Assembly: GCF_023006325.1 (NCBI RefSeq) | Contig: NZ_JAINDF010000001.1 | Location: 550,863 to 614,862, forward strand | Reading direction: 5' to 3' | Length of the DNA: 64,000 bases | DNA from: Kordiimonas marina | GTDB lineage: Bacteria; Pseudomonadota; Alphaproteobacteria; Sphingomonadales; Kordiimonadaceae | Shown here: one piece after another, positions 1-64,000 of the stretch | Numbering within the stretch: position 1 is the stretch's first letter | Layout of the letters: every line of letters starts with the position of its first letter | The notes under the pieces: generated by a model | Told to the model about the DNA's origin: nothing | Seen by the model: only the letters and a program-made list of their open reading frames with translations | Databases searched by the model: none | Program-made: the position numbers and the translations under genes

Positions 1-101
1 GCGAAAGCCTGACCGCCAAGACCCTGCGCCCGGTGAGACGCAGGGGCATTATGGGTGTCTGCACGCCCGCTGCCAACCATGTTTTTTGACGTATCGTTCA
101 T
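1..101 (-). CDS. possible N-terminal fragment of an unidentified protein, cut by the window edge
   Basis: An open frame runs from an ATG at 101 leftwards off the window with no stop (about 33 codons, with a second in-frame ATG at 80). It begins 25 bases after the stop of the RND adaptor gene and on the same strand, so it could be the next gene of that operon. The N-terminus is polar and rich in Ser, Gly and His, with no signal peptide and no recognisable motif. The ribosome-binding site is poor. It could equally be a chance open frame, so I give it low confidence. Confidence 0.3.
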   Translation of the reverse strand, partial: MNDTSKNMVGSGRADTHNAPASHRAQGLGGQAF

Positions 102-125
102 CAAGTCACTCAAAACACAGGGGTC

Positions 126-1241
126 TTATAAGCTCGCCCCTGTCGGAGCAGCCGCATCGGCCGATATGGGTTCCTTCAGTTTCACCGGCTGGCCCGACCG
201 CAGGCGTTCCCCGCCCCGGACCACGACACGGTCGCCGTCGGCAATATCGCCCGCGACCGCGACCTCGTCACCGACCGCAGCACCGGTCGAAACCGTCACG
301 CGTTCGGCGGTATTGTCGCCCTTGAGGCGGAAGACATAGGTGCCTTCCCGCCTAAGCACCAGCGCATCACGCGGCACGGCGACCACATGCTCAGCCGCTT
401 CGGACGGCACACCGACCTGCACGGCGGACCCCACCACATAAGCGCCCTTCGGCAGCGCCACGCGAAGCTGCAACGTCCGGCTGACCGTATCGCCCACCGG
501 GATCAGCGCGCGGATATGGGTCGGCATCACCTGGCTGTCATGCCGGAGGTGGACGGCCTGCCCATCTTTCAGAAGCGCCGCCAGCGTCACCGGGGCCTGG
601 GCCGACACTTCAAGATGCTCGGTATCCACCAGCCGGACGATCTGCGCGCCGGGGGAAGCATATTCCCCGATCTGCGACAGGCGGGCGACAACCCGGCCCG
701 GGAAAGGCGCGCGCACGGTGGCGCGGTCAAGGTCGGTTTCAGCCTGGGTTACGGCAACGCGGGCCTGCGCCAGTTCCTCCTGGGTCATCTCAAGCGTGCT
801 TTGGGCTTCCTCAAGCCGGCTTGCGGGCGCGCTGCCCCGCGCCGCCAGTTCGGTTTGGCGTTTGAGGTCGGCGCGGAGATAGTCAAGCCGGGCCTCAAGC
901 CGCCGTACCTGGGATTTGCCGCGCGCGAGCGTCAGCTTCAGGTTCCGGTCATCGATGCGGGCGATTGGCTCCCCGGTCTTCACCAGCGTGCCTTCGGGCG
1001 CGACCCAGGTGATCTGGCCTGAAATCTGCGCGGCGATACGGCTGTCGTTCCGGCTGACCACCGTACCAGGCACATAGGTTTCAGGCGCCATCATCGCCGC
1101 GTGGGCGGTTGCCACCTCAACCAGTGCGGGCCTTGGCTGCTCTTGGGCTGTGGCAGGCACTGTCATCAGTCCCGCCGCCAGAAGGGCCGCGGCCATCAGG
1201 CCACGCGGGCGAACGCCTTTTTCTGTCTGTGTGTTCAACAT
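126..1241 (-). CDS. RND efflux periplasmic adaptor (membrane fusion protein)
   Basis: This is a periplasmic adaptor linking an inner-membrane RND pump to an outer-membrane channel (HlyD/AcrA family, 371 aa). An N-terminal hydrophobic segment (about residues 12-33, ending ...ATAQ) is the export signal. It is followed by a split lipoyl domain (G-x-I-x-W-V-A-P-E-G region, then APFPGRV after the hairpin), a Lys/Arg/Glu-rich alpha-helical hairpin near residues 105-180, and beta-barrel and membrane-proximal domains. I chose the ATG at 1241 because GAGGAAAG lies 7 bases before it; the ATG at 1256 lacks a site. It lies 37 bases downstream of the permease gene in the same operon. No outer-membrane factor is in view. 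The exported substrate cannot be told. Confidence 0.9.
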   Translation of the reverse strand: MLNTQTEKGVRPRGLMAAALLAAGLMTVPATAQEQPRPALVEVATAHAAMMAPETYVPGTVVSRNDSRIAAQISGQITWVAPEGTLVKTGEPIARIDDRNLKLTLARGKSQVRRLEARLDYLRADLKRQTELAARGSAPASRLEEAQSTLEMTQEELAQARVAVTQAETDLDRATVRAPFPGRVVARLSQIGEYASPGAQIVRLVDTEHLEVSAQAPVTLAALLKDGQAVHLRHDSQVMPTHIRALIPVGDTVSRTLQLRVALPKGAYVVGSAVQVGVPSEAAEHVVAVPRDALVLRREGTYVFRLKGDNTAERVTVSTGAAVGDEVAVAGDIADGDRVVVRGGERLRSGQPVKLKEPISADAAAPTGASL

Positions 1242-1278
1242 GGTCTTTCCTCGCATTGTTATATTATTCAGCGTTGTC

Positions 1279-4200
1279 TCATTCTGCGGGCCGCAATTTG
1301 CGGCGGCCCAGAAGGCGCGCGATGAAGCTGGTCAGCGCACCAAATTCACCAAAACGCAGCAGGCATGGCAGCAGTACCAGCGTGAACAGGGTCGACACGC
1401 TCATGCCGCCGACGATCGTTGTCGCCATCCCGCGGTAGATGGCACTGCCCGCGCCGGGGAACAGCACCAAGGGCAGCATGCCCATGATGGAGGTCAGCGT
1501 GCTCATCAGGATGGGCCTGAGGCGCAGGGAGACCGCGCGTTCGATCGCCTCATCCCGGCTCATGCCCTCGGCCTCGCCCTGGCGGGTCTGCGCCACCAGC
1601 AGGATGGCGTTATTGACCACAAGACCCAGAAGGATGATGAAGCCGATCATGGTCAGGAGGTCGAGCGGCGCGAAGGCGAACAGGTTCAGAAGCCTCAGCG
1701 CCAGCACCCCGCCGACGGTGGCGAGCGGGATGGTGATGACCACCATGATCGCATCCTTTGGCGAACGGAACAGCGCCGCCAGGATCATGAACAATAGCCC
1801 GAGCGCCAGCACGAAGTTGAGCGTGAGCGACCCGACCGCGCGGGCGAGCGCGTCGGCGCTGCCGCCATAGCTGATCACGGCATCAGAGGGCAGAAGCGGA
1901 CGGATTTGCGGTTCCACCTTGTCCTTGAGGATATGGATCATGTCCTCAAGCGCCATACCGTCCGGCTGGTTGATGTTGAAGCTGATGGTGCGCTTGCGGT
2001 CCAGCCGCTGGATGGTGGTGGGGCCGACCCCGCGTTTGATGGTCACCAGGTCCCCGAGCGGCACGGTGCCGCCACGCGGCGTCGCGATCGGGATACTGGC
2101 GAGCTTTTCGGGGTCAGACCAGTCCTGCGATTTCAGGATCATGTCCATGCGCTTTTCGCCGTCAAAATACTGGCCGAGCCACAGGCCGTCGCCCACCGCG
2201 CGGACGATCCGGGCGGCATCGTCACGGGTGTAGCCGACTTCCGCCAGCCGCCGGTCGTTGGGTTTGATGTCCAATTCGGGCGAGATGACGTTCGGGTCCG
2301 GGTTCGGCCGGGCCTGCGCACCTGGGATGGCGTCAGCGATCAGCTGCATGGTCTTGGCCGTGGCGTTCCTGAGCGCATCCAGGTCACGGGACTGGATATT
2401 GAGCTCAACCGCCCCGTTGCCGCCGAAGCCGCCGAACAGATTGCCCTGCTGGGCGAACACCTGCACATCCGGGAAGCCAGCCAGGATCTTCTCCTTCACC
2501 AGCTTTTCAAGCTCACCAACCTTGGACTGGTCCTTGGCGCGGATGCCGAGGGTCCCGCCCTGCCCGTTCGGGAAGGTGATGATGTAATAGTTCCTGAGCG
2601 CGGGTTCCTTCTCCCCCTTCATATAGGGTTCGAGCCGCTTGTTGATCACCTGGGCGATTTCCTTATCCACCGTCTTGGCGTTGGCGCCCGACGGGAACTG
2701 CATGAAGGCATCAACCGCGTCGCGCTTCACAGGCGGCAGATAGTTGAGGTTCGGCAGAAGCGCCCAGCTGAGGAGACCGGAGCCCGCCACAAGCCCGGTC
2801 ACGAGCGCGATCCGCCGCGTGGGTGTGCCGGTGAGCTTCATGAGGCCCGCCGCAAAACGTTTGGTGCGCGGGCTGTTTTCATCCCCCATCGGCAGCTTCT
2901 TGAGCCAGTGCTCGGCCGCAACCGGCAGGATGGTCACCGCCACGATAAGCGATATGGCGACCCCGATGGCGATGGTAAGCGCAAGGTCGGCGAACAACTG
3001 GCCTTCCACGTCCTTCAGGAACAGGATCGGCACGAAAATCGCCACCGTCGTCGCGGTCGACGCCAAGAGCGCGCCCCACACCTGCGAGGCACCGAGGAGC
3101 GAGGCCACGCCTGGCTTTTCACCGCGCTCCCGAAGCCGGACGATATTCTCAAGCACCACGATGGCGGCATCCAGCACCATGCCGGTCGCGAACGCCATCC
3201 CGGCGAGCGAGATCACGTTCACGGTTCGGCCGAAAAGCGCGAGCACGATGACGGTGGTGAGCAAACACACGGGAATGGTCATGGCGATCAGAAGCGTCGC
3301 GCGGGCATGACGCAGGAACCACCATAGGACGGCGATGGCCAGCACCACCCCGGCCATCAGGTTGCCCATGAGCAGGTTGATCGCCCGGTTGATGAAGACA
3401 GATGGGTCGAAGGATTTCTCGATCTTGATGCCCTTGCCCGCCAGAAGCCCGGCATTGAGCTCATTCACCTTCTCGGTAAGCTTGTCGATGGTCGCAAGCA
3501 CGTTGGCGCCGGATTCCTTCATCACCTGCATGCCGATGGCCGGGTTGCCATTCTGGTAAACCACCTGCGTCGGCTTGGGCGGCGCCACCCGGACGGTGGC
3601 GATATCACCGAGGTGCACAGGCTTGCCGTCCCGCCAGTCGAGAATAAGGTTCCGAAGTTCATCGGGCTCATACCGGCCTTTGAAGTTGAGGAGATAACGC
3701 CTGCGGCCGACATCCATATAGCCGCCCGAGGTATCGGTGGTGCGGCCGATCCTGCCGGCGAGGTTGGTGATATCGATACCAAGCTGGGCCGCGCGGACAG
3801 CGTCAAACTCGATCTGGAGCTGGTTGCCGCTGCCGTAGGACTGCACATCGACACGCGCCACCCCCGGCACGGATTCTAGCTGGGGGACCACTTTGTCCTC
3901 GATGAAGGTGGTATATTCAGCGGGCTTCAGCTTGCTGTTCTTCTCGAACTGACTGAACAGATAGATCAGCGTTTCGCCCTGATTGTTGCCGCCGTTCATC
4001 AGCACCTGCGGGCGTTCGGCATCAGCCGGCAACGGGCGCAGGCGATTGAGGCGGCTGATCACATCGATGAGCGCCCGGTCCATGTTGGTGCCCAGGTTGA
4101 ACTCAAGTGAAATGAAGCCGGAGCCGGAGTTGGAATAGGACCGCATCTCATGAATGCCGGTCAGCCCCTGCATGACCTCCTCGATGGGGTCATTGATCTC

Positions 4201-4383
4201 GGATTCGATCTCCCCCGGGCTGGCAGCGCGCCAACTGGTGAAGATGCCCAATTGCGGGCGGTCGATGTCCGGGAAAAGCTGGACGGGCAGGCGGAAAAGC
4301 ATCACGCCGCCCAAGACAAGCGCCATCATCGTTATCACGATGACAGCGGCCGGATTCTTCAGGCTCTTTTCTGTCAGTTTCAT
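1279..4383 (-). CDS. RND family efflux permease
   Basis: This is an inner-membrane proton-driven exporter of 1034 aa, full length for the family. It has the typical layout: TM1 near residue 12, a large periplasmic loop (F-P-D-I-D-R motif, then S-P-G-E-I-E), TM2-6, a second periplasmic loop and TM8-12. The proton-relay region in TM4 reads L-D-A-A-I-V-V-L-E-N, so only one of the two adjacent Asp residues of AcrB-type pumps is present. In TM10 the Lys is replaced (V-N-N-A-I-L-L-V). That pattern is seen in other RND subfamilies and does not imply inactivity. The gene precedes its adaptor, the reverse of the common order. GAGG lies 9 bases before the ATG. The substrate is unknown. Confidence 0.93.
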   Translation of the reverse strand: MKLTEKSLKNPAAVIVITMMALVLGGVMLFRLPVQLFPDIDRPQLGIFTSWRAASPGEIESEINDPIEEVMQGLTGIHEMRSYSNSGSGFISLEFNLGTNMDRALIDVISRLNRLRPLPADAERPQVLMNGGNNQGETLIYLFSQFEKNSKLKPAEYTTFIEDKVVPQLESVPGVARVDVQSYGSGNQLQIEFDAVRAAQLGIDITNLAGRIGRTTDTSGGYMDVGRRRYLLNFKGRYEPDELRNLILDWRDGKPVHLGDIATVRVAPPKPTQVVYQNGNPAIGMQVMKESGANVLATIDKLTEKVNELNAGLLAGKGIKIEKSFDPSVFINRAINLLMGNLMAGVVLAIAVLWWFLRHARATLLIAMTIPVCLLTTVIVLALFGRTVNVISLAGMAFATGMVLDAAIVVLENIVRLRERGEKPGVASLLGASQVWGALLASTATTVAIFVPILFLKDVEGQLFADLALTIAIGVAISLIVAVTILPVAAEHWLKKLPMGDENSPRTKRFAAGLMKLTGTPTRRIALVTGLVAGSGLLSWALLPNLNYLPPVKRDAVDAFMQFPSGANAKTVDKEIAQVINKRLEPYMKGEKEPALRNYYIITFPNGQGGTLGIRAKDQSKVGELEKLVKEKILAGFPDVQVFAQQGNLFGGFGGNGAVELNIQSRDLDALRNATAKTMQLIADAIPGAQARPNPDPNVISPELDIKPNDRRLAEVGYTRDDAARIVRAVGDGLWLGQYFDGEKRMDMILKSQDWSDPEKLASIPIATPRGGTVPLGDLVTIKRGVGPTTIQRLDRKRTISFNINQPDGMALEDMIHILKDKVEPQIRPLLPSDAVISYGGSADALARAVGSLTLNFVLALGLLFMILAALFRSPKDAIMVVITIPLATVGGVLALRLLNLFAFAPLDLLTMIGFIILLGLVVNNAILLVAQTRQGEAEGMSRDEAIERAVSLRLRPILMSTLTSIMGMLPLVLFPGAGSAIYRGMATTIVGGMSVSTLFTLVLLPCLLRFGEFGALTSFIARLLGRRKLRPAE

Positions 4384-4547
4384 GAGTAGGGTCCTCGCCG
4401 AGAGTGTTTTTTTATCTCACCCTTAGCGGTATGACCCCACAGTCGCGGTCATGAAACTTGATTGCGATAAATCGCCCGGCGCCTGCGACAAGCCGTCCCA
4501 GGCGCGGATTTTCGCCCTATTTCAGGCGGCAGAAGTGGAACCAAGGT

Positions 4548-5024
4548 TTATTTTTCCTTGGTGTCCTTGGTGTCTTTACGTTTCATTTCCTCGAACTTGC
4601 CTAGCCCACAGCTGGCCCATTGGTTGGCCGAGCTGTCGAGCACGGTAATGATATCCAGGCTGCAAAGCTGGCTCATCGAGGTTTTGTACATGAAGCGGCG
4701 TTCAAACCCGAGCCGAGGGCACTTGTTCGGCAGGCGGTTCAGATATCCAGTGCCTGCTGACGTGCGGAAAAAGATCGTCTGATCGTCGATCACGTTCGAA
4801 TCCCGCATATGACCGATTGGAATGCAGGATCTTACTGCCCCCGTCAGCTCATATTTTTTCATGAGATCGGCCATCCGCTTTTCGGCGCGGGTCGTCGGTT
4901 CTTTTGCCGTGGCAGTGGCTGCAGGTTTGTCCTTGTCCTGTTTACCGTCATCTGCGAAAGCGGTTCCGGCGGTCATGGCAAAGGCAACGCCAGCTACACA
5001 TGAAACGATCATCTTGTTAATCAT
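4548..5024 (-). CDS. small secreted protein, DUF6491-like, paralogue of the next gene
   Basis: Predicted 158-aa exported protein with a clear signal peptide (MINKMIVSCV...AFA, cleaved near residue 25) followed by a charged linker. The conserved core has four Cys residues in the same places as the neighbour at 5085-5558 (R-S-C-I-P, N-K-C-P-R-L, Q-L-C-S-L-D-I-I-T-V-L-D, A-S-C-G-L-G-K-F-E). This suggests two disulfides in the periplasm. The pattern resembles DUF6491, a family of unknown function, from memory only. I chose the ATG at 5024 over an upstream one because AAAGGTGAG precedes it. It is the downstream gene of the pair, 60 bases after its paralogue, and probably shares its promoter. Confidence 0.75.
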   Translation of the reverse strand: MINKMIVSCVAGVAFAMTAGTAFADDGKQDKDKPAATATAKEPTTRAEKRMADLMKKYELTGAVRSCIPIGHMRDSNVIDDQTIFFRTSAGTGYLNRLPNKCPRLGFERRFMYKTSMSQLCSLDIITVLDSSANQWASCGLGKFEEMKRKDTKDTKEK

Positions 5025-5084
5025 TGTCTCACCTTTCCTGTCGGCCCTGCCTGTCACGCGCGGTGCATGCCCGCAGGAGCCAGC

Positions 5085-5558
5085 CTATTTGTTGGCGTCG
5101 GCCTCTCCGTCTTGTCCGGCCCCTTTATCCTCACCCTTCTTGGCATCGTCACCCTTCGGCTTTCGCTTCATCACCTCGAACTGGCCAAGGCCACAGCTGG
5201 CCCATTCGCGGCCAAAGCTGTCGAGTACGGTGATGATATCGGTGCTGCAAAGCTGACCGATCCAGACCTTGTAGGCAAAGCGCCCTTCCTGGGCGAGCCG
5301 CGGACATGCGTGCGGCAGGCGGTTCATGTAGGCGATATTGCCAAGGCCCGAAAAAAAGATGGTCTGATCATCGATGATGGAAGAATCCCGCAGGAAACGG
5401 AGCGGGACACAATGTTTGGTCTCGCCCGTTTTTTCATATTTCTGCATGATTTTGGCGAGATGTTCTTTCGCCCGTTTTTCCATTTTGCCTTCGGCGGAAG
5501 CGGAGGTCGCCGCTAATGCGATCATCAAAATGGCGGAACCAATTACCCTAAACTTCAT
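5085..5558 (-). CDS. small secreted protein, DUF6491-like, upstream paralogue
   Basis: Predicted 157-aa periplasmic protein. The signal peptide is MKFRVIGSAI...SASA. The core shares the C-(I/V)-P, I-D-D-Q-T-I-F-F, N-R-L-P, C-P-R-L, Q-L-C-S-D-I-I-T-V-L-D-S and W-A-S-C-G-L-G-F-E segments with the gene at 4548-5024, so the two are a tandem duplication that has diverged. The C-terminal tail is Lys/Asp/Gly rich and probably disordered. No catalytic motif is evident; four conserved Cys suggest disulfide stabilisation. Upstream at 5608-5625 lies a GCTGAAC direct repeat with an 11-bp period that is also found before two other secreted-protein genes. The function is unknown. Confidence 0.8.
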   Translation of the reverse strand: MKFRVIGSAILMIALAATSASAEGKMEKRAKEHLAKIMQKYEKTGETKHCVPLRFLRDSSIIDDQTIFFSGLGNIAYMNRLPHACPRLAQEGRFAYKVWIGQLCSTDIITVLDSFGREWASCGLGQFEVMKRKPKGDDAKKGEDKGAGQDGEADANK

Positions 5559-5607
5559 CGTCTTTTCCTGTGACTATGCCGCTTTCCTGACACCATAGGC
5601 GGCGAAG

Positions 5608-5625
5608 GCTGAACCGAAGCTGAAC
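5608..5625 (-). promoter_or_regulatory. GTTCAGC direct repeat, period 11 bp (copy 1)
   Basis: On the minus strand this reads GTTCAGC-N4-GTTCAGC, about 50-67 bases before the start of the DUF6491-like gene at 5558. The same heptamer pair with the same 4-base spacer occurs at 7841-7858 and 8891-8908, each before a secreted-protein gene. Tandem heptamers one helical turn apart are the usual binding architecture of OmpR/PhoB-family response regulators. Which regulator binds is unknown. Confidence 0.6.
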
Positions 5626-5630
5626 GCAAC

Positions 5631-6143
5631 TTACAGCAGGCTGTCCAGCTCGCGCTGCATCAGGACACGGAGGTCCGCGCCCAGATGCGCCAGTACGATT
5701 TGTTCATTCTTGCCAACGCGTTCCAGGTTGCCATCGAGCGCAAGCCCATGCACCTGCGCGATCTGTAAGAGGTAGGCGACGAAGGCATCCGCCCGCGCGC
5801 GGATGATCCAGGAAAAGGGTGCGGTCGGCAGGTTACGCTGGGCACACAAGGCGCGGAATTCGGAAACGAGATGCGGCAGCAGGGTGGCGCCGATCCGCTT
5901 CATGCCCATACAGAATCCTTCGAACGGCGGCAGGGGTTCATCCTCCGCACCGGTCTCATCGTCCTGCTGGCAGGAGGCAACGCCTTCCAGGTCCCGCACC
6001 ATGTTTTGAAGGGCGACATCAAGTGCTGCGGCAATTTCATCCGCCACTTTCTGCTGAGACGGGGTCAAGACGGCACGCCCCGTCGCTTCCAGCCCCTTAA
6101 GGCTGGCGCCGAGAAAATCAATGATCGTGGCCTGTTCGCGCAT
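5631..6143 (-). CDS. hypothetical cytoplasmic alpha-helical protein
   Basis: I do not recognise this 170-aa protein. It has no signal peptide or membrane segment. The sequence is mostly helical, with an acidic linker (Q-Q-D-D-E-T-G-A-E-D-E-P) near residues 59-70 separating an N-terminal helical part from a C-terminal part containing W-I-I-R-A-R-A-D-A-F. I chose the ATG at 6143 because AAGGGAG precedes it by a good distance; the open frame upstream of it looks non-coding. It is transcribed divergently from the DUF1295 gene. Confidence 0.7.
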   Translation of the reverse strand: MREQATIIDFLGASLKGLEATGRAVLTPSQQKVADEIAAALDVALQNMVRDLEGVASCQQDDETGAEDEPLPPFEGFCMGMKRIGATLLPHLVSEFRALCAQRNLPTAPFSWIIRARADAFVAYLLQIAQVHGLALDGNLERVGKNEQIVLAHLGADLRVLMQRELDSLL

Positions 6144-6300
6144 AGTGCTCCCTTCCCGCCCCCATATAACGCGACATGGGGCAGACCACAAAGAAACTTC
6201 GTCACTTTCATGTGGGCGGCCTGATCTTAAAAGCTGAAAGTTTCGTACTACATCCAAGGCCAGTCTGGCATGATAGGGGTGGGATAAGGGGAGATACACC

Positions 6301-7089
6301 ATGATGGATATGATCATTACGGCCAGCCTTGTGCTTTTTGCCGTCATGCTGATCCTGTGGCTGATCAGCCTTAAGACGGGGACTGTCAGCTTCATCGATG
6401 CCTATTGGGGCATGGGCTTCGTTCAGGTCGCTGCCGTTTGCATGGAACGCCAAGTCACCATGGCCGGGGCAGAGATGGGGCTGGCCCAGAAGCTTTACAT
6501 GCTGCTTTTAGGCCTGTGGGCGCTTCGGCTGTCGGCTTATCTGCTCAGCCGTTACCTGGCTGACGGTGAGGACAAACGCTACACGCGGATCATCGGCGCC
6601 CGTACCGGCTTCCGGCGCCATCTGTTCACGCTTGAAATGGTGTTCTTACTGCAGGGCGTCCTGATCCTGCTGATCAGCGCCCCGACCTTTACCTTGATGG
6701 CCGCCCCCGCCCGCGGGCTGGATGCCTGGGTGGTCGCAGGCGCGCTTATCTGGGCCGTCGGCATCTTCTTCGAATGGACCGGCGACTGGCAACTGAGCCG
6801 CTTCCGGGCCGATCCGGCGAACGCGGGCAAAGTGCTGGATAGGGGCGTATGGGCCTATACCCGCCACCCCAACTATTTCGGCGATGCCTGTATGTGGTGG
6901 GGCTTGTGGCTGATCGGCCATGACCTGTATGCGCTCTATGCCCCGGCGCTGATGACCTTCATGCTGATGAAATGGTCGGGGGTGCCGCTTCTGGAACGCG
7001 GGCTCAGGAAAAGCCGCCCGGGCTATGAAGACTATGCCGCGAGGACCAGTGCCTTCGTGCCCTGGCCGCCGAAAGCCGTCCGCGAATAG
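6301..7089 (+). CDS. DUF1295 / steroid 5-alpha-reductase-like membrane protein
   Basis: This is a 262-aa integral membrane protein with about six hydrophobic segments. The C-terminal half has the family signature: G-V-W-A-Y-T-R-H-P-N-Y-F-G-D-A near residues 181-195 and W-W-G-L-W-L. In related steroid reductases and isoprenylcysteine methyltransferases this motif contributes to cofactor binding. The length matches the DUF1295 family. AGGGGAG lies about 8 bases before the ATG. Bacterial DUF1295 proteins are generally uncharacterised, and the true substrate cannot be read from the sequence. It converges with the gene at 7092. Confidence 0.85.
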   Translation: MMDMIITASLVLFAVMLILWLISLKTGTVSFIDAYWGMGFVQVAAVCMERQVTMAGAEMGLAQKLYMLLLGLWALRLSAYLLSRYLADGEDKRYTRIIGARTGFRRHLFTLEMVFLLQGVLILLISAPTFTLMAAPARGLDAWVVAGALIWAVGIFFEWTGDWQLSRFRADPANAGKVLDRGVWAYTRHPNYFGDACMWWGLWLIGHDLYALYAPALMTFMLMKWSGVPLLERGLRKSRPGYEDYAARTSAFVPWPPKAVRE

Positions 7090-7091
7090 GC

Positions 7092-7787
7092 TCAGCGTGG
7101 CCTGACCGAAATCGGCCCCGGTGCGTCATACTTGGGATAGAGCGTTTCCAGAACCGCCTCGGTAAACTGGGCCGCCAGCGGGCCGACACGCGTATTGAAC
7201 GCACCCGGCGCATAGGCATAGTCCGGCCCGGCATAGGGGCCTAGGCCCCAATGCTTCGGGTGCAATGAGGTGACGACCCGCTGTCTTTTGACCAGCTTGC
7301 CGTTCGCGTCATAAAGCGACACCGTGGCCGCCATCTGCGTCCGGCGGGACGCCCGAATGACCGCGACCGAAAAATCCCCAATCTTCATCTTGTCGATCGA
7401 GACAACAAGCTTGCCCTTGAAGCCCGGGTCCGCCGCCTTGAGGCCGCGCTCAAGCATCTTCATGAACAGGTCCGGCACGTTATAGTCCGCCAGGTTGGGG
7501 AACAGGCGCTCATTGGCCCAGTCGGTCTTGTCGGTCCTGTCCGGCGGCCGTTTGGTGATGACCGGGACATCGCCGGCACTTCTTTCTGACCGATATTGCC
7601 GGAAGGATTTTTCCCGGCGCGCATCGATACGGCTGATATCGCCCATATACCGGGCCAGATAGCCGACGAATTCGACCTGAACTTCGGCCGACGCCGGGCT
7701 CGACAAAGCCATCCCGGAAAGACCCATGACCAGGGACAGCATAAGAGCCGTCCGCCAGTTTGCCCTGAGTGCGAGTGTCCGCCCCAT
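7092..7787 (-). CDS. secreted protein of unknown function, paralogue of 8148-8837
   Basis: Predicted 231-aa exported protein with a signal peptide (hydrophobic stretch near residues 12-34, ending ...SPASA). The mature part shares most of its length with the gene at 8148-8837: Y-M-G-D-I, W-A-N-E-R-L-F-P-N, L-K-A-A-D-P, G-K-L-V-V-S-I-K-M, S-L-H-P-K, G-P-D-Y-A-Y-A-P, T-R-V-G-P-L-A-A-Q-F-T-E and L-E-T-L-Y-P-K-Y-D-A-P-G-P. I see no known domain or catalytic site. Several starts are possible: GTG at 7817, ATG at 7802 or ATG at 7787. I prefer 7787, which has GGGGGAC upstream and gives a compact signal peptide. A GTTCAG direct repeat lies at 7841-7858. Confidence 0.75.
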   Translation of the reverse strand: MGRTLALRANWRTALMLSLVMGLSGMALSSPASAEVQVEFVGYLARYMGDISRIDARREKSFRQYRSERSAGDVPVITKRPPDRTDKTDWANERLFPNLADYNVPDLFMKMLERGLKAADPGFKGKLVVSIDKMKIGDFSVAVIRASRRTQMAATVSLYDANGKLVKRQRVVTSLHPKHWGLGPYAGPDYAYAPGAFNTRVGPLAAQFTEAVLETLYPKYDAPGPISVRPR

Positions 7788-7840
7788 ACCTTTGTCCCCC
7801 ATGGTTTGCCAGCTCACAGCCTATAGTTTCAGACAAACAA

Positions 7841-7858
7841 ACTGAACGCTAGCTGAAC
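7841..7858 (-). promoter_or_regulatory. GTTCAG direct repeat, period 11 bp (copy 2)
   Basis: On the minus strand this reads GTTCAGC-N4-GTTCAGT, followed by TTGTTTG and then a TATAGG-like -10 about 15 bases after the repeat. The flanks match the copy at 8891-8908 as well (GTTCAG-TTTGTTTG versus GTTCAGC-TTGTTTG). The repeat is placed where a response regulator would contact polymerase at the -35 region. Confidence 0.6.
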
Positions 7859-8086
7859 CTGCGCGGGCCCAGAACCAGCGTCAGAGCCAGAGCCAACGCC
7901 GTTCCGGGCCGATCGGTCTTTCCGGCCCCTTTATTTTGCGATTGATTATTAATTGCGACTATGCCATACCATACCCGTCAGGCAATATCCGTCTGCTGCA
8001 ATTGCCTGACACCGGCGCCGGCCTGACAGCGGCGCTTTCCTGGCGGGCGGCTCTGATGGCCCGGAGCTGCCCGCCCCTACTTCCCT

Positions 8087-8124
8087 CAAAAGCAAAGCCC
8101 TCCGCCGTAGTGGCAGAGGGCTTT
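8087..8124 (-). terminator. rho-independent terminator of the secreted-protein gene at 8148
   Basis: AAAGCCCTC (8094-8102) pairs with GAGGGCTTT (8116-8124). On the minus strand the stem is followed by GCTTTTG, directly after the stop of the gene. Confidence 0.7.
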
Positions 8125-8147
8125 CTTGCTGCAGAAACGCTACCGGC

Positions 8148-8837
8148 TCAGTTGATGATGACCGGCCCCGGCGCATCATATTTCGGGTAAAGCGTTTCCA
8201 ACACCTTCTCGGTGAACTGGGCGGCCAAGGGACCGACGCGCGTGCTCTGCGCCAGCGGAGCATAGGCATAATCCGGCCCTTTATAGATTGCGGCGGCCAG
8301 CCGTTTGGGATGCAGCGACGTCGTCACCTTATGGTCCGCCACCAGCTTGCCGCTGGCATCATAGACCTTGACGGTGCCGCTGATCTGGCTGCGGTGCGAA
8401 AGCCGGATGACGGCCACCGGAAAATCGCTGATGCGCATCTTGTTGATGCTCACCACCAGCTTACCTGCAAAATTCGGGTCCGCCGCCTTGAGACCACGGT
8501 CCAGCATCGCCGTGAACAGGGCTTCGACATTATAATCGTCAACATTGGGGAACAGGCGTTCGTTGGCCCATTCTATCTGGCTGCGGCGGCTTTTGTTCAC
8601 GCCAGCCCGCGGCTTGAGGCCGTAGCTGCTGCTTTCAACCCGGTATTTGCGGAAGACCTTCTCATGGTCCTTCTCCGCCCTGTCGATATCGCCCATATAT
8701 GTGGCCAACTGGTCGGAAAACTGAATGTCGACGTCCGCGAAGGCGGGCGCACTGTAAGCCATGGCGGAAAGGCCGATAGCAACGGCCAGTGTCCGGGTTA
8801 CCCCTTTCCGGCCCTGGCGCTTGATAGTCTTGTTCAT
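8148..8837 (-). CDS. secreted protein of unknown function, paralogue of 7092-7787
   Basis: Predicted 229-aa periplasmic protein with a signal peptide (MNKTIKRQGRK... ending APAFA near residue 34). It shares the paralogue's conserved blocks (Y-M-G-D-I, W-A-N-E-R-L-F-P-N, L-K-A-A-D-P, S-L-H-P-K, G-P-D-Y-A-Y-A-P, T-R-V-G-P-L-A-A-Q-F-T-E). No enzymatic motif is recognised; a beta-rich envelope or lipid-interacting fold is possible but unsupported. I chose the ATG at 8837 because GGAGGG lies 7 bases upstream; a GTG at 8840 abuts it. It has its own promoter region with a GTTCAGC repeat at 8891-8908 and its own terminator. Confidence 0.78.
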   Translation of the reverse strand: MNKTIKRQGRKGVTRTLAVAIGLSAMAYSAPAFADVDIQFSDQLATYMGDIDRAEKDHEKVFRKYRVESSSYGLKPRAGVNKSRRSQIEWANERLFPNVDDYNVEALFTAMLDRGLKAADPNFAGKLVVSINKMRISDFPVAVIRLSHRSQISGTVKVYDASGKLVADHKVTTSLHPKRLAAAIYKGPDYAYAPLAQSTRVGPLAAQFTEKVLETLYPKYDAPGPVIIN

Positions 8838-8890
8838 CACATCACCCTCCGTTGGTCTCTCATTCCATCGCCATACTATCCGCCAAACAA

Positions 8891-8908
8891 GCTGAACGCT
8901 TGCTGAAC
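8891..8908 (-). promoter_or_regulatory. GTTCAGC direct repeat, period 11 bp (copy 3)
   Basis: GTTCAGC-N4-GTTCAGC on the minus strand, 54-71 bases before the ATG at 8837, followed by TTGTTTG and a TAGTAT-like -10. It shares heptamer, spacer and downstream flank with the copy at 7841-7858. Confidence 0.6.
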
Positions 8909-8924
8909 CCGCCCGTCAGGCAAG

Positions 8925-8955
8925 AGAAACCCCGGAAAGACGGACTTTCCGGGGT
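8925..8955 (-). terminator. rho-independent terminator of the pnt operon
   Basis: ACCCCGGAAAG (8929-8939) pairs with CTTTCCGGGGT (8945-8955) around a 5-base loop. On the minus strand the stem runs into TTTCTC. It lies 27 bases after the pntB stop codon. Confidence 0.8.
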
Positions 8956-8982
8956 GAAGGACTGATAAGTGTCTGCTCAAGC

Positions 8983-10401
8983 TCAGTGCAGCGCCTTGAC
9001 GATCTCTTCCGTCATCTTCTTGGCGTCCGAGAACAGCATCATGGTGTTGTCCCGGAAGAAGAGCTCGTTTTCGACACCCGCGTAGCCGGAGCCCATCGAG
9101 CGTTTGATGAACAGCACGGTCTTGGCCTTTTCGACATCGAGGACCGGCATCCCGAAGATCGGGCTTTGCGGGTCGGTCTTCGCGGCAGGGTTGGTGACAT
9201 CGTTGGCACCGATCACATAGGCGACATCGGCCTGCGCGAACTCGCTGTTGATGTCCTCAAGCTCGAACACTTCGTCATAGGGCACGTTGGCTTCAGCCAG
9301 CAGCACGTTCATATGCCCCGGCATCCGGCCTGCGACCGGGTGGATGGCATATTTCACCTCCACGCCTTCTGCCTTCAGCATATCCGCCATTTCCTTGAGC
9401 GCGTGCTGCGCCTGCGCCACCGCCATGCCGTAACCGGGCACGATGATGACCTTGGAAGCATTCTGCATGATGAAGGCGGCATCCTCGGCCGAGCCCCGCT
9501 TGACCGGTCGCTGTTCCGCACCGGCCACCGCAGCCGCAGTCGTGTCGGTCCCGAAACCGCCTAGGATGACGGAGATGAAGCTCCGGTTCATGCCTTTACA
9601 CATGATGTAGCTGAGGATCGCCCCCGATGAGCCCACAAGTGCCCCAGTGACGATAAGCGCGGTGTTATGGAGCGTGAAGCCGATACCAGCCGCCGCCCAG
9701 CCCGAATAGCTGTTGAGCATCGAGACCACCACCGGCATGTCCGCTCCGCCAATCGGGATGATAAGCAGGAAGCCGATTACAAAGCTGAGTGCGGTAATGA
9801 TCCAGAAGATCGGCACACCACCCACCATCGCGCCCTGGTCGGTAACAAACCAGGCCAGGCCGCCAATGATCCCGGCCGCGAACGCCAGGTTGATGAGATG
9901 GCGTGCCGGCAGCATGATCGGCGCGCCCGACATATTACCGTTTAGTTTCGCAAAGGCGATCACCGAGCCTGAGAAAGTGATGGCACCAATGGCGATCCCC
10001 AGGCTCATCTCGATCTTGGACGAGGTGAAAATCTGCCCCATGGCGTCGGCGATGCCGAAGGCCGAGGGGTGCAGGTAGGCGCTGGCGGCCACGCAGACGG
10101 CGGCGAGGCCGACAAGGCTGTGGAACGCGGCAACCAGCTGCGGCATCGCCGTCATGGCGATCTTGCGCGCGGTGACGAAGCCGATGCTGCCGCCGATGAC
10201 GATGGCGCCGATGATCCAGTCATAGGACACCACTTCGGGGTTCATGACCGTGGTAACGATGGCGATGATCATGCCGATCATGCCGAAGATATTGCCTTTG
10301 CGGCTGGTCTCCGGGCTCGAAAGCCCCCGAAGCGCCAGGATGAAAAGAACGGCAGCGACGAGATACGCGACGGCCGTCAGGTCGGCGTGAGCTTGTGTCA
10401 T
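8983..10401 (-). CDS. pntB: NAD(P) transhydrogenase subunit beta
   Basis: This is the NADP(H)-binding and membrane subunit of proton-translocating transhydrogenase, which reduces NADP+ with NADH using the proton gradient (472 aa, normal size). The first ~280 residues form the hydrophobic membrane domain (dII). The C-terminal ~180 residues form the soluble dIII domain, with V-P-G-Y-G-M-A-V-A-Q-A-Q, H-P-V-A-G-R-M-P-G-H-M-N-V-L-L-A-E-A and V-I-G-A-N-D-V-T-N-P-A as the NADP-binding signatures. It is the last gene of the pntAA-pntAB-pntB operon, 10 bases after pntAB, and is followed by a strong terminator. Confidence 0.97.
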   Translation of the reverse strand: MTQAHADLTAVAYLVAAVLFILALRGLSSPETSRKGNIFGMIGMIIAIVTTVMNPEVVSYDWIIGAIVIGGSIGFVTARKIAMTAMPQLVAAFHSLVGLAAVCVAASAYLHPSAFGIADAMGQIFTSSKIEMSLGIAIGAITFSGSVIAFAKLNGNMSGAPIMLPARHLINLAFAAGIIGGLAWFVTDQGAMVGGVPIFWIITALSFVIGFLLIIPIGGADMPVVVSMLNSYSGWAAAGIGFTLHNTALIVTGALVGSSGAILSYIMCKGMNRSFISVILGGFGTDTTAAAVAGAEQRPVKRGSAEDAAFIMQNASKVIIVPGYGMAVAQAQHALKEMADMLKAEGVEVKYAIHPVAGRMPGHMNVLLAEANVPYDEVFELEDINSEFAQADVAYVIGANDVTNPAAKTDPQSPIFGMPVLDVEKAKTVLFIKRSMGSGYAGVENELFFRDNTMMLFSDAKKMTEEIVKALH

Positions 10402-10411
10402 TCAGGCCTCC

Positions 10412-10708
10412 CTATTTCTTTTTCTTGTACATGGCGAGCATCCGCGCGGTCACGGCGAAACCGCCGAAGATATTGACCGCGGCAAGCCCGATGGCGATCG
10501 CCCCCAAAAGCTTGGAGATGCTGAAGCCTTCAGGCCCCGCAGCGATAAGCGCCCCGACGATGATCACGCTCGAGATGGCGTTGGTCACGCTCATCAAAGG
10601 CGTGTGCAGGGCGGGCGTCACCGACCAGACCACATAATAGCCGACGAAGATCGCCAGCACGAAGACGGTGAATTCCTGAATGAACGGATTAACCAGTATC
10701 TCATGCAT
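10412..10708 (-). CDS. pntAB: NAD(P) transhydrogenase alpha subunit, membrane part (PntAB)
   Basis: This 98-aa membrane protein corresponds to the C-terminal membrane segment of E. coli PntA. In many alphaproteobacteria (Rhodospirillum type) it is encoded separately. Three hydrophobic helices are visible (F-V-L-A-I-F-V-G-Y-Y-V-V-W, I-S-S-V-I-I-V-G-A-L-I-A, L-L-G-A-I-A-I-G-L-A-A-V-N-I-F-G-G-F). I chose the ATG at 10708 (MHEILVNPF) because GGAGG lies about 9 bases upstream inside the end of pntAA. The GTG at 10717 would sit directly on that site. It starts one base after the pntAA stop, so the two are probably translationally coupled. Confidence 0.95.
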   Translation of the reverse strand: MHEILVNPFIQEFTVFVLAIFVGYYVVWSVTPALHTPLMSVTNAISSVIIVGALIAAGPEGFSISKLLGAIAIGLAAVNIFGGFAVTARMLAMYKKKK

Positions 10709-10709
10709 C

Positions 10710-11840
10710 TTATTCACCCTCCTTCAGCCGGTCGTTCACGATGGCACCATCCTTGGTGACCAACGTGTCGGCGATGATCTGATCTTCGAAGTCGAAGACA
10801 AGCGCGCCTTCGGTCACGTGCGGCGTGATGAAATGAACCAGGTTGCGGGCATAAAGCGCCGAGCTATCGGCGGCGAGCCGCGACGGCACATTCTTGTGCC
10901 CGATGATCTTGACGCCGAAGGCTTCGACCACCTCACCGGGTTTCGACAGTTCGCAGTTGCCGCCGGATTCCACGGCGAGATCGACGATCACGCTGCCCGG
11001 CTTCATGGTCTTGACCATGTCCTCGGTGATGAGGACCGGCGCCTTGCGGCCCGGGATGAGCGCGGTGGTGATGACGATATCCTGCTTGGTCAGCGTTTCG
11101 GCGATCAGGGCCGCCTGCTTGGCCTTATATTCGTCGCTCATTTCCTTGGCGTAGCCGCCTTCGGTTTCCGCGGCCTTGGTTTCCTCATCCTCGACCATGA
11201 CGAACTTGCCGCCGAGGGATTCCACCTGTTCCTTGGCCACCGGGCGCACATCGGTCGCACTGACGATAGCCCCGAGGCGCTTGGCGGTGGCGATGGCCTG
11301 AAGCCCGGCGACACCGGCCCCCATGATCATCACCTTGGCAGGCGGCACGGTCCCTGCCGCCGTCATCATCATCGGAAAAGCGCGGCCATATTCATAGGCT
11401 GCATCGAGAACCGCCTTATAGCCCGCGAGGTTGGACTGGCTTGAGAGCACGTCCATGGTCTGCGCCCGGGTAATACGGGGCACGAACTCCATCGCGAACG
11501 CCATAAGCCCGGCATCGGCATAGGCCTTTATCCGGCCCCGTTCCTGGAATGGATTGAGGATGGCGATAAGCGCCGCGCCCTTCTTGGCCTTGGCAGCATC
11601 GGCTGCCTCCAGCCCCTGGACTGACAGGATGACATCGGCATCCTTCAAGGTCGTTTCCAGGTCGGGGTCGATAATCGCGCCCGCGCCCGTATAGGCACTG
11701 TCCGGTATATGGGCCAAGGCGCCGGCGCAGGTTTCCACCGACACTTCGAAGCCCAGGCCTTTCAGTTTCTTGACTGTTTCGGGGGTAGCCGCAACACGCT
11801 TTTCAGCGTCCCGCCCTTCCCGAAGAACCGCAAGTTTCAT
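10710..11840 (-). CDS. pntAA: NAD(P) transhydrogenase alpha subunit, soluble NAD-binding part (PntAA)
   Basis: This is the cytoplasmic NAD(H)-binding dI component of the transhydrogenase, 376 aa. Visible features are the N-terminal E-K-R-V-A-A-T-P-E-T segment, the R-I-T-R-A-Q-T-M-D-V-L-S-S-Q loop that contacts NADP domain III, the nucleotide fold M-I-M-G-A-G-V-A-G-L-Q-A, and the mobile-loop region after it. It is homologous to alanine dehydrogenase, but the following membrane subunits make transhydrogenase certain. It is the first gene of the operon, and a 245-base divergent promoter region separates it from the response regulator. Confidence 0.97.
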   Translation of the reverse strand: MKLAVLREGRDAEKRVAATPETVKKLKGLGFEVSVETCAGALAHIPDSAYTGAGAIIDPDLETTLKDADVILSVQGLEAADAAKAKKGAALIAILNPFQERGRIKAYADAGLMAFAMEFVPRITRAQTMDVLSSQSNLAGYKAVLDAAYEYGRAFPMMMTAAGTVPPAKVMIMGAGVAGLQAIATAKRLGAIVSATDVRPVAKEQVESLGGKFVMVEDEETKAAETEGGYAKEMSDEYKAKQAALIAETLTKQDIVITTALIPGRKAPVLITEDMVKTMKPGSVIVDLAVESGGNCELSKPGEVVEAFGVKIIGHKNVPSRLAADSSALYARNLVHFITPHVTEGALVFDFEDQIIADTLVTKDGAIVNDRLKEGE

Positions 11841-12085
11841 CAGAAACTCTCCCTGAGAAAGTTAATAAACAACTCTACTTCAGGCATCCCGGCCAAATCA
11901 CCCTGCGGTGTTTTGTTGTCTTTGCCCCTATGGGCCGTCCTACCCTTCGCGAAAAAGGTAGCGCATATGTGAATTTGAGCAAGATAATTTCACGAAGGGG
12001 TTCGAGATCGATAAAATTTTAGCTTTTCCTTTTTGTTAAGAGTGTCCTGAAATGATACAGGTCGAATCGCACACGGGGGTTGCAT

Positions 12086-13525
12086 ATGTCCGGACGCCGG
12101 GTCCTGATCGTTGAGGACGAACTGACACAGATCACGCTGCTTCAAGGCGTGGTCCAACGTGCCGGTTTTCTGGTCGAAACCGCCATGAACGGCCCCGATG
12201 CGGTGGCCCGCCTCAATGACGTCAAGGCCCCCACCGTCGATGTCGTGCTCCTGGACCTTGTCATGCCCGGCATGGACGGCATCAAGGTGCTGGAAACGGT
12301 CCGCCCCAGGCACCCGGCGCTGCCGGTGGTGATGCTCACCGCCCAGTCCTCCATCAACACGGTGGTGGACGCCATGCGCGCCGGTGCCAATGACTTTATC
12401 GTCAAACCCGCCAGCGCCGAGCGCATCCGGAGCGCGCTGGAAGCCGCGCTCAAGACCAGCGACCTGGTCGGTGAAATCGGTCCGATGCAGGCCAGCATGC
12501 AGGGCGGCGGTTTCGACAGCCTCGTCGGCACAAGCCACGGCATGACCCGGGCTGCGGCGCTTGCGAAAAAAGCGGCGCGCTCAGCGATCCCGGTCCTCAT
12601 CGAAGGGGAGTCCGGTGTCGGTAAGGAAGTCTTCGCCCGCGCCATCCATCAGGCCAGTGCCCGCAAGGCTAAACCTTTCGTCGCGGTGAACTGCGGCGCG
12701 ATCCCGGAAAACCTGGTTGAAAGCATTCTGTTCGGTCATGAAAAAGGCGCCTTCACCGGCGCCACCGAAAAACGCATCGGTAAATTCCAGGAAGCCGATG
12801 GCGGCACCCTGTTCCTCGATGAGGTCGGCGAACTGCCGCTTGACGTCCAGGTCAAGCTTCTGCGCGCCCTGCAGGAAAAGGAAATCGACCCGGTCGGCGG
12901 CCGGAACAGCATCAAGGTCGATATCCGGATCATTTCGGCAACCAACCGGAACCTGTCGGACCGGGTGGCCGAAGGCGCCTTCCGCGAGGACCTTTATTAC
13001 CGGCTGAATGTTTACCCGATCACGCTGCCGCCCCTTAGGGACCGCGCGAGCGACATCCCGGCGCTGACCGAACATTTCCTGAAACAGATTACCGCCATGG
13101 AGGACGTGCCCCGGCGCCAGATCACGCCGGAGGCTTTGGGGCTCCTCGCGCACTATAGCTGGCCCGGCAACATCCGGCAGCTTCAGAACGCGCTTTTCCG
13201 CGCCGTTATCCTGTCGGACAGCGACTGGCTGACCCCGGCCGACTTCCCGCATCTTTCCGGCACGCGCCCCGATAGTGCCGATACTGGCCTTCAGGGGACC
13301 GTGGTCGCCATGTCCCCGGTGGCCCGCCCCGGTGAAGGCGATGCCACAATGCTGCCGCTTGAGGACGCTAGTGGTAATATCCAGACGCTGGCCACGCTCG
13401 AAGCCGCCATCATCGCCGCTGCGCTTGAAAAATACAGCGGCCGCATGGCAGAGGTTGCGCGCAGGCTTGGCATCGGACGCTCGACCCTGTATCGAAAGGT
13501 TGCTGAATACAGGCTCGACACATAA
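12086..13525 (+). CDS. sigma-54-dependent response regulator (NtrC family)
   Basis: This is a transcription activator for sigma-54 promoters, 479 aa. The receiver domain (residues 1-125) has acidic residues E10/D11 and a phospho-acceptor D57 in L-L-D-L-V-M-P-G-M-D-G. The AAA+ domain has the Walker A G-E-S-G-V-G-K-E near 172, the GAFTGA loop that touches sigma-54, Walker B L-F-L-D-E-V-G-E-L, and the R-finger region. A C-terminal Fis-type helix-turn-helix (A-R-R-L-G-I-G-R-S-T-L-Y-R-K) completes it. I chose the ATG at 12086 because GGGGG lies 6 bases upstream; an in-frame TTG at 12080 is less likely. No histidine kinase is adjacent. murI follows after 22 bases. Confidence 0.93.
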   Translation: MSGRRVLIVEDELTQITLLQGVVQRAGFLVETAMNGPDAVARLNDVKAPTVDVVLLDLVMPGMDGIKVLETVRPRHPALPVVMLTAQSSINTVVDAMRAGANDFIVKPASAERIRSALEAALKTSDLVGEIGPMQASMQGGGFDSLVGTSHGMTRAAALAKKAARSAIPVLIEGESGVGKEVFARAIHQASARKAKPFVAVNCGAIPENLVESILFGHEKGAFTGATEKRIGKFQEADGGTLFLDEVGELPLDVQVKLLRALQEKEIDPVGGRNSIKVDIRIISATNRNLSDRVAEGAFREDLYYRLNVYPITLPPLRDRASDIPALTEHFLKQITAMEDVPRRQITPEALGLLAHYSWPGNIRQLQNALFRAVILSDSDWLTPADFPHLSGTRPDSADTGLQGTVVAMSPVARPGEGDATMLPLEDASGNIQTLATLEAAIIAAALEKYSGRMAEVARRLGIGRSTLYRKVAEYRLDT

Positions 13526-13547
13526 GCAAACCGGCAAAGGGGCAGAC

Positions 13548-14405
13548 ATGATTGGCGTTTTCGATTCCGGCTCGGGCGGCCTGACCATTCTGGATGCCCT
13601 TCACAAGCGCCTGCCCGACCAGGATTTCCTGTATCTTGGCGACCATGCCAACGCGCCCTATGGCCACAGGGGCAGCGACCAGATCGTCACGCTGACCCGC
13701 AACGCTGTCGATACCCTGATGCAGGCCGGGTGCAGGCTTGTCATCATCGCCTGCAACACCGCCGCCTCCGTCGCCCTCAGGACCCTCCAGCAGACCTGGC
13801 TGCCCACTGCCTACCCGGAAAGGCGCATCCTCGGTGTGCTTGTACCGATGGTCGAAGCCATGACCGGCGTGCCCTGGTCCCAAGAACACCCTGAGGAGCA
13901 TCCGGGCGCAGGCAAGCGCGAAGACCGCACCATCGCCCTTTTCGCTACCCGCAAAACCGTGGAAAGCGGCGCCTATGTCGAGGAGGTGTGCAAGCGCGCG
14001 CCGCACCTCAAGCTGATCCAGAAAGCCTGCCCCGGCCTTGTCGACGCCATCGAAGGTGGCGCGGGCACCCGTCCGATGAACGGCCTTGTCGACGGCTTCG
14101 TCGCCGAAATGCTCGATGCGGCAGGTGGCGCCCCCGATGCAGCACTTCTGGGCTGCACCCACTTCCCGCTGGTGGAAAACGCCTTCCGCGCCGCCCTTCC
14201 GGCCACGACCGAGCTTTATTCCCAGCCCGACATTGTCGCCGCCTCGCTTGCCGCCTATCTGGACCGGCACCCGGAATTCAGGGAAACGGGAACCGGCGAG
14301 ATCCAGCTTCTGACCACGGGCCGCCCGGCGGATGTCACGGCCGCCAGCGCCTACCTGCCCGACCATCTGAGCCGGTTTGAAAGCGCCGCCAGGTTGAAGG
14401 ACTGA
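13548..14405 (+). CDS. murI: glutamate racemase
   Basis: Interconverts L- and D-glutamate in the cytoplasm to supply D-Glu for peptidoglycan (285 aa). The active-site blocks are present: G-V-F-D-S-G-S-G-G near residues 3-11, catalytic Cys69 in A-C-N-T-A-A, and Cys203 in G-C-T-H-F-P. A hydrophilic insertion rich in Pro, Glu and His (about residues 108-125) is unusual. The frame is open for 91 codons upstream, overlapping the end of the response regulator, but I start at 13548 where AAAGGGG precedes the ATG. The 22-base gap makes it co-transcribed with the regulator gene. Confidence 0.93.
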   Translation: MIGVFDSGSGGLTILDALHKRLPDQDFLYLGDHANAPYGHRGSDQIVTLTRNAVDTLMQAGCRLVIIACNTAASVALRTLQQTWLPTAYPERRILGVLVPMVEAMTGVPWSQEHPEEHPGAGKREDRTIALFATRKTVESGAYVEEVCKRAPHLKLIQKACPGLVDAIEGGAGTRPMNGLVDGFVAEMLDAAGGAPDAALLGCTHFPLVENAFRAALPATTELYSQPDIVAASLAAYLDRHPEFRETGTGEIQLLTTGRPADVTAASAYLPDHLSRFESAARLKD

Positions 14406-14555
14406 CGCCCCTTCCCGGGCGCCCACTCATCCCCCAAAGACGAATTCGAGCTATGCATTTATGCATACTTCCAGACCCGGGCGTGCCTTCCCATGTCATA
14501 TATCCAGCGCGGGTGACAGTCGCACCCGCCCATCATGACAGCAGGGAGACACTCC

Positions 14556-15212
14556 ATGGATTTTTACTGGATGAGCGGCAGTCCGTTTGCCTGGCGGGCA
14601 ATGCTCGCGCTTGAGATCAAAGGCGCGGATTATACCGCCCACGAAGTTCACCTCAGCAAGGGCGACACGCAAACGCCGGAATTTCTGGCCATGAACCCGC
14701 GCGGCAAGGTGCCTGTGCTGAAGGATGGCGACCGCGTGATTTATGAATCGAACGCGATTATCGCTTACCTTGAGCATAAATACCCCAATCCGTCGCTTCT
14801 GGGCGAGGACGCCGGTGAGATCGCGCTGATCCACCAGCGCGCCGAGGAACTGAACAGCTATCTGGTGCCGCAGGTCGGCCCGCTCGCCCGCTTCCTTTTC
14901 CGGGAAGACCCGACCGTGACGCCGGAAATGATTAAAGCCGCGGGCAATGCCATCACCGATGAGTTCGGCGGGGCGGCACGCTGGCTGGAAGAAAGCGACT
15001 TTCTGGCGGGTGACCGGCCGACCCTGCCGGACCTGATCCTCTATCCCTACGCTGCACTGATCGAACGGGTGGTCCAGCATCCGAAGGCAGACATGATCCC
15101 GTTTGGCATGTTGCCCTACGCTGACAAACTGCCCGTCCTTGAAGCCTGGCGCCAGCGGATCGAAGCCCTGCCCGGGTATGACAAAACCTATCCGACCCAC
15201 TGGCGCAGCTAG
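14556..15212 (+). CDS. glutathione S-transferase family protein
   Basis: Soluble 218-aa protein of the GST fold. The N-terminal thioredoxin-like domain (residues 1-78) contains the S-G-S-P-F-A-W-R-A start, the cis-Pro V-P-V-L and the E-S-N-A-I-I-A-Y-L-E motif that binds the gamma-glutamyl part of glutathione. The all-helical C-terminal domain follows, with F-L-A-G-D-R-P-T-L-P-D-L. The substrate is unknown; conjugation, dehalogenation or isomerisation are all possible for this family. I chose the ATG at 14556 because GGGAG lies 7 bases before it. A terminator follows at 15230. Confidence 0.9.
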   Translation: MDFYWMSGSPFAWRAMLALEIKGADYTAHEVHLSKGDTQTPEFLAMNPRGKVPVLKDGDRVIYESNAIIAYLEHKYPNPSLLGEDAGEIALIHQRAEELNSYLVPQVGPLARFLFREDPTVTPEMIKAAGNAITDEFGGAARWLEESDFLAGDRPTLPDLILYPYAALIERVVQHPKADMIPFGMLPYADKLPVLEAWRQRIEALPGYDKTYPTHWRS

Positions 15213-15229
15213 GCGCCTCTCTCCCCTTC

Positions 15230-15259
15230 AAGGCCGGCACACCATTGCCGGCCTTTTTT
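15230..15259 (+). terminator. rho-independent terminator after the GST gene
   Basis: AAGGCCGGCA (15230-15239) pairs perfectly with TGCCGGCCTT (15246-15255) around a 6-base loop, followed by TTTTTT. Confidence 0.92.
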
Positions 15260-15375
15260 CTCTGCTCCCCCCTCAGGCGGCCTGCTTGACGCCCTTCCTG
15301 AAGGCTCGGTATAGTTGTCCCATAACAAGTGAGGCAAACCTCGAATGTTTGCCCACGAGAGCGAGGAAAAGAATA

Positions 15376-16503
15376 ATGATCAACAGCCTACTTGCGTCCA
15401 TCGCGCTTCTGGCGGCGGTGGAAATACCGGCGGATGCACCCGCAAATGCCCCGGCGCCGATTGCCGCCCCCAACCCAGTCACCGAAAATGCCCAGGCCGT
15501 CTATCTGGCCGACGACGCCGCGAAAGCGCGTGGGCACCGCAGCGAACTGGCGGTCTTGGGCACCGCGCACCTGTCGCACCTGCCCAAGGATTTCGACTTC
15601 AACCGCTTTGACCCGCTTCTGGCGCGGCTCAAGGCCTGGGGCCCCGACCGTATCACCATCGAGGCCATCTCCGGCGCCCAGTGCGACTATCTGCGCGCCC
15701 ACGCCTTCGCCTACCCCGGCACGGCCGATGACTATTGCCCGGACCCCACCGCCGCACGCAAGGCCCTTGGCGTGACCGGGGCGGAAGCCGAAGAAAGGAT
15801 CGCCCATATTCTGGCCACCAAGTTCCCTGACCGACCGGCCAGCGTGCGCCGGCAACTGGCCGCCCTGTTCCTCGCCGATGGCGATCCGTCATCGGCAATG
15901 GTCCAGTGGTTCAGGCTGCCCCCGGACGAGCGCAAAGCCGCGGATGGCCTGACGCCCGCACTGGCCAGCAATCTGGACAAGCGTCTCAGCTATCATAATG
16001 AGAATGTCAGCATTGGGGCCAAGCTGGCAGCGGCACTCAAGCTGGACCGGGTCTATCCGATCGACGACCATGTCGGCGAGGCCTCCGGCAAAGTGATCGA
16101 CCAGAAGCTGTTCGGGCAGGTAATGCAGAAGATCTGGAACAATGACTGGGTCAAAATCCGCCTTGCCGCCAACAAGGACTGGGACAAACGGATCGCCACC
16201 GACCCCAAGACCAGCGTACTGGCCTGGTACCGGCAGATGAACTCACCCGAAGAAGCCCGCCGCGCGGTCGCCAGCGACTTTGGCGCTGCCGCCGGGTCCA
16301 ACGACCCTCACGGCGTCGGCCGCAACTATCTGGCCTATTGGGAAACCCGGAACATGTATATGGCCGCCAGCATCCGCCAGGTGCTGGGTGATGGCCACCG
16401 GGTACTTGCCATCGTCGGAGCGTCCCATAAACCCTATTTCGAACGCTATCTGGGGGTCAGCAGCGACCTGAAGATTGTGGATATCGAGCCCCTGCTGAGG
16501 TGA
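15376..16503 (+). CDS. DUF5694-like secreted protein (TraB/PrgY-like)
   Basis: This is a 375-aa exported protein. The signal peptide is MINSLLASIA...EIPADAP. The mature part begins with E-L-A-V-L-G-T-A-H-L-S-H-L (a G-T-x-H motif as in TraB/Pantothenate-lyase-like folds) and ends with V-L-A-I-V-G-A-S-H-K-P-Y-F, the second conserved His block. These match the DUF5694 family as I recall it; its activity is not established, and a metal-dependent hydrolase is one possibility. The ATG at 15376 is preceded by GAGG and starts the signal peptide; the open frame continues upstream but overlaps the GST gene and the terminator. Confidence 0.75.
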   Translation: MINSLLASIALLAAVEIPADAPANAPAPIAAPNPVTENAQAVYLADDAAKARGHRSELAVLGTAHLSHLPKDFDFNRFDPLLARLKAWGPDRITIEAISGAQCDYLRAHAFAYPGTADDYCPDPTAARKALGVTGAEAEERIAHILATKFPDRPASVRRQLAALFLADGDPSSAMVQWFRLPPDERKAADGLTPALASNLDKRLSYHNENVSIGAKLAAALKLDRVYPIDDHVGEASGKVIDQKLFGQVMQKIWNNDWVKIRLAANKDWDKRIATDPKTSVLAWYRQMNSPEEARRAVASDFGAAAGSNDPHGVGRNYLAYWETRNMYMAASIRQVLGDGHRVLAIVGASHKPYFERYLGVSSDLKIVDIEPLLR

Positions 16504-16639
16504 AAGGCAGCCCACTATGCGGGCAGGGTCTGGTAGACCCGCCCCTCTAGGGCAGCAAAGAGTTCCCCTGATTTAACATTGTCACCCCCGCCTCCGGGGT
16601 TGTACAAATGAGGGCCATGACACAGGGGACTTACCTGCC

Positions 16640-17128
16640 ATGACGCTGCCGGAACAGTCATCTTCCACTGAGACTAAGGCGGATGTCCATCTGTTCCGGA
16701 CGCCCGCCGAAGCCCGTGCGCTCGCGACCGAGCTTTCAAGACTTGCCCCTAACCCGGCCGCTGTGGAAACCGGTCTGTTTGAGCTGTTCATAAACGCCAT
16801 TGAGCACGGAAACCTTGCCATCGGGCATATTGAAAAGCGCCGATTGCTTGAAGAAGACCGGCTTCTTGAGGCAATCGAAGCCCGGCTTGCGGCCCCGCCA
16901 TACGGCGCACGTCAGGTTCGGGTTGAGGTCATACAGACCGACAAGGAACTCCGGTTCACCATCCGGGATGAAGGGACGGGATTCGACTGGAAAGCCTTCG
17001 AAGGGGGGCCTCAGGGTACCCTCGACGAACAGCATGGACGGGGGATCATGATCGCCCGCCGGCTCGCCTTTTCGCGCCTGGATTTCAGCGGAACCGGAAG
17101 TTGCGTCACTGCGGCGGTTTTTCTCTGA
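16640..17128 (+). CDS. RsbW-like anti-sigma factor / histidine-kinase-like ATPase
   Basis: Small cytoplasmic ATP-binding protein of 162 aa with the GHKL fold used by serine kinases of partner-switch systems. The N box is F-E-L-F-I-N-A-I-E-H-G-N (Asn near residue 54), then R-D-E-G-T-G-F-D-W (G1 box) and G-R-G-I-M-I-A-R (G2 box). It has no receiver or sensor domain. In the family it phosphorylates a Ser in a STAS protein and binds a sigma factor or response partner. A STAS protein is encoded 1.8 kb downstream (18974), with a PAS protein and chemoreceptor between, so I infer one signalling unit. Confidence 0.85.
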   Translation: MTLPEQSSSTETKADVHLFRTPAEARALATELSRLAPNPAAVETGLFELFINAIEHGNLAIGHIEKRRLLEEDRLLEAIEARLAAPPYGARQVRVEVIQTDKELRFTIRDEGTGFDWKAFEGGPQGTLDEQHGRGIMIARRLAFSRLDFSGTGSCVTAAVFL

Positions 17129-17243
17129 TTGCATAGCTACGCGGTAAACGGTTTTTTCAGGGTTTTCTGATCTTATGGTCGTTTCATGGTGCAGAGTGTT
17201 GTTCGGAGTTTTTCAAACATCACGATAAAGATTCGAGGGATTG

Positions 17244-17771
17244 ATGAGCACACAAGAGAAATCGATAACGGGGGTCGAGGTCTTCTTTGATGCCAATGAC
17301 ATCATCGTCTCAAAAACCAACCTCAAGGGACACATTACCTATGCCAATGACGTGTTCCTGGATATTGCCGGCTATACCGAGGAGGAGGTTCTCGGCAAAC
17401 CCCACAGCCTGATCCGGCACCCCAAGATGCCGCGATGCGTCTTTAAACTCCTGTGGGACACGATCCAGGCAGGCGACGAAATTTTCGCCTACGTCATCAA
17501 CCGCGCCAAAAACGGTGATCATTACTGGGTTCTGGCCCATGTCACGCCGTCCTACGACAGCGCGAGCCAAATGGTCGGTTTTCATTCCAACCGCAGGGTC
17601 GCCAACCGGGACACGCTCACGGACGTGATCATCCCGCTTTATGACGAGCTGTTGGCCACCGAACAGGCGGGCGACCGCAAAAGCGGGCTTGAGGCTTCGA
17701 CGCGCAAGCTGACCGAGTTCCTGAGCGCCAAGAATATGACGGCGAACCAATATTTCCTGTCTCTGGCCTGA
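17244..17771 (+). CDS. PAS-domain sensor protein (Aer-like, soluble)
   Basis: This 175-aa protein is essentially one PAS domain with a C-terminal helical tail. The PAS core has I-T-Y-A-N-D-V-F-L-D-I-A-G-Y, L-G-K-P-H-S-L-I-R-H-P-K-M-P, and Y-W-V-L-A-H-V-T-P. This is the variant found in Aer and related redox chemoreceptors, where it binds FAD. No membrane segment or output domain is present. The chemoreceptor at 17813 follows by 41 bases and lacks its own sensory domain, so the two proteins probably act together as a split receptor. The ATG at 17244 has GAGGG close upstream; a TTG at 17241 overlaps it. Confidence 0.88.
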   Translation: MSTQEKSITGVEVFFDANDIIVSKTNLKGHITYANDVFLDIAGYTEEEVLGKPHSLIRHPKMPRCVFKLLWDTIQAGDEIFAYVINRAKNGDHYWVLAHVTPSYDSASQMVGFHSNRRVANRDTLTDVIIPLYDELLATEQAGDRKSGLEASTRKLTEFLSAKNMTANQYFLSLA

Positions 17772-17812
17772 GCCACAGACAGAGCCCAAATTTCAGACGA
17801 TAGGATTCCCCC

Positions 17813-18952
17813 ATGCAGGATACCGATACCGACCTGAAAGCCTCGATCGACAAGGCCGTCGCTGTCTGCGAGGCGGTTGCAAGCGGCGATTTCGAAGCCC
17901 GCATTCTCAAAATATATGAGGATGGTGAGCTGCAGCCGCTCTTCAAGGCCATCAACCGCATCATCGACCGCAACGATGCTTTCATCCGTGAGTCCACCGC
18001 CGCCATGAAAGCGGTGAAGGAAAAGCAATATTACCGCAAGATTCTGGAAGCCGGCATGCCCGGCAACTTCCTCAATGCCACGCGCAATATCAATGCCTCG
18101 ATCGATGCCATGGGTGCCTTGCACGACCAGTCCGTCGAACTGGGGGAGAAGGTCGATGCTCTCGTCCGTGAGGTGGAGGAACGCAAGGAGGAAATCTCCA
18201 CCGCCGCCCATGACACCATCCGCAAGACGGACGCGAATTCGAGCAACACCATCGAAGTCTCGAAAGCGGCGCGGCGAACGCTTGAGAACACCAATAGTGT
18301 TGCAGCTGCAACAGAAGAGATGCGCGTATCGTCGCAGGAGATTGCGCGCCAGATCACCATTTCGGCTGACTGCGCTTCCCAGACTCTCAGTGAAACGGAA
18401 ACCGCCAGCGAAAAGATTATGGGGCTTGAGACGGCCGCGGGCGAGATCAGCTCCGTGGTTGACCTCATCACCAAAATCTCCAAGCAGACGAACCTGCTTG
18501 CGCTCAACGCCACCATCGAAGCTGCCCGTGCAGGCGAGGCTGGCAAAGGCTTTGCGGTGGTTGCAAGCGAAGTGAAGAATTTGGCGAACCAAACGGCACA
18601 GGCGACCGAAAACATTGTCAGCCAGGTCAATAATATCCAGTCGACCACCGCCGATAGCGTCACCGCCATCCAAAGCATCAAGAAAATCACCCAGCAGCTC
18701 AGTGAAATCAGCGCGGGCATTTCTGCCGCTGTGGAGGAACAGACCGCGGCAACAGGCGAAATCAGCGATCAAGCCCAACGACTTAGGAGCGATATCGAGA
18801 TCGTCACCAACAGCGTGACCAACCTGGTGCAATCCTCTGCGGCGTCCTATTCGTCATCGATTCAAGTTATCTGGTCCGCAGAAGATATCGACACGCCGCT
18901 TGAAACATTGTCAGGCTCCATGTCCGATTTCCTGAAACTGCTCGACGCTTAA
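17813..18952 (+). CDS. cytoplasmic methyl-accepting chemotaxis protein
   Basis: 379-aa chemoreceptor without transmembrane helices. The N-terminal ~110 residues contain a HAMP-like helical repeat ([15 protein letters not shown], then R-N-I-N-A-S-I-D). The signalling hairpin carries the signature [24 protein letters not shown] (positions near 225-250). A long coiled coil flanks it. The sensory input may come from the preceding PAS protein. No che genes lie in the window, so it must couple to CheA/CheW encoded elsewhere or to another output such as the STAS/RsbW pair. Confidence 0.93.
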
Positions 18953-18973
18953 CGCCCAACCGGGAGAAAAACC

Positions 18974-19279
18974 ATGCGCTATACCCTGACCACCGGCGGG
19001 ACCACCGCAACAGTATCCCTTGAGGGCCAGCTGACATTTGGCGATCAGGCGGAATTCCGCACCATGCTCAAAGAGTTGACGGCACAGTCGCAAGATAGAT
19101 GCCTCGTCGATATCCAATCGCTTGAGTTCATTGATTCGGCAGGACTTGGGCTGCTCCTGCGAGCGAAATCCAACATTACGGACGCCGGAAAATCCGTCGC
19201 GCTCAAAGTACCGGACACAGGCCAGGTGAAAGACATTCTGGACATTGCCCAGTTCCACCAGTTGTTCGACTATGACTGA
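18974..19279 (+). CDS. STAS-domain anti-sigma-factor antagonist (RsbV/SpoIIAA-like)
   Basis: 101-aa single-domain cytoplasmic protein. The phosphorylation motif F-I-D-S-A-G-L-G-L-L-L (Ser near residue 56) is intact, as in SpoIIAA and RsbV. In the family the dephosphorylated form binds the RsbW-type kinase and releases its partner. It lies 21 bases after the chemoreceptor gene with GGGAG before the ATG, so it is in the same operon. No sigma-factor gene or PP2C phosphatase accompanies it. Confidence 0.92.
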   Translation: MRYTLTTGGTTATVSLEGQLTFGDQAEFRTMLKELTAQSQDRCLVDIQSLEFIDSAGLGLLLRAKSNITDAGKSVALKVPDTGQVKDILDIAQFHQLFDYD

Positions 19280-19414
19280 GTTCAGCAAAAATATAGTGGG
19301 CCGGTAACAATCGGCCTGCGCACTCCATCTCCCTTTTTTCAATCCCGTAAGACGAGTGTCCGGTCCCCACCTCTGGCAGCCGTTTGAGAGACGTCATGCG
19401 CGGTAACGCGTGCC

Positions 19415-19444
19415 AAAAAAGAATGGCGCCCGAAAGCGCCATTC
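19415..19444 (-). terminator. rho-independent terminator of the TonB receptor gene at 19473
   Basis: GAATGGCGC (19421-19429) pairs with GCGCCATTC (19436-19444). On the minus strand the stem is followed by TTTTTT (19420-19415). Confidence 0.9.
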
Positions 19445-19472
19445 CTACAGGACCGGATCGATGATTGCGTCA

Positions 19473-21869
19473 TCAGAAGTCGTAGCTGACCGAGACACCC
19501 CACCAGCGCGGCTTACCGTAGAACAGCTGGTTGAAGCCGGCGATACCGGTGAAGTCGAAGGTGTAAACCTTATACTCCTTGTCGAAGATATTCTTGGCGT
19601 AAGCCGAAAGCTCGACACCGCTGTCTTCGAACCGGTAGGCGACCTTCAGGTCCACCAGCATATAGCCGTTCTGCTTCGAGATATCCGAATTGGTGATATC
19701 GAAATAGTGGCTGCCCTGATAGTTGAAGCTGGCCGTGGTGGTCAGGTCACCCTTCTCGACCGGCCAGTCGTAGCTGACAAAGCCGTTCGCCGTGAACTGA
19801 GGCGCCAGAACCGCCTGACGGTTGTTGAGCGTTGCGCCCTGAACCGTCACACCGTCCACATCCGTATGCAGGAGGCTGGCTCCAAGCTGGATGTTGAGCC
19901 GGTCCATCGGAAGGATGCCGATCTCAGCTTCACCGCCGTAGAATTTGGCCTTGCCGTTGGTGATGAACTGGGACAGCCCCTGGAAGGTCAGCGCCTGGAA
20001 GTCCTTATAGTCGTAATAGAAGCCCGAGGCGTTGATCCGGAACCGCTTGTTTTCCGACGTCCATTTCACACCGGTCTCATATGAGTCCAGGATTTCCGGC
20101 TTGAAGGCGATCTGAGACGAGGTCAGGAAGTCGGTCTGGTCGATGAAGCCCGCGTTGAAGCCCCCGGCCTTGAAGCCCCGGCTCCAACTCAGATACATCA
20201 GCGTGTGGTCATTGACCTGCCAATCGAGCGCGGCCTTGCCGAGGAAGTTGCCATTGTCGATCTTCGACGCGTCAGGCGAGACGACATCCGCGGGACCGGC
20301 ACCAAGCGCGGCTGCGAAGCCGTTAACGGCCCCCGCCTGCATACTGAAATAGTTGGCCTCGCCCACACCGTTCAGCACGTTGTTGAGCAGATAACCAGCC
20401 GGCGCGCGGTTGATATAGTCGAAGCTGCGCTTTTCCTTGGTATAGCGGGCACCGAGGGTGAGCTTCAGGTCATCAGTCAGCTGATACTCGCCTTGGCCAA
20501 AGATGGCGTAGCTATCGGTCTTCTGGGTATAATTGACATCGTAATAGATGGCCGGAACCAGACCTGCGCCTTTGGGGAAGCCAGGCGTGAAAGCCTCAAG
20601 CGCACCGCCAAAAACAGCCGGGTCGCTATCCAGAAGCGCCGCATAATCTCCGCGCCACCAGACGTGCAGGTCGTTGTTACCCTTCACCTTGGTATGCAGG
20701 TAGAAGAGACCGACCTGCCAAACGCCCTTGTCATACTCGCCATTGAGCCGGAGTTCGTCCGAATAGGCGTTGATGCGCGAGCGGAAGGTCGGCGCGATAC
20801 CCCTGAAAGGCCCAACATCCGTGTCTTCCTTATGCAGCTTCTGCGTATGTTGATAGGAGAAGGCGTTCGTCAGTTCCACCTCACCAAAGAGCTGCTTGTA
20901 GGTGGCATGAATGCCCTGCACCTCGATCTTGAGCGGCCCCTGGCGGTTATAGTTACCCGAGCGGTTGTTGCCGTCCGTGTCGGCGTAGCAGTAAATATCC
21001 CGCGGCACGTCAGTCGGGCAGAAAGGCAGGTTATCGGCGCCCGTCGCCCCCAAGGTGGACTGGTGCTGATACTGCGGCGCATTGGTGTTCGACCGTGAAT
21101 AAAGGCCGGTCAGGTTGAGGCTGCCGTCTTCACCGATCTTGGTTTCGATCTGACCGCGGAGCGCGATGCTGTCTGCACCGTCCGTGGTCGGGCCCAGGGT
21201 ATTGTGCACATAGCCCTTGGCATAGTTATAGTCGGCCGCCAACCGCGCCTTGACCCGGTCGGAGATCGGGCCGCTAACCGCGCCGGTGAGTTTCACGCTG
21301 GAATAGGCGCCACCTTCGGCGGTCACATAGCCTTCGAACTCGTCGGTTGGCTTCTTGGAGACAAACTTGATCAGGCCGCCGGTTGCGTTGCGGCCATAAA
21401 TGGTGCCCTGCGGCCCCCGCAACACTTCGACACGCTCAACGTCAAACAGCTGGAACGTGAGGCCCGGCAAGGCCGCCTGATAGGCTTCATCGACATAGAT
21501 GGCGATCGGGCCTTCGTTATTGTCGTTGAAGTCGTTAAGACCAACACCACGCAGCGTGAAGGACGGGTTGTTGCCCTCACCCACCGGCGTGCCGACATTG
21601 AGACCCGGCACCTGCGCCACGATCTGCGTGCTGTCCTCGAAGCCGAACTGCTTGAGGGCATCACCCGTGAAAGCCGTAACCGAAACGCCCACTTTCTGGC
21701 TCGATTCCGCGCGCTTCTGGGCGGTGATGGTGATTTCCTGGATCACCTGGGCATGAACGGCGGGTGCCTGCGAAACCATCGCGACTGCCGCCGCTGATAG
21801 CATCAGGCGTTTCTTGAACTTTTTACTTCCAGCATCCTTCGAAGGAAGGAGTCCACTTTCATTCCACAT
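19473..21869 (-). CDS. TonB-dependent outer-membrane receptor
   Basis: 798-aa outer-membrane active-transport protein. A signal peptide (hydrophobic stretch L-M-L-S-A-A-A-V-A-M-V ending VHAQ) is followed by a TonB-box-like I-Q-E-I-T-I-T-A-Q-K-R, a plug domain (V-E-V-L-R-G-P-Q-G-T-I-Y-G-R-N-A-T-G-G) and a 22-strand barrel ending in V-S-V-S-Y-D-F with the expected C-terminal Phe. This is the broad sphingomonad/Caulobacter class used for plant- or aromatic-derived substrates rather than classical siderophores. I chose the ATG at 21869 because GGGGAG lies upstream. It is divergent from the MFS gene and near the catabolic cluster, so uptake of that cluster's substrate is a reasonable inference. 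Confidence 0.93.
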   Translation of the reverse strand: MWNESGLLPSKDAGSKKFKKRLMLSAAAVAMVSQAPAVHAQVIQEITITAQKRAESSQKVGVSVTAFTGDALKQFGFEDSTQIVAQVPGLNVGTPVGEGNNPSFTLRGVGLNDFNDNNEGPIAIYVDEAYQAALPGLTFQLFDVERVEVLRGPQGTIYGRNATGGLIKFVSKKPTDEFEGYVTAEGGAYSSVKLTGAVSGPISDRVKARLAADYNYAKGYVHNTLGPTTDGADSIALRGQIETKIGEDGSLNLTGLYSRSNTNAPQYQHQSTLGATGADNLPFCPTDVPRDIYCYADTDGNNRSGNYNRQGPLKIEVQGIHATYKQLFGEVELTNAFSYQHTQKLHKEDTDVGPFRGIAPTFRSRINAYSDELRLNGEYDKGVWQVGLFYLHTKVKGNNDLHVWWRGDYAALLDSDPAVFGGALEAFTPGFPKGAGLVPAIYYDVNYTQKTDSYAIFGQGEYQLTDDLKLTLGARYTKEKRSFDYINRAPAGYLLNNVLNGVGEANYFSMQAGAVNGFAAALGAGPADVVSPDASKIDNGNFLGKAALDWQVNDHTLMYLSWSRGFKAGGFNAGFIDQTDFLTSSQIAFKPEILDSYETGVKWTSENKRFRINASGFYYDYKDFQALTFQGLSQFITNGKAKFYGGEAEIGILPMDRLNIQLGASLLHTDVDGVTVQGATLNNRQAVLAPQFTANGFVSYDWPVEKGDLTTTASFNYQGSHYFDITNSDISKQNGYMLVDLKVAYRFEDSGVELSAYAKNIFDKEYKVYTFDFTGIAGFNQLFYGKPRWWGVSVSYDF

Positions 21870-21996
21870 ATGTTTTCTCCCCTGCGCCCTCAAATTGCTT
21901 GGCCGACGTGTCCGCGTCACAGAGCGCCTGTGATCATGCAGCCACACTTTCAGGCGGTCGACTTGTCAAATTAGGACAAAAGCCCGCCTGGAAGGG

Positions 21997-22025
21997 GGCA
22001 CAGGGCATAAAATGCTGCCCGTGCC
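21997..22025. promoter_or_regulatory. near-perfect inverted repeat in the TonB receptor / MFS divergent promoter
   Basis: GGCAC-a-GGGCA (21997-22007) is the inverse complement of TGCCC-GTGCC (22016-22025) apart from one extra A, with an 8-base spacer. A second short repeat, TTGTC-N7-GACAA, lies at 21963-21979. Both sit between the divergent genes, where an operator for a shared regulator would be expected. The binding protein is unknown. Confidence 0.45.
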
Positions 22026-22102
22026 TGTAAAAAAGGCCGCAAATGTCATGCCGAAGCTGGCAAACTGGGAAACGGTGGGAGCCTAACGGGGAGAATAACC
22101 AT

Positions 22103-23284
22103 ATGAGTATTTTCAAGAATGGCGGCACGTACGACCCGGACAGGGGCTCGTCCATCGCCGCCGCTGTGTTACTCGGACTGTCAGCCAACATATCCTTCAT
22201 CATCCAGCCTGGGCTGGTGGGCGGCTTCGTCGACGCGCTGCATTTCACGGAAGGCCAGGCGGGCGAGCTTGCCGCCTATGAAATGTTCGGCATTGCCGCC
22301 TCCACGGTCGTCCTCGCGTTCCTCAGCCTCAAGGCCAACTGGCGCATCAGCCTGGCCCTTTGTGCTATCCTCGCGGCAGTGGGTGATTTCCTGTCCGCCA
22401 AAATGACGGGCTTTCACGAACTGGGCATTGCCCGCTTCATCGCAGGCTGCGGCCATGGAGGGCTGATCTCCTTAAGCTTCGCGGCCATCGGGCTTACCAA
22501 GCGGACGGACCGAAACCTCGGCATCTATCTGACCGCGCTCTTATCCTATGGTGCGCTTGGGCTCCTGTTGATGCCGTATCTGTTGGATGCGATTGGCCTC
22601 AGCGGCATCTTCATCGCCTTCTCAGTCGCCTCCCTGATGGCGCTTTTCTCGCTGCCCTATATGCCCTATGCCCCGAAGGAGGAAGCAGCCGCGGAGGTGG
22701 AAGCCACACGGATCAACTTCCGGCTTCTGATCCCCACGCTCCTGGGCTTCCTGGCCTATAATATCTCGCAGGGCATTGTGTGGGCTTATCTGTTCCTGAT
22801 CGGGACCGGGGCGGGGCTCGGTGACCAGACAGTCGCCAACAGCCTGTTTATCTCGCAGATCTTCGGGGTCATCGGTGCCTTCCTCGCGGTCATCATCTCC
22901 GCCAAGGTGGTTGGCCGGTTTGCGCCGATCACCGCTGGCGTGCTCGGCGGCGCCGCCTTCATTGCGCTCCTGATGCCGGGGCCGAGCTATGTGACCTATC
23001 TGATCGCAGTCTGCGGCTTCAACCTCGCCTGGAACAAGGTGCTACCCTTCATCCTCGCCGCCATCGCCGACTTTGACGTGCGCGGCCGGGTCATGACCTT
23101 TGCGCTCGCGATCCAGATGGGCGGGCTGGCGATCGGTCCTTACATCGCGTCCCAGATTGTTGGTGAGGGTGATTATTTCAGCGTCGAGCTCTCCAGCGTC
23201 ATCTTCTTCGTGATCGGCTATGTGCTCCTGATCTTCCCGATCATGTCCCACAGCCGCATCCTGAAAGCTGCCGAACAAGGCTGA
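22103..23284 (+). CDS. MFS transporter
   Basis: 393-aa inner-membrane transporter with about 12 hydrophobic segments, usual for the major facilitator superfamily. The N-terminal half has R-F-I-A-G-C-G-H-G-G-L-I-S-L in TM4-5; a charged central loop (K-E-E-A-A-A-E-V-E) divides the two six-helix halves. The ATG at 22103 has GGGGAG upstream. It probably moves the substrate of the adjacent catabolic cluster across the inner membrane after TonB-dependent uptake; direction and substrate are inferred from position only. Confidence 0.85.
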   Translation: MSIFKNGGTYDPDRGSSIAAAVLLGLSANISFIIQPGLVGGFVDALHFTEGQAGELAAYEMFGIAASTVVLAFLSLKANWRISLALCAILAAVGDFLSAKMTGFHELGIARFIAGCGHGGLISLSFAAIGLTKRTDRNLGIYLTALLSYGALGLLLMPYLLDAIGLSGIFIAFSVASLMALFSLPYMPYAPKEEAAAEVEATRINFRLLIPTLLGFLAYNISQGIVWAYLFLIGTGAGLGDQTVANSLFISQIFGVIGAFLAVIISAKVVGRFAPITAGVLGGAAFIALLMPGPSYVTYLIAVCGFNLAWNKVLPFILAAIADFDVRGRVMTFALAIQMGGLAIGPYIASQIVGEGDYFSVELSSVIFFVIGYVLLIFPIMSHSRILKAAEQG

Positions 23285-23304
23285 CGAATATCGGCACCAA
23301 AGGC

Positions 23305-23338
23305 AAAGCCCGCGGCACTCACACCGCGGGCTTTTTTT
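23305..23338 (+). terminator. terminator between the MFS and aldehyde dehydrogenase genes
   Basis: AAAGCCCGCGG (23305-23315) pairs with CCGCGGGCTTT (23324-23334), followed by a run of T. The A-run on the other side means it may serve both converging genes. Confidence 0.9.
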
Positions 23339-23358
23339 ATTGGTAAGGCAGAGGCCTA

Positions 23359-24789
23359 TCAGTCGCGCGCGCCATAGATGGCCTTCAGCTCCAGATATTC
23401 CTCAAGCCCGTATTTGCCCCATTCGCGGCCGTTGCCGGACATCTTGAAGCCGCCGAACGGCGCCGCCGCATCGAGCCCGGCACCATTGATATGGACCATG
23501 CCGGTGCGCAGCTCCTTGGCAACCTCTTCCGCCTCGGCGCGGGTTTCCGCCCACACAGCGCCCGAAAGGCCATATTCGCTGTCATTGGCGACCGCGATGG
23601 CTTCATCAAGCGTGTCATAGGTCATCATACTGATGACCGGGCCGAAGATTTCTTCGCGCGCGATGGTCATGTCAGGCGTTACCGGGCCAAAGACGGTGGG
23701 GGCGACGAAATAGCCCTGGTTGCGGTCCTTCGGCATATCGGGCCCACCGGTCAGGAGCGGCGCGCCTTCCTCGATGCCCTTCTGGATGAGGCCGACGACC
23801 TTGCCATACTGGTCCTTGTTGGAGATGGGGCCGAGATCGGCGTCGCCCTTCGGGTCACCCACCTTCAGGCTTTCGGCGACCGTCACCGCCACCTTGGCGG
23901 CGGCTTCGAACTTGTCCTTCGGCACCAGCACACGCGTGCGGGCGTTGCAGGACTGGCCGGAGTTCATCATCACCTCCCGCACGCAGGTGGTGATGGCGCG
24001 CTCAAGCGGCGCGCTCGGCAGGATAATCGCCGCCGATTTGCCACCTAGCTCCAGCGACACACGCTTGACCGTTTTAGCCGCGGCCTCGGAAATCGCGATA
24101 CCCGCACGGGTCGACCCGGTAAAGGACACCATGTCCACATCCTCGTGGCTGACCATGGCCGAGCCGACGCCGGGGCCATCCCCGTGCACTAGGTTGAACA
24201 CGCCCTTCGGCACACCAACCTTGTCCATGATGTCGGCGAGGATAACGGCATCGAGCGGCGCTTTCTCGCTCGGCTTCAGCACCATGGTGCAGCCAGCGGC
24301 GAGCGCGGGGGCAACCTTGGTGGCGATCTGGTTCATCGGCCAGTTCCAGGGCGTGATCAGCGCACACACGCCGATCGGCTCGTGCCGCACCTTGGTGGTG
24401 CCCAGCCATTCCTCGAACTCGTAACTGTCGATTTCCTTGAGGATCTGGCCAAAATGCTGCGGGCCCGACGGCGCCTGCGCCATCCGCGCAAGCCCCATGG
24501 GCGCGCCCATGGCGATGGAAATCGCATCCGCGATCTCGTCATTGCGCTTGATCAGCTCATCATTGATGGCGGCGATCAGGTCCTTCCGGTCCTTGAGCGG
24601 CATTTTGGAGAAGGACGGGAAAGCGGCGCGGGCGGCCGCAACCGCCTTGTTCACATCTGCTTCGTTGCCGAGCGCGATTTGGGCAAATGCCTCCCCCGTC
24701 GCGGGGTTGACAATATCGTCATAGCGCGGGGCCTCAGGGGCCACCCAGGCACCATCAATATAGTATCGCGTCGCGTCCGGCAGCGTCAT
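23359..24789 (-). CDS. aldehyde dehydrogenase (NAD(P)+-dependent)
   Basis: Oxidises an aldehyde to a carboxylic acid in the cytoplasm; 476 aa, normal for the superfamily. Seen are the cofactor motif F-T-G-S-T-R-A-G, the general base Glu in L-E-L-G-G-K-S-A, the catalytic Cys in N-S-G-Q-S-C-N-A-R-T, and E-E-I-F-G-P-V-I-S-M-M. It follows the FAH-type hydrolase gene by 3 bases with GGAGG before its ATG, so the two are co-transcribed. The substrate is probably an intermediate of the surrounding pathway, for example a semialdehyde, but it cannot be named from sequence. Confidence 0.93.
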   Translation of the reverse strand: MTLPDATRYYIDGAWVAPEAPRYDDIVNPATGEAFAQIALGNEADVNKAVAAARAAFPSFSKMPLKDRKDLIAAINDELIKRNDEIADAISIAMGAPMGLARMAQAPSGPQHFGQILKEIDSYEFEEWLGTTKVRHEPIGVCALITPWNWPMNQIATKVAPALAAGCTMVLKPSEKAPLDAVILADIMDKVGVPKGVFNLVHGDGPGVGSAMVSHEDVDMVSFTGSTRAGIAISEAAAKTVKRVSLELGGKSAAIILPSAPLERAITTCVREVMMNSGQSCNARTRVLVPKDKFEAAAKVAVTVAESLKVGDPKGDADLGPISNKDQYGKVVGLIQKGIEEGAPLLTGGPDMPKDRNQGYFVAPTVFGPVTPDMTIAREEIFGPVISMMTYDTLDEAIAVANDSEYGLSGAVWAETRAEAEEVAKELRTGMVHINGAGLDAAAPFGGFKMSGNGREWGKYGLEEYLELKAIYGARD

Positions 24790-24792
24790 GCC

Positions 24793-25677
24793 TCAGTCCT
24801 CCAGTTTGGATTTATAAAACTTCGCGCCCTGGCCGCCTGCGGCACGGATACCGCGGAATTCCCAGTCACCACCCATGGCCGTGGAGATCACCTCCTCGGA
24901 CTCGGTCGGCTGCGCGCCGACATCATCGCGGATCGGCGTCGGGCCTTCAACAATCTTGTTGGTCAATTTGCCAAGGCCTTCCACTTCCACCTCAACCACG
25001 TCACCCGGCTGCACCGGACGGCTGTTGGCGGGCGTGCCGGAGAGCAACACATCACCCGGCTCCAGCGTGATGTTGCGGGCGATATCCGCGACCAGATAGT
25101 GCATGTCCCATTCCATATTGTCGGTATTGTCTTCCTGCACCACCTTGCCGTTCACGTAGGTGCGGATCACCTTGTTATGGAAGTCCCAGCCGGTGACGAG
25201 CCCCGGCCCGATCGGGCACAGTGTATCCGAGCCCTTCACGCGCAGCATGGAGCCCGCGTCCGTATCCCGGAAGTCATGGAGGCCATAGTCGTTCGCGACC
25301 GAGTAGCCGGCGATATAGTCACCTGCCTCGGCCTGGCTGATGTTGCGGCAGGTCTTGCCGATGACGATGGCGATCTCGCCTTCATAATTCAGGTATTTGC
25401 AGCGCTTCGGCCGGACGATGTCACCCTTGTGGGTATTCATGGCCGTGAGCGGCTTCTGGAAATAAGTCGGCGTACCGCCCAGCTTGGTCATGAATTCCTC
25501 AACCCGGCTATGGTAATTGAGGTGCACGCAGATGATCTTGCGTGGCTCCACGGGCGGCAGGTGGATGGCGTCGTCCACATGAACCTTGCGGCCGTCGCGG
25601 GTGACAAGCTCATCGCCCTCGCGCGTCGCCAGGATGGGGTAACCGTCCAGCAAAATCTTCCTGTATTCCGTGGTCAT
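24793..25677 (-). CDS. fumarylacetoacetate hydrolase family protein (HpaG-like)
   Basis: 294-aa soluble enzyme of the FAH superfamily. This superfamily includes FAA hydrolases, 2-oxo-hepta-3-ene-dioate decarboxylase/isomerase (HpaG) and acylpyruvases. The C-terminal catalytic core has N-Y-E-G-E-I-A-I-V-I-G-K (metal-binding E-x-E), G-Y-S-V-A-N-D-Y-G-L-H-D-F, and L-E-P-G-D-V-L-L-S-G-T-P. I chose the ATG at 25677 because GGAGAAG precedes it. It heads a two-gene operon with the aldehyde dehydrogenase and is divergent from the acetoacetate-decarboxylase-like gene. Its job is inferred to be a ring-cleavage product hydrolase or decarboxylase downstream of the dioxygenase at 31092. Confidence 0.88.
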   Translation of the reverse strand: MTTEYRKILLDGYPILATREGDELVTRDGRKVHVDDAIHLPPVEPRKIICVHLNYHSRVEEFMTKLGGTPTYFQKPLTAMNTHKGDIVRPKRCKYLNYEGEIAIVIGKTCRNISQAEAGDYIAGYSVANDYGLHDFRDTDAGSMLRVKGSDTLCPIGPGLVTGWDFHNKVIRTYVNGKVVQEDNTDNMEWDMHYLVADIARNITLEPGDVLLSGTPANSRPVQPGDVVEVEVEGLGKLTNKIVEGPTPIRDDVGAQPTESEEVISTAMGGDWEFRGIRAAGGQGAKFYKSKLED

Positions 25678-25731
25678 GACCTTCTTCTCCAAATTCTTGC
25701 GGCCCGGGTTTCTGGTCCCGAAAGCCGTACG

Positions 25732-25760
25732 CACACTGTGTGAACTTTACCTTATGGTAA
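25732..25760. promoter_or_regulatory. two adjacent palindromes in the FAH / decarboxylase divergent promoter
   Basis: CACACTGTGTG (25732-25742) is followed at once by TTACC-TTAT-GGTAA (25747-25760). Both lie 55-83 bases before the FAH-gene start and 120 bases before the divergent decarboxylase-like gene, so either or both could be operators for the cluster's regulator. Confidence 0.4.
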
Positions 25761-25878
25761 GACCATTTTTTTTCTTAGCATATGAGGCCATTCTAGGGAG
25801 TGACACTGGAATATGCGGCTGCGCTGCCCGATAGTGGCGGCCATACAAATCCGCATTCTATTTTGACGAGGGACCGCC

Positions 25879-26679
25879 ATGACCGGATTTTACTACCCCC
25901 GCACCGCTTCCGGCAAAGCCGCAATCCTGCCGCCGGTGCCGTGGCATTATTCGGGTGAACTGATCACCCTGGAATACCGCACCGACCCAGATGCCGTAGC
26001 CGCCCTGCTGCCCGAAGGCTTCGAGCTGGCCGATGAGGACCCGGGTGCGGTTGCCGCCATCTGGGCCGACTGGCAAAGCTGCTCCGACGATTTCAATGAA
26101 ATCCTCGACCCGATCCGCTGCCAGTACAAGGAGATGTTCATCGTCATCCGCTGCAAGTATCAGGGCAAGCACTATAGCCGCTGTGCCTTCATCTGGGTCG
26201 ACAAGGATTTCGCCATCCTGCGCGGCCAGCACCAGGGCTACCCGAAGAAGCTGGGCTCCATTCACATGAGCCGCCCGGTCACGCTTGGCAAAGCCGGCCC
26301 CCGGCTTGAGCCCGGCGGCAAGTTCGGCGTGACGCTCGCGGCCTATGACCGCCGCCTGGCCGAAGGTGTGTTCACCATCACCGATACGGCCGAGAAGCCG
26401 GGCTTCGTCAACGGCCTGCCGATGGCGCATAACCGCTGGTACCCGGCGATCGAGACCGACGGCACCGACAGCCTGTCTGAAGTGGTGACCATGTCCGGCT
26501 TCGACGGCGAAATGGGCCGCTGCTTCAAGGGCGATTTCGACCTCAAATATTTCGACTCCCCTGTCGAGGAACTGACCGGCCTGCCGATCCGTGAAAAGAT
26601 CGGCGCCTATTGGCATGAGGTCGCGGTGTCCTGGAAAGCGGGCACCACGCTTTCGCGCAAGACCCTGCCGGAGGTCTGA
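25879..26679 (+). CDS. acetoacetate decarboxylase family protein
   Basis: 266-aa cytoplasmic protein with the acetoacetate decarboxylase fold. The Schiff-base region G-Y-P-K-K-L-G (near residues 121-127) matches the P-K-K motif of clostridial acetoacetate decarboxylase, in which one Lys forms the Schiff base and the next lowers its pKa. Upstream Glu and Arg residues (K-E-M-F-I-V-I-R) fit the active-site pattern. Members of this family also include aldolases, dehydratases and decarboxylases of other keto acids. Here, next to ring-cleavage enzymes, it may act on a beta-keto acid intermediate. A strong terminator follows at 26720. Confidence 0.88.
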   Translation: MTGFYYPRTASGKAAILPPVPWHYSGELITLEYRTDPDAVAALLPEGFELADEDPGAVAAIWADWQSCSDDFNEILDPIRCQYKEMFIVIRCKYQGKHYSRCAFIWVDKDFAILRGQHQGYPKKLGSIHMSRPVTLGKAGPRLEPGGKFGVTLAAYDRRLAEGVFTITDTAEKPGFVNGLPMAHNRWYPAIETDGTDSLSEVVTMSGFDGEMGRCFKGDFDLKYFDSPVEELTGLPIREKIGAYWHEVAVSWKAGTTLSRKTLPEV

Positions 26680-26719
26680 TCCCCCCAAGGCTTTATCCAA
26701 GCCCTTCCGGCAAGCTCCC

Positions 26720-26749
26720 CGCCCACGCCCCTCCCGGCGTGGGCGTTTT
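26720..26749 (+). terminator. rho-independent terminator after the decarboxylase-like gene
   Basis: CGCCCACGCC (26720-26729) pairs with GGCGTGGGCG (26736-26745) and is followed by TTTT. Confidence 0.9.
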
Positions 26750-26767
26750 CATTGGATAGGCACGGAC

Positions 26768-26804
26768 AAAAAAAGCCCGGCATTCTCAAATGAGAGCACC
26801 GGGC
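26768..26804 (-). terminator. rho-independent terminator of the P450 / ligase / dehydrogenase operon
   Basis: GCCCGG (26775-26780) and CCGGGC (26799-26804) form the outer stem with an inner CTCTC/GAGAA-type stem; on the minus strand it is followed by TTTTTTT (26774-26768). Confidence 0.9.
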
Positions 26805-26829
26805 CTGTGAGGTCTAGAGGGGTTATGTG

Positions 26830-28290
26830 TTAGCTGACAGACCCTTCGAGGATCTGGAGTGTCTTGAGGTCTGAATGGAATTCGAGCGCATAGTGCCCGC
26901 CTTCACGGCCGATGCCGCTTTGGCCGATGCCGCCGAAGGGCGCGGTCAAGTCCCGCACCAGGAAGGTATTCACCCACACGGTACCGCCACGCACCGCCCG
27001 GCCAACCCGCTCGGCCCGTTCCGCCGAGCCGGTATAAACGATGCCGGAAAGGCCATAGACGGTGGAGTTGGCGAGCGCGATGCCTTCTTCTTCCGTCCCA
27101 AATGTCTGGAACGTCAGCACCGGGCCGAAGACTTCGCTTTGCACGACCTCGGATGCGTTACTCTTGGGCTTGATGAGCGTCGGTTCGTACCACAGCCCGT
27201 CTTCCTTGAAGCGCTTGCCGCCACGGACGATAGTGTCGCCGTTCGCGCGGGCGCGCTCGACGAAGCCTTCGACCCGCTCCACATGCTTGGGATGGATCAT
27301 TGCGGACATGGTGGTCGATGCGTCGCGGCTGTCCCCCATCACATGCTGGTCGGCATATTTATGGAACAGGGCCTCGAATTCCTCGGCGATGCATTCCTCA
27401 ACGATGATGCGCGTGCCCGCCATGCAGACCTGGCCGCTGTCATCATACTGGCCAGCGGCTTTCTTCGCAGCCGCGTCGATGTCAGCATCCGCGAACACCA
27501 GCAGCGGTGACTTGCCGCCAAGCTCGGCGGTGAAGGGCACAATATTCTCGGCTGCGGCCTTGCCAATGACGCGCGCAGTCGGCACAGAACCGGTAAACGA
27601 CAGGCGCTTGACCCGTGGGTCTGAAACCAGCGCGTTGCCAACTTCGGCACCGTAGCCTTGCACAATGTTGAAAACGCCAGGCGGGAAGCCTGCTTTGTCG
27701 ATCATATCGGCGAGCAGACTGGCCGACAGTGGCGACCATTCCGCGGGCTTCAGGATAACCGTGTTGCCAGCCGCCAGCGCAGGCGCGCATTTCCAGGTCG
27801 ACAGCATGAAAGGTGCGTTCCAGGGCGTGATGATGACCGCGGGTCCCGCAGGCATCCGGATCACCCGGTTATGGGTGCCCTTGCTGTCCCACACCCGTTC
27901 CTCATGCTCGACCGCGAGGTCGGCATAGTTGCGGAAATTGAGCGCCCCGCGCGGCACGAGCCGAAGCTTCAGGCTTTCCAGGAGCATCGCCATGTCCATG
28001 CATTCGGCATAGGCGATGTCATCCTTGTTCTCGTCAATCAGGTCGGCGAGCCGGTGCAGGTATGCGCCGCGTTCCTTGGGCGTCAGCGCGGCCCAGGCCG
28101 GGAAAGCATCGGTCGCAGCCGTGACCGCAAGGTCAGCGGTTTCAGCGTCACCCCGCGAGATATTGCCGAGAAGCAGGTTCCAGTCCATCGGCGAGCGGGT
28201 TTCGAACGTCTCAGCCGAGGAGACGCGCTTGCCGCCGATATAATGGTCGGGCGAGATGGAAACATCGCCGACTGTGAATCTTTCACGCAT
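26830..28290 (-). CDS. aldehyde dehydrogenase, HpaE-like
   Basis: 486-aa NAD-dependent dehydrogenase. Active-site elements are E-L-G-G-K-S-P-L-L-V-F (Glu base) and G-Q-V-C-M-A-G-T-R (catalytic Cys). The C-terminal block N-T-F-L-V-R-D-L-T-A-P-F-G-G with S-G-I-G-R-E-G-G-H-Y closely resembles 5-carboxymethyl-2-hydroxymuconate semialdehyde dehydrogenase (HpaE) as I recall it. That fits an HpaD-like dioxygenase at 31092. It is the third gene after the P450 and the ligase, 17 bases downstream of the latter with AGGGAG before its ATG. An alternative is oxidation of a gamma-glutamyl-aminoaldehyde, as in PuuC. Confidence 0.92.
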   Translation of the reverse strand: MRERFTVGDVSISPDHYIGGKRVSSAETFETRSPMDWNLLLGNISRGDAETADLAVTAATDAFPAWAALTPKERGAYLHRLADLIDENKDDIAYAECMDMAMLLESLKLRLVPRGALNFRNYADLAVEHEERVWDSKGTHNRVIRMPAGPAVIITPWNAPFMLSTWKCAPALAAGNTVILKPAEWSPLSASLLADMIDKAGFPPGVFNIVQGYGAEVGNALVSDPRVKRLSFTGSVPTARVIGKAAAENIVPFTAELGGKSPLLVFADADIDAAAKKAAGQYDDSGQVCMAGTRIIVEECIAEEFEALFHKYADQHVMGDSRDASTTMSAMIHPKHVERVEGFVERARANGDTIVRGGKRFKEDGLWYEPTLIKPKSNASEVVQSEVFGPVLTFQTFGTEEEGIALANSTVYGLSGIVYTGSAERAERVGRAVRGGTVWVNTFLVRDLTAPFGGIGQSGIGREGGHYALEFHSDLKTLQILEGSVS

Positions 28291-28307
28291 GCGTCACTCC
28301 CTGCGCC

Positions 28308-29627
28308 TCAAATAAAGGGCGCGTAATAATCGAAGATACCCTGATGGTTCTTGCCATCAAGCTCCCCGATTTCCGCTTCCTTGACCGCGATGAAATTGTC
28401 GACGAGCAATTGGCCAAGCGCTTCCGTGAAGGCCGTGTCCGCCTTGAGGGCGACCAGCGCGTCAGCCAGCGAGTCCGGCACATGGCGTGTGGCATCGATA
28501 TTTTCGAGCCCGTCGCCGGTTTCCTCCGGCTGAAGATCATAGCCGCCTTCAACACCGAGAAGCGCCGCGTTTAGGACACCGGCCACCGCCACATAAGGGC
28601 TGGCCGCGCAGTCGCCGACACGGTGTTCGATCCGAGCCGCCTTGCCGGTTTCACCGGAGATGCGCACAGCCACGCTGCGGTGGTCATGGCCCCAGTTTGC
28701 CCAGTAGCCTGAAAGCCCCGCGGGCTTCAGCCGAGCATAGGAATTGACGGTCGGCGCGACGATGGCCCCCAGCGCTTCATGGTGATGCAGGAGGCCCGCG
28801 ATACAGCCTTTGGCAAGATCCGAAAGCGCGCCTTTACCGGTGCCGTCCGCGAAGACGTTATCGCCCTTGTCGTCGGTGAAGCTGAGGTTGATATGCAGCC
28901 CGCTGCCGGAGATATCCAGGAACGGCTTCGGCATGAAGCTGAGGAGATAGCCGCGCTTATAGAGGACTTCCCGCGCCATCTGGCGGAACAGGAAGAAGTC
29001 GTCACAGGCCTTGAGCGCATCATCATAGGTGAGCGTCAGCTCGAACTGCGGATTGTCATATTCCGAGTTGAAGGATTCGACATTGATGCCGATCGACTGC
29101 GCGGTCGCCCACACCTCATCGATCAGGCCTTCAGGATCGGTAAACGGCCCGGTGCCATAGACGAACGCGCCCGGGGTGTCATAGGGCACCCAACGGCCCT
29201 TTTCATCACGCTGGAAGACGTAGGCTTCGCCTTCAAGGCCGATCTTCGGGTTGAGACCCTTGGCCTGCCATTTGGCGATGGCACGCTTCAGCGCCCCCCG
29301 GCCACACAGGCCCGAAGGCTCGCCGTGCATATGAATGTCCGCGAGCGCGATATGAGTGTTGGGCTCCCAGCCTTTCCGGTAAGCTTTGGGGTCAAACACC
29401 GCCTCGATATCCGGCAGGCCTTCAAGCACACAAGCCCCAGGCGCGGCCACGATATCCCGCGCATAGGTGACCGCATAAGTCCCGACGCAGAAGCGAGCTT
29501 CACCCTTTTCGGCAAAGCTGTGGGGCACATATTTGCCTCGGGCAAGGTTGAGCTGGTCCGCGAACAGGACACGCACACGGTCCATGACTGTCGGCTTCTC
29601 CATAATGACAGGCCTTTCCATATTCAT
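28308..29627 (-). CDS. glutamine synthetase-like gamma-glutamyl-amine ligase
   Basis: 439-aa class III glutamine-synthetase homologue. Metal and substrate motifs are all there: G-L-E-G-E-A-Y-V-F, F-N-S-E-Y-D-N-P-Q-F-E-L, G-S-G-L-H-I-N-L-S, N-S-Y-A-R-L-K-P and R-I-E-H-R-V-G-D. The second block differs from housekeeping GlnA (E-Y-G-P-G-Q-x-E), as in ligases that join glutamate to an amine other than ammonia (PuuA, isopropylamine and aniline pathways). It starts one base after the P450 stop codon, so coupling is tight. A class I amidotransferase at 32045 could remove the glutamyl group. Several nearby ATGs (29621, 29603) are alternative starts. Confidence 0.9.
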   Translation of the reverse strand: MNMERPVIMEKPTVMDRVRVLFADQLNLARGKYVPHSFAEKGEARFCVGTYAVTYARDIVAAPGACVLEGLPDIEAVFDPKAYRKGWEPNTHIALADIHMHGEPSGLCGRGALKRAIAKWQAKGLNPKIGLEGEAYVFQRDEKGRWVPYDTPGAFVYGTGPFTDPEGLIDEVWATAQSIGINVESFNSEYDNPQFELTLTYDDALKACDDFFLFRQMAREVLYKRGYLLSFMPKPFLDISGSGLHINLSFTDDKGDNVFADGTGKGALSDLAKGCIAGLLHHHEALGAIVAPTVNSYARLKPAGLSGYWANWGHDHRSVAVRISGETGKAARIEHRVGDCAASPYVAVAGVLNAALLGVEGGYDLQPEETGDGLENIDATRHVPDSLADALVALKADTAFTEALGQLLVDNFIAVKEAEIGELDGKNHQGIFDYYAPFI

Positions 29628-29628
29628 T

Positions 29629-30909
29629 TTATGCCGCCGTCATGCGCACAGGCAGGCGCTTGATACCAAGAATGAAGTTCGAGCGCAGGTAGCTGTGGTT
29701 TGCCGTCTGCTCGATCGTCGCGACACGTTTCGCGAGCTCTTCAAGCACGATCCGCACCTCCAGCTTCGCGAGCCACATGCCCAGACACACGTGCGGGCCA
29801 CCCTGGCCAAACGACATGAACCGGTTCGGCTTGCGCGTGAGGTCAATGCTGTAGGGATCGTCAAACATCTCAGTATCGCGGTTGCCGGACGCGAACCAAA
29901 GCACGACCTTGTCGCCTTCCTTGATCTGTTTGCCTGCATGTTCGAAATCCCGCGTTGCGGTGCGGCGGAAGTGAGTCGTGGGAGACGCCCAGCGGATCAT
30001 TTCATCCGCCGCCGTCATCATGAAAGCCTCATCGTCCAGATTGTCTTTCACTTGCTGGAACAAGTCCGGCTGGTTGGCCAGCGCATGAATGGAAGCCGCG
30101 ATGCTGTAGCGCGTGGTATCGTTCCCCGCTGCCACCAGCAGGCAGAAGAAGTTGCGGAACTCGTCATGCGTCATCTTGGTGCCGCCCTTGGTCTCACCAA
30201 GGACGAGATTGAGAACACCGAACGATTCGCCCGCTTCCATACGCTTCAGGAGGTCATTGGCATAATCGAACAGCTCAACCGCGGCGGGCGAGCGGAACGG
30301 CAGCAGCCGGTATTCGTCGGTATCCACCTTGTCGACGACGAAATCGGTATAGTCGGGGTCGGAGTTGGAAATGAGCGCATCGCCTTTTTCAACGAGCCAG
30401 CCCAGGTCCTCCTCCGGTACGCCGATGATCTGTCCCAGCATCCGCATGGGCAATTGGCGCGCGATCATCTCGGTCGCGTCGCATTCGCCCTTCTCAAGCG
30501 CCTTGTCGATCAGGCTGCCGGTAATCTCACGGATCTGATCCTCGAACTGGGCGATGGAATTGCGTGAAAACGCCTTGTTCACCAGCATGCGGAAATAAGT
30601 GTGCGCCGGCGGGTCCGTTTCCTGGAACGTCTTGCGCGCTTCATATTCCTCTTCCGTCTGGTCTTCGATCCGGATGCCCTTAGCGGAACTCAGTAGGTCC
30701 GGCTGGCGGTTCAGCTTGGTGATATGTTCATGGCTGGTGACCGACCAGAAGCCACGACCGCCAGTTTCCTCCGTCCAGGTTACCCCGCCTTCGCCGCGCA
30801 AGCGTTCAAAGGTTTTGTAAGGAGCCCCTTCGTTGAAGGCGTCATGGGACGACAGATCAACATTCGGGTCCGAAGATTGCGAAAAAGGATATTTCCACTC
30901 AGCGCTCAT
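29629..30909 (-). CDS. cytochrome P450
   Basis: 426-aa soluble class I monooxygenase. The I-helix oxygen-activation motif is A-G-N-D-T-T-R, the K-helix E-x-x-R is E-M-I-R, and the haem loop F-G-Q-G-G-P-H-V-C-L-G places the proximal Cys at 375. That loop is one residue longer between Phe and Cys than the standard pattern, as in the CYP124/125/142 type. Electrons probably come from the ferredoxin reductase and [2Fe-2S] ferredoxin encoded at 35273-36845. It is the first gene of an operon with the gamma-glutamyl ligase and HpaE-like dehydrogenase, so hydroxylation of a glutamylated amine is a plausible role. The true substrate is unknown. Confidence 0.93.
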   Translation of the reverse strand: MSAEWKYPFSQSSDPNVDLSSHDAFNEGAPYKTFERLRGEGGVTWTEETGGRGFWSVTSHEHITKLNRQPDLLSSAKGIRIEDQTEEEYEARKTFQETDPPAHTYFRMLVNKAFSRNSIAQFEDQIREITGSLIDKALEKGECDATEMIARQLPMRMLGQIIGVPEEDLGWLVEKGDALISNSDPDYTDFVVDKVDTDEYRLLPFRSPAAVELFDYANDLLKRMEAGESFGVLNLVLGETKGGTKMTHDEFRNFFCLLVAAGNDTTRYSIAASIHALANQPDLFQQVKDNLDDEAFMMTAADEMIRWASPTTHFRRTATRDFEHAGKQIKEGDKVVLWFASGNRDTEMFDDPYSIDLTRKPNRFMSFGQGGPHVCLGMWLAKLEVRIVLEELAKRVATIEQTANHSYLRSNFILGIKRLPVRMTAA

Positions 30910-31091
30910 AGCCTGTCCCCTAACCTTTCAAATCTTATAAAGGCACTTTCTCAGCCTTGGTGATCCAAGCTAGCCCGTGGGTTGCCAAACGTCTTAGCAG
31001 ATGTGGACATACTTCGGCCCAAACCTGTTCATGAGCGCGCCGTTCGCTACAGTGAGTGTCAGAAAACCCATCCGGATGAGGGAGAATAACC

Positions 31092-31973
31092 ATGGGTGAA
31101 ATAGTGGGTGCAGGGCTGGTATCGCATGTCCCAACAATCATGGCACCGCTGGAGGACCGGCTGGAAATATACGCCGGCAAGGACACCACACTGATTGAAG
31201 GCCTCAAGCGCCTGCGTGAGGAGGTTCTCGATGCCCTGAAACCCGATGCGGTTATCGTTTTCGATACCCACTGGGCGACCCTGATTGAATTTGTGGTCAC
31301 GTCGCATGAGCGCCGCAAGGGCAAGTTTACATCGGAAGAACTGCCGCGCGGCATGTCGCAGGTTCCCTATGACCTCAAGGGCGATCCCGACCTCGCCCGC
31401 CTGATTGAAGAGAGCGTCAATGATGTCGGCACCCGCTGTACTGCGATCGACGATCCGTACCTGCCTATCAACTATGGCACCGTGAATGTGGCACACCACC
31501 TGAACAGGGGAGAAGCATGGCTGAGTGTAGGCGTGTGTATGTCCGCCGACGCCCAGGATTATCTGTCGGTCGGTGAAGGCATAAGACGCGCCATTGAAAA
31601 ATCCGGCAAACGCGTCGTGCTCCTCGCCAGCGGGTCCATGAGTCACACCTTCCGTCCGTTCCGGGATATCAGCATCGGCAAGTACGAGGCCGCCAACCCG
31701 GAATATATATTTTCGGACGGCGCGCGCGAGGCCGACTATGAGCGTCTTTCCTGGTTCAAGGAAGGCAACCATGCTGCCGTGATCGACAATATGGATGCCT
31801 ACTATAAATTCCGGCCCGAAGGCGCCTTCGGCCACTATCTGATGATGGCGGCGGCCATCGGCGGACGCGACTGCGTAGCCAAGGGTCGCCAATTCAGCGA
31901 GTATGAGAATTCGGTCGGCACAAGCCAGGTTCATGTCTGGTTCGACCGGCCGGAGAGCGGTTGGACGCGCTGA
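31092..31973 (+). CDS. class III extradiol ring-cleavage dioxygenase (HpaD/LigB family)
   Basis: 293-aa iron-dependent dioxygenase that would open a catechol next to its hydroxyls. Blocks shared with E. coli 3,4-dihydroxyphenylacetate 2,3-dioxygenase (HpaD), from memory, include S-H-V-P-T-I-M near residue 11 (His ligand), V-F-D-T-H-W (second His near 60), F-T-S-E-E-L-P, Y-G-T, L-A-S-G-S-M-S-H-T-F and G-T-S-Q-V. AGGGAGAATAACC precedes the ATG, almost the same leader as the MFS gene at 22103. It is divergent from the P450 operon; the 182-base promoter region has a CATCCGGATG palindrome at 31069-31078. It supports a homoprotocatechuate-like meta-cleavage route. Confidence 0.9.
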   Translation: MGEIVGAGLVSHVPTIMAPLEDRLEIYAGKDTTLIEGLKRLREEVLDALKPDAVIVFDTHWATLIEFVVTSHERRKGKFTSEELPRGMSQVPYDLKGDPDLARLIEESVNDVGTRCTAIDDPYLPINYGTVNVAHHLNRGEAWLSVGVCMSADAQDYLSVGEGIRRAIEKSGKRVVLLASGSMSHTFRPFRDISIGKYEAANPEYIFSDGAREADYERLSWFKEGNHAAVIDNMDAYYKFRPEGAFGHYLMMAAAIGGRDCVAKGRQFSEYENSVGTSQVHVWFDRPESGWTR

Positions 31974-31991
31974 TCATTCCGCATTCGAAAC

Positions 31992-32027
31992 GAAAAGGCC
32001 GGACACCCCGTGGTGCCCGGCCTTTTC
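31992..32027. terminator. bidirectional terminator between the dioxygenase and amidotransferase genes
   Basis: GAAAAGGCCGG-CACC (from 31992) pairs with GGTG-CCCGGCCTTTTC (to 32027); the symmetrical A and T runs suit both converging genes. Confidence 0.9.
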
Positions 32028-32044
32028 TGTGAAGCTTGCAGCAA

Positions 32045-32881
32045 TCAGCGCAGGATGCAGTGCTCAACCCAGTTGATGATCTCGGCCCGGCGCATCTCGT
32101 CATGCAGGATATCGGCATCAATGCCCAGCTGCCAGGCCGCGGCTTTCGCCTCCGGGTTTTCAACCAGCTTGTCCAGAAGACCCTTGAAGGTTTCGGCCTC
32201 ATCTTCGGTGTGGAAAAAACCCTGGCTGACCAGATCCTCCTTATAAAGCCGGAACAGCATCGACAGCTGTTCGACATCAAATTCCGGATGATACTGAACC
32301 GCCCAGACTTCGGACTTGCCGATCGGGATCACCGCGCCCTGAACTTCGCTGTGGCGGTTGCCGCACAGGAGCGTGGCACCCGCAGGCAAGCGGCTGACTT
32401 CGTCATAATGGATGCAGGGGGCATCGAAGCTGTGGTGCCGCCCCTTGAAATAGGGGTGCGCGCGTCCAGCTTCATTCAGCGTCACCTTGCGGGCGAAGCC
32501 GATCTCGCGGCCCTTGGGGCTTGGCGCCACCTCGCCCCCCGCTGCAATCGCGGCAATCTGGAGGCCCCAGCAACTGCCAAGGACGGGTTTCCCGGTTTCG
32601 CAGAAGGCCTTCAGAAGATCGATCTGACGGGTCACGCCCGGGTCGTTGTCGAACGCCCGCAGGCTGGAGCCGCTGATGACCATGCCGTCGAAGTCACTGA
32701 GCGACAGCCCGCCGGGGATTTCGGCGTCCGGGTCAGCCGCATTCACGACCGTCAGGTCAATGTCCGGGAAATGGGCACTGATCGACTGCCCATAGACTTC
32801 GCTTGCCGCGCGGACACTGATCGCCGCAGCCTTTTCCCGAACCTTCTTCGGGTTGCCTTCCATCAAAAGTAAATGCGCCAT
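32045..32881 (-). CDS. class I glutamine amidotransferase domain protein
   Basis: 278-aa stand-alone GATase1 protein. The nucleophile elbow is G-S-C-W-G-L-Q (Cys near residue 98), and the catalytic His-Glu lies in Q-Y-H-P-E-F. About 70 extra residues follow the catalytic core. No synthase partner is encoded nearby. GATase-fold partners accompany glutamine-synthetase-like ligases in aniline degradation (TdnT/AtdA2), and the peptidase C26 relative PuuD cleaves gamma-glutamyl-GABA. By analogy this enzyme may hydrolyse a gamma-glutamyl amide made by the ligase at 28308. AAGGGA lies before the ATG. Confidence 0.85.
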   Translation of the reverse strand: MAHLLLMEGNPKKVREKAAAISVRAASEVYGQSISAHFPDIDLTVVNAADPDAEIPGGLSLSDFDGMVISGSSLRAFDNDPGVTRQIDLLKAFCETGKPVLGSCWGLQIAAIAAGGEVAPSPKGREIGFARKVTLNEAGRAHPYFKGRHHSFDAPCIHYDEVSRLPAGATLLCGNRHSEVQGAVIPIGKSEVWAVQYHPEFDVEQLSMLFRLYKEDLVSQGFFHTEDEAETFKGLLDKLVENPEAKAAAWQLGIDADILHDEMRRAEIINWVEHCILR

Positions 32882-32918
32882 ACCTGTCCCTTAAACGCTG
32901 TTCCGATGGCCGACAATA

Positions 32919-32942
32919 GCAAAGCCCGCCGAAGCGGGCTTA
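32919..32942 (-). terminator. probable terminator of the AraC gene at 32983
   Basis: AAGCCCGC and GCGGGCTT pair around a short GAA-containing loop; on the minus strand the stem ends in CTTTGC, a weak U-tract. It lies between the AraC stop and the amidotransferase start. Confidence 0.6.
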
Positions 32943-32982
32943 GCCAATGCGGTCATGTCGCCTGTTCGGGGAGAAGGCAGCG

Positions 32983-33999
32983 TCAGACCAGTTTGCGGTA
33001 TTCCTGGGGGGCAACACCGGCCCAGCGCTGAAAAGCGCGGGAAAAGGTACTATGTTCCGAATAGCCGAGCTTGAGCGCCATTTCCGAGAGCGACTGGCCC
33101 GGGCTGACCTTGAATTCCAGCATGGCGACACGCCTGCGGCATTCGTCCAGTAAACACTGAAAGCTCAGGCCCTCATCCGACAGCTTGCGGCGGAGCGTGC
33201 GGCAGGACACGCCCAGTTCCTTGGCGATATAATCCTGGTTGATCTTGCCGGTGCTGAGGCCCTGGAAGATCAGCTGCCTTGCCCGGTCGCTCATCTTCTT
33301 GGTGCGGTTCTTTTCGCTGAGAAGCCGTGACAGGCCGCTCAGATAGTCATTATCCACTGCGGGCAGAAGGTCCACCTGCCGGCTCATCAACTGGGTCGGG
33401 AAGCGGATGGCGTTGGCATCAGCCCCATAGATCACATTCGCTTCCACCACGTCACTGAGGTCAGCGCGGATCAGTTCCTTCTCAGCCTCGACCGAAATCT
33501 CGACACTGCTCCAGGCCTCCGGCGCGGCGGTCTTCACGAAGCCCGCGAACACACCGAGGGTATAGAGCGCGTCTTCCGTCCTGGGCCAGATGTCCGGGTC
33601 CAGAATGCGGTAGCCAAGGGTGGTCCAACGTTCGGAGACCTGAAGGTTCAGGTCGGTATGGTCCTGGATAAGCGGGTAATATTGAACGAGACGGCGGAAC
33701 ACGGCGCCGAGCGTCTTGCCGCCCATCACCGCCCTGCCGACCCGGCCGCGCTTGGCATAGTTGGCGGCGAGGCCCACGGCCCAGGAAAGACCTGAGCGGT
33801 TGTTCACCTTGCCCGCACTTTCCACCGTGGTAACAAAATCCCCAAGCCCAATGACCTGGTGCCCGTAGGCATTCCCTGCCGTGTTGGGTTTGCTGAGCAG
33901 TTCATCAACGCGTGCTGTATCGAGCCCTCTTTGTGCGAGAACCCCTTTCCAGTCAGCCAGCGCAGACGCATTCACATAAGCGGCTTGCATCATGTCCAC
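32983..33999 (-). CDS. AraC-family transcriptional regulator (OruR/ArgR-like)
   Basis: 338-aa regulator. The N-terminal two-thirds is the arabinose-binding-like effector domain (PF12625 type, as in OruR). The C-terminal ~100 residues contain two helix-turn-helix motifs: I-A-K-E-L-G-V-S-C-R-T-L-R-R-K-L and the AraC signature M-A-L-K-L-G-Y-S-E-H-S-T-F-S-R-A-F. GAGGGG precedes the ATG. It is divergent from a second AraC gene with 134 bases between. It probably senses the substrate or an intermediate of the catabolic cluster. Confidence 0.92.
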   Translation of the reverse strand: MDMMQAAYVNASALADWKGVLAQRGLDTARVDELLSKPNTAGNAYGHQVIGLGDFVTTVESAGKVNNRSGLSWAVGLAANYAKRGRVGRAVMGGKTLGAVFRRLVQYYPLIQDHTDLNLQVSERWTTLGYRILDPDIWPRTEDALYTLGVFAGFVKTAAPEAWSSVEISVEAEKELIRADLSDVVEANVIYGADANAIRFPTQLMSRQVDLLPAVDNDYLSGLSRLLSEKNRTKKMSDRARQLIFQGLSTGKINQDYIAKELGVSCRTLRRKLSDEGLSFQCLLDECRRRVAMLEFKVSPGQSLSEMALKLGYSEHSTFSRAFQRWAGVAPQEYRKLV

Positions 34000-34081
34000 C
34001 CCTCGAAAATGACAACCCCATCAGTTGTGCTTCGAGTGTACGGATCATCCTGACCACGTTCTTGTTTATTTCGATCAATTA

Positions 34082-34096
34082 ACTGATATATTCAGT
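34082..34096. promoter_or_regulatory. short inverted repeat between the two AraC genes
   Basis: ACTGA-TATAT-TCAGT (34082-34096) lies about 40-50 bases before the GTG of the second AraC gene and could overlap its -10. It could be an autoregulatory site. Confidence 0.35.
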
Positions 34097-34133
34097 CAAA
34101 CACGCGTCTGACGGGATCAAAAGGAGAGTCTGG

Positions 34134-35174
34134 GTGCAGAAAAGCCATGCCACACTGGAGCCCCAGATCTGGGCGAGCGTGATGCGCAGCCTGCGCACGC
34201 CGCTCATCGAACATGACATCGACCCCGATGCCCTGATGCTGGAAAGCGGCATTTCACCCGACGATGTCATGCGCACGAACGGTGAGGTGCCCTTGCGTGG
34301 CTATCTCCGCTTTATGGAGCTGGCAGCCCAGCATTCCGGCAACCCGATCCTGGGCGTCCACCTGGCACGCTCGGCCGGGCCCGAGACCCTGGGCGCCATC
34401 GGCTTCCTGTTCCTATCGTCCAAGACCATCCTGGAAGCGCTCCAGAACCTCGCGCACTATATCAACCTGTTGCAGGGCGTGACCTATGCGCAGGTAATCC
34501 AGGATGAGGAGGAGACCTCCCTCGTTTATCAGATCCTGCACGCGCGTGACCATGACTGCCGGCAGGACGTGGAATTCTCGCTCACGCTCACGAAACGCCT
34601 CATCAAAATCTTCGCTGAGGACGACATTGATATATTGGGCGTGCATTTCCGCCACGGGCCGCTGGTGGACAAGAAGCTTTATGAAAAGCAGATCAAGGCG
34701 CCTGTCTTTTTCAATCAGGACCAGAACTGCGTGACCATCCCGGCGAGCGCCAACCGCGTGCGCGGCAAGGTGCTGGATGAAAGCCTGTCCCCGATCCTCA
34801 GGCAGTATCTGGACAAGGAGTTTGAAACCGTCCAGAGGATGAAGACCTTCGGCGACCAGGTCGAATATGTCCTTTATGGCAACCGGATCATGCCGCCTTT
34901 GACCGCCCTGAAAGTGGCGCACCATATCGGCATGTCCGAAGCCACCCTCTACCGCCGACTGAAGGCCGAAGGCATCAGCTTCTCCGACCTTCTGGATACG
35001 CGAAACTATAACCTGTCCAAGGAATATCTACAGACGACGACCATGTCGGTCACCGAGATCGCGCACCTGATCGGCTTTGCCGAATCGGCGAGCTTCACCC
35101 GCGCCTTCGCGCGCTGGAGCAAGGGCCTCACGCCAACCGACTATCGCCGCCAGCTGAAGGCGTCCGGCGCCTGA
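34134..35174 (+). CDS. AraC-family transcriptional regulator (OruR-like), second copy
   Basis: 346-aa protein with the same architecture as its divergent neighbour: an effector domain with G-N-P-I-L-G-V-H-L and Y-I-N-L-L-Q, then a C-terminal DNA-binding domain (H-I-G-M-S-E-A-T-L-Y-R-R-L, and I-A-H-L-I-G-F-A-E-S-A-S-F-T-R-A-F). Translation starts at a GTG (34134) with AAGGAGAG upstream. It lies 98 bases before the ferredoxin reductase gene and may control it and the P450 operon. Two different OruR-like regulators suggest response to two ligands. Confidence 0.92.
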   Translation: MQKSHATLEPQIWASVMRSLRTPLIEHDIDPDALMLESGISPDDVMRTNGEVPLRGYLRFMELAAQHSGNPILGVHLARSAGPETLGAIGFLFLSSKTILEALQNLAHYINLLQGVTYAQVIQDEEETSLVYQILHARDHDCRQDVEFSLTLTKRLIKIFAEDDIDILGVHFRHGPLVDKKLYEKQIKAPVFFNQDQNCVTIPASANRVRGKVLDESLSPILRQYLDKEFETVQRMKTFGDQVEYVLYGNRIMPPLTALKVAHHIGMSEATLYRRLKAEGISFSDLLDTRNYNLSKEYLQTTTMSVTEIAHLIGFAESASFTRAFARWSKGLTPTDYRRQLKASGA

Positions 35175-35272
35175 ACTTCCATTTCCGCTGATCACTTTGG
35201 CCGAATCTGCACGGTGCCCTGCCCCGCCCTCAGTTAGGGAAAGGTGAGGAAACAGGGAAGTGGGATGAGGCC

Positions 35273-36517
35273 ATGCTGGATCTGTCAGTGAATGAAATTG
35301 TGGTGATTGGGGCCGGACAGGCCGCGATCCAGCTTGCTCATTCTCTTCGGGCGAAAGGCTACGAGGGGGCACTGCACCTGATCGGCGCGGAGGCGTATCC
35401 GCCTTACCAAAGGCCGCCGCTTTCAAAAGCCTTCCTCAAAGGTGAGATGGAGGAAGCAAGGCTCTATCTGAAGCCCGCCAGCTTTTACGAGACCAAGAAT
35501 GTCAGCCTGCATTTGGGCACCGAGGTCACCGGCATCGACCGCGACGGACAAACCGTGGCTACCAAGGACGGCCAGACCCTGCCCTATGACCGGCTGGTGA
35601 TCGCGACCGGCACCCGCCCGCGGCAACTGCCCGAGCTTGAGGGGCTGGACCGTGTGCAGGTGATGCGCGGCATCGACGACGCCAAGACGCTGAAAGACAA
35701 AATCCCGGACCTGCGCCACGTAACCGTGCTCGGCGGCGGTTATATCGGGCTTGAGGCTGCGGCTGTGCTCCGCAAAATGGGCATCGAGGTCACGGTCATC
35801 GAAAGGATGCCACGCCTTTTGGCCCGCGTGACCGGCGATGAAATTTCCGCCTATTTCAAAAGCCTGCATGAAAGCCACGGCGTCGAGATCCTGTTTGACG
35901 CCGAAGTCGAAGAATTCGAACATGCCGGCAGTGCCCTCACCGGTATCCGGATGCAGGACGGCCGGGTAATCGGCACCGACCTCTTGCTTGTCGGTATCGG
36001 AGTCCTGCCCAATCAGGAACTGGCCGAAGCCGCAGGGCTTGAGGTCAGCAACGGTATCCATGTGGATGCGGACGCGCGCACGAACGACCCGAACATCTAC
36101 GCGATCGGCGATTGCAGTTTCCGGCCGCTTGAGGGACGCGAAGCCCCGCTTCGGCTTGAAAGCGTGCCCAACGCAATTGAACAGGCTGAAATTGCAGCCT
36201 GCCATATCACTGGCAAGCCGCGTCCCGGCTATGAACCGCCCTGGTTCTGGTCTGACCAGTATGACACCAAAATTCAGACCGCCGGGCTGTTCACGCCGCA
36301 CACCCACACGGTCATCCGCGGCGATGTAGCGGGCGGCAAGTTCGCGGTTTTCTATTTCGCTGGCGACGATTTTGTCGCGGTCGACGCAGTCAATGACCCG
36401 CAGTCTTTCATGGCGGGCAAACAGATCCTGAAGGCGGGCCTGCCTTTGAAGGCAACAGACCTTCAGGACCAGACAGTTTCAATGATGGATATTCTCAAAT
36501 CACTCAAGAACCAGTAG
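35273..36517 (+). CDS. P450-system ferredoxin reductase (FAD/NADH)
   Basis: 414-aa flavoprotein of the putidaredoxin/rhodocoxin reductase family, which passes electrons from NADH to a [2Fe-2S] ferredoxin. FAD-binding motif V-I-G-A-G-Q-A-A near residues 11-18 (last position Q-A instead of the more usual motif), NAD-binding V-L-G-G-G-Y-I-G-L-E-A near 150, and the flavin motif I-Y-A-I-G-D-C near 280. The ferredoxin gene follows after 7 bases. The pair is the obvious redox partner for the P450 encoded at 29629, on the opposite strand 4.4 kb away. Confidence 0.94.
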   Translation: MLDLSVNEIVVIGAGQAAIQLAHSLRAKGYEGALHLIGAEAYPPYQRPPLSKAFLKGEMEEARLYLKPASFYETKNVSLHLGTEVTGIDRDGQTVATKDGQTLPYDRLVIATGTRPRQLPELEGLDRVQVMRGIDDAKTLKDKIPDLRHVTVLGGGYIGLEAAAVLRKMGIEVTVIERMPRLLARVTGDEISAYFKSLHESHGVEILFDAEVEEFEHAGSALTGIRMQDGRVIGTDLLLVGIGVLPNQELAEAAGLEVSNGIHVDADARTNDPNIYAIGDCSFRPLEGREAPLRLESVPNAIEQAEIAACHITGKPRPGYEPPWFWSDQYDTKIQTAGLFTPHTHTVIRGDVAGGKFAVFYFAGDDFVAVDAVNDPQSFMAGKQILKAGLPLKATDLQDQTVSMMDILKSLKNQ

Positions 36518-36524
36518 GTGACGC

Positions 36525-36845
36525 ATGACGAAAATTACATACATCCACGCCGATGGAACCGAGCAGACGGTTGACGCCGAGGACGGCGAAAGCGTCATGG
36601 AAGCGGCAATGCAGAACGACATTGAAGGCATTCTGGCCGAATGCGGCGGCGCCTGTGCCTGTGCCACCTGCCATGTCTATGTGGATGAGGCCTTCATGGA
36701 TAAGGTCGGTACCCCCAGCGACATGGAAGAATCGATGCTGGAGTTCAACGACTACCGCCAGGACAATTCGCGGCTGTCGTGCCAGATCAAGGTAAGCCCG
36801 GCACTTGAAGGCCTGAAGGTCGTCATCCCCGAAAGCCAGTACTGA
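36525..36845 (+). CDS. [2Fe-2S] ferredoxin, putidaredoxin/adrenodoxin type
   Basis: 106-aa electron carrier. The cluster ligands are in [12 protein letters not shown] (C-x5-C-x2-C, residues about 39-48) with the fourth Cys in R-L-S-C-Q-I-K near 86. The length and the C-terminal P-E-S-Q-Y match P450-type ferredoxins. It lies 7 bases downstream of its reductase gene with GTGACG before the ATG. A strong terminator ends the operon at 36877. Confidence 0.95.
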
Positions 36846-36876
36846 TTCTATTTACCGGTATCCCGTTGCCGGTGAC

Positions 36877-36915
36877 GCGGCTGGTCAGGCACCTTGCCCG
36901 GCCAGCCGTTTTTTT
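36877..36915 (+). terminator. rho-independent terminator after the ferredoxin gene
   Basis: CGGCTGG (36878-36884) pairs with CCAGCCG (36902-36908) with an inner stem; TTTTTTT follows and overlaps the stop of the converging amidohydrolase gene. Confidence 0.88.
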
Positions 36916-38650
36916 ATTCGGCGCTGCGGTCGAAAACCTTTTCGCCATCGATAAAAGTCATCAGCACTTTGGTGGTGTGGAGGTCGGTTATCTTGACCTT
37001 GTAAGGGTTCTGTTCGGTCACGATCATATCGGCCTTCATGCCGAGGCTAAGCTGGCCGACCTTGTCACTGTCCCCCATCAGGCGGGCGCCATCCAGCGTG
37101 GCGATCTTCATGGCTTCATCAAAGCTGACGGTCTCTTCCCTATTCAGCGCCGCGCCACCACCGGGCACTTGCCGCGTCACCATGGTCTCAATAGCGAGCC
37201 ACGGATTGACCGACGGCACTACCGACCAGTCAGAGCCCATAACCACATTGGCGCCGGTCGTCACGGCCTCCCGGATCGGGATGAAACGTTTCATACGTGC
37301 GGGGCCCACAGCCTTCTCAACATCAGCGGTGATCGGCGTCGGGTACCAGATGTAGGGCGAAAACTCCCACGCCATGCCAAGCCCCCTCACGCGCGGAATA
37401 TCCGCCGGATCAACAAAGCTGTTGTGTGCCACGTCATGCATGGGGCCGCCAAAACCGTTCTTTGCGCGGGCATAAGCGACAGCGTCGATCGCCGCGCGCA
37501 CGGCACCGTCCCCCGCAGCGTGGAACTTGACCTGCAGGCCTTCACGGTCGAACCGGGCCACAGCCTCATTCAACTGAGCCACAGGGGGCAGAAGCGCGCC
37601 CTTGGCACCATGACCGTGGGCATAAGGCGCCAGCATGGCAGCGGTATGGCTTTCGGTCGGCACACCGTCCATGAAGATTTTCACGCAGTCCGGATGGAAG
37701 CGCCCGCGGGTATAATAGGCCCGGTCAGTGATCAGGGCTTCGGTGGCCTTGAGCGCCACTTCGGGCGCCGGGTTCCAGACGATGCAACCGCGCACCCGCT
37801 GCTTCAGAAGCCCCTCATCGGCAAGTTCAGCCAGCGCATCGATATTGCCGTAGCGGACAGATGCCACGATGAAGGAGGTGATGCCGTAGGACAGCATCTT
37901 GTGCGCGGAATACAGGAGCGCCTGGCGTTTTTCCTGAAGCGTCGCGGTCGGCATGTGGGTCGCGACAAGGTCTACCGCGGTTTCGCGGAACAGGCCCGTC
38001 GGCTGCCCCGCCGCATCCTTTTCGATGATGCCGCCCATGGGCGCCTTGGTCTCGGCGGTAACGCCAGCGGCCTCCAGCGCCTTGCTGTTCACCCAAATGC
38101 TGTGGTGGGCCTCGTCGGTCAGGATAACAGGATTGTCAGGCGCGGCCTCATCCAGCAGCGCCTTGGTCTGCTCACCCGCCTTGAAGGCCCCAGCGACCCA
38201 GTTGCCGCCTGAAATCCACTGCCCCGGCTTTTTCCCCGCAGCACACGCGCTGACGCGCGCCCGCACGGCCTTCGCATCTGCGCCCGGCGGCAGCGCGCAG
38301 GAGAACAGCTTCTCCATGCCTGCAAACAGCGGGTGGACATGCATGTCATGAAGCCCGGGCAGAACGGTTTCGCCGTGCAGGTCCAGAAGCGTGGTGTTCG
38401 CCCCTTTGAAATGAAGCGCCGCCGTGTTGTCCCCAAGGGCGATAATCGTCCCGTGTCGGACCGCAAGCGCCTGAACCCAACCGTCCGGCGTTTTCACCTG
38501 CGCGTTGGTGAGGATAAGGTCCGCTGGCGCATCCCGGTGACCGTCATTCAGGCCGCCACTGATATCCGCGGATTGTGCGTGCGCCCCAGCACCGCCCCAC
38601 AGGGACAGAAACCCAGCGGCCACATATAGGCTGGCTTTTCCGTATTTCAC
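36914..38650 (-). CDS. secreted amidohydrolase, YtcJ-like
   Basis: 578-aa metal-dependent hydrolase of the amidohydrolase 3 (YtcJ) family. The start is a GTG at 38650 with GGGAGG 5 bases upstream; it gives a clean signal peptide (MKYGKASLYV...GAHA), whereas the ATG at 38782 would add 44 unlikely residues. Metal ligands are visible: H-V-H in L-H-D-M-H-V-H-P, His in K-F-H-A-A-G-D-G, His in D-V-A-H-N, and Asp in M-G-S-D-W-S-V. The substrate could be an amide or cyclic imide. It sits at the border of the D-amino-acid island and could act on peptidoglycan- or peptide-derived compounds, but this is a guess. Confidence 0.87.
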   Translation of the reverse strand: MKYGKASLYVAAGFLSLWGGAGAHAQSADISGGLNDGHRDAPADLILTNAQVKTPDGWVQALAVRHGTIIALGDNTAALHFKGANTTLLDLHGETVLPGLHDMHVHPLFAGMEKLFSCALPPGADAKAVRARVSACAAGKKPGQWISGGNWVAGAFKAGEQTKALLDEAAPDNPVILTDEAHHSIWVNSKALEAAGVTAETKAPMGGIIEKDAAGQPTGLFRETAVDLVATHMPTATLQEKRQALLYSAHKMLSYGITSFIVASVRYGNIDALAELADEGLLKQRVRGCIVWNPAPEVALKATEALITDRAYYTRGRFHPDCVKIFMDGVPTESHTAAMLAPYAHGHGAKGALLPPVAQLNEAVARFDREGLQVKFHAAGDGAVRAAIDAVAYARAKNGFGGPMHDVAHNSFVDPADIPRVRGLGMAWEFSPYIWYPTPITADVEKAVGPARMKRFIPIREAVTTGANVVMGSDWSVVPSVNPWLAIETMVTRQVPGGGAALNREETVSFDEAMKIATLDGARLMGDSDKVGQLSLGMKADMIVTEQNPYKVKITDLHTTKVLMTFIDGEKVFDRSAE

Positions 38651-38764
38651 ATCATCCTCCCACGCCCCGAGCTTACCGTACTTTATGCCGGGAACCTCAC
38701 CGATACCATAGGCACCCTCTTTCACCTGACAATTCCGGACAGAATTCCGGGCTATACCGACCAT

Positions 38765-38792
38765 AAAAAATGGCGCCCGCAATGGGGCGCCA
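38765..38792 (-). terminator. rho-independent terminator of gapR
   Basis: TGGCGCCC (38771-38778) pairs perfectly with GGGCGCCA (38785-38792); on the minus strand TTTTTT follows (38770-38765). Confidence 0.93.
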
Positions 38793-38823
38793 TCTGAAAC
38801 TTTTGTGGCCGTGGGCCGCGGGT

Positions 38824-39096
38824 TTATTCCTCGCCCGCGGGTTCCGGCAACTGGCCGCCTTCAACGGCGTGCAGGTAAACATCCAGCAGGCTTTCCTGCT
38901 CCTGCCGCTCGGCCTGGTCCATTTTGCGGACCGCGATCACTTTCCGCATGATCTTGGTATCGAAGCCTACGGCTTTCGCGCCGGCATAGACTTCCTTGAT
39001 ATCTTCGGCGATGCCTTTTTTCTCTTCTTCGAGACGCTCGATGCGTTCGATGAAGGACCGGAGCTGTTCGCCCGCAATACCGCCTGCTTGAACCAT
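38824..39096 (-). CDS. gapR: GapR-like nucleoid-associated protein (DUF2312)
   Basis: 90-aa protein matching the alphaproteobacterial DUF2312 family, whose Caulobacter member GapR binds overtwisted AT-rich DNA ahead of replication and transcription. Seen are [16 protein letters not shown] (coiled-coil helix, residues 12-30), D-I-K-E-V-Y-A-E-A-K-like [13 protein letters not shown], and [11 protein letters not shown] chose the ATG at 39096 because GGGAG precedes it; the longer open frame is not needed. It has its own terminator. Confidence 0.9.
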
Positions 39097-39182
39097 GGTG
39101 AAAACTCCCTCGTCTACTATCCTAAAGGCCATGCTGGCCAAAAGGTCATTCTGTTCGGCGCGCACTCTAGCCGTGCGGACGC

Positions 39183-39231
39183 GCCCATTCAATCTTGAAC
39201 TCACATTTCAGCAGACAAAATATCAGGGGCC
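39183..39231. repeat. about 47-base element shared with 61970-62019
   Basis: TTCAATCTTGAACTCAC is identical here (39188-39204) and at 61978-61994, followed in both by ACAAAATA and AGGGGCC at the same spacing. The core TTCAA-TC-TTGAA is a small palindrome. Here it lies upstream of gapR in inverted orientation; the other copy is upstream of glpD in direct orientation. Operator, promoter element or small repeat family are all possible. Confidence 0.55.
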
Positions 39232-39232
39232 T

Positions 39233-39676
39233 CTATTCAAGGGAGATCAAGGTGGTCGTCCCCTTAATCAAATCGCAGGCATTCAGATAGTTGGACCGGA
39301 AATCATTCAGCTCAGCAACGCATCGCCCGACAAATTCGAGCATGAAATCGAACTCACCGGAGAGGGAAGCCATCCGTATCACCTGCCGTTGTTCGGACAA
39401 ATTCTCCCGGAACGACTGTAGCGTCTGGGCATCCTGCCGTTTCAGCTTCACAAAGATGAAGGCTGTGACATCCATGCCGACGGCTCTGCGGTCAACCTCA
39501 AGCCGCCAGCCGGCATAAGCCTGGAACCGCTTGAGCCGCCGCACCAGTCGCTGGGCATCTCCGCCATGCTGCTGGAGAGCGCCGCCACCAACCATCATAT
39601 GTTCGGTGGGCGCGCGCAACAGCTCCGCCAGCAAGGTCCGGTCCCTGTCCGCCATCCACCGTGTCTGTTGGGTCAC
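39233..39676 (-). CDS. Lrp/AsnC-family transcriptional regulator, atypical DNA-binding domain
   Basis: 147-aa protein. The C-terminal half is a normal RAM (AsnC_trans_reg) effector domain with V-T-A-F-I-F-V-K-L, S-G-E-F-D-F-M-L-E-F-V and F-R-S-N-Y-L. The N-terminal region begins D-R-D-R-T-L-L-A-E-L-L as in Lrp, but the recognition-helix region (about residues 30-45) is Gly/His rich and lacks the usual V-G-L-S-x-S pattern, so DNA binding may be unusual. The start is a GTG at 39676 with GGAG 7 bases upstream. It is the last gene of the dgc operon and probably senses an amino acid. Confidence 0.8.
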   Translation of the reverse strand: MTQQTRWMADRDRTLLAELLRAPTEHMMVGGGALQQHGGDAQRLVRRLKRFQAYAGWRLEVDRRAVGMDVTAFIFVKLKRQDAQTLQSFRENLSEQRQVIRMASLSGEFDFMLEFVGRCVAELNDFRSNYLNACDLIKGTTTLISLE

Positions 39677-39729
39677 GATTTTTCTCCGCTCAAGCCGGGC
39701 GTCCCATGACGGCCCGGCACACCCTGTCC

Positions 39730-41637
39730 TTAGAAATACTGCCACCCGAGCATGTTCCAGTAATAATAGAACAGGCTGAGATACACGGCCGCGAGCGCTA
39801 CGAGGCTATAGTGGATCCGGCGGCCCATCGTCCAACGCCCGCGGCGCCAGACCCGGACCGCACACCAGACCACGCCCAGCATCATGAGAACCGCCACCAG
39901 CGTGAGTGTCTGGTTCACGGCGAAGATGGTCGGGATGCCTTCATAGAGCGTTTCACCGTAGCTTGCGACGATGACACCAAGGGCGATCAGATACAGAAGG
40001 TTGACGCCAGCCGCGGCCATGGAGAAACGAATGGCCATACGGTCAGTGCCATCCATAGCCCGATAATCCTTGCGCCGGTAAATCCAGCCGGTGAAGACGC
40101 TGAGAAGGATCAGAATGCACACGAGGGGCAGCACCAGGGTGAATAGCTTGCCTTCGAAGGCAGGCGCGCGGCTGAGCGCCATGAAGGGCAGAAAGTCGAA
40201 ATAGAGATCCTGGACCTTGCCGTCCGCGTTCCGGCCGAAGGCGAGCGTGCGCGTGCCGTCCACCTGGCGGAACAGGTCCTTGCCCACCTCAACATACTGG
40301 CGGGGCTCGAACACACCGCCGATCATCAGCGTGTTCTTGCCGGTGGGCGCAACGGTAACGCTGCCGCCCAGGATTCCCCCGGCCTTTTCGATGGTGCTGA
40401 AGTTCCGGCGCCAGAATTTATACTCACCCGCATAGGCCTCCGCGCGGCTATTGAAGTCGGCAGGCGGCGTGATCTGTTTGAGCGGCATAGGGTAATAGTG
40501 ATCGTAGAACGACTTGATGAACTGGTCGCGCCCGTGGCGGCCTGTCTCGGTCGCGTAGGAGACGAAAATGCCGAGATGCTCGGCCTCATCCAGCATCAGG
40601 TTGGTGTGGAACTGCATGGTGTCGCCGCCATGACCGATCAGCCTGTGGCCGTTCAAATATTCCTCATAGAAACCGTGCGCCATGCCCGGCAGGCGCTTGT
40701 CCGCCTGAAAGAGGACGGAATGCATCTGTTTGGCGGTGGCCTCCTTCAGAAGGCGCACATCACCGAAGCGGCCATTATTGAGATGCATGATCATGAATTT
40801 TGCCATGTCATCCGCGGTGGAGGACATGGACCCCGCCGGTGCAAAACTGGAGATGATTTCGAAAGGCTGGGCTTCTTCGCCGCCCATCTTGCGGGCATAT
40901 CCGACGGTCCGTCCACCCATCAGCGCGTCCGGCAACGGCTCGCGGAACGTGGAATGGTTCATGCCCAGCGGCGCGAAAATATTCTGCCGGATATAGTCGG
41001 CAAAAGGCACACCAGACACATTCTGGACAATGAGCCCCGCAAGCGCGACAGCATAGTTCGAATAGGAGGAATAGGCCCCCGGCTTATTGACCCGCTTGGG
41101 GATATATTTCGCCATCGCAGCCTGAAGCGGCAGGCTGGTTTTAGGGTCATAATTGATCAGATAGCCAAGCGCGCCATCCTCGAAACCGGCGGTATGGGTC
41201 AGGATATGCCTGAGCGTGATCGGCTCCTTGAAGGTCGCCGGGATCTGGAAGGTCTTCAGATATTTATTAACGTCGGTATCAAGGTCCAGGTTGCCGCGCT
41301 CCACCTGCTGCATCACAGCAGTCCAGGTGAACAGCTTGGAGGTGGAGCCGATCCGGAAGGTGCTTTTATCGGCGGTCGCAGGAATATGACGGTCGATATC
41401 CTGCGTGCCGTAAGCCTTGGAAAAGATGAGCTTGCCGTCCTTGACGATGGAGACCGTCATGGCCGAAATGTCCAGGAGGGACCGCTGGGTGGCGACCATG
41501 GTATCGACAAAGACATCAAGGTCTTTGTACCCGCCGAACGACTGGGCCGCTTTTTCAGGCTCCTGCGCCTGCAAGGCTCCCAGGCCACCAAACATGATGA
41601 GTACAACCGCACACACTGCCTTCAGTATCTGTTTCAC
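39730..41637 (-). CDS. membrane-anchored serine hydrolase (beta-lactamase/D,D-peptidase family), copy 1
   Basis: 635-aa exported protein. The GTG start at 41637 (GAGGAG upstream) gives the signal peptide VKQILKAVCA...LQAQ. The penicillin-binding domain has the catalytic S98-T-S-K101 and Y192-S-N194 motifs and the L-T-H-T-A-G-F segment. The C-terminal ~170 residues carry four or five membrane helices ending in Y-Y-W-N-M-L-G-W-Q-Y-F. Relatives include D-aminopeptidases, D,D-peptidases and esterases. It follows dgcA by 52 bases in the same operon, so cleavage of D-amino-acid peptides at the outer face of the membrane is a good guess. It is a paralogue of 50485-52365. Confidence 0.88.
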   Translation of the reverse strand: MKQILKAVCAVVLIMFGGLGALQAQEPEKAAQSFGGYKDLDVFVDTMVATQRSLLDISAMTVSIVKDGKLIFSKAYGTQDIDRHIPATADKSTFRIGSTSKLFTWTAVMQQVERGNLDLDTDVNKYLKTFQIPATFKEPITLRHILTHTAGFEDGALGYLINYDPKTSLPLQAAMAKYIPKRVNKPGAYSSYSNYAVALAGLIVQNVSGVPFADYIRQNIFAPLGMNHSTFREPLPDALMGGRTVGYARKMGGEEAQPFEIISSFAPAGSMSSTADDMAKFMIMHLNNGRFGDVRLLKEATAKQMHSVLFQADKRLPGMAHGFYEEYLNGHRLIGHGGDTMQFHTNLMLDEAEHLGIFVSYATETGRHGRDQFIKSFYDHYYPMPLKQITPPADFNSRAEAYAGEYKFWRRNFSTIEKAGGILGGSVTVAPTGKNTLMIGGVFEPRQYVEVGKDLFRQVDGTRTLAFGRNADGKVQDLYFDFLPFMALSRAPAFEGKLFTLVLPLVCILILLSVFTGWIYRRKDYRAMDGTDRMAIRFSMAAAGVNLLYLIALGVIVASYGETLYEGIPTIFAVNQTLTLVAVLMMLGVVWCAVRVWRRGRWTMGRRIHYSLVALAAVYLSLFYYYWNMLGWQYF

Positions 41638-41689
41638 TTGATGCTCCTCGCGTTCCCCAGGGCCCATTGCCCCCTTGTCCGAACCGGCG

Positions 41690-42679
41690 CTATCCCCAAA
41701 GCGCGCCACTCGGCACTTCAACCACCCCAGACGTGCTGTAAAACAGGGGATTTTCAACATCCCGCGCCAGCACCAGAGGGCCGTCGATATCAATAAAATC
41801 ACAGAATTGGCCGATGACATAGGCCGGCGCCATCGAGAGCGACGAGCCTGACATATTCCCGACCATCAGCCGCTTGCCATGCTTGAGGGCCATCTTGGCC
41901 AGCTCCAGCCCCGCGGTAAGCCCGCCGCATTTATCCAGCTTGATGTTGATGACGTCATAATAGTCGGCGACGGCGTCGAACTCATCGGCATGGAGGCAAC
42001 TTTCATCCGCCCCAATCGGAAGCGGTGCCCTGTAGCCCGCCAGCTCTTCATCCGCCCCGCGCTTGAGCGGCTGCTCAATCATTTCGATGCCAAGGCTCGC
42101 ACAGTGCGGGGCATATTCCTTCAATTCTTCAAGGGTCCAGCCCTGGTTGACATCGATAATCAGGCTGGCGTCCGGCCGCACAGCCCTGATAGCCTCCAGC
42201 TTGAGGATCGGGTCTTTCCCGTCCAGCTTGATCTTCAACTTATTATAGGTGCCATAGTCGGCCGCGCATTTTGCCATTTCGTCCGCACTGCCGATCCCGA
42301 TGGTATAGACGGTCTTCAGGCCTTTAGGCTTAAGCTTCAACCGGTCCCAGACACTGATGCCGGACAGTTTCGCCTCAAGGTCCCAATAGGCACAATCGAG
42401 CGCGTTGCGGGCGCCCCCGGGCGGCAGCAACTTCTGCACGTCTTCATGGGACAGGCCTTGCTCCACATCCGGCTTGGCATAGTCCAGAAGGTCCAGCATG
42501 ACATCCGCGGTATCACCGAGATAATAGACGCCCACACCCTCGCCGTGCCCCTGCACGCCATCCTTTTCAAGCGTCACCCGAACGGTATCGGTGGCGGTGA
42601 AGGTATAACCGGTGATCACGAACGGCACCCGCATCGGGAAGGAAACTTTTTCAAAACTGATCTTCATATCATTTCTCAT
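41690..42679 (-). CDS. dgcA: N-acetyl-D-glutamate racemase / dipeptide epimerase-like enolase (DgcA)
   Basis: 329-aa enolase-superfamily enzyme. Catalytic features are K-L-K-I-K-L (K-x-K base), I-I-D-V-N-Q-G-W (first metal Asp), I-E-Q-P-L (Glu), G-A-D-E-S (Asp/Glu) and N-I-K-L-D-K-C-G-G (second Lys). By sequence alone it would be called an L-Ala-D/L-Glu epimerase. The directly preceding DUF1611 gene makes the pair the recently described D-glutamate catabolic couple, in which DgcN acetylates D-Glu and DgcA converts N-acetyl-D-Glu to N-acetyl-L-Glu. The start is 42679 or 42667; neither has a strong ribosome-binding site, and translation may be coupled to dgcN. Confidence 0.85.
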   Translation of the reverse strand: MRNDMKISFEKVSFPMRVPFVITGYTFTATDTVRVTLEKDGVQGHGEGVGVYYLGDTADVMLDLLDYAKPDVEQGLSHEDVQKLLPPGGARNALDCAYWDLEAKLSGISVWDRLKLKPKGLKTVYTIGIGSADEMAKCAADYGTYNKLKIKLDGKDPILKLEAIRAVRPDASLIIDVNQGWTLEELKEYAPHCASLGIEMIEQPLKRGADEELAGYRAPLPIGADESCLHADEFDAVADYYDVINIKLDKCGGLTAGLELAKMALKHGKRLMVGNMSGSSLSMAPAYVIGQFCDFIDIDGPLVLARDVENPLFYSTSGVVEVPSGALWG

Positions 42680-42688
42680 GCTGGGGCC

Positions 42689-43726
42689 TCACGCTGAGGC
42701 AGACTGTTTCTCATTCAGGGTGGTCAGCCGGGCGATGATGCTGCCGGTGCCATTTTTCAGCGGATCGACGCAGGGCAGCCCATGGCGGCGCGACAGGTCG
42801 TCGAGATAGGCCGCGCGCTCATCGTCCGAAAGGTGAGCCGTGTTCACGCTGATGCCGACACATTCGATTGCCGGATTGGTGAGCGATCCGAGTGCGACCG
42901 TGCGGTCGATCACCTGTGAGATTTCCGGCACCGGCATATGTTCCCAGCCTGAAATCGTCTCGCGTCCCGCGTCATGACAGACGACAAATGCATCAGGCTG
43001 GGAGCCAAGCAGCAAGCCCAGACTGACGGGCGCATAAGCCGGGTGGAAAATGCCACCCTGGCCTTCGATGACGTCCCAATGGTCTTCCGCGTTCGCGGGG
43101 GACAGGAGTTCCGCGGCACCGACCACGAAATCCGAGACCACGGCATCGATTGGAATACCGCTGCCCGCGATCATGATGCCTGTCTGGCCGGAGGCGCGGA
43201 ACGTCGCGTTCAGGCCCTGTGCCTTCATGTCTTTTTCCAGCTGAAGCGCCGTATATTTCTTGCCGACCGCGCAATCGGTACCGACCATCAGCACCCGCTT
43301 GCCGCTCCGCTTTTTTCCCGACCCGACCGGCAGGTGGACAGGCGGAATACGTACATTCACGAGCCGCGCGCCCGATTCCTCAGCCGCCTCAGGCAAGCCC
43401 TCCACCGCAGACAGAGACGAATGCAGCCCGGCGACGATATCCAGGCCAAGGCCGGCCGCTTCAAGGAGCACCGCCACCCATTCATCCGGGACTTTTCCGC
43501 CAATCGCCGCCGTCCCGATCACGAGGGAGCCCACACCGCGCTTCACGGCTTCACCCAGCGTCATGTCCGGCACGCCAAGATCCGCAATGCCGCCGGGCAG
43601 CCGGAGTTGGCCCAGGCACAGGTCCCGCCGCCATTCAACAAGCCCAAGGCCGGTTTTGGCGAAAGCCTGCCGGGTCTCTCGCCCCAAAAAGATAAGGTAA
43701 GGCCCCTTAAGGGTGATCGTATCCAT
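42689..43726 (-). CDS. dgcN: D-glutamate N-acetyltransferase, DUF1611 family (DgcN)
   Basis: 345-aa cytoplasmic protein of the DUF1611 family. An N-terminal Rossmann-like domain is followed by a P-loop domain with G-T-D-C-A-V-G-K-K-Y-T near residue 150 and G-Q-T-G-I-M-I. Members paired with a dipeptide-epimerase-like gene have been described as DgcN, acetylating D-glutamate with acetyl-CoA in marine bacteria. The gene lies 43 bases after the transporter gene and 9 bases before dgcA. If active, it lets the cell feed D-Glu into the N-acetyl-L-glutamate pool. Confidence 0.85.
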   Translation of the reverse strand: MDTITLKGPYLIFLGRETRQAFAKTGLGLVEWRRDLCLGQLRLPGGIADLGVPDMTLGEAVKRGVGSLVIGTAAIGGKVPDEWVAVLLEAAGLGLDIVAGLHSSLSAVEGLPEAAEESGARLVNVRIPPVHLPVGSGKKRSGKRVLMVGTDCAVGKKYTALQLEKDMKAQGLNATFRASGQTGIMIAGSGIPIDAVVSDFVVGAAELLSPANAEDHWDVIEGQGGIFHPAYAPVSLGLLLGSQPDAFVVCHDAGRETISGWEHMPVPEISQVIDRTVALGSLTNPAIECVGISVNTAHLSDDERAAYLDDLSRRHGLPCVDPLKNGTGSIIARLTTLNEKQSASA

Positions 43727-43769
43727 ACCGTTCGTCCTTTACTGCAATACCGTCTTTGGCCCTTTGGCC

Positions 43770-44873
43770 TTACGCCTCATCGGCCACGGGCTGACCCCCG
43801 CGGAAAAACACACGCCACGCCCCCACCGTCAGAAGCGGCAGGACAAGCACACCGATGAAAACCAGGGTCAGGGCGCCATATCCCTCAGCAATCAGGTTGA
43901 TAATGCCGAACTTGGTCCCCGCCAGAACGGCGAAGATGATCAGGGCCACAGCCACGACCGGGCGTACATAACGGGGCAGCGTCTTCCCCGCCTCCCGCGC
44001 GCTGACATCCAGCCGTTCATTGACAGCGTGCAACAGCGCAGTCCCGGTCTCGACAAAGGTGCCGAAAACGACAATCTGGAACGCCAGTTCAAAGGCAGGC
44101 AGCTTCAAAGCCGTCATCAGCGCCGACGCAGGAACAGGCGCTGACCCGATCGATGGGTACAAGGCCATCATGGCGACATAGAACAGGATCGCCGGGATAA
44201 CGGCGATTGCCCCCGCCAACAGGCCAGCGCCCATAGTTTCACGGCGGCAACTAAGCCCCCGCACGGCGAACAATACCGTCGGCAGCACCGCCATATTGTA
44301 GCCGGAATAAAGAACACCGCCGCTGAGCCACCCACCCCCCATACTGGCGTCTTGATAAACCCCGGAGATGATGGAACCGAAGTGCGAGAAAGCCAGAACG
44401 AACAAAGCAATATAGACGGCATACAGGACGAACGACCAGGCCGAGAGGACCTTCTTGATGACCTCCGTACCATAGAAGGTCAGAAGGGCGATAAGCGCCA
44501 TCAGCAGCAGGGTGCCCACAATCGGCGGGACACCGGCGCTCGCGGCCACCAATTCGCCCGCCGCCGAGGCCAGGACCGACAGAATCAGGAGCAGCAGGGC
44601 GACAAATGCCAGCTCGAAAATAACCCAGGCCCGGCCTAACAAAGCCCGGCAAAACTGGCGGTAATCATAGGTGCCGTTCACACGCGCGAATTCAAAGCCC
44701 AGTGCCAGGACTATGCCGAAGACAAAACCGGCAACAAGAAGCCCCAGCACGCCACCGATGGGACCGCTCTGGAAGAAAAACTCAACCAACTCGCGCCCGG
44801 TAGCATAGCCGCCACCGATGACGACGGATTGGAACATGAAACCGGGCAGCAAATATTTCTGGAAGAAGCTCAT
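43770..44873 (-). CDS. YkvI-family membrane transporter
   Basis: 367-aa integral membrane protein with about ten hydrophobic helices. The N-terminal F-Q-S-V-V-I-G-G-G-Y-A-T-G-R-E-L-V-E-F-F is typical of YkvI-like proteins, which are distant relatives of APC/LeuT-fold amino-acid transporters. I chose the ATG at 44873, with GGGGAG 8 bases upstream, over a GTG at 44882. The start overlaps the stop of the leader ORF (ATGA), so translation is coupled. It heads the dgcN-dgcA operon, so uptake of D-glutamate or a related D-amino acid is the likely role. Confidence 0.85.
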   Translation of the reverse strand: MSFFQKYLLPGFMFQSVVIGGGYATGRELVEFFFQSGPIGGVLGLLVAGFVFGIVLALGFEFARVNGTYDYRQFCRALLGRAWVIFELAFVALLLLILSVLASAAGELVAASAGVPPIVGTLLLMALIALLTFYGTEVIKKVLSAWSFVLYAVYIALFVLAFSHFGSIISGVYQDASMGGGWLSGGVLYSGYNMAVLPTVLFAVRGLSCRRETMGAGLLAGAIAVIPAILFYVAMMALYPSIGSAPVPASALMTALKLPAFELAFQIVVFGTFVETGTALLHAVNERLDVSAREAGKTLPRYVRPVVAVALIIFAVLAGTKFGIINLIAEGYGALTLVFIGVLVLPLLTVGAWRVFFRGGQPVADEA

Positions 44874-45127
44874 GCCCAGCACTCCCCTTTCCCGAAAAGG
44901 CAGTCATGCTCGCGGATGATGTCCGCCAAACGCTCCAAAAATCTCATGACCTGATTCCGCATCTTCATGCCATTAAAAAAACTGGGGGTACCTGGGAGGG
45001 AAGCACCCCCAAAAGGCGCACAGAAGAGGATGGCACCCCCAAAGGATATGCAGGGTCCAGAACGCTGGTATCCGGCTGGACCAGATTGCCCGGGGCCAGG
45101 CAAAAAACCGTCGCGGTATGGCCTCAT
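44870..45127 (-). CDS. 85-residue leader ORF coupled to the transporter gene
   Basis: Starts at ATG 45127 with a strong GGGAGG site 7 bases upstream and ends in TGA overlapping the transporter ATG. The first 53 residues are rich in Gly, Pro and Phe (R-D-G-F-L-P-G-P-G-Q-S-G-P-A-G-Y) and look like a leader; the last 32 (R-F-L-E-R-L-A-D-I-I-R-E-H-D) form an amphipathic helix. A terminator-like hairpin lies inside the ORF (44974-45011), so ribosome passage would decide whether transcription reaches the operon. It could be a real small protein or only a regulatory leader. Confidence 0.55.
   Translation of the reverse strand: MRPYRDGFLPGPGQSGPAGYQRSGPCISFGGAILFCAPFGGASLPGTPSFFNGMKMRNQVMRFLERLADIIREHDCLFGKGECWA
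44974..45045 (-). promoter_or_regulatory. putative transcription attenuator inside the leader
   Basis: On the minus strand, TGGGGGT (45011-45005) pairs with ACCCCCA (44989-44983), followed by G and TTTTTTT: an intrinsic terminator. A second copy of the 5' arm, in the repeat CCTTT(T)GGGGGTGC, lies 30 bases upstream (45045-45033), so two arms compete for one partner. Just 5' is another hairpin, GGTCCAG/CTGGACC (45054-45060 with 45076-45082). This resembles a ribosome- or ligand-controlled attenuator. No known riboswitch consensus is recognised. Confidence 0.55.
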
Positions 45128-45352
45128 AAGATTTTCCTCCCACTCCACAACGGCTGCAAATAGCGTCATTGGCACCGCATTTATAGCAGCCTTATTTTTT
45201 AAATCAAACTATTTTAGCTGTGTTATTTATTATTATAGCAGTTATAATGGGAACCATGGCCGGACAACAGCTTGAGTCCGGCGGGGAATCTGTATAAAAG
45301 GCTGGTAAATGCCCGCCTTAAGGGCATCCGTGAGATAACAGGCAGACACCAC
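45128..45352. promoter_or_regulatory. AT-rich divergent promoter region, leader / gntR
   Basis: The stretch 45185-45250 is strikingly AT-rich compared with the genes. TATAAT occurs at 45243-45248 on the plus strand, suited to the gntR gene. On the minus strand TATAAT occurs at 45237-45232, suited to the dgc operon. The two overlapping promoters would be an efficient target for the GntR regulator. Confidence 0.5.
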
Positions 45353-46039
45353 ATGCAGAGAGATGAGCTCCAGAACAGCGATGCACGCGCAGCCTATGAG
45401 GCCATCATGGACGCCATCGTCACCCAGCAGCTGGCGCCAAGCCAGAAGGTGTCGGAGAATATCCTGAGCGATATGTTTGGCATCAGCCGCACGATTGCGC
45501 GTAACCTCATCGAGCGCCTGATCGCCAAGCAGTTCCTTGTCTCGGTATCGCCGCGCGTGACGCTCGTCGCCCCGCTCACGCTTCTGGATATCAAGCAGAA
45601 TTTTACCCTGCGCAAGGTTCTGCTGCCCGCGATCTTTTCCCTCACCGCCGCCAAAGTCGACCTGGAGGCACTGAAGCTGCTGAACCAGGAAATTGAGAAG
45701 ATGCAGCCGGTCTCCAACGACGAGGAGGCACTGGAGCTTCTCAAGAAGAACAAGCAGATGAACCTGATGCTGGTCGAAGACGCGGGCTACCCGCTGATGA
45801 TCGAATGGGCCCACCAACTTGAAGACACGGCGATGCGTATCTACTGGCTATACCTGAAAGCTCAGAAGCGCCTGCCCTACGCGAGCGACCAGCAGGCTAT
45901 GACCATCAATGTCATGAAGAATGATGAACCGACGCGCCTGAAGGCCATCATTCAGGAGGTCCTGAACCAGACGGAAGAACGCATCCTGACGACGATCTTC
46001 TCCAATGAGCAATTCTACTCGCAGGACCTGAAGGTTTAG
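45353..46039 (+). CDS. GntR-family transcriptional regulator (FCD type)
   Basis: 228-aa regulator. The winged helix-turn-helix at the N-terminus (A-Y-E-A-I-M-D-A-I-V, then V-S-E-N-I-L-S-D-M-F-G-I-S-R-T-I-A-R-N-L-I-E-R-L) is followed by an all-helical FCD-like effector domain. I start at the ATG at 45353; the frame is open back to a TTG at 45272, but that region is promoter. It is divergent from the dgc operon and upstream of dadA, so it is a good candidate regulator of both. The effector is probably a D-amino acid or keto acid. Confidence 0.85.
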   Translation: MQRDELQNSDARAAYEAIMDAIVTQQLAPSQKVSENILSDMFGISRTIARNLIERLIAKQFLVSVSPRVTLVAPLTLLDIKQNFTLRKVLLPAIFSLTAAKVDLEALKLLNQEIEKMQPVSNDEEALELLKKNKQMNLMLVEDAGYPLMIEWAHQLEDTAMRIYWLYLKAQKRLPYASDQQAMTINVMKNDEPTRLKAIIQEVLNQTEERILTTIFSNEQFYSQDLKV

Positions 46040-46178
46040 GCGTTAAGCGCTCCCGCACCTTCCCCTCACACCCCCAAATCTTAGCAGCCCGACACCCCAG
46101 CGCCACCCACCGGAGCAGGCGTACAGCCCGTGCTCGCCAGCGCTGAGTTCCATGAAAATAAAATATATTTCTTTTCAT

Positions 46179-46205
46179 AATAATATTTACTATAAGAATA
46201 TTATT
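46179..46205. promoter_or_regulatory. AT-only inverted repeat upstream of dadA
   Basis: AATAATATT (46179-46187) and AATATTATT (46197-46205) are perfect 9-bp inverted arms with a 9-base spacer, 45 to 72 bases before the dadA start. Possible operator for the neighbouring GntR or XRE regulator; an AT-rich -10 region could also explain part of it. Confidence 0.5.
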
Positions 46206-46250
46206 GAATGATCCTCGTTACTTTTCCTACGGATTCGGGATAAACCCACG

Positions 46251-47519
46251 ATGAAAGCAGTCATCATAGGGGCCGGCCTGCAAGGCATTGCCACCGCCTA
46301 TTTTCTCTCCAAAGCCGGGCTGGATGTCACGGTGCTCGAGCGCCGCGAAACCGCTGGTCTTGAAACCAGTTATGCCAATGGCGGCATCTTGACGCCCAGC
46401 ATGTCCGACCCCTGGAATGCCCCCGGCTGCTGGAAGGAAATGCTGCTGACCATCGGCCGGGAGGACAGCCCCCTGATGGTCCGGCCCAAGGCCCTGCCGA
46501 GCATGATTGGCTGGGGCCTCAAGTTCCTGGGCAATGCCACGGCTGAGGCCTATGCGCGTAGCACCGCCGCCAACTTCAAGCTGGGATATTTTTCCGTGGA
46601 CATGATGCACGAGATCCGGGCCGAGCAGGATATCGCCTATGACTTTTCCCCCCGTGGCACGTTGAAGCTTTATTCCGATCCGAAACTGCTGGCACAAAAG
46701 ACGTCGCTACTGGATCAACTGGTCCCCCACGGGCTGCGTTTCGACATTCTTTCCCCACGGGAGATTGTCGCGCATGAACCCGCCCTGGCGCCGACGGCCG
46801 ACCGACTGGTGGGAGGTTTCTACTTTCCTGATGATGAAAGCGGCGACGCCCATAAATTCTGCCAGGCGCTTATGGAGAAGACCAAGGCGCTGGGCGTTAC
46901 CTACCATTTCAATTGCGAGGTGACAGGCTTCTCTCATGCCGGTGACAGCATTGCCGAAGTCATCGCCGGGGAGGACCGCTTCCTTGCGGACAATGTCATT
47001 CTGGCAACAGGCACCTTTAGCGCCGGGCTCGCACGAAAAGTCGGTATGCGGCTGCCCATCCAGCCGGTGAAAGGCTATTCCCTCACCCTGCCCACAGACG
47101 GCATGAAGCATGTCCCATCCATCCCGATTGTGGATGACAGCCTCCATGCCGCGATCACGCCGCTGGGCGACCGGCTGCGCGTGGCGGGCACTGCCGAGTT
47201 CGCCGGATTTGACCGGACCCTCTCAACCGGGCGGATAGAGAACCTCAGGGATATCCTGTCCACCATCTACCCCGCCTTAGCCGGGCTTGCCCACGGAGGC
47301 GACGGCGAGGCCTGGTGTGATTTCCGCCCCATGTCCGCGGACGGTGTTCCCCTGATCGGCAAGCTTGGCGCCATAGACAATCTTTATATCAATGCCGGTC
47401 ACGGCCCCTTGGGCTGGACTATGGCCGCGGGCAGCGGCCGCTTGCTTACCGACCTGATCACGGGAAAGGCGCCAGATATCGACCCCGCCCCATACCGCAC
47501 GGACCGCCCCGGTCTCTGA
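46251..47519 (+). CDS. dadA: D-amino-acid dehydrogenase (DadA-like)
   Basis: 422-aa FAD-dependent enzyme that oxidises D-amino acids to 2-oxo acids and ammonia, passing electrons to the respiratory chain. N-terminal FAD fold V-I-I-G-A-G-L-Q-G-I-A-T-A, then E-T-S-Y-A-N-G-G-I-L-T-P-S-M-S-D-P-W-N-A-P-G, which is diagnostic of DadA, and the C-terminal R-P-M-S-A-D-G-V-P-L-I-G and G-H-G-P-L-G-W-T-M blocks. It is followed by a RidA gene 36 bases downstream, which fits: RidA clears imino acids made by this reaction. Confidence 0.92.
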   Translation: MKAVIIGAGLQGIATAYFLSKAGLDVTVLERRETAGLETSYANGGILTPSMSDPWNAPGCWKEMLLTIGREDSPLMVRPKALPSMIGWGLKFLGNATAEAYARSTAANFKLGYFSVDMMHEIRAEQDIAYDFSPRGTLKLYSDPKLLAQKTSLLDQLVPHGLRFDILSPREIVAHEPALAPTADRLVGGFYFPDDESGDAHKFCQALMEKTKALGVTYHFNCEVTGFSHAGDSIAEVIAGEDRFLADNVILATGTFSAGLARKVGMRLPIQPVKGYSLTLPTDGMKHVPSIPIVDDSLHAAITPLGDRLRVAGTAEFAGFDRTLSTGRIENLRDILSTIYPALAGLAHGGDGEAWCDFRPMSADGVPLIGKLGAIDNLYINAGHGPLGWTMAAGSGRLLTDLITGKAPDIDPAPYRTDRPGL

Positions 47520-47555
47520 CCACCCTCACGAAGCCCAAAAAAAAGGAACCTCCAA

Positions 47556-47951
47556 ATGACTCTTCAACGCCTTGGAAAGCCGCCCGTCCTAAAGGACGGC
47601 ACTGTCGTCCCGCTTTCGCCCGCCGTCCGCGCAGGCCAGCATATCTATCTGTCCGGTGTCCTGCCGTTCCGCCCCGATGGCAGTTTGGCTGAGGACGACG
47701 TTGCGGCCCAAACGCACCAATGCTTCGCCAACATGGCGCGCGTGCTGGAGATGGCGGGCGCCGGGCTTGAGGATATTGCCAAAGTCACCGTCTGGCTTGT
47801 CCGCAAGGAAGACTTCCCCGCCTTCAACGCCGCCTATGCCGAGAATGTCGGCGACCAGCCGCCGGCGCGCTCCACAGTGTGCGCGGCGCTGATGGTGCCG
47901 GATGCCCTGGTTGAGATCGAAGCCATCGCCATCGCCCCGGCGGACGCCTGA
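47556..47951 (+). CDS. RidA family enamine/imine deaminase
   Basis: 131-aa protein of the RidA (YjgF/YER057c) family. It hydrolyses reactive enamines and imines to keto acids and ammonia. The C-terminal active-site region P-P-A-R-S-T-V-C-A-A-L (Arg) and L-V-E-I-E-A-I-A (Glu) is intact. AAAGGAACC precedes the ATG. It is in one operon with dadA, where it would hydrolyse the imino acid released by D-amino-acid oxidation. Confidence 0.93.
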   Translation: MTLQRLGKPPVLKDGTVVPLSPAVRAGQHIYLSGVLPFRPDGSLAEDDVAAQTHQCFANMARVLEMAGAGLEDIAKVTVWLVRKEDFPAFNAAYAENVGDQPPARSTVCAALMVPDALVEIEAIAIAPADA

Positions 47952-47992
47952 AGCTCAAGAAAAGGAGAAAGCGCCGGATCACGCCTTGGCGC

Positions 47993-48580
47993 TTAATCCG
48001 CCGCGAGGGTAACCCCAAGGATGCGGGCAGGCTTGCCGCCGGTGGCGACATAGAGGTGCCCCATGGGGCTGTCGATATAGAGGCTATCGCCTTCTTCGAG
48101 GATGATGGGCGCATATTGATCCAGCAGCACCTTCACCGAGCCCTCGAGAACATAGATATATTCCTCGCCCGGGTGACTGATCATCTGGCCTTCATTCTCA
48201 TCGCCGTCCGAAAGCTTCAGGTCCACGACCATGGGAATCATGCCCTTTTTGGAGATCATCGAGCACAGATAGCGGCTTTCATACGCTTCGGAGGAAACCG
48301 TTTCGCCCTCTCCCTTGCGGGAAACCGTCATCCGGGCTGTCGGCCTGGCCGGGCTGCCCGCGACCGGAATCTGTTCATGCAGAAGGTCGGTGATATCGAC
48401 TTCCAGCCCCTTGCAGATGCTGACAACCTTGTCGAAGCCGGGGGAGATGACATCATTTTCGATTTTCGAGAGGGTAGACTGAGCAATATCGGTTTTATCG
48501 CTCATCTGGGTCAAACTCAGACCGCGTTCCCGCCTGAGTTTGCGGATTTTTTCCCCGAGTTTAAGTTTACCCTTTTCCAT
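47993..48580 (-). CDS. XRE-family regulator with cupin sensor domain
   Basis: 195-aa repressor-like protein. The N-terminal helix-turn-helix (residues 9-63) has L-R-R-E-R-G-L-S-L-T-Q-M-S-D-K-T-D-I-A-Q-S-T-L-S-K-I-E. A linker leads to a C-terminal cupin_2 domain with H-P-G-E-E-Y-I-Y-V-L-E-G near residues 136-147. This is the PuuR/HipB-like layout often used to sense amines or amino acids. It converges with the ridA gene. A tandem repeat at 48681-48713 upstream may be its operator. Confidence 0.9.
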   Translation of the reverse strand: MEKGKLKLGEKIRKLRRERGLSLTQMSDKTDIAQSTLSKIENDVISPGFDKVVSICKGLEVDITDLLHEQIPVAGSPARPTARMTVSRKGEGETVSSEAYESRYLCSMISKKGMIPMVVDLKLSDGDENEGQMISHPGEEYIYVLEGSVKVLLDQYAPIILEEGDSLYIDSPMGHLYVATGGKPARILGVTLAAD

Positions 48581-48680
48581 ACTGACCCTGGTCCATTCTT
48601 TTTATCATTCGATACTCAACCACACACCGCGGCGGCTGCCTTCAGGCAGCCATCCCCCCGGAGGGGCTATCATAAACATC

Positions 48681-48713
48681 CACAATAATAAAACGGATAT
48701 TCACAATAGTAAA
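48681..48713. promoter_or_regulatory. tandem CACAATA(A/G)TAAA repeat, 21 bp apart
   Basis: CACAATAATAAA at 48681 and CACAATAGTAAA at 48702 are two copies with one mismatch, spaced two helical turns apart, about 100-130 bases before the XRE-cupin start. CACAATAGT recurs at 59766-59774 before dsdA. It is a good candidate for an operator of the XRE regulator. Confidence 0.45.
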
Positions 48714-48760
48714 CATACGCCACTTGCCAGCCATAGGTGGCAGACGCCCTTCTCTGCAGG

Positions 48761-50434
48761 CTATGACTGCGGGTGAGGCGCAGCCCCCTTCCCGACATAG
48801 CCTGCGCCTTTAAGGGTCTTGCCAGGCCGTGCGCCAGTATGTTTGCCATGCACGACCACCGGCACACCGTTTACCAGCACATAGTCGATACCCGTCGGGT
48901 AGCGCATGGGGTGCTGCCAGTCAGCCTGGTCCTTGATGGTATCAAGGTTGAACAGCACCACATCGGCCCACATGCCTTTGCGGATGACGCCCCGGTCGGT
49001 AATGCCCATCCTGGAAGCCGGCCATGAGGTCATCTTCCGGATGGCTTCCGACAGGGAAATGATGTGTTGCTTCTTCACATATTCGGCAATGATCCGCGGG
49101 AAGGTGCCATAGCTGCGCGGGTGCGGCAGGCCGAGGGCATCGATCCCACCTTCGCTAGCGCTCGCCGCCGCGTCACTGCCGATACTGACCCAGGGGAAGG
49201 TCTTCAGGGCATATTGAAGATCGTCCTCACTGATCATGAAATAGAGCGCGACTGCGCGGCCGGGCAGCGCCTCCAGCATGATATCCCATGCGACATCTTC
49301 CGGGTCTTTCCCAAGCTCCTTCGCGATCTCCGCGATGCTCTTGAACTGGTATTTCCGATATTTGGGCGTGATCGAGTTCGCCAGCACCACGTGGCTCCAG
49401 CCGCCCGATTCCTGAACCATGTTCGACCATTCCTTGGTCGCCGGGGCACGCACCTCGCGCTTGAGCCGCTTGCGGATTTCCGGGTCCCTGAGGCGCTTCA
49501 TGCCCTCGTCATACCCGTCCTTGAAAACCCAATCCGGCACTGAAACCTCAAGCCCGGTGCCGCCCGCCGTGTAGGGATAAAGATCGGCGGCGATATCCAC
49601 GCCGTCGGCGCGCGCCTTGTTCACCAGCTTGCCAAGTTCATGCATATGGATGCCCCACTTAGGCTGATAGGCCGCTTTCAGGTGATAGATTTCCACCTTG
49701 ATACCGGCCTTCTGGCCAATGGTGATGGCCTCCTTCACCGCGGGGAGAAGATAGCGCCCCTCCCCCCGGATATGGCTGGCATAAATGCCGCCATACTGCG
49801 CGGCAACACGGGAAAGCGCGATCAATTCATCGGTGGACTGGAAGCTGGCAGGCGGATAGACGAGCGCCGTGGTGATCCCGAACGCCCCCTGTTGCATGGC
49901 TTCCGCCACCAGCGCTTCCTCCGTCGCCAACTGCTTGTCGGTCGGCTGGCCTTCACCATCTCCCATCACGGCAACCCGCGCCTGCGTTGCGCTATAGTAG
50001 GAGCCGAAGTTCAGGGAGATGCCCTGCCTCTCCAACTGGTCAAAATAGGCGCTGATCTTTGCGGCCGGAACCGGCGTCCCGTCCTCACCGGCGATGGCGG
50101 TGGTCACCCCCATGCGCACCTTGTTTTCCGCGAGGCCGTTTTTCAGAAGCACCGAGCCGGACTGGTCCATCATGTCGATCCAGCCGGGGGAGACATAAAG
50201 CCCCTTGGCGTCGATCTCCTTTTTGCCGTGGCCGGTCACATGCCCGATTTTGGCGAAACGGCCGTCCTTGATCGCCACATCCGCCCGGACCCAGGGGTTG
50301 CCCGCGCCGTCGAGGACACGCCCGTTCCGGATCACGATGTCATATTCCGGCGTATCCGCCGCAGACGCGCCCACCCCTGCGGTGGACATGACGACAAACG
50401 CGACGAACATTTTGAAGAAACGGGTGATAGACAT
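48761..50434 (-). CDS. D-aminoacylase-like amidohydrolase with altered metal ligands
   Basis: 557-aa exported protein of the N-acyl-D-amino-acid deacylase family. ATG at 50434 with TAGGAG upstream; signal peptide MSITRFFKMF...GASA. Conserved features are N-G-R-V-L-D-G-A-G-N-P, A-S-H-I-R-G-E-G (His), E-I-Y-H-L-K-A (His), G-S-D-A-A-A (Asp) and the C-terminal R-G-V-I-R-K-G-M-W-A-D-V-V-L-F-N. The first metal motif of the family, H-x-H in P-G-F-I-D-x-H-x-H, reads P-G-W-I-D-M-M-D-Q-S here, and the metal-binding Cys after G-V-T-T is Glu (A-G-E-D-G). It is the third gene of the TonB-receptor / serine hydrolase operon. Confidence 0.87.
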   Translation of the reverse strand: MSITRFFKMFVAFVVMSTAGVGASAADTPEYDIVIRNGRVLDGAGNPWVRADVAIKDGRFAKIGHVTGHGKKEIDAKGLYVSPGWIDMMDQSGSVLLKNGLAENKVRMGVTTAIAGEDGTPVPAAKISAYFDQLERQGISLNFGSYYSATQARVAVMGDGEGQPTDKQLATEEALVAEAMQQGAFGITTALVYPPASFQSTDELIALSRVAAQYGGIYASHIRGEGRYLLPAVKEAITIGQKAGIKVEIYHLKAAYQPKWGIHMHELGKLVNKARADGVDIAADLYPYTAGGTGLEVSVPDWVFKDGYDEGMKRLRDPEIRKRLKREVRAPATKEWSNMVQESGGWSHVVLANSITPKYRKYQFKSIAEIAKELGKDPEDVAWDIMLEALPGRAVALYFMISEDDLQYALKTFPWVSIGSDAAASASEGGIDALGLPHPRSYGTFPRIIAEYVKKQHIISLSEAIRKMTSWPASRMGITDRGVIRKGMWADVVLFNLDTIKDQADWQHPMRYPTGIDYVLVNGVPVVVHGKHTGARPGKTLKGAGYVGKGAAPHPQS

Positions 50435-50484
50435 AGCAGCTCCTACATCATGCGAAGTGCACGGGAAACGATGCCGTCGGCTGA

Positions 50485-52365
50485 TCAGAAATACTGATAG
50501 CCGAGGATATTCCAGAAATAATAGAACCAGACCAGAAACAAGGCGGACGCCGTGACGAGCGTATAGTGCAGCTTCCGCCTGACACCCCATTCACGGCTGC
50601 GCCACACACGCACAGCCACAAAGGCCTGCAGGAGCGAGCTGAGAGATGCCAGAATGGGCACGGTCAGCAGATAGCCCAGGTACACCGGCAGACGGGCGGA
50701 GATATGGCTGCCATCGACCGCCATCATCAGCCCCGCCAGCAACCAGAACAACAGGTGCAGCACAGACGTTGCCGTTGAGACACGAATGGCCCGCCGTTCG
50801 AACACAGGCTCCGCCTTGTAAACCCGCCTCTTATAGATCGCCGCCAACAGAACGGTCACCAGCAAGAAGAGCGACAGGCCTAGCCACGGGAAATTGAAGG
50901 AAGCGCTGTAATAGAAGGGCGACCGGCCCCATGTCAGGAACGGATAGTTGGCCATATGCAGGGTGACGGCTTTACCGGTGCCATCCGTTTCGAAGAACAG
51001 GCGGAATTTCCCGCCCACTTCGTGAAAGAGATTATGGTCGACCTCGACAAACTGCCGGTCCCGGCCGAGGCCCGACACCAGCAGGTGATTGTCGTCCGTG
51101 GCACTCACCTTCACCTGTGAAAGCAGGCCCAGGACCTTCTCAATAGTACTGAAGTTGGAACGCCACATGAAATAGCTGCCAACATACGATCCGGCCCTCG
51201 CGCTAAAGTCCGCGGGCGCCTTCAGCGGCGCTTCCTTCACCGGGAAATAATAGTCATAGAATTCCCGCACGAACTGGCTTCTGGCCTGCCGGCCATCCAC
51301 CTTGTTGAAGGAGATGAAGATCCCGAGGTTGTGAGTGAAGTCCAGCACCAGGTTGGTATGGAAATTATCGGTATCGCCACCATGGCCGATCAGCCGGAAA
51401 CCGTTTTCGTCTTCCTGGTAGAAGCCGTAGGCCATCCCCGGCAGCCGCTTGTCGACACCGAACAGGCGGCTGTGCATCAGCTTCGCCGTTTCAGGCTTCA
51501 GGATACCGGCGCCGTCCTGCAAATGGGCCAGCATGAATTTCGCCATATCATCCGCGGTGGAGGACATGGAACCCGCAGGCGCAAAACTGCTGATATATTC
51601 AAACCCCTGCGCCTTGAAGACACCCTCTTCCCGCGCGTACCCCGAGGCCACATCAGCCGACAGCGGGGCGAGGATAGGCTCAACAAAGGTCGAATGGGTC
51701 ATGCCCAAGGGCTTGTAGATATGGGCCGCGACATAATCGTCAAACGGCATCCCGCTGATATTTTCGACAATCAGGCCCGCGAGCGCGGCGCCATAGTTCG
51801 AATAGGCCGACAGTTTCCCCGGCGGCAGAATCCGTTCCGGCATATATTTGGCCATAGCCTTCCTGAGCGGCATGACCTGATCCTGGCCCGCCGCGATCAG
51901 ATAGCCGAGGCCCCCATCCTCGAACCCCGCCGAATGGGACAGAATATCCCGCATGGTGATGGGGCGGTCAAACGTGTCGGGGATCTGGAACGTCTTCAGA
52001 TATTTGTTGACGTTGGCATCCAGGTCCAGCTTGCCCTCTTCATAGAGCTGCATGACCGCCGTCCAGGTGAAGAGCTTGGAGGTCGAGCCGATGCGGAACA
52101 GGGTACTGTCCGGCCGAACGTGCGCGCCCTCGGCCACCCGGGCATAACCGTAGCCCTTTTCCAGGATAACCTTGCCGTCCTTGACGATCGACACGGTCGC
52201 GCCGGGAATGTCCAGCGCCTCCAGCTGCGCCCGGACGACACCATCGACAAAGGTTTCAAGGGCTGCGTGATCATCCAGGTTGGGTGTCTCGGCGTTTGCG
52301 CCCCTTGGGCCTGAAAGCGATACCGCGGCCAAAAGCGAACAAACCAGAGCCAATATCTTATGCAC
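50485..52365 (-). CDS. membrane-anchored serine hydrolase (beta-lactamase/D,D-peptidase family), copy 2
   Basis: 626-aa paralogue of the protein at 39730-41637. GTG start at 52365 with GGAG 7 bases upstream and signal peptide VHKILALVCS...GANA. Catalytic S94-T-S-K97, then Y-S-N in L-S-A-Y-S-N-Y-G-A-A-L, and the C-terminal multi-helix membrane module ending F-Y-Y-F-W-N-I-L-G-Y-Q-Y-F. The catalytic domain faces the periplasm. It lies between the TonB receptor and the D-aminoacylase-like genes, consistent with trimming imported D-amino-acid-containing peptides or acylated substrates. Confidence 0.88.
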   Translation of the reverse strand: MHKILALVCSLLAAVSLSGPRGANAETPNLDDHAALETFVDGVVRAQLEALDIPGATVSIVKDGKVILEKGYGYARVAEGAHVRPDSTLFRIGSTSKLFTWTAVMQLYEEGKLDLDANVNKYLKTFQIPDTFDRPITMRDILSHSAGFEDGGLGYLIAAGQDQVMPLRKAMAKYMPERILPPGKLSAYSNYGAALAGLIVENISGMPFDDYVAAHIYKPLGMTHSTFVEPILAPLSADVASGYAREEGVFKAQGFEYISSFAPAGSMSSTADDMAKFMLAHLQDGAGILKPETAKLMHSRLFGVDKRLPGMAYGFYQEDENGFRLIGHGGDTDNFHTNLVLDFTHNLGIFISFNKVDGRQARSQFVREFYDYYFPVKEAPLKAPADFSARAGSYVGSYFMWRSNFSTIEKVLGLLSQVKVSATDDNHLLVSGLGRDRQFVEVDHNLFHEVGGKFRLFFETDGTGKAVTLHMANYPFLTWGRSPFYYSASFNFPWLGLSLFLLVTVLLAAIYKRRVYKAEPVFERRAIRVSTATSVLHLLFWLLAGLMMAVDGSHISARLPVYLGYLLTVPILASLSSLLQAFVAVRVWRSREWGVRRKLHYTLVTASALFLVWFYYFWNILGYQYF

Positions 52366-52392
52366 GGAAGGTCTCCATAAAAGGAAGAAAAC

Positions 52393-52414
52393 TCGGGCCG
52401 GCGAACCGGCCCGA
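52393..52414 (-). terminator. intercistronic hairpin with UUCG loop between TonB receptor and hydrolase genes
   Basis: TCGGGCCGG (52393-52401) pairs perfectly with CCGGCCCGA (52406-52414); on the minus strand the loop is TTCG and TTTTC follows the stem. It could be a partial terminator or an mRNA stabiliser that raises receptor over hydrolase expression. Confidence 0.6.
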
Positions 52415-52449
52415 AACCACTGACTGTCACAGACTATCAAACCCTGAGG

Positions 52450-54648
52450 TTAGAACCGGGTTTTGACAGACACACCGAATGTCCGCGGGCGGCTTGTCTG
52501 GATACGGACATCGCCCATGAAACGGTTGAACAGGTTGACCGGACGCTCATCCCAGAGGTTGTCGACGAAGAGGTCTATTTCATAGTTACCCATCATCACC
52601 CCGGCCCGGACGTTGCCCATGGTATAGGCTGGTTGCGCGTCCGCCGCAGCGACCCCGCCGGTGCCGGTTGCAGTCGCAAAGCCGTTCCGGGACGCGCCGA
52701 CATGCTGGACACTGCCTTGAACGAAGGCATCCACACTGTCCGTCAGCGCGAAGCTGTAGCGGGCAAGCGCTGCCAGGTTCACATCCGGCACACCCGGGAT
52801 ATTGTCGCCCTTCTTGCCATCACCAGGGAGCGGCTGGTCTTCTTCCAATTGCGCATTGGTGTAGGACCCGGACAGGGAGATATCGAGCCCTTCCATCGGC
52901 CGCAGGGTCATCTCGGCTTCAACACCTTTACTGCTGGCCTTGCCCGCATTAGCGGTGAAGGAGAAGCCGTCCGAACGCAGGACAGTCACCTGAATGTTCG
53001 ACCAGTCCACATAGAAAGCGGCAAGGTTCAGGGTCATGCGGCCGTCGAGTAAAGTGCTCTTCGCGCCAACCTCGTAGCTCCACAGACTGTCGGAATCATA
53101 GGACGTCGGTGACGGCTCACCCGTATCGGGGTCAGGCGGGTTACCCTGCCCGGTCGTTCCGCCCTGGCGGAAGCCTTTTGCCGCGGTGGTATAGAGCATG
53201 AAGTCTTTAGACGCCTGGTACGACAGCAGGAATTTGGGTGTAACACCATTTTCCGCCACGCTCGTATTCACAGTCGTCGCCGGACCGACCAGAAGACCGG
53301 AGGTGTAGCTGGAATCTTCAACCTTGATGTCGAACCAGCGCAGCCCAACCGTGGCCTTCAATTTGTCGGTCAGGTCATAGGACGCCTCACCGAACAGGGC
53401 GACCTGCCGGGTGGTTGTCGGGATAGAAGCCTCAACCAGGGTAAGGGGGTCTGTCGACAGCCCAGGGAAAAACGCCGCTTCCGCAAGCTGGTTGAAGGTC
53501 CCCTTGCCGTCCTTATAGAAGACACCGGCGATCCACTGGAACCGACCATCATTCTGCGACACGAGGCGGGTTTCATGCACCCAGGAGGTATCAGGCTCGG
53601 TATTTTCCAGATAGGCCGGAATACCACCCAGAAGCGGGGACAGGTCACGCAGGTTCGCGAATTGCCTGTCGAAATAGGACGTTGACGAATTCAGGTTCGC
53701 CCAACCTAGGTCCAAGTCCAACGTCAGGTTATAGGCGGTGAATTTGTCGTTGGTATATTCCAGATACTTCTGGTTCTGCTTCAGGTCCCCGATGGCCGGG
53801 TCATAGTGCCCGATGGCATCGTATTTGGAGTCCTGGTGAATAATATTGAAGGTCAGCATCAGGCTGTCACTGGCCTTCAGCCGGGCAGCAAACCGGCCAC
53901 CCCAGGTTTCCTCCTTGTTCACATTGTTGAGACCCAGGGTCACGTTATCCACATACCCGTCAAAGTTCCGGTAATAGCCGACAGCGCGAACCGCCAGCTT
54001 GTCATTGACGATCGGGATATTGACCATACCGTTGAGGGCATAGTTGCTGCCGCCCTTATGGGTGCTGGAATAGGTTCCCTGCACATCGGCGGCAAAGTTT
54101 TCCAGATCGGGCTTGTTGGTGATGATGCGGATGGTCCCGCCCATCGAACCTTCCCCGTAAAGGGTACCCTGCGGGCCCCTCAGGACCTCAATCCGTTCGA
54201 TATCGAATATTTTCAGGTCCGGGTTCCTGGACGCAGCCCCAACCGGCACCTCATCAAAATAAACACCGGTAGTTTGGGTTTCGGCATTCACACCGCTCGA
54301 GATACCCCGAATGACGATTTTCTTGCGGCTCGGCCCCCGGTCAACAAAGGACACAGACGGCAGGCTGCGGGCATAATCCACGAAGTTGTCCGCCCCCATA
54401 TTGTCGAGCGTCTTCCCGGTCAAAGCCGAAATGGACATGGCCGTATCCTGCAGCGACACAGCCCGTTTGGTTGCGGTGACAACGATTTCTTCCAGGGCAA
54501 CTTCAGTCCCCGGCTTCTTCGCATCCCCCGCCTTTACCGCGGCACCATCTGCGGCGGCATATGCAGCCCCCACAGGCATTATCATCGCACTCGCCAGCGC
54601 AGCACAGCAAGCCGAGGACAGATATTTAATCCTGAACAAGTTTGACAA
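52450..54648 (-). CDS. TonB-dependent outer-membrane receptor (second)
   Basis: 732-aa receptor. It starts at a TTG (54648) with GGAGAG 5 bases upstream; the signal peptide is SNLFRIKYLSSACCAALASA to AAYA. The TonB box region is E-E-I-V-V-T-A-T-K-R, the plug carries V-E-V-L-R-G-P-Q-G-T-L-Y-G-E-G-S-M-G-G, and the barrel ends in V-S-V-K-T-R-F with a terminal Phe. It heads an operon with a periplasmic serine hydrolase and a D-aminoacylase-like enzyme, so its cargo may be a D-amino-acid-containing oligopeptide or muropeptide. That is inferred from context only. Confidence 0.92.
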   Translation of the reverse strand: MSNLFRIKYLSSACCAALASAMIMPVGAAYAAADGAAVKAGDAKKPGTEVALEEIVVTATKRAVSLQDTAMSISALTGKTLDNMGADNFVDYARSLPSVSFVDRGPSRKKIVIRGISSGVNAETQTTGVYFDEVPVGAASRNPDLKIFDIERIEVLRGPQGTLYGEGSMGGTIRIITNKPDLENFAADVQGTYSSTHKGGSNYALNGMVNIPIVNDKLAVRAVGYYRNFDGYVDNVTLGLNNVNKEETWGGRFAARLKASDSLMLTFNIIHQDSKYDAIGHYDPAIGDLKQNQKYLEYTNDKFTAYNLTLDLDLGWANLNSSTSYFDRQFANLRDLSPLLGGIPAYLENTEPDTSWVHETRLVSQNDGRFQWIAGVFYKDGKGTFNQLAEAAFFPGLSTDPLTLVEASIPTTTRQVALFGEASYDLTDKLKATVGLRWFDIKVEDSSYTSGLLVGPATTVNTSVAENGVTPKFLLSYQASKDFMLYTTAAKGFRQGGTTGQGNPPDPDTGEPSPTSYDSDSLWSYEVGAKSTLLDGRMTLNLAAFYVDWSNIQVTVLRSDGFSFTANAGKASSKGVEAEMTLRPMEGLDISLSGSYTNAQLEEDQPLPGDGKKGDNIPGVPDVNLAALARYSFALTDSVDAFVQGSVQHVGASRNGFATATGTGGVAAADAQPAYTMGNVRAGVMMGNYEIDLFVDNLWDERPVNLFNRFMGDVRIQTSRPRTFGVSVKTRF

Positions 54649-54974
54649 AGCGTCTCTCCCACATTTTTTGTTCCTCCACGAACTTCAGGGATTGGCTCTT
54701 GACCTCGGCTCAAGCAGTCAAACATTGCGCCAATATTTCCTTTAAGAAAATATAATTCCTATTATAATAAGTGTCAATTCATATTACCTGCATACAGGCG
54801 CTCACACAGGCGGGAGGGAATTCGGCTTATATATCGGTTAAATACCTATAAAAGAACGAATATTTTCCATTAATAACAACCATAGGTACTCTATTCGCAG
54901 CCCTTGACGCCCCATCCTGTGCAGACGGAATATAATTCCTATCCGACATACGTCCCAAACCTTGAGGAAATGAC
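54649..54974. promoter_or_regulatory. divergent promoter region with a 14-bp direct repeat
   Basis: AATATAATTCCTAT occurs identically at 54749-54762 and 54929-54942, one copy before each divergent gene (TonB receptor leftwards, DUF819 protein rightwards). The second is part of the small palindrome GGAATATAATTCC. The region is AT-rich. It is likely a shared operator. No other gene is seen in these 326 bases. Confidence 0.5.
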
Positions 54975-56120
54975 ATGAAACCAGAGGCCCTGATCTCACC
55001 CCACAATGACATGGCGCTATGGACGGCGATGTTTGTCCTTGTCGCTTTCGCTTTCTGGGCTGAGAGGACCCGGCTCGGGAAAAGCGTCTCCGGTATCATG
55101 TTGGCCATCGCCGTCTCCATGACGCTTTCCAACCTGAACATCCTCCCCAAATCGGCGCCGGCGTATGATGTTGTGTGGACATACCTCATCCCGCTTTCCA
55201 TTCCGCTTTTGCTGTTCAAGGCTGACCTTCGCCGGATCATCCCGGAGACGAAAGGCATGTTGCTCGCCTTTCTTTTCGGGGCGCTGGGCACCACGGTGGG
55301 CGCGGTCATCGGGGTCCATGTTCTGCCTTTGGGGGAAAGTGCGCCATCCCTGGCCGGGATTTTCAGCGCCACCTATATCGGCGGTAGCATGAATATGGCC
55401 GCAGTGGGCGCCGCCCTCGGGGTGCACAAGGACCTGCTGACAGCCAGTGTCGCGGCGGACAATTTTGTCGGCGTCCTATACCTGGCGCTTCTGGCCATGA
55501 TGCCGATGTTCACCTTCCTCAGGCGCTGGATACCGTCCGACATTATCGAACGCGCGGAAAAAAGCGCGGATGCCGAAGCCGAGCACAGCGTGGAACACAG
55601 CGCCCTGAACCCCTTCCATATCGCGCTCGCGCTTTCGCTCAGCTTCGCCATCTGTACGGCCAGCAACGCGCTCTCGGCCTACCTGGGGATCGGTACCTAT
55701 AATATCCTATTTGTCACCGCCTTCTCGGTGCTGATCGCCAACGCCATCCCCCAGCATATGAAGAAACTGGAGGGCGACTATGAAACCGGCCTCATCTTCA
55801 TGTATCTGTTTTTCATCATCGTGGGCGCAGGCGCGGATATCGCCGCCATGTTCGAGAATGCGCTGATTATTGCGGCCTTCTGCGCGATCATCCTGTTTTT
55901 CCACATGGTCACCATCTTCGGGGCCGGATGGTTTTTCAAGCTGGACCTGGCGGAAATCATCATCGCCTCGAACGCCTGCTCGTCCGGGCCGGCCAGCGCC
56001 GTCGCACTGGCCGCAGGGAAATCCTGGAAGGAGCTGATCACACCCGCCGTCATGCTGGGTGTCTTCGGCTATGTCATCGCCAACTTCATCGGCATCAGCT
56101 TGGCAGGGCTTCTCTCCTGA
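54975..56120 (+). CDS. DUF819 family membrane protein
   Basis: 381-aa protein with about ten membrane helices, matching DUF819 (YjcL-like) in size and in S-A-T-Y-I-G-G-S-M-N-M-A-A-V-G and A-S-N-A-C-S-S-G-P-A-S-A-V-A-L-A-A-G. The re-entrant G-G-S-M-N and C-S-S-G-P motifs suggest an inverted-repeat transporter. GAGGAAATGAC precedes the ATG. It is divergent from the TonB receptor operon, so it may carry the same substrate or its hydrolysis product across the inner membrane. The family's function is not established. Confidence 0.85.
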   Translation: MKPEALISPHNDMALWTAMFVLVAFAFWAERTRLGKSVSGIMLAIAVSMTLSNLNILPKSAPAYDVVWTYLIPLSIPLLLFKADLRRIIPETKGMLLAFLFGALGTTVGAVIGVHVLPLGESAPSLAGIFSATYIGGSMNMAAVGAALGVHKDLLTASVAADNFVGVLYLALLAMMPMFTFLRRWIPSDIIERAEKSADAEAEHSVEHSALNPFHIALALSLSFAICTASNALSAYLGIGTYNILFVTAFSVLIANAIPQHMKKLEGDYETGLIFMYLFFIIVGAGADIAAMFENALIIAAFCAIILFFHMVTIFGAGWFFKLDLAEIIIASNACSSGPASAVALAAGKSWKELITPAVMLGVFGYVIANFIGISLAGLLS

Positions 56121-56138
56121 AGCCCCGCCGCCCGGTTA

Positions 56139-58352
56139 TCAGTTCGCGGGTATGTCAGGAAAATCCCTGTTCTGAATGGGATAGTCCTGCCATCCGTCGA
56201 AATCGAAATGCCACCATTCCCACGGATAGATTTTAAAGTCATTTTCCTCCATGGCCCGGCGCAGCAGGTCCTTGTGCCAGCGCTCAAGGTCGCTGCCGCC
56301 GATATATTGCGGCCAGGAGCGGGTCCATAGCTCGTCATACCGGCCGGGCATGGTGATAACCTTGCCGCTTTTCAGGTCGAAAAGCGTCAGGTCCACCGCA
56401 GCACCCCGGTTATGGCGGGAGCCGTCAGGCGGGTAGGCAACATAGATTTTCGAGTCCTGCGGCGTGGCATCCCAGAAGATTTTGGTGACATACCACGGCC
56501 GGTATCCGTCATGGATCAACAGGCCATAGCCCCGCTTCCTAAGCCAATCGTCGACCCTGCGGAGGGCAAGGGCCGCCGGCCGTTCCATAAAGGCGCGCGC
56601 CTGCGGATACACCGGCGTGCCGATGAAGTTGTTGGCCGTGGCATAGCGGATATCCAGCTTCAAGCGCGGGTCGATCTTGATAAGCTCAACCAGATCCGGG
56701 GTTTTGGTGCCACCCTCACCCTTCGGCGGCACGGCCTTCAACGCGCCCGTGCGCAGGCTGTCATTGATCCGGACACCGGCGCGGACTTTCTCCTGCACTT
56801 CGGCACCAAAATCATGCCGGGCATAGGCCCGGCCAAGGAACGCGACCTTCACCCCCTGCCCGGAAGCATCCGTGCTGAAGATCAGGTTTTCCCCGGCATA
56901 TACATTGCCTTCAGGCAGGCGGTAGACATCGGTAGCAATCCGTGTGAGCGGCACATAGTAGCGCCCGTCAAGGCGGGCATAGGCCTTGCCGTCCCACTGA
57001 TAGAGGCGGATGAAATCCTTCTGCGTGCCATATTCACCCATCAGCCCAGCAAGCTCGGCACTGGGTGCCTTCGGCTTCTGCCAAACCGCACGCTGATATG
57101 TCTTGCCGTTCAGGCGCACCCAGCGGCCTTCTGGGTCGATCACCAGGTCGGGCGAAAAATGACGGACATCATCCAGATACCAGGCACCGTTCTTCTGCCG
57201 CACCTCCGCCGTAACCGACGCCGCCTCCAGGTATAATTTGTCCCAAAGCGAGCGCAGGATCAGACCTTCGCCGCCGTCCTGATAATAGCCAGCGAGCTTC
57301 TCCTTGATAGCCGCAGGTACCAGGTCAGGGACGATATAGTCCGGCAGCGGCGCGCCCTTCGCGGCGGCCTGCATCAGCTTTTCACCGTAGCGTGCCAGAT
57401 GCGCCACCACTGGCGTCGCCTGGGAGCCACCTAAAACCGCCACACCGATTTTCCGGACCGGATCAAACCGGACTGCAGCGCTGTGGCCATAAACCGCGCC
57501 GCCATAGCTGACCGAACCGGCGGCGCCGACATCCCGCCGATGGATACCCGGCTTGGTCACGTCATTCCATGCAGGAAGGGCCCACAAGACGGCAAGCGCC
57601 TTAGCCCCGAGAAGCTGGCATTTTCCGGCCTCACCGCGCCCGGACAGCAGCGCATCCATAAAGCGGCCCAGGTCCTTTGCCGAACTATAAGCCCCCTCGC
57701 CAGCCACTTGGTTCACATCACCGCGGGGAGCGGTAACCGGGTCACCGTCATAGGACGTATACTGGCCGTCCACAATGGGACGCGGCAGCTGCGCCCCACG
57801 GAAGCCGCTGTGGTTCATCTGCGCGCAACCAAAAATACGGGCCTTGGCAATCGCCTCATAGGGTTGCCCTTCGACTGCCTCCAACACTTTGGCCAGCACC
57901 CGTGCCGTTGAGGCCGACTGCACCTGATGTGCCATAAGCTGCCTGAGGGTGACGGGAGTCTTTCCAGCTGTGCCAGCCGCAAAACCCGGCAGGTATTTTC
58001 GGACAGGCATGTCCAGATCCAACTTATTTTGTTCCGCCAGTTGCAGGACCAGAACATCCACGAACAATTCGCTGACCGCGCCAAGCCTATAGGCACTGTC
58101 GGCCGAGGCAGGCCTCTTTCCGGCGATATCCTCGTGACCCGCGCTGCCCTGCCAAACGCCCCCCCGGCCTGCGACCAGAACCGCCGACAAGGCCGGAATT
58201 TTCTTGGCCGTCTGCTCGGTTTTCAGGGCGTGGGAGAAAAGCTGTGCCGCGGCGGCCCACTTTGGCGGCGGCGCGGCGGCGCCAGCCTGCCCCCCCAGGA
58301 AAGCCGCAGACATCAGACACGCCAAAGCACCCCACCGCGTTTTCAACAACAT
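56139..58352 (-). CDS. fusion of a degenerate penicillin-binding domain with a VanX-type D-Ala-D-Ala dipeptidase
   Basis: 737-aa exported protein; ATG at 58352 with GGAAGG upstream, signal peptide MLLKTRWGAL...AGAAA. Residues ~30-330 resemble a serine hydrolase/beta-lactamase domain, but the S-x-x-K motif reads A92-V-S-E95 and the Y-x-N Tyr is not seen, so it is probably catalytically dead. A middle domain resembles the lipocalin-like region of such proteins. The C-terminal ~200 residues form a VanX/DdpX peptidase M15 domain with intact zinc and catalytic residues: D-G-Y-R-P, S-R-H647-N-R-G-A-A-V-D654, and E712-W-W-H715. It is downstream of dsdA by 55 bases and would release D-Ala from D-Ala-D-Ala. 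Confidence 0.88.
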   Translation of the reverse strand: MLLKTRWGALACLMSAAFLGGQAGAAAPPPKWAAAAQLFSHALKTEQTAKKIPALSAVLVAGRGGVWQGSAGHEDIAGKRPASADSAYRLGAVSELFVDVLVLQLAEQNKLDLDMPVRKYLPGFAAGTAGKTPVTLRQLMAHQVQSASTARVLAKVLEAVEGQPYEAIAKARIFGCAQMNHSGFRGAQLPRPIVDGQYTSYDGDPVTAPRGDVNQVAGEGAYSSAKDLGRFMDALLSGRGEAGKCQLLGAKALAVLWALPAWNDVTKPGIHRRDVGAAGSVSYGGAVYGHSAAVRFDPVRKIGVAVLGGSQATPVVAHLARYGEKLMQAAAKGAPLPDYIVPDLVPAAIKEKLAGYYQDGGEGLILRSLWDKLYLEAASVTAEVRQKNGAWYLDDVRHFSPDLVIDPEGRWVRLNGKTYQRAVWQKPKAPSAELAGLMGEYGTQKDFIRLYQWDGKAYARLDGRYYVPLTRIATDVYRLPEGNVYAGENLIFSTDASGQGVKVAFLGRAYARHDFGAEVQEKVRAGVRINDSLRTGALKAVPPKGEGGTKTPDLVELIKIDPRLKLDIRYATANNFIGTPVYPQARAFMERPAALALRRVDDWLRKRGYGLLIHDGYRPWYVTKIFWDATPQDSKIYVAYPPDGSRHNRGAAVDLTLFDLKSGKVITMPGRYDELWTRSWPQYIGGSDLERWHKDLLRRAMEENDFKIYPWEWWHFDFDGWQDYPIQNRDFPDIPAN

Positions 58353-58407
58353 AGCTTTTCCTTCCATGGGGACGCCCGGATCAGCTGCTTGACCGGGCTT
58401 CCCGACC

Positions 58408-59733
58408 TCAATTTTTCTGACGTCCAGTTCTTTTCCGGCGGGCTATGGCGCCTTCTCTGAAAAATGCTTCATAGTCCTGATCCGGCAGGAAACGCCCGCC
58501 GGTGGTCCAGATGACATGAACGGCGTCTGCCATAGGGCCCGCCAGGTCGTTGCAGATGCAATAAGCCCGTCCTGCCGCCGAGCCATAAAGATGAACTGGC
58601 CCAAACACACCCGCCGCCGCGGAGGGTTCGACACGAAGCCCTTCGGTCTCCTTCAGAAGGAACAATCCTTCCATCAAGCGTTCATCGCGGACCGTAAAAA
58701 TACCGGACAAAATCGGCCGCATCAGACCTGACGCCAGAACCGATGCCGTCCCCACCGCCAGGCCATCCGCCTCCGTGACATTATCGAGCCCATAGTCATA
58801 AACCGACACGGGGCCGCCTGTTTCCTTGATCATCTCAACCAACATGCAAGGCGATGCGACAGGCTCAGCAAAAAAGGGATGAGCATGACCACCGAACACC
58901 TGATGCGCGCCAAAGGCTATGCCCCCAGGCGCACCGCCTATCCCGCACGGCAGATAAAGAAATAGCGGCCGCGTCGCGCCGATCTCGATCCCCAGATCAC
59001 AGAGCTGTTCCTTCAGCTCGAGCGCTGCAACGCTGTAGCCCAGGAACAAAAGCCGGGAGCCTTCATCATCGACAAAATAGGTTTGTTCTTGGGCCTCGGC
59101 GCGGGAAGCTGCCTGCCGCACGGCAAAGGTATAGTCATCATCATATTCAAAAACGGTTGCGCCGCGCTCCCGCAAAAGCGCTTTCTTCCAGGCCTTGGCG
59201 TCCCGCGACATATGAACTTCAACCTGAAACCCGAGCGCGCGGCCAACGATGCCGACGCTGAGCCCCAGATTACCGGTACTACCAACCGCGATCACACGGT
59301 CGGCGAAAACCTTCTTCATTTCCGGGCTTAACAGCCGTTCAACAGGGTCTTCACGGGTCATATAGCCGTTCTGCACGGCCCAATCCCACGCATGGGAGAA
59401 AACTTCAAAGATTCCTCCCCGCGCCTTTATCGACCCCGCAACCGGAAGGTCATGGTCGGCTTTGACGAAAAGCTGACCCACGGCATCCGGGTCGTCAAAA
59501 AGCGCGTCCTGAAGGCGTGGCACGGGGATAAGCGCCGAGCGGACACCGCCGATGGCATCCAGGTCCGGGAACAGCTGGCGCAGGGCCGGGGTCATCTGCT
59601 TGAAACGGTCGCAGGCATCAACAAAGTCCGCTCGCGTCAGGGCAGCACCAGTCCTGTCGGAATCCGTTCCGTGCCGTGATGGGTTAAGCCAGAAGATTTC
59701 TTTATAGCTTTTTACGTCATCGGCGATCGCCAT
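58408..59733 (-). CDS. dsdA: D-serine ammonia-lyase
   Basis: 441-aa PLP-dependent enzyme that deaminates D-serine to pyruvate and ammonia in the cytoplasm. The PLP Lys is in A-G-S-I-K-A-R-G-G, the phosphate-binding loops are G-S-T-G-N-L-G-L-S and P-C-G-I-G-G-A-P-G-G; length and N-terminal W-L-N-P match DsdA. It is divergent from a LysR gene at 59919, the arrangement of dsdC-dsdA. The 185-base region between them holds a 12-bp inverted repeat. The VanX-fusion gene follows in the same operon. Confidence 0.93.
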   Translation of the reverse strand: MAIADDVKSYKEIFWLNPSRHGTDSDRTGAALTRADFVDACDRFKQMTPALRQLFPDLDAIGGVRSALIPVPRLQDALFDDPDAVGQLFVKADHDLPVAGSIKARGGIFEVFSHAWDWAVQNGYMTREDPVERLLSPEMKKVFADRVIAVGSTGNLGLSVGIVGRALGFQVEVHMSRDAKAWKKALLRERGATVFEYDDDYTFAVRQAASRAEAQEQTYFVDDEGSRLLFLGYSVAALELKEQLCDLGIEIGATRPLFLYLPCGIGGAPGGIAFGAHQVFGGHAHPFFAEPVASPCMLVEMIKETGGPVSVYDYGLDNVTEADGLAVGTASVLASGLMRPILSGIFTVRDERLMEGLFLLKETEGLRVEPSAAAGVFGPVHLYGSAAGRAYCICNDLAGPMADAVHVIWTTGGRFLPDQDYEAFFREGAIARRKRTGRQKN

Positions 59734-59776
59734 AAGCCTAAATCTCTGTTTGATCTATTACGAGACACAATAGTGC

Positions 59777-59819
59777 ATCTACACTTCTCCCCCCAAGGAA
59801 TGAGGAAAGAAGTGTAGAT
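59777..59819. promoter_or_regulatory. 12-bp perfect inverted repeat in the dsdA / lysR promoter region
   Basis: ATCTACACTTCT (59777-59788) and AGAAGTGTAGAT (59808-59819) are perfect inverse complements with a 19-base spacer, lying between the divergent genes. Operator for the LysR regulator or a leader hairpin. The spacing is larger than a classic LysR box. Confidence 0.55.
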
Positions 59820-59918
59820 TGCAAGCCACTGATTGAGCCGGTATGTCAGTGTCCACCTTATTGCTAGATCAGGCGCAAACTTCTTGCAAACGATAGAATA
59901 TTATATGAAATATAAGAT

Positions 59919-60902
59919 ATGCTTATATCTGGAAACACCATATCGCCCTACCTGATCGGCAACCTGTTCTTTTTTGATGTGGTCTGCCGGCACCTTTCCT
60001 TCAGTAGCGCTGCGGAAGAATTGAACGTTTCGCAGGCGGCCGTCAGCCAACGCATCCGCCAGCTTGAGGAACAGCTCGGACTCCCACTATTCCACCGGCA
60101 CGCACGCGGCGTCACCCTGACGAAGGCGGGGGCCAGCCTGCATAATGGAACCACGGATGGCTTCGGAGCGATTAGCAGCGCGGTCTCAAAATTGGCCGCT
60201 TCACAGACCAGGAATGATCTTGTCGTCAGTTGCCCGCCATCCCTGGCGATGGACTGGCTGATCCCAAGGCTGGATGACTTTTACGCCACGCACCCCGACA
60301 TCAAGCTGAAGATACTGGCGGAATACAAAGCGCCGAGCAGGGAAGATTTTCAGCATGGCGGCATTGACGTCGCCCTCCGGTACGAACCCCCGGTCCTGCA
60401 TCAGGGGCTCACCGCGGAGAATATCGCGGAAGAACAAATCGTTCCCGTCTGCACGCCCGCCTTCAAGCAGAAGCTTCAGCCGCGGAAAGATCTCGCAAAA
60501 GCCCTGGCCAAAGTCCCCCTACTACACGATGGGGAGGCCTGGGACGGCGCGCCAAATGATTATGAATGGGCAACCTGGCTGCGCCAGAACCATATCCGGG
60601 ATTTTGCCTGCCCTTACGAAAAATTCTTCAACCTGGCACAGCTTGCGGTCAAGGCCGCGCTTCAGGGACAGGGGGTTGCCATTGGCCGTGCGACCATCAT
60701 CCTGGACTATCTGATCAAGGGAGACTTGATCATGCTCGACAAGGCGCCTGTCGCCTCCGGCCTCTGGTATCGTTTCATTACCCCAGAAAGTGCGGAAGAA
60801 ACCGAGCAGGTGGCTAAATTCAAGTCCTGGTTCCGGGAAAACACCCAGTCCTCCTCGGAGGTGCTCAAGCAATTCCTTCAAACCGGCGCACCTGCCCCCT
60901 AG
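59919..60902 (+). CDS. LysR-family transcriptional regulator (GcvA/DsdC-like)
   Basis: 327-aa regulator. The N-terminal winged helix (residues ~12-72) has L-S-F-S-S-A-A-E-E-L-N-V-S-Q-A-A-V-S-Q-R-I-R-Q-L-E-E-Q-L-G, typical of the GcvA subgroup. The C-terminal periplasmic-binding-like domain senses the effector. It is divergent from dsdA, so D-serine is the likely inducer. No clear ribosome-binding site precedes the ATG at 59919, so the message may be leaderless or the start slightly different. Confidence 0.9.
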   Translation: MLISGNTISPYLIGNLFFFDVVCRHLSFSSAAEELNVSQAAVSQRIRQLEEQLGLPLFHRHARGVTLTKAGASLHNGTTDGFGAISSAVSKLAASQTRNDLVVSCPPSLAMDWLIPRLDDFYATHPDIKLKILAEYKAPSREDFQHGGIDVALRYEPPVLHQGLTAENIAEEQIVPVCTPAFKQKLQPRKDLAKALAKVPLLHDGEAWDGAPNDYEWATWLRQNHIRDFACPYEKFFNLAQLAVKAALQGQGVAIGRATIILDYLIKGDLIMLDKAPVASGLWYRFITPESAEETEQVAKFKSWFRENTQSSSEVLKQFLQTGAPAP

Positions 60903-61016
60903 ACCCGGAAACCGTTTGACGTTTAGGGAAGAAGAACGGCATAGTCCTGAAAGCCGGTTTATGTCTCAGTGTCCTCCATATTGTGGTTTTCCCCAATAGC
61001 GAACAGAGGACAGAAC

Positions 61017-61895
61017 GTGAATTCATCAACCATATCCAAAGGGCAGTCCTTCAAGGAAATTGGCCTCTTTATCGTCATTGCCGTCTTGCTGATGGCCGTG
61101 TGCGATGTGCTTTTGCTGGAATATTCAGCCAATCCCCACTACGCGATAACGCTGCGCATGTGGTCGGTAGGGATCAGCGCCTTCATTGTCCTCGCCCTTT
61201 TCAAAAGGCCGCTGGCCAGCCTTGGCTGGAGGTGGGGTAAGGCCAAATATCATGCCATGGCTATTCTGTTACCGGTCCTCTATGCAGGCATAGCTTATTT
61301 CCTGGCCGACGCCATCGGCCTCGCCACACTCGGCTCTGACGCCACCCTCAAAGCTTTTGTTGCCAAGGCGGGGTTTGAGGAATTCGGTGCTGCGGGTCTG
61401 CTGTTCTCCGTCCTGTTCCTGCTCGTCGGCGCGATGCCGGGCAATTATGCGACCGCGCTGGGTGAAGAAATAGGCTGGCGTGGCTTTCTGGCCCCGCGCA
61501 CCAATACTGCCTTCGGGTTTGCTGCAGGCACGCTTTTTACCGGCGTGGTCTGGGGGCTATGGCACATGCCCCTGGTCATACTCGGCGGCTATCACGCGGG
61601 CGGCGCTCTAGCTTATGAAATAGGTTCCTTCATGCTGCTCGTCGTCTCAATAAGCGGCATCCTTGCCTGGCTTAGGACGGCCTCCGGCAGCCTTTGGCCC
61701 GCTGCGACACTTCATGCCGCCCACAATCTCATCATCCAGAAGATTTTCGACCCACTGACAACGGAGGGAACATCCCATGTCACCATGGTCGGGGAATTCG
61801 GGGTCCTGCTGGCGATGATCGCGGCCCTTGCCTCCGTGCCTTTCTGGGTTCTGGGCTACCGGTCATGGAGGGCACAGCATCCCCCGCTTTTATGA
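61017..61895 (+). CDS. CPBP family intramembrane metalloprotease
   Basis: 292-aa membrane protein with about eight helices and the Rce1/CPBP (PF02517) motifs: G-E-E-I-G-W-R-G-F-L (E-E-x-x-x-R), L-W-H-M-P-L-V (second motif His) and L-H-A-A-H-N-L-I (third). The start is a GTG at 61017 with GAGG 7 bases upstream. Its substrate is unknown; relatives process prenylated proteins or protect against bacteriocins. It seems to stand alone. Confidence 0.88.
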   Translation: MNSSTISKGQSFKEIGLFIVIAVLLMAVCDVLLLEYSANPHYAITLRMWSVGISAFIVLALFKRPLASLGWRWGKAKYHAMAILLPVLYAGIAYFLADAIGLATLGSDATLKAFVAKAGFEEFGAAGLLFSVLFLLVGAMPGNYATALGEEIGWRGFLAPRTNTAFGFAAGTLFTGVVWGLWHMPLVILGGYHAGGALAYEIGSFMLLVVSISGILAWLRTASGSLWPAATLHAAHNLIIQKIFDPLTTEGTSHVTMVGEFGVLLAMIAALASVPFWVLGYRSWRAQHPPLL

Positions 61896-61969
61896 TCAGG
61901 CGCCCGAGGGACCCTCGGCCTTGTCATATCGTGCCCCGGCGCACCTGCAGGAACTAAGCTTCTTGAACA

Positions 61970-62019
61970 GCCCACCGTTCAATCTTGAACTCACTTTTTC
62001 GGTGCACAAAATAAAAGGG
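61970..62019. repeat. second copy of the element at 39183-39231
   Basis: TTCAATCTTGAACTCAC at 61978-61994, followed by ACAAAATA and AGGGGCC as in the other copy. It lies 40-80 bases before glpD, in direct orientation, within a promoter-like stretch. The other copy is near gapR. Confidence 0.55.
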
Positions 62020-62058
62020 GCCCTTAGGGTATGGGCCTAGGGCGAAGCGAGGGAAGCT

Positions 62059-63543
62059 ATGACAGATATTTCCGACATTTTTGTCGTTGGCGGCGGGATC
62101 AACGGGGTCGGAATCGCGCGCGACGCGGCGGGACGCGGACTTAAGGTCACGCTTGCGGAAAAGGACGACCTCGCGGCCCACACATCTTCCGCCAGCTCCA
62201 AGCTGATCCATGGCGGCCTGCGTTACCTTGAACAATATGAGTTCCGGCTGGTCAGGGAATCGCTTCATGAACGCGAAGTGCTGCTGAAGACCGCCCCGCA
62301 CCTCGTGCACCCGCGCCGGTTCCTGCTGCCGCACCACAGCGCCATGCGCCCGGCCTGGATGCTCAGGCTCGGCCTGTTCCTCTATGACCATATCGGCGGC
62401 AGGCGCCACCTGCCGCCCACACGGTCGATCAACCTCAGGCGGGACCCCGGCCCACTGCAGAATCTTTTCAAGAAGGGGTTCGAATATTCGGACTGCTGGG
62501 TCGATGACGCCCGGCTGGTCGTCACTGCCGCGATGGACGCGGCCGAACGTGGCGCCACCATCCTCAAGGGCTATGAGGTGATGGGCGCCGACTGGGCAGA
62601 CGGCCTGTGGCAGATCGAGGTGAAAGGCCCGGACGGCACCATGCGCCATCATCAGGCGCGGGCGCTGGTGAACGCAGGCGGGCCGTGGGTGAATATCTTC
62701 CGCAGCCGCCTGGCTCCGCAGCAACATATGCGCCACAAGGTGCGATTGGTCAAAGGCAGCCATATCGTCGTGCCCGCGCTTTATGAGGGCGAGGAAGCCT
62801 ATACCCTCCAGAACCGGGACGGCCGCGTGGTGTTCGCGATCCCCTATCTCGGGCGTTTCACGCTGATCGGCACCACGGATGTCGCCCATATGGGGGATCC
62901 TGCGGATGTGAAGATCACCGAGGATGAGACCATCTATCTGTGTGAGGTCATCTCCGCCTATTTCAAGAAGACGGTCACTCCCGCGGATGTCGTCTGGTCC
63001 TTCTCGGGTGTCCGGCCGCTGGCCGATGACGGTGCGGCCAATGTCTCCAAAACCACGCGGGACTATGTGCTCGACCTCGACATAGAAGCCGACGCCGCCC
63101 CGCTTCTCAGCGTCTATGGCGGCAAGCTGACCACTTTCCGCAGGCTAGCCGAGGAAGCGATGGAAAAGCTTCAGCCGGTGCTGGGATTCGAGGCCGGCGA
63201 ATGGACAGCGCACGCCCCCTTACCAGGCGGCGACATGCCGGGGCACGACTTCCCCGCCTTCCTGACCGCCTTCAAGGCCCGGCACCCCTGGCTGCCCGCA
63301 GATATGGCAGACCGCCTTGCCGTGGCTTACGGCACGCGGGCGGAGACGGTGATCGGCGCAGCCCGCAACCTGACAGACCTTGGAAGAAACCTTGGTGATG
63401 GCCTCTATGAAGCGGAAGTCGACTATCTCCGCACCCATGAATGGGCAACGAGCGCCGAGGATATCCTGTGGCGCCGGTCAAAGCTTGGGCTATTCATGGC
63501 AAAAGCGGAGCAAGAAGCCGTCGCCGCCTACTTGGCAGGCTGA
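62059..63543 (+). CDS. glpD: glycerol-3-phosphate dehydrogenase, FAD-dependent
   Basis: 494-aa enzyme that oxidises glycerol-3-phosphate to dihydroxyacetone phosphate at the inner membrane and reduces quinone. FAD motif V-V-G-G-G-I-N-G-V-G-I-A-R-D-A-A-G-R-G, then S-S-A-S-S-K-L-I-H-G-G-L-R-Y-L-E-Q-Y-E-F, and the G-V-R-P-L region. GAGGGA precedes the ATG. The gene's 3' end overlaps the converging sigma-factor gene by 16 bases. A repeated element lies in its upstream region. Confidence 0.95.
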   Translation: MTDISDIFVVGGGINGVGIARDAAGRGLKVTLAEKDDLAAHTSSASSKLIHGGLRYLEQYEFRLVRESLHEREVLLKTAPHLVHPRRFLLPHHSAMRPAWMLRLGLFLYDHIGGRRHLPPTRSINLRRDPGPLQNLFKKGFEYSDCWVDDARLVVTAAMDAAERGATILKGYEVMGADWADGLWQIEVKGPDGTMRHHQARALVNAGGPWVNIFRSRLAPQQHMRHKVRLVKGSHIVVPALYEGEEAYTLQNRDGRVVFAIPYLGRFTLIGTTDVAHMGDPADVKITEDETIYLCEVISAYFKKTVTPADVVWSFSGVRPLADDGAANVSKTTRDYVLDLDIEADAAPLLSVYGGKLTTFRRLAEEAMEKLQPVLGFEAGEWTAHAPLPGGDMPGHDFPAFLTAFKARHPWLPADMADRLAVAYGTRAETVIGAARNLTDLGRNLGDGLYEAEVDYLRTHEWATSAEDILWRRSKLGLFMAKAEQEAVAAYLAG

Positions 63544-64000
63544 CCGCACGCCAGGGCGCGCTTCATCAGGAAAGCTTTCTCTCCGGCATTACGGCTGAGC
63601 CCTGCGGCATGTTCGAAGGCTGCCCTGGCGTCTTCGAACCGGCCGGCGCGGAACAGAAAATCGCCACGGGCGGCAGCCAGCGGCGCGTAGGCCTTCAGGG
63701 CTGGCGCGTCTTCTATTTCGGCAAGCAACGCCAACCCGGCCTCCGGACCCTCAGCCATGCTGTGGGCGACCGCACGGTTGAGCGCAACCACCGGTGTCGG
63801 CATCACATCAAGAAGCGCATCATAGATGGCGGCAATCTGGCGCCAGTCAGTCTCCACCGCCGTTTTCGCCCTGGCGTGGCACGCGGCCAGCGCGGCCTGA
63901 AGGGCGTAAGCTCCACGCCCGCCACCCAGCGCCTGCGCGCGGCCAAGCGCATTAAGGCCCCGCCGGACCAGCAACTGGTCCCAGAGCGCCCGGTTCTGTT
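63528..64000 (-). CDS. ECF RNA polymerase sigma factor, C-terminal part (cut by window edge)
   Basis: The coding frame stays open to the end of the window (157 aa visible). The sequence N-R-A-L-W-D-Q-L-L-V-R-R-G, T-D-W-R-Q-I-A-A-I-Y-D-A-L, P-T-P-V-V-A-L-N-R-A-V-A and the following tetratricopeptide-like repeats (A-R-G-D-F-L-F-R-A-G-R-F-E-D-A-R-A-A-F-E-H-A-A) are the C-terminal extension of ECF42-type sigma factors (DUF6596). The sigma-2 and sigma-4 DNA-binding domains lie beyond the window. It is partial because of the edge, not truncated in the genome as far as can be seen. Confidence 0.85.
   Translation of the reverse strand, partial: QNRALWDQLLVRRGLNALGRAQALGGGRGAYALQAALAACHARAKTAVETDWRQIAAIYDALLDVMPTPVVALNRAVAHSMAEGPEAGLALLAEIEDAPALKAYAPLAAARGDFLFRAGRFEDARAAFEHAAGLSRNAGEKAFLMKRALACGQPAK

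Follow-up and report, generated by a model that had tools for sequence, protein, structure and literature searches.

A fusion gene of Kordiimonas marina, located at 56139..58352 (-) of the 64,000-nucleotide stretch of DNA that was analysed (the window), joins an S12 (class C beta-lactamase-fold) domain to an M15 domain of the VanX/DdpX type, and its S12 half has lost the active site while the dipeptidase half has kept it. The encoded protein is likely a periplasmic VanX-type D,D-dipeptidase for the scavenging of D-amino acids, carrying a decayed, non-catalytic S12 domain as a passenger. The novelty is the dead state of the S12 domain and not the fusion itself.

Gene start and domain architecture

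The open frame of the fusion extends over 56139-58367 (-), comprising 742 codons with a first ATG at 58367. As the Shine-Dalgarno-like sequence GGAAGGA (58359-58365) is found directly upstream of the second ATG at 58352, the latter is the better and likely start. Residue numbers are nevertheless counted from the first ATG throughout, A97 and E100 corresponding to A92 and E95 from the second one. Scans for promoters and terminators gave results at chance level. A signal peptide, MLLKTRWGALACLMSAAFLGGQAGA-A (58275..58352, (-)), was predicted by eye from the sequence; the intact fusion relatives likewise begin with a signal-peptide-like sequence, and the K. marina protein is presumably periplasmic or secreted.

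Three further parts follow: the S12 domain (residues 51-316; 57420..58217, (-)), which matches PF00144 with E 6e-36 and 124.6 bits (Pfam cut-off 27), two beta-rich middle domains (residues 317-545; 56733..57419, (-)), recognised by predicted secondary structure and Foldseek, and the M15 domain of a VanX/DdpX-type D,D-dipeptidase (residues 557-726; 56190..56699, (-)), which matches PF01427 with E 1e-29 and 103.8 bits (Pfam cut-off 27). Together with the motif alignment described below, the Pfam matches bear out the original prediction, made from the letters of this DNA, of a dead penicillin-recognising-fold domain joined to a VanX-type dipeptidase. The Foldseek matches to the D-aminopeptidase 1ei5 and the Lip3 DL-peptidase 9sn1 run beyond the S12 core into the middle region. 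Both are three-domain S12 proteins in which beta-domains follow the S12 core, as in K. marina; they work as serine enzymes and have no M15 domain, whereas the K. marina S12 domain is dead and linked to one.

Loss of the S12 active site

The S12 half was compared with 83 fusion relatives, four from the same genus and 79 from a genome collection (L047 being the same record as L004). At the position of motif 1 (58068..58079, (-)), K. marina carries A97-V-S-E100 instead of S-x-x-K, Ser being present in 83 of 83 and Lys in 82 of 83 relatives, exactly as had been predicted for residues 92-95. The predicted absence of the Tyr of the second motif was found as well: Q150-S-A152 replaces Y-S-N, of which Tyr and Asn are each conserved in all 83 relatives. 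The loss of motif 3 had been overlooked; here Y288-G-G (57498..57506, (-)) takes the place of H-x-G, whose His is likewise present in 83/83. Furthermore, the domain is not of full length, as had been assumed, since a segment of about 41 residues separating motif 1 from motif 2 is missing when the protein is set against the same-genus fusions. The junction of this deletion (after H147) and the motif 2 position are located at 57912..57929 (-). The K. marina domain therefore matches the fold profile of the S12/class C beta-lactamases and carries none of the three catalytic motifs of its active members, and it is the sole S12-dead fusion among those compared. Since the three motifs are gone together and the fold is still recognised, a chance origin of the motif loss can be ruled out. 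Judged from the alignment, the S12 domain is catalytically dead. A fusion from Ignavibacteria (L088, 7962-10310) exhibits S-x-x-N instead of S-x-x-K and is otherwise intact.

It is highly improbable that the S12 domain retains activity by using a nucleophile or base at a new position, such as S99 or S228-x-x-K231. S99 is kept and S228-S-A-K231 is the sole other S-x-x-K string of the domain, but S99 is not at the nucleophile position, and Tyr, Asn and His are lost as well. The string S228-S-A-K231 was rejected as the true catalytic pair, as it occupies a non-equivalent site at which the relatives have no conserved Lys. The alignment with the relatives gave no catalytic Ser and Lys at another position, the observation that would have spoken against the original prediction. 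An assembly or sequencing artefact damaging an intact domain is even less credible. Only a single copy of the variant has been seen; against an artefact stand 20 substitutions at conserved S12 columns accompanied by an in-frame deletion with no frameshift, the clean M15 and neighbour genes, and a genome that is 100% complete and 0.08% contaminated.

The dipeptidase half

R623, H652, D659, E717 and H720 of the M15 domain are unchanged in K. marina and identical in 83 of 83 fusion relatives, in agreement with the predicted retention of all zinc and catalytic residues in the VanX part. The closest solved structure for the C-terminal part is VanX (1r44), to which the zinc ligands H652, D659 and H720 as well as the catalytic E717 and R623 align (aligned motifs DGYRP, SRHNRG..D and EWWH). 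The VIA-align list held S12 matches and VanX was not among them, so that the identification of the M15 domain is based on its sequence. On these grounds the M15 half is apparently competent as a VanX-type D,D-dipeptidase.

VanX and DdpX (M15D) share with it PF01427, the zinc ligands H, D and H and the catalytic E and R. They are, however, single-domain enzymes, whereas the K. marina protein is multi-domain and scores below both NCBIfam equivalog cut-offs (88.5 bits with 320 needed for VanX, 125.7 bits with 176 needed for DdpX). A signature, D-x-YRPWYVTK-x-FWDATP, is peculiar to the M15 subfamily of the fusions. The K. marina genome carries a second M15 gene (L001:1459-2100, contig C22), which is stand-alone and of the ordinary DdpX type; in the M15 tree its product is placed far from the fusion clade.

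Predicted fold and conservation of the S12 half

In the AF2 model of the K. marina protein the S12 core is present with a mean pLDDT of 88.4, weak stretches being found at about 131-150, 201-220 and 261-280; the predicted model of an intact relative is of similar quality (pLDDT 90.4). According to VIA-align, the modelled domain matches S12-fold structures with Z of about 28-33, including the D-amino-acid amidase 2efu and Lip3 9sn1. The K. marina model was built on the alignment of intact relatives and is thereby biased, so it is no proof that the domain folds.

Conservation was assessed over columns that are the same in at least 95% of the fusion relatives. In the S12 domain 30 of 62 such columns are altered or absent in K. 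marina (20 changed and 10 deleted), whereas the middle region differs in this way at 11 of 30 columns and the M15 domain at only 3 of 63. Moreover, the S12 identity falls 13.7 points below the expectation from the M15 identity, the relatives having a standard deviation of 2.4 and a minimum of -7.3. GC3 amounts to 0.746 in the M15 part and 0.671 in the S12 part of the gene. From the contrast in conservation we conclude that selection is maintaining the dipeptidase and has been relaxed in the S12 domain, as read from one long branch without a close relative. The S12 domain may have some role in structure or binding, as its fold is predicted with high confidence and K. marina keeps 32 of the 62 conserved positions.

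Distribution and phylogeny of the fusion family

The fusion architecture is widespread: the best 80 of 555 confirmed matches belong to Pseudomonadota, Planctomycetota, Acidobacteriota, Gemmatimonadota, Bacteroidota, Ignavibacteriota and others. With the same architecture in 83 relatives from several phyla, a one-off of K. marina was rejected, and the original prediction, whose author knew of no described fusion of this kind, is to be amended in this respect, although no published description of an S12-M15 fusion was found in the non-subscription literature searched. The fusions of Sphingomonadaceae, Planctomycetota, Acidobacteriota, Gemmatimonadota and Bacteroidota have the same order of parts and the same M15 residues as the K. 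marina copy, which also falls into their M15 clade. They differ from it in retaining S-x-x-K (82/83), Y-S-N and H-x-G, i.e. two intact active sites, and the segment of about 41 residues. In one member of Longimicrobiaceae (L097) the fusion match covers positions 3-741 of the query with no open frame above 550 aa, indicating a frameshift or an assembly error. A plasmid search returned no close relative of the K. marina fusion.

Besides the fusions, S12-less forms were identified, consisting of a signal peptide, one beta-domain and the M15 domain (~335-375 residues). They occur in 11 genomes of the same-order family Emcibacteraceae (L116-L126) and in L108, L179 and L180. With the K. marina protein they share the M15 subfamily and one beta-domain, but they have no S12 domain. 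In the M15 tree, the 11 Emcibacteraceae proteins are nested among the fusions and group with those of the same order (98/96). In the tree of beta-domain plus M15, L108, L179 and L180 form one 100/100 clade with the K. marina copy and intact sphingomonad fusions. The gene context of the S12-less sphingomonad forms, read as open reading frames, revealed nothing obvious. In five Emcibacteraceae-like loci (L116, L117, L119, L123 and L125) the S12-less M15 gene is directly followed by a GGDEF/EAL-like gene.

In the full-length tree the K. marina copy groups with sphingomonad fusions as well (SH-aLRT 99), its closest full-length relative being 43% identical. Its placement as sister of the S12-less trio gave an AU p of 0.16, and as sister of the intact sphingomonad fusions a support of 93/79. 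An origin from the same-genus fusions, three of the four of which were included, was rejected (AU p 0.0004), as was an origin from the Bacteroidota row L049 (AU p 0.0016), to which the M15-only tree had pointed. Because the grouping with the same-genus fusions is rejected, the probable history of the gene is acquisition from inside the order, or else its loss in other lineages. The simplest reading of these unrooted trees would be at least two complete losses of the S12 domain and one inactivation, that of K. marina; the opposite, a gain, is formally possible. In one clade, the S12 half of a two-enzyme fusion is thus intact, dead or absent, a fusion partway through losing one of its halves, and the VanX half has hardly changed, which marks the dipeptidase as the selected activity.

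The K. marina branch is very long (1.25 compared with a median of 0.21 in the tree of beta-domain plus M15, and 2.03 in the full-length tree). This length, the other M15 gene of the genome and the lower GC3 of the S12 part would suit a whole gene in decay, a pseudogene backed up by the stand-alone dipeptidase. We regard this as very unlikely, considering that 60 of 63 conserved M15 columns are kept, that 742 codons are free of stops (for the N-terminal 316 codons alone, the probability of this by chance is about 4e-5) and that the stand-alone M15 protein is very distant in the tree.

The dead S12 domain had been proposed to bind D-Ala-D-Ala ends and to deliver them to the dipeptidase. In this reading it would be a recognition module for D-Ala-D-Ala-ended or other D-peptides, feeding or regulating the M15 half, in line with the intact S12 fold predicted with good confidence, the conserved positions that are kept, and the finding that inactive serine-protease homologues in general can acquire new functions (PMC2605481). 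However, the cleft-forming motifs and the 41-residue segment are gone, constraint is relaxed throughout the domain, and sister forms exist without it. Since the M15 half is kept while relatives of the same clade have dropped the S12 domain wholly, the S12 half appears dispensable, which argues against a conserved bind-and-deliver role, and we consider a recognition module unlikely. Still somewhat less probable is a role of the S12 domain in sensing or binding D-peptides or beta-lactams without catalysis, by which it would gate or steer the dipeptidase joined to it. If true, this would make it a pseudo-penicillin-binding protein in control of an enzyme of the VanX type inside a D-serine operon.

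Gene neighbourhood and proposed function

A D-serine ammonia-lyase gene (dsdA; 58408..59733, (-)) is located 40-55 bp upstream of the fusion gene on the same strand and is a probable operon partner; it matches TIGR02035 with 455 bits (cut-off 368) and PRK02991 with 518 bits (cut-off 246). A divergent LysR regulator gene (59919..60902, (+)) encodes a DsdC/GcvA-like protein scoring below the cut-offs of both models. On the other side, a gene for a DUF819 transporter-like membrane protein (54975..56120, (+); PF05684, E 8e-75) is convergent with the fusion, and is accompanied by a TonB-dependent receptor gene identified by profile search (52450..54648, (-)) and by a separate S12 hydrolase gene (50485..52440, (-); PF00144, E 4e-66). 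The latter hydrolase has intact S-T-S-K, Y-S-N and H-G-G motifs and hydrophobic, membrane-like C-terminal segments. DsdA was not found in 19 congeners, and in the neighbourhoods checked neither DsdA nor DUF819 adjoins other fusions; consequently, the link to dsdA comes from one genome.

We propose that the ancestor was the widespread two-enzyme fusion of an S12 serine D-peptidase, beta-domains and an M15 dipeptidase. In the K. marina lineage the S12 domain would have lost Ser, Lys, Tyr, Asn and His together with the 41-residue active-site segment, and would persist as a passenger that separates the signal peptide from the functional dipeptidase and serves at most as a scaffold for folding or spacing. 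Dipeptides of D-amino acids are the probable substrates of the M15 half, which would cleave them in the periplasm. The D-Ser, and perhaps D-Thr, released in this way would be deaminated in the cytoplasm by the D-serine ammonia-lyase, a step that the DsdC-like LysR regulator may control, and both the TonB receptor and the DUF819 protein may take part in uptake (putative transport roles).

Gene neighbours elsewhere also support a handling of D-peptides or D-amino acids by the fusions. D-serine-dehydratase/D-threonine-aldolase-like genes (PF14031, matched by 4 of 74 scanned neighbours) adjoin intact fusions at L028:6039-7844, L029:6565-7848 and L032:6307-7626, and in L028 and L029 they directly precede the fusion, on its strand and at a distance of 33-40 bp. 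An intact fusion is directly preceded by a gene for a DgcA-like N-acetyl-D-Glu racemase/epimerase in L066 (375 bits, cut-off 400) and by an amidohydrolase gene in L051, and in L103 a DgcN-like gene (459.5 bits, cut-off 480) lies two genes upstream of the fusion. Three sphingomonads have a gene for a class A beta-lactamase directly upstream of the intact fusion, with an overlap in two of them (L023:6701-7855, L024:6776-7867, L033:6838-7872; NF033103, 223-226 bits, cut-off 200). A widespread family of secreted VanX-type dipeptidases thus recurs beside D-amino-acid genes and is better read as nutrient scavengers than as vancomycin-resistance determinants.

Most of the DUF819 loci checked in other members of the order also have TonB and S12 genes nearby. 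A cluster that combines DUF819 with a TonB receptor and one or more S12 hydrolases (50485-56120 in K. marina) recurs in L158, L160, L161 and L163-L168, some loci having only part of it. Outside the order, an adjacent M15-DUF819 gene pair occurs in 75 N. meningitidis genomes (PMC12671195).
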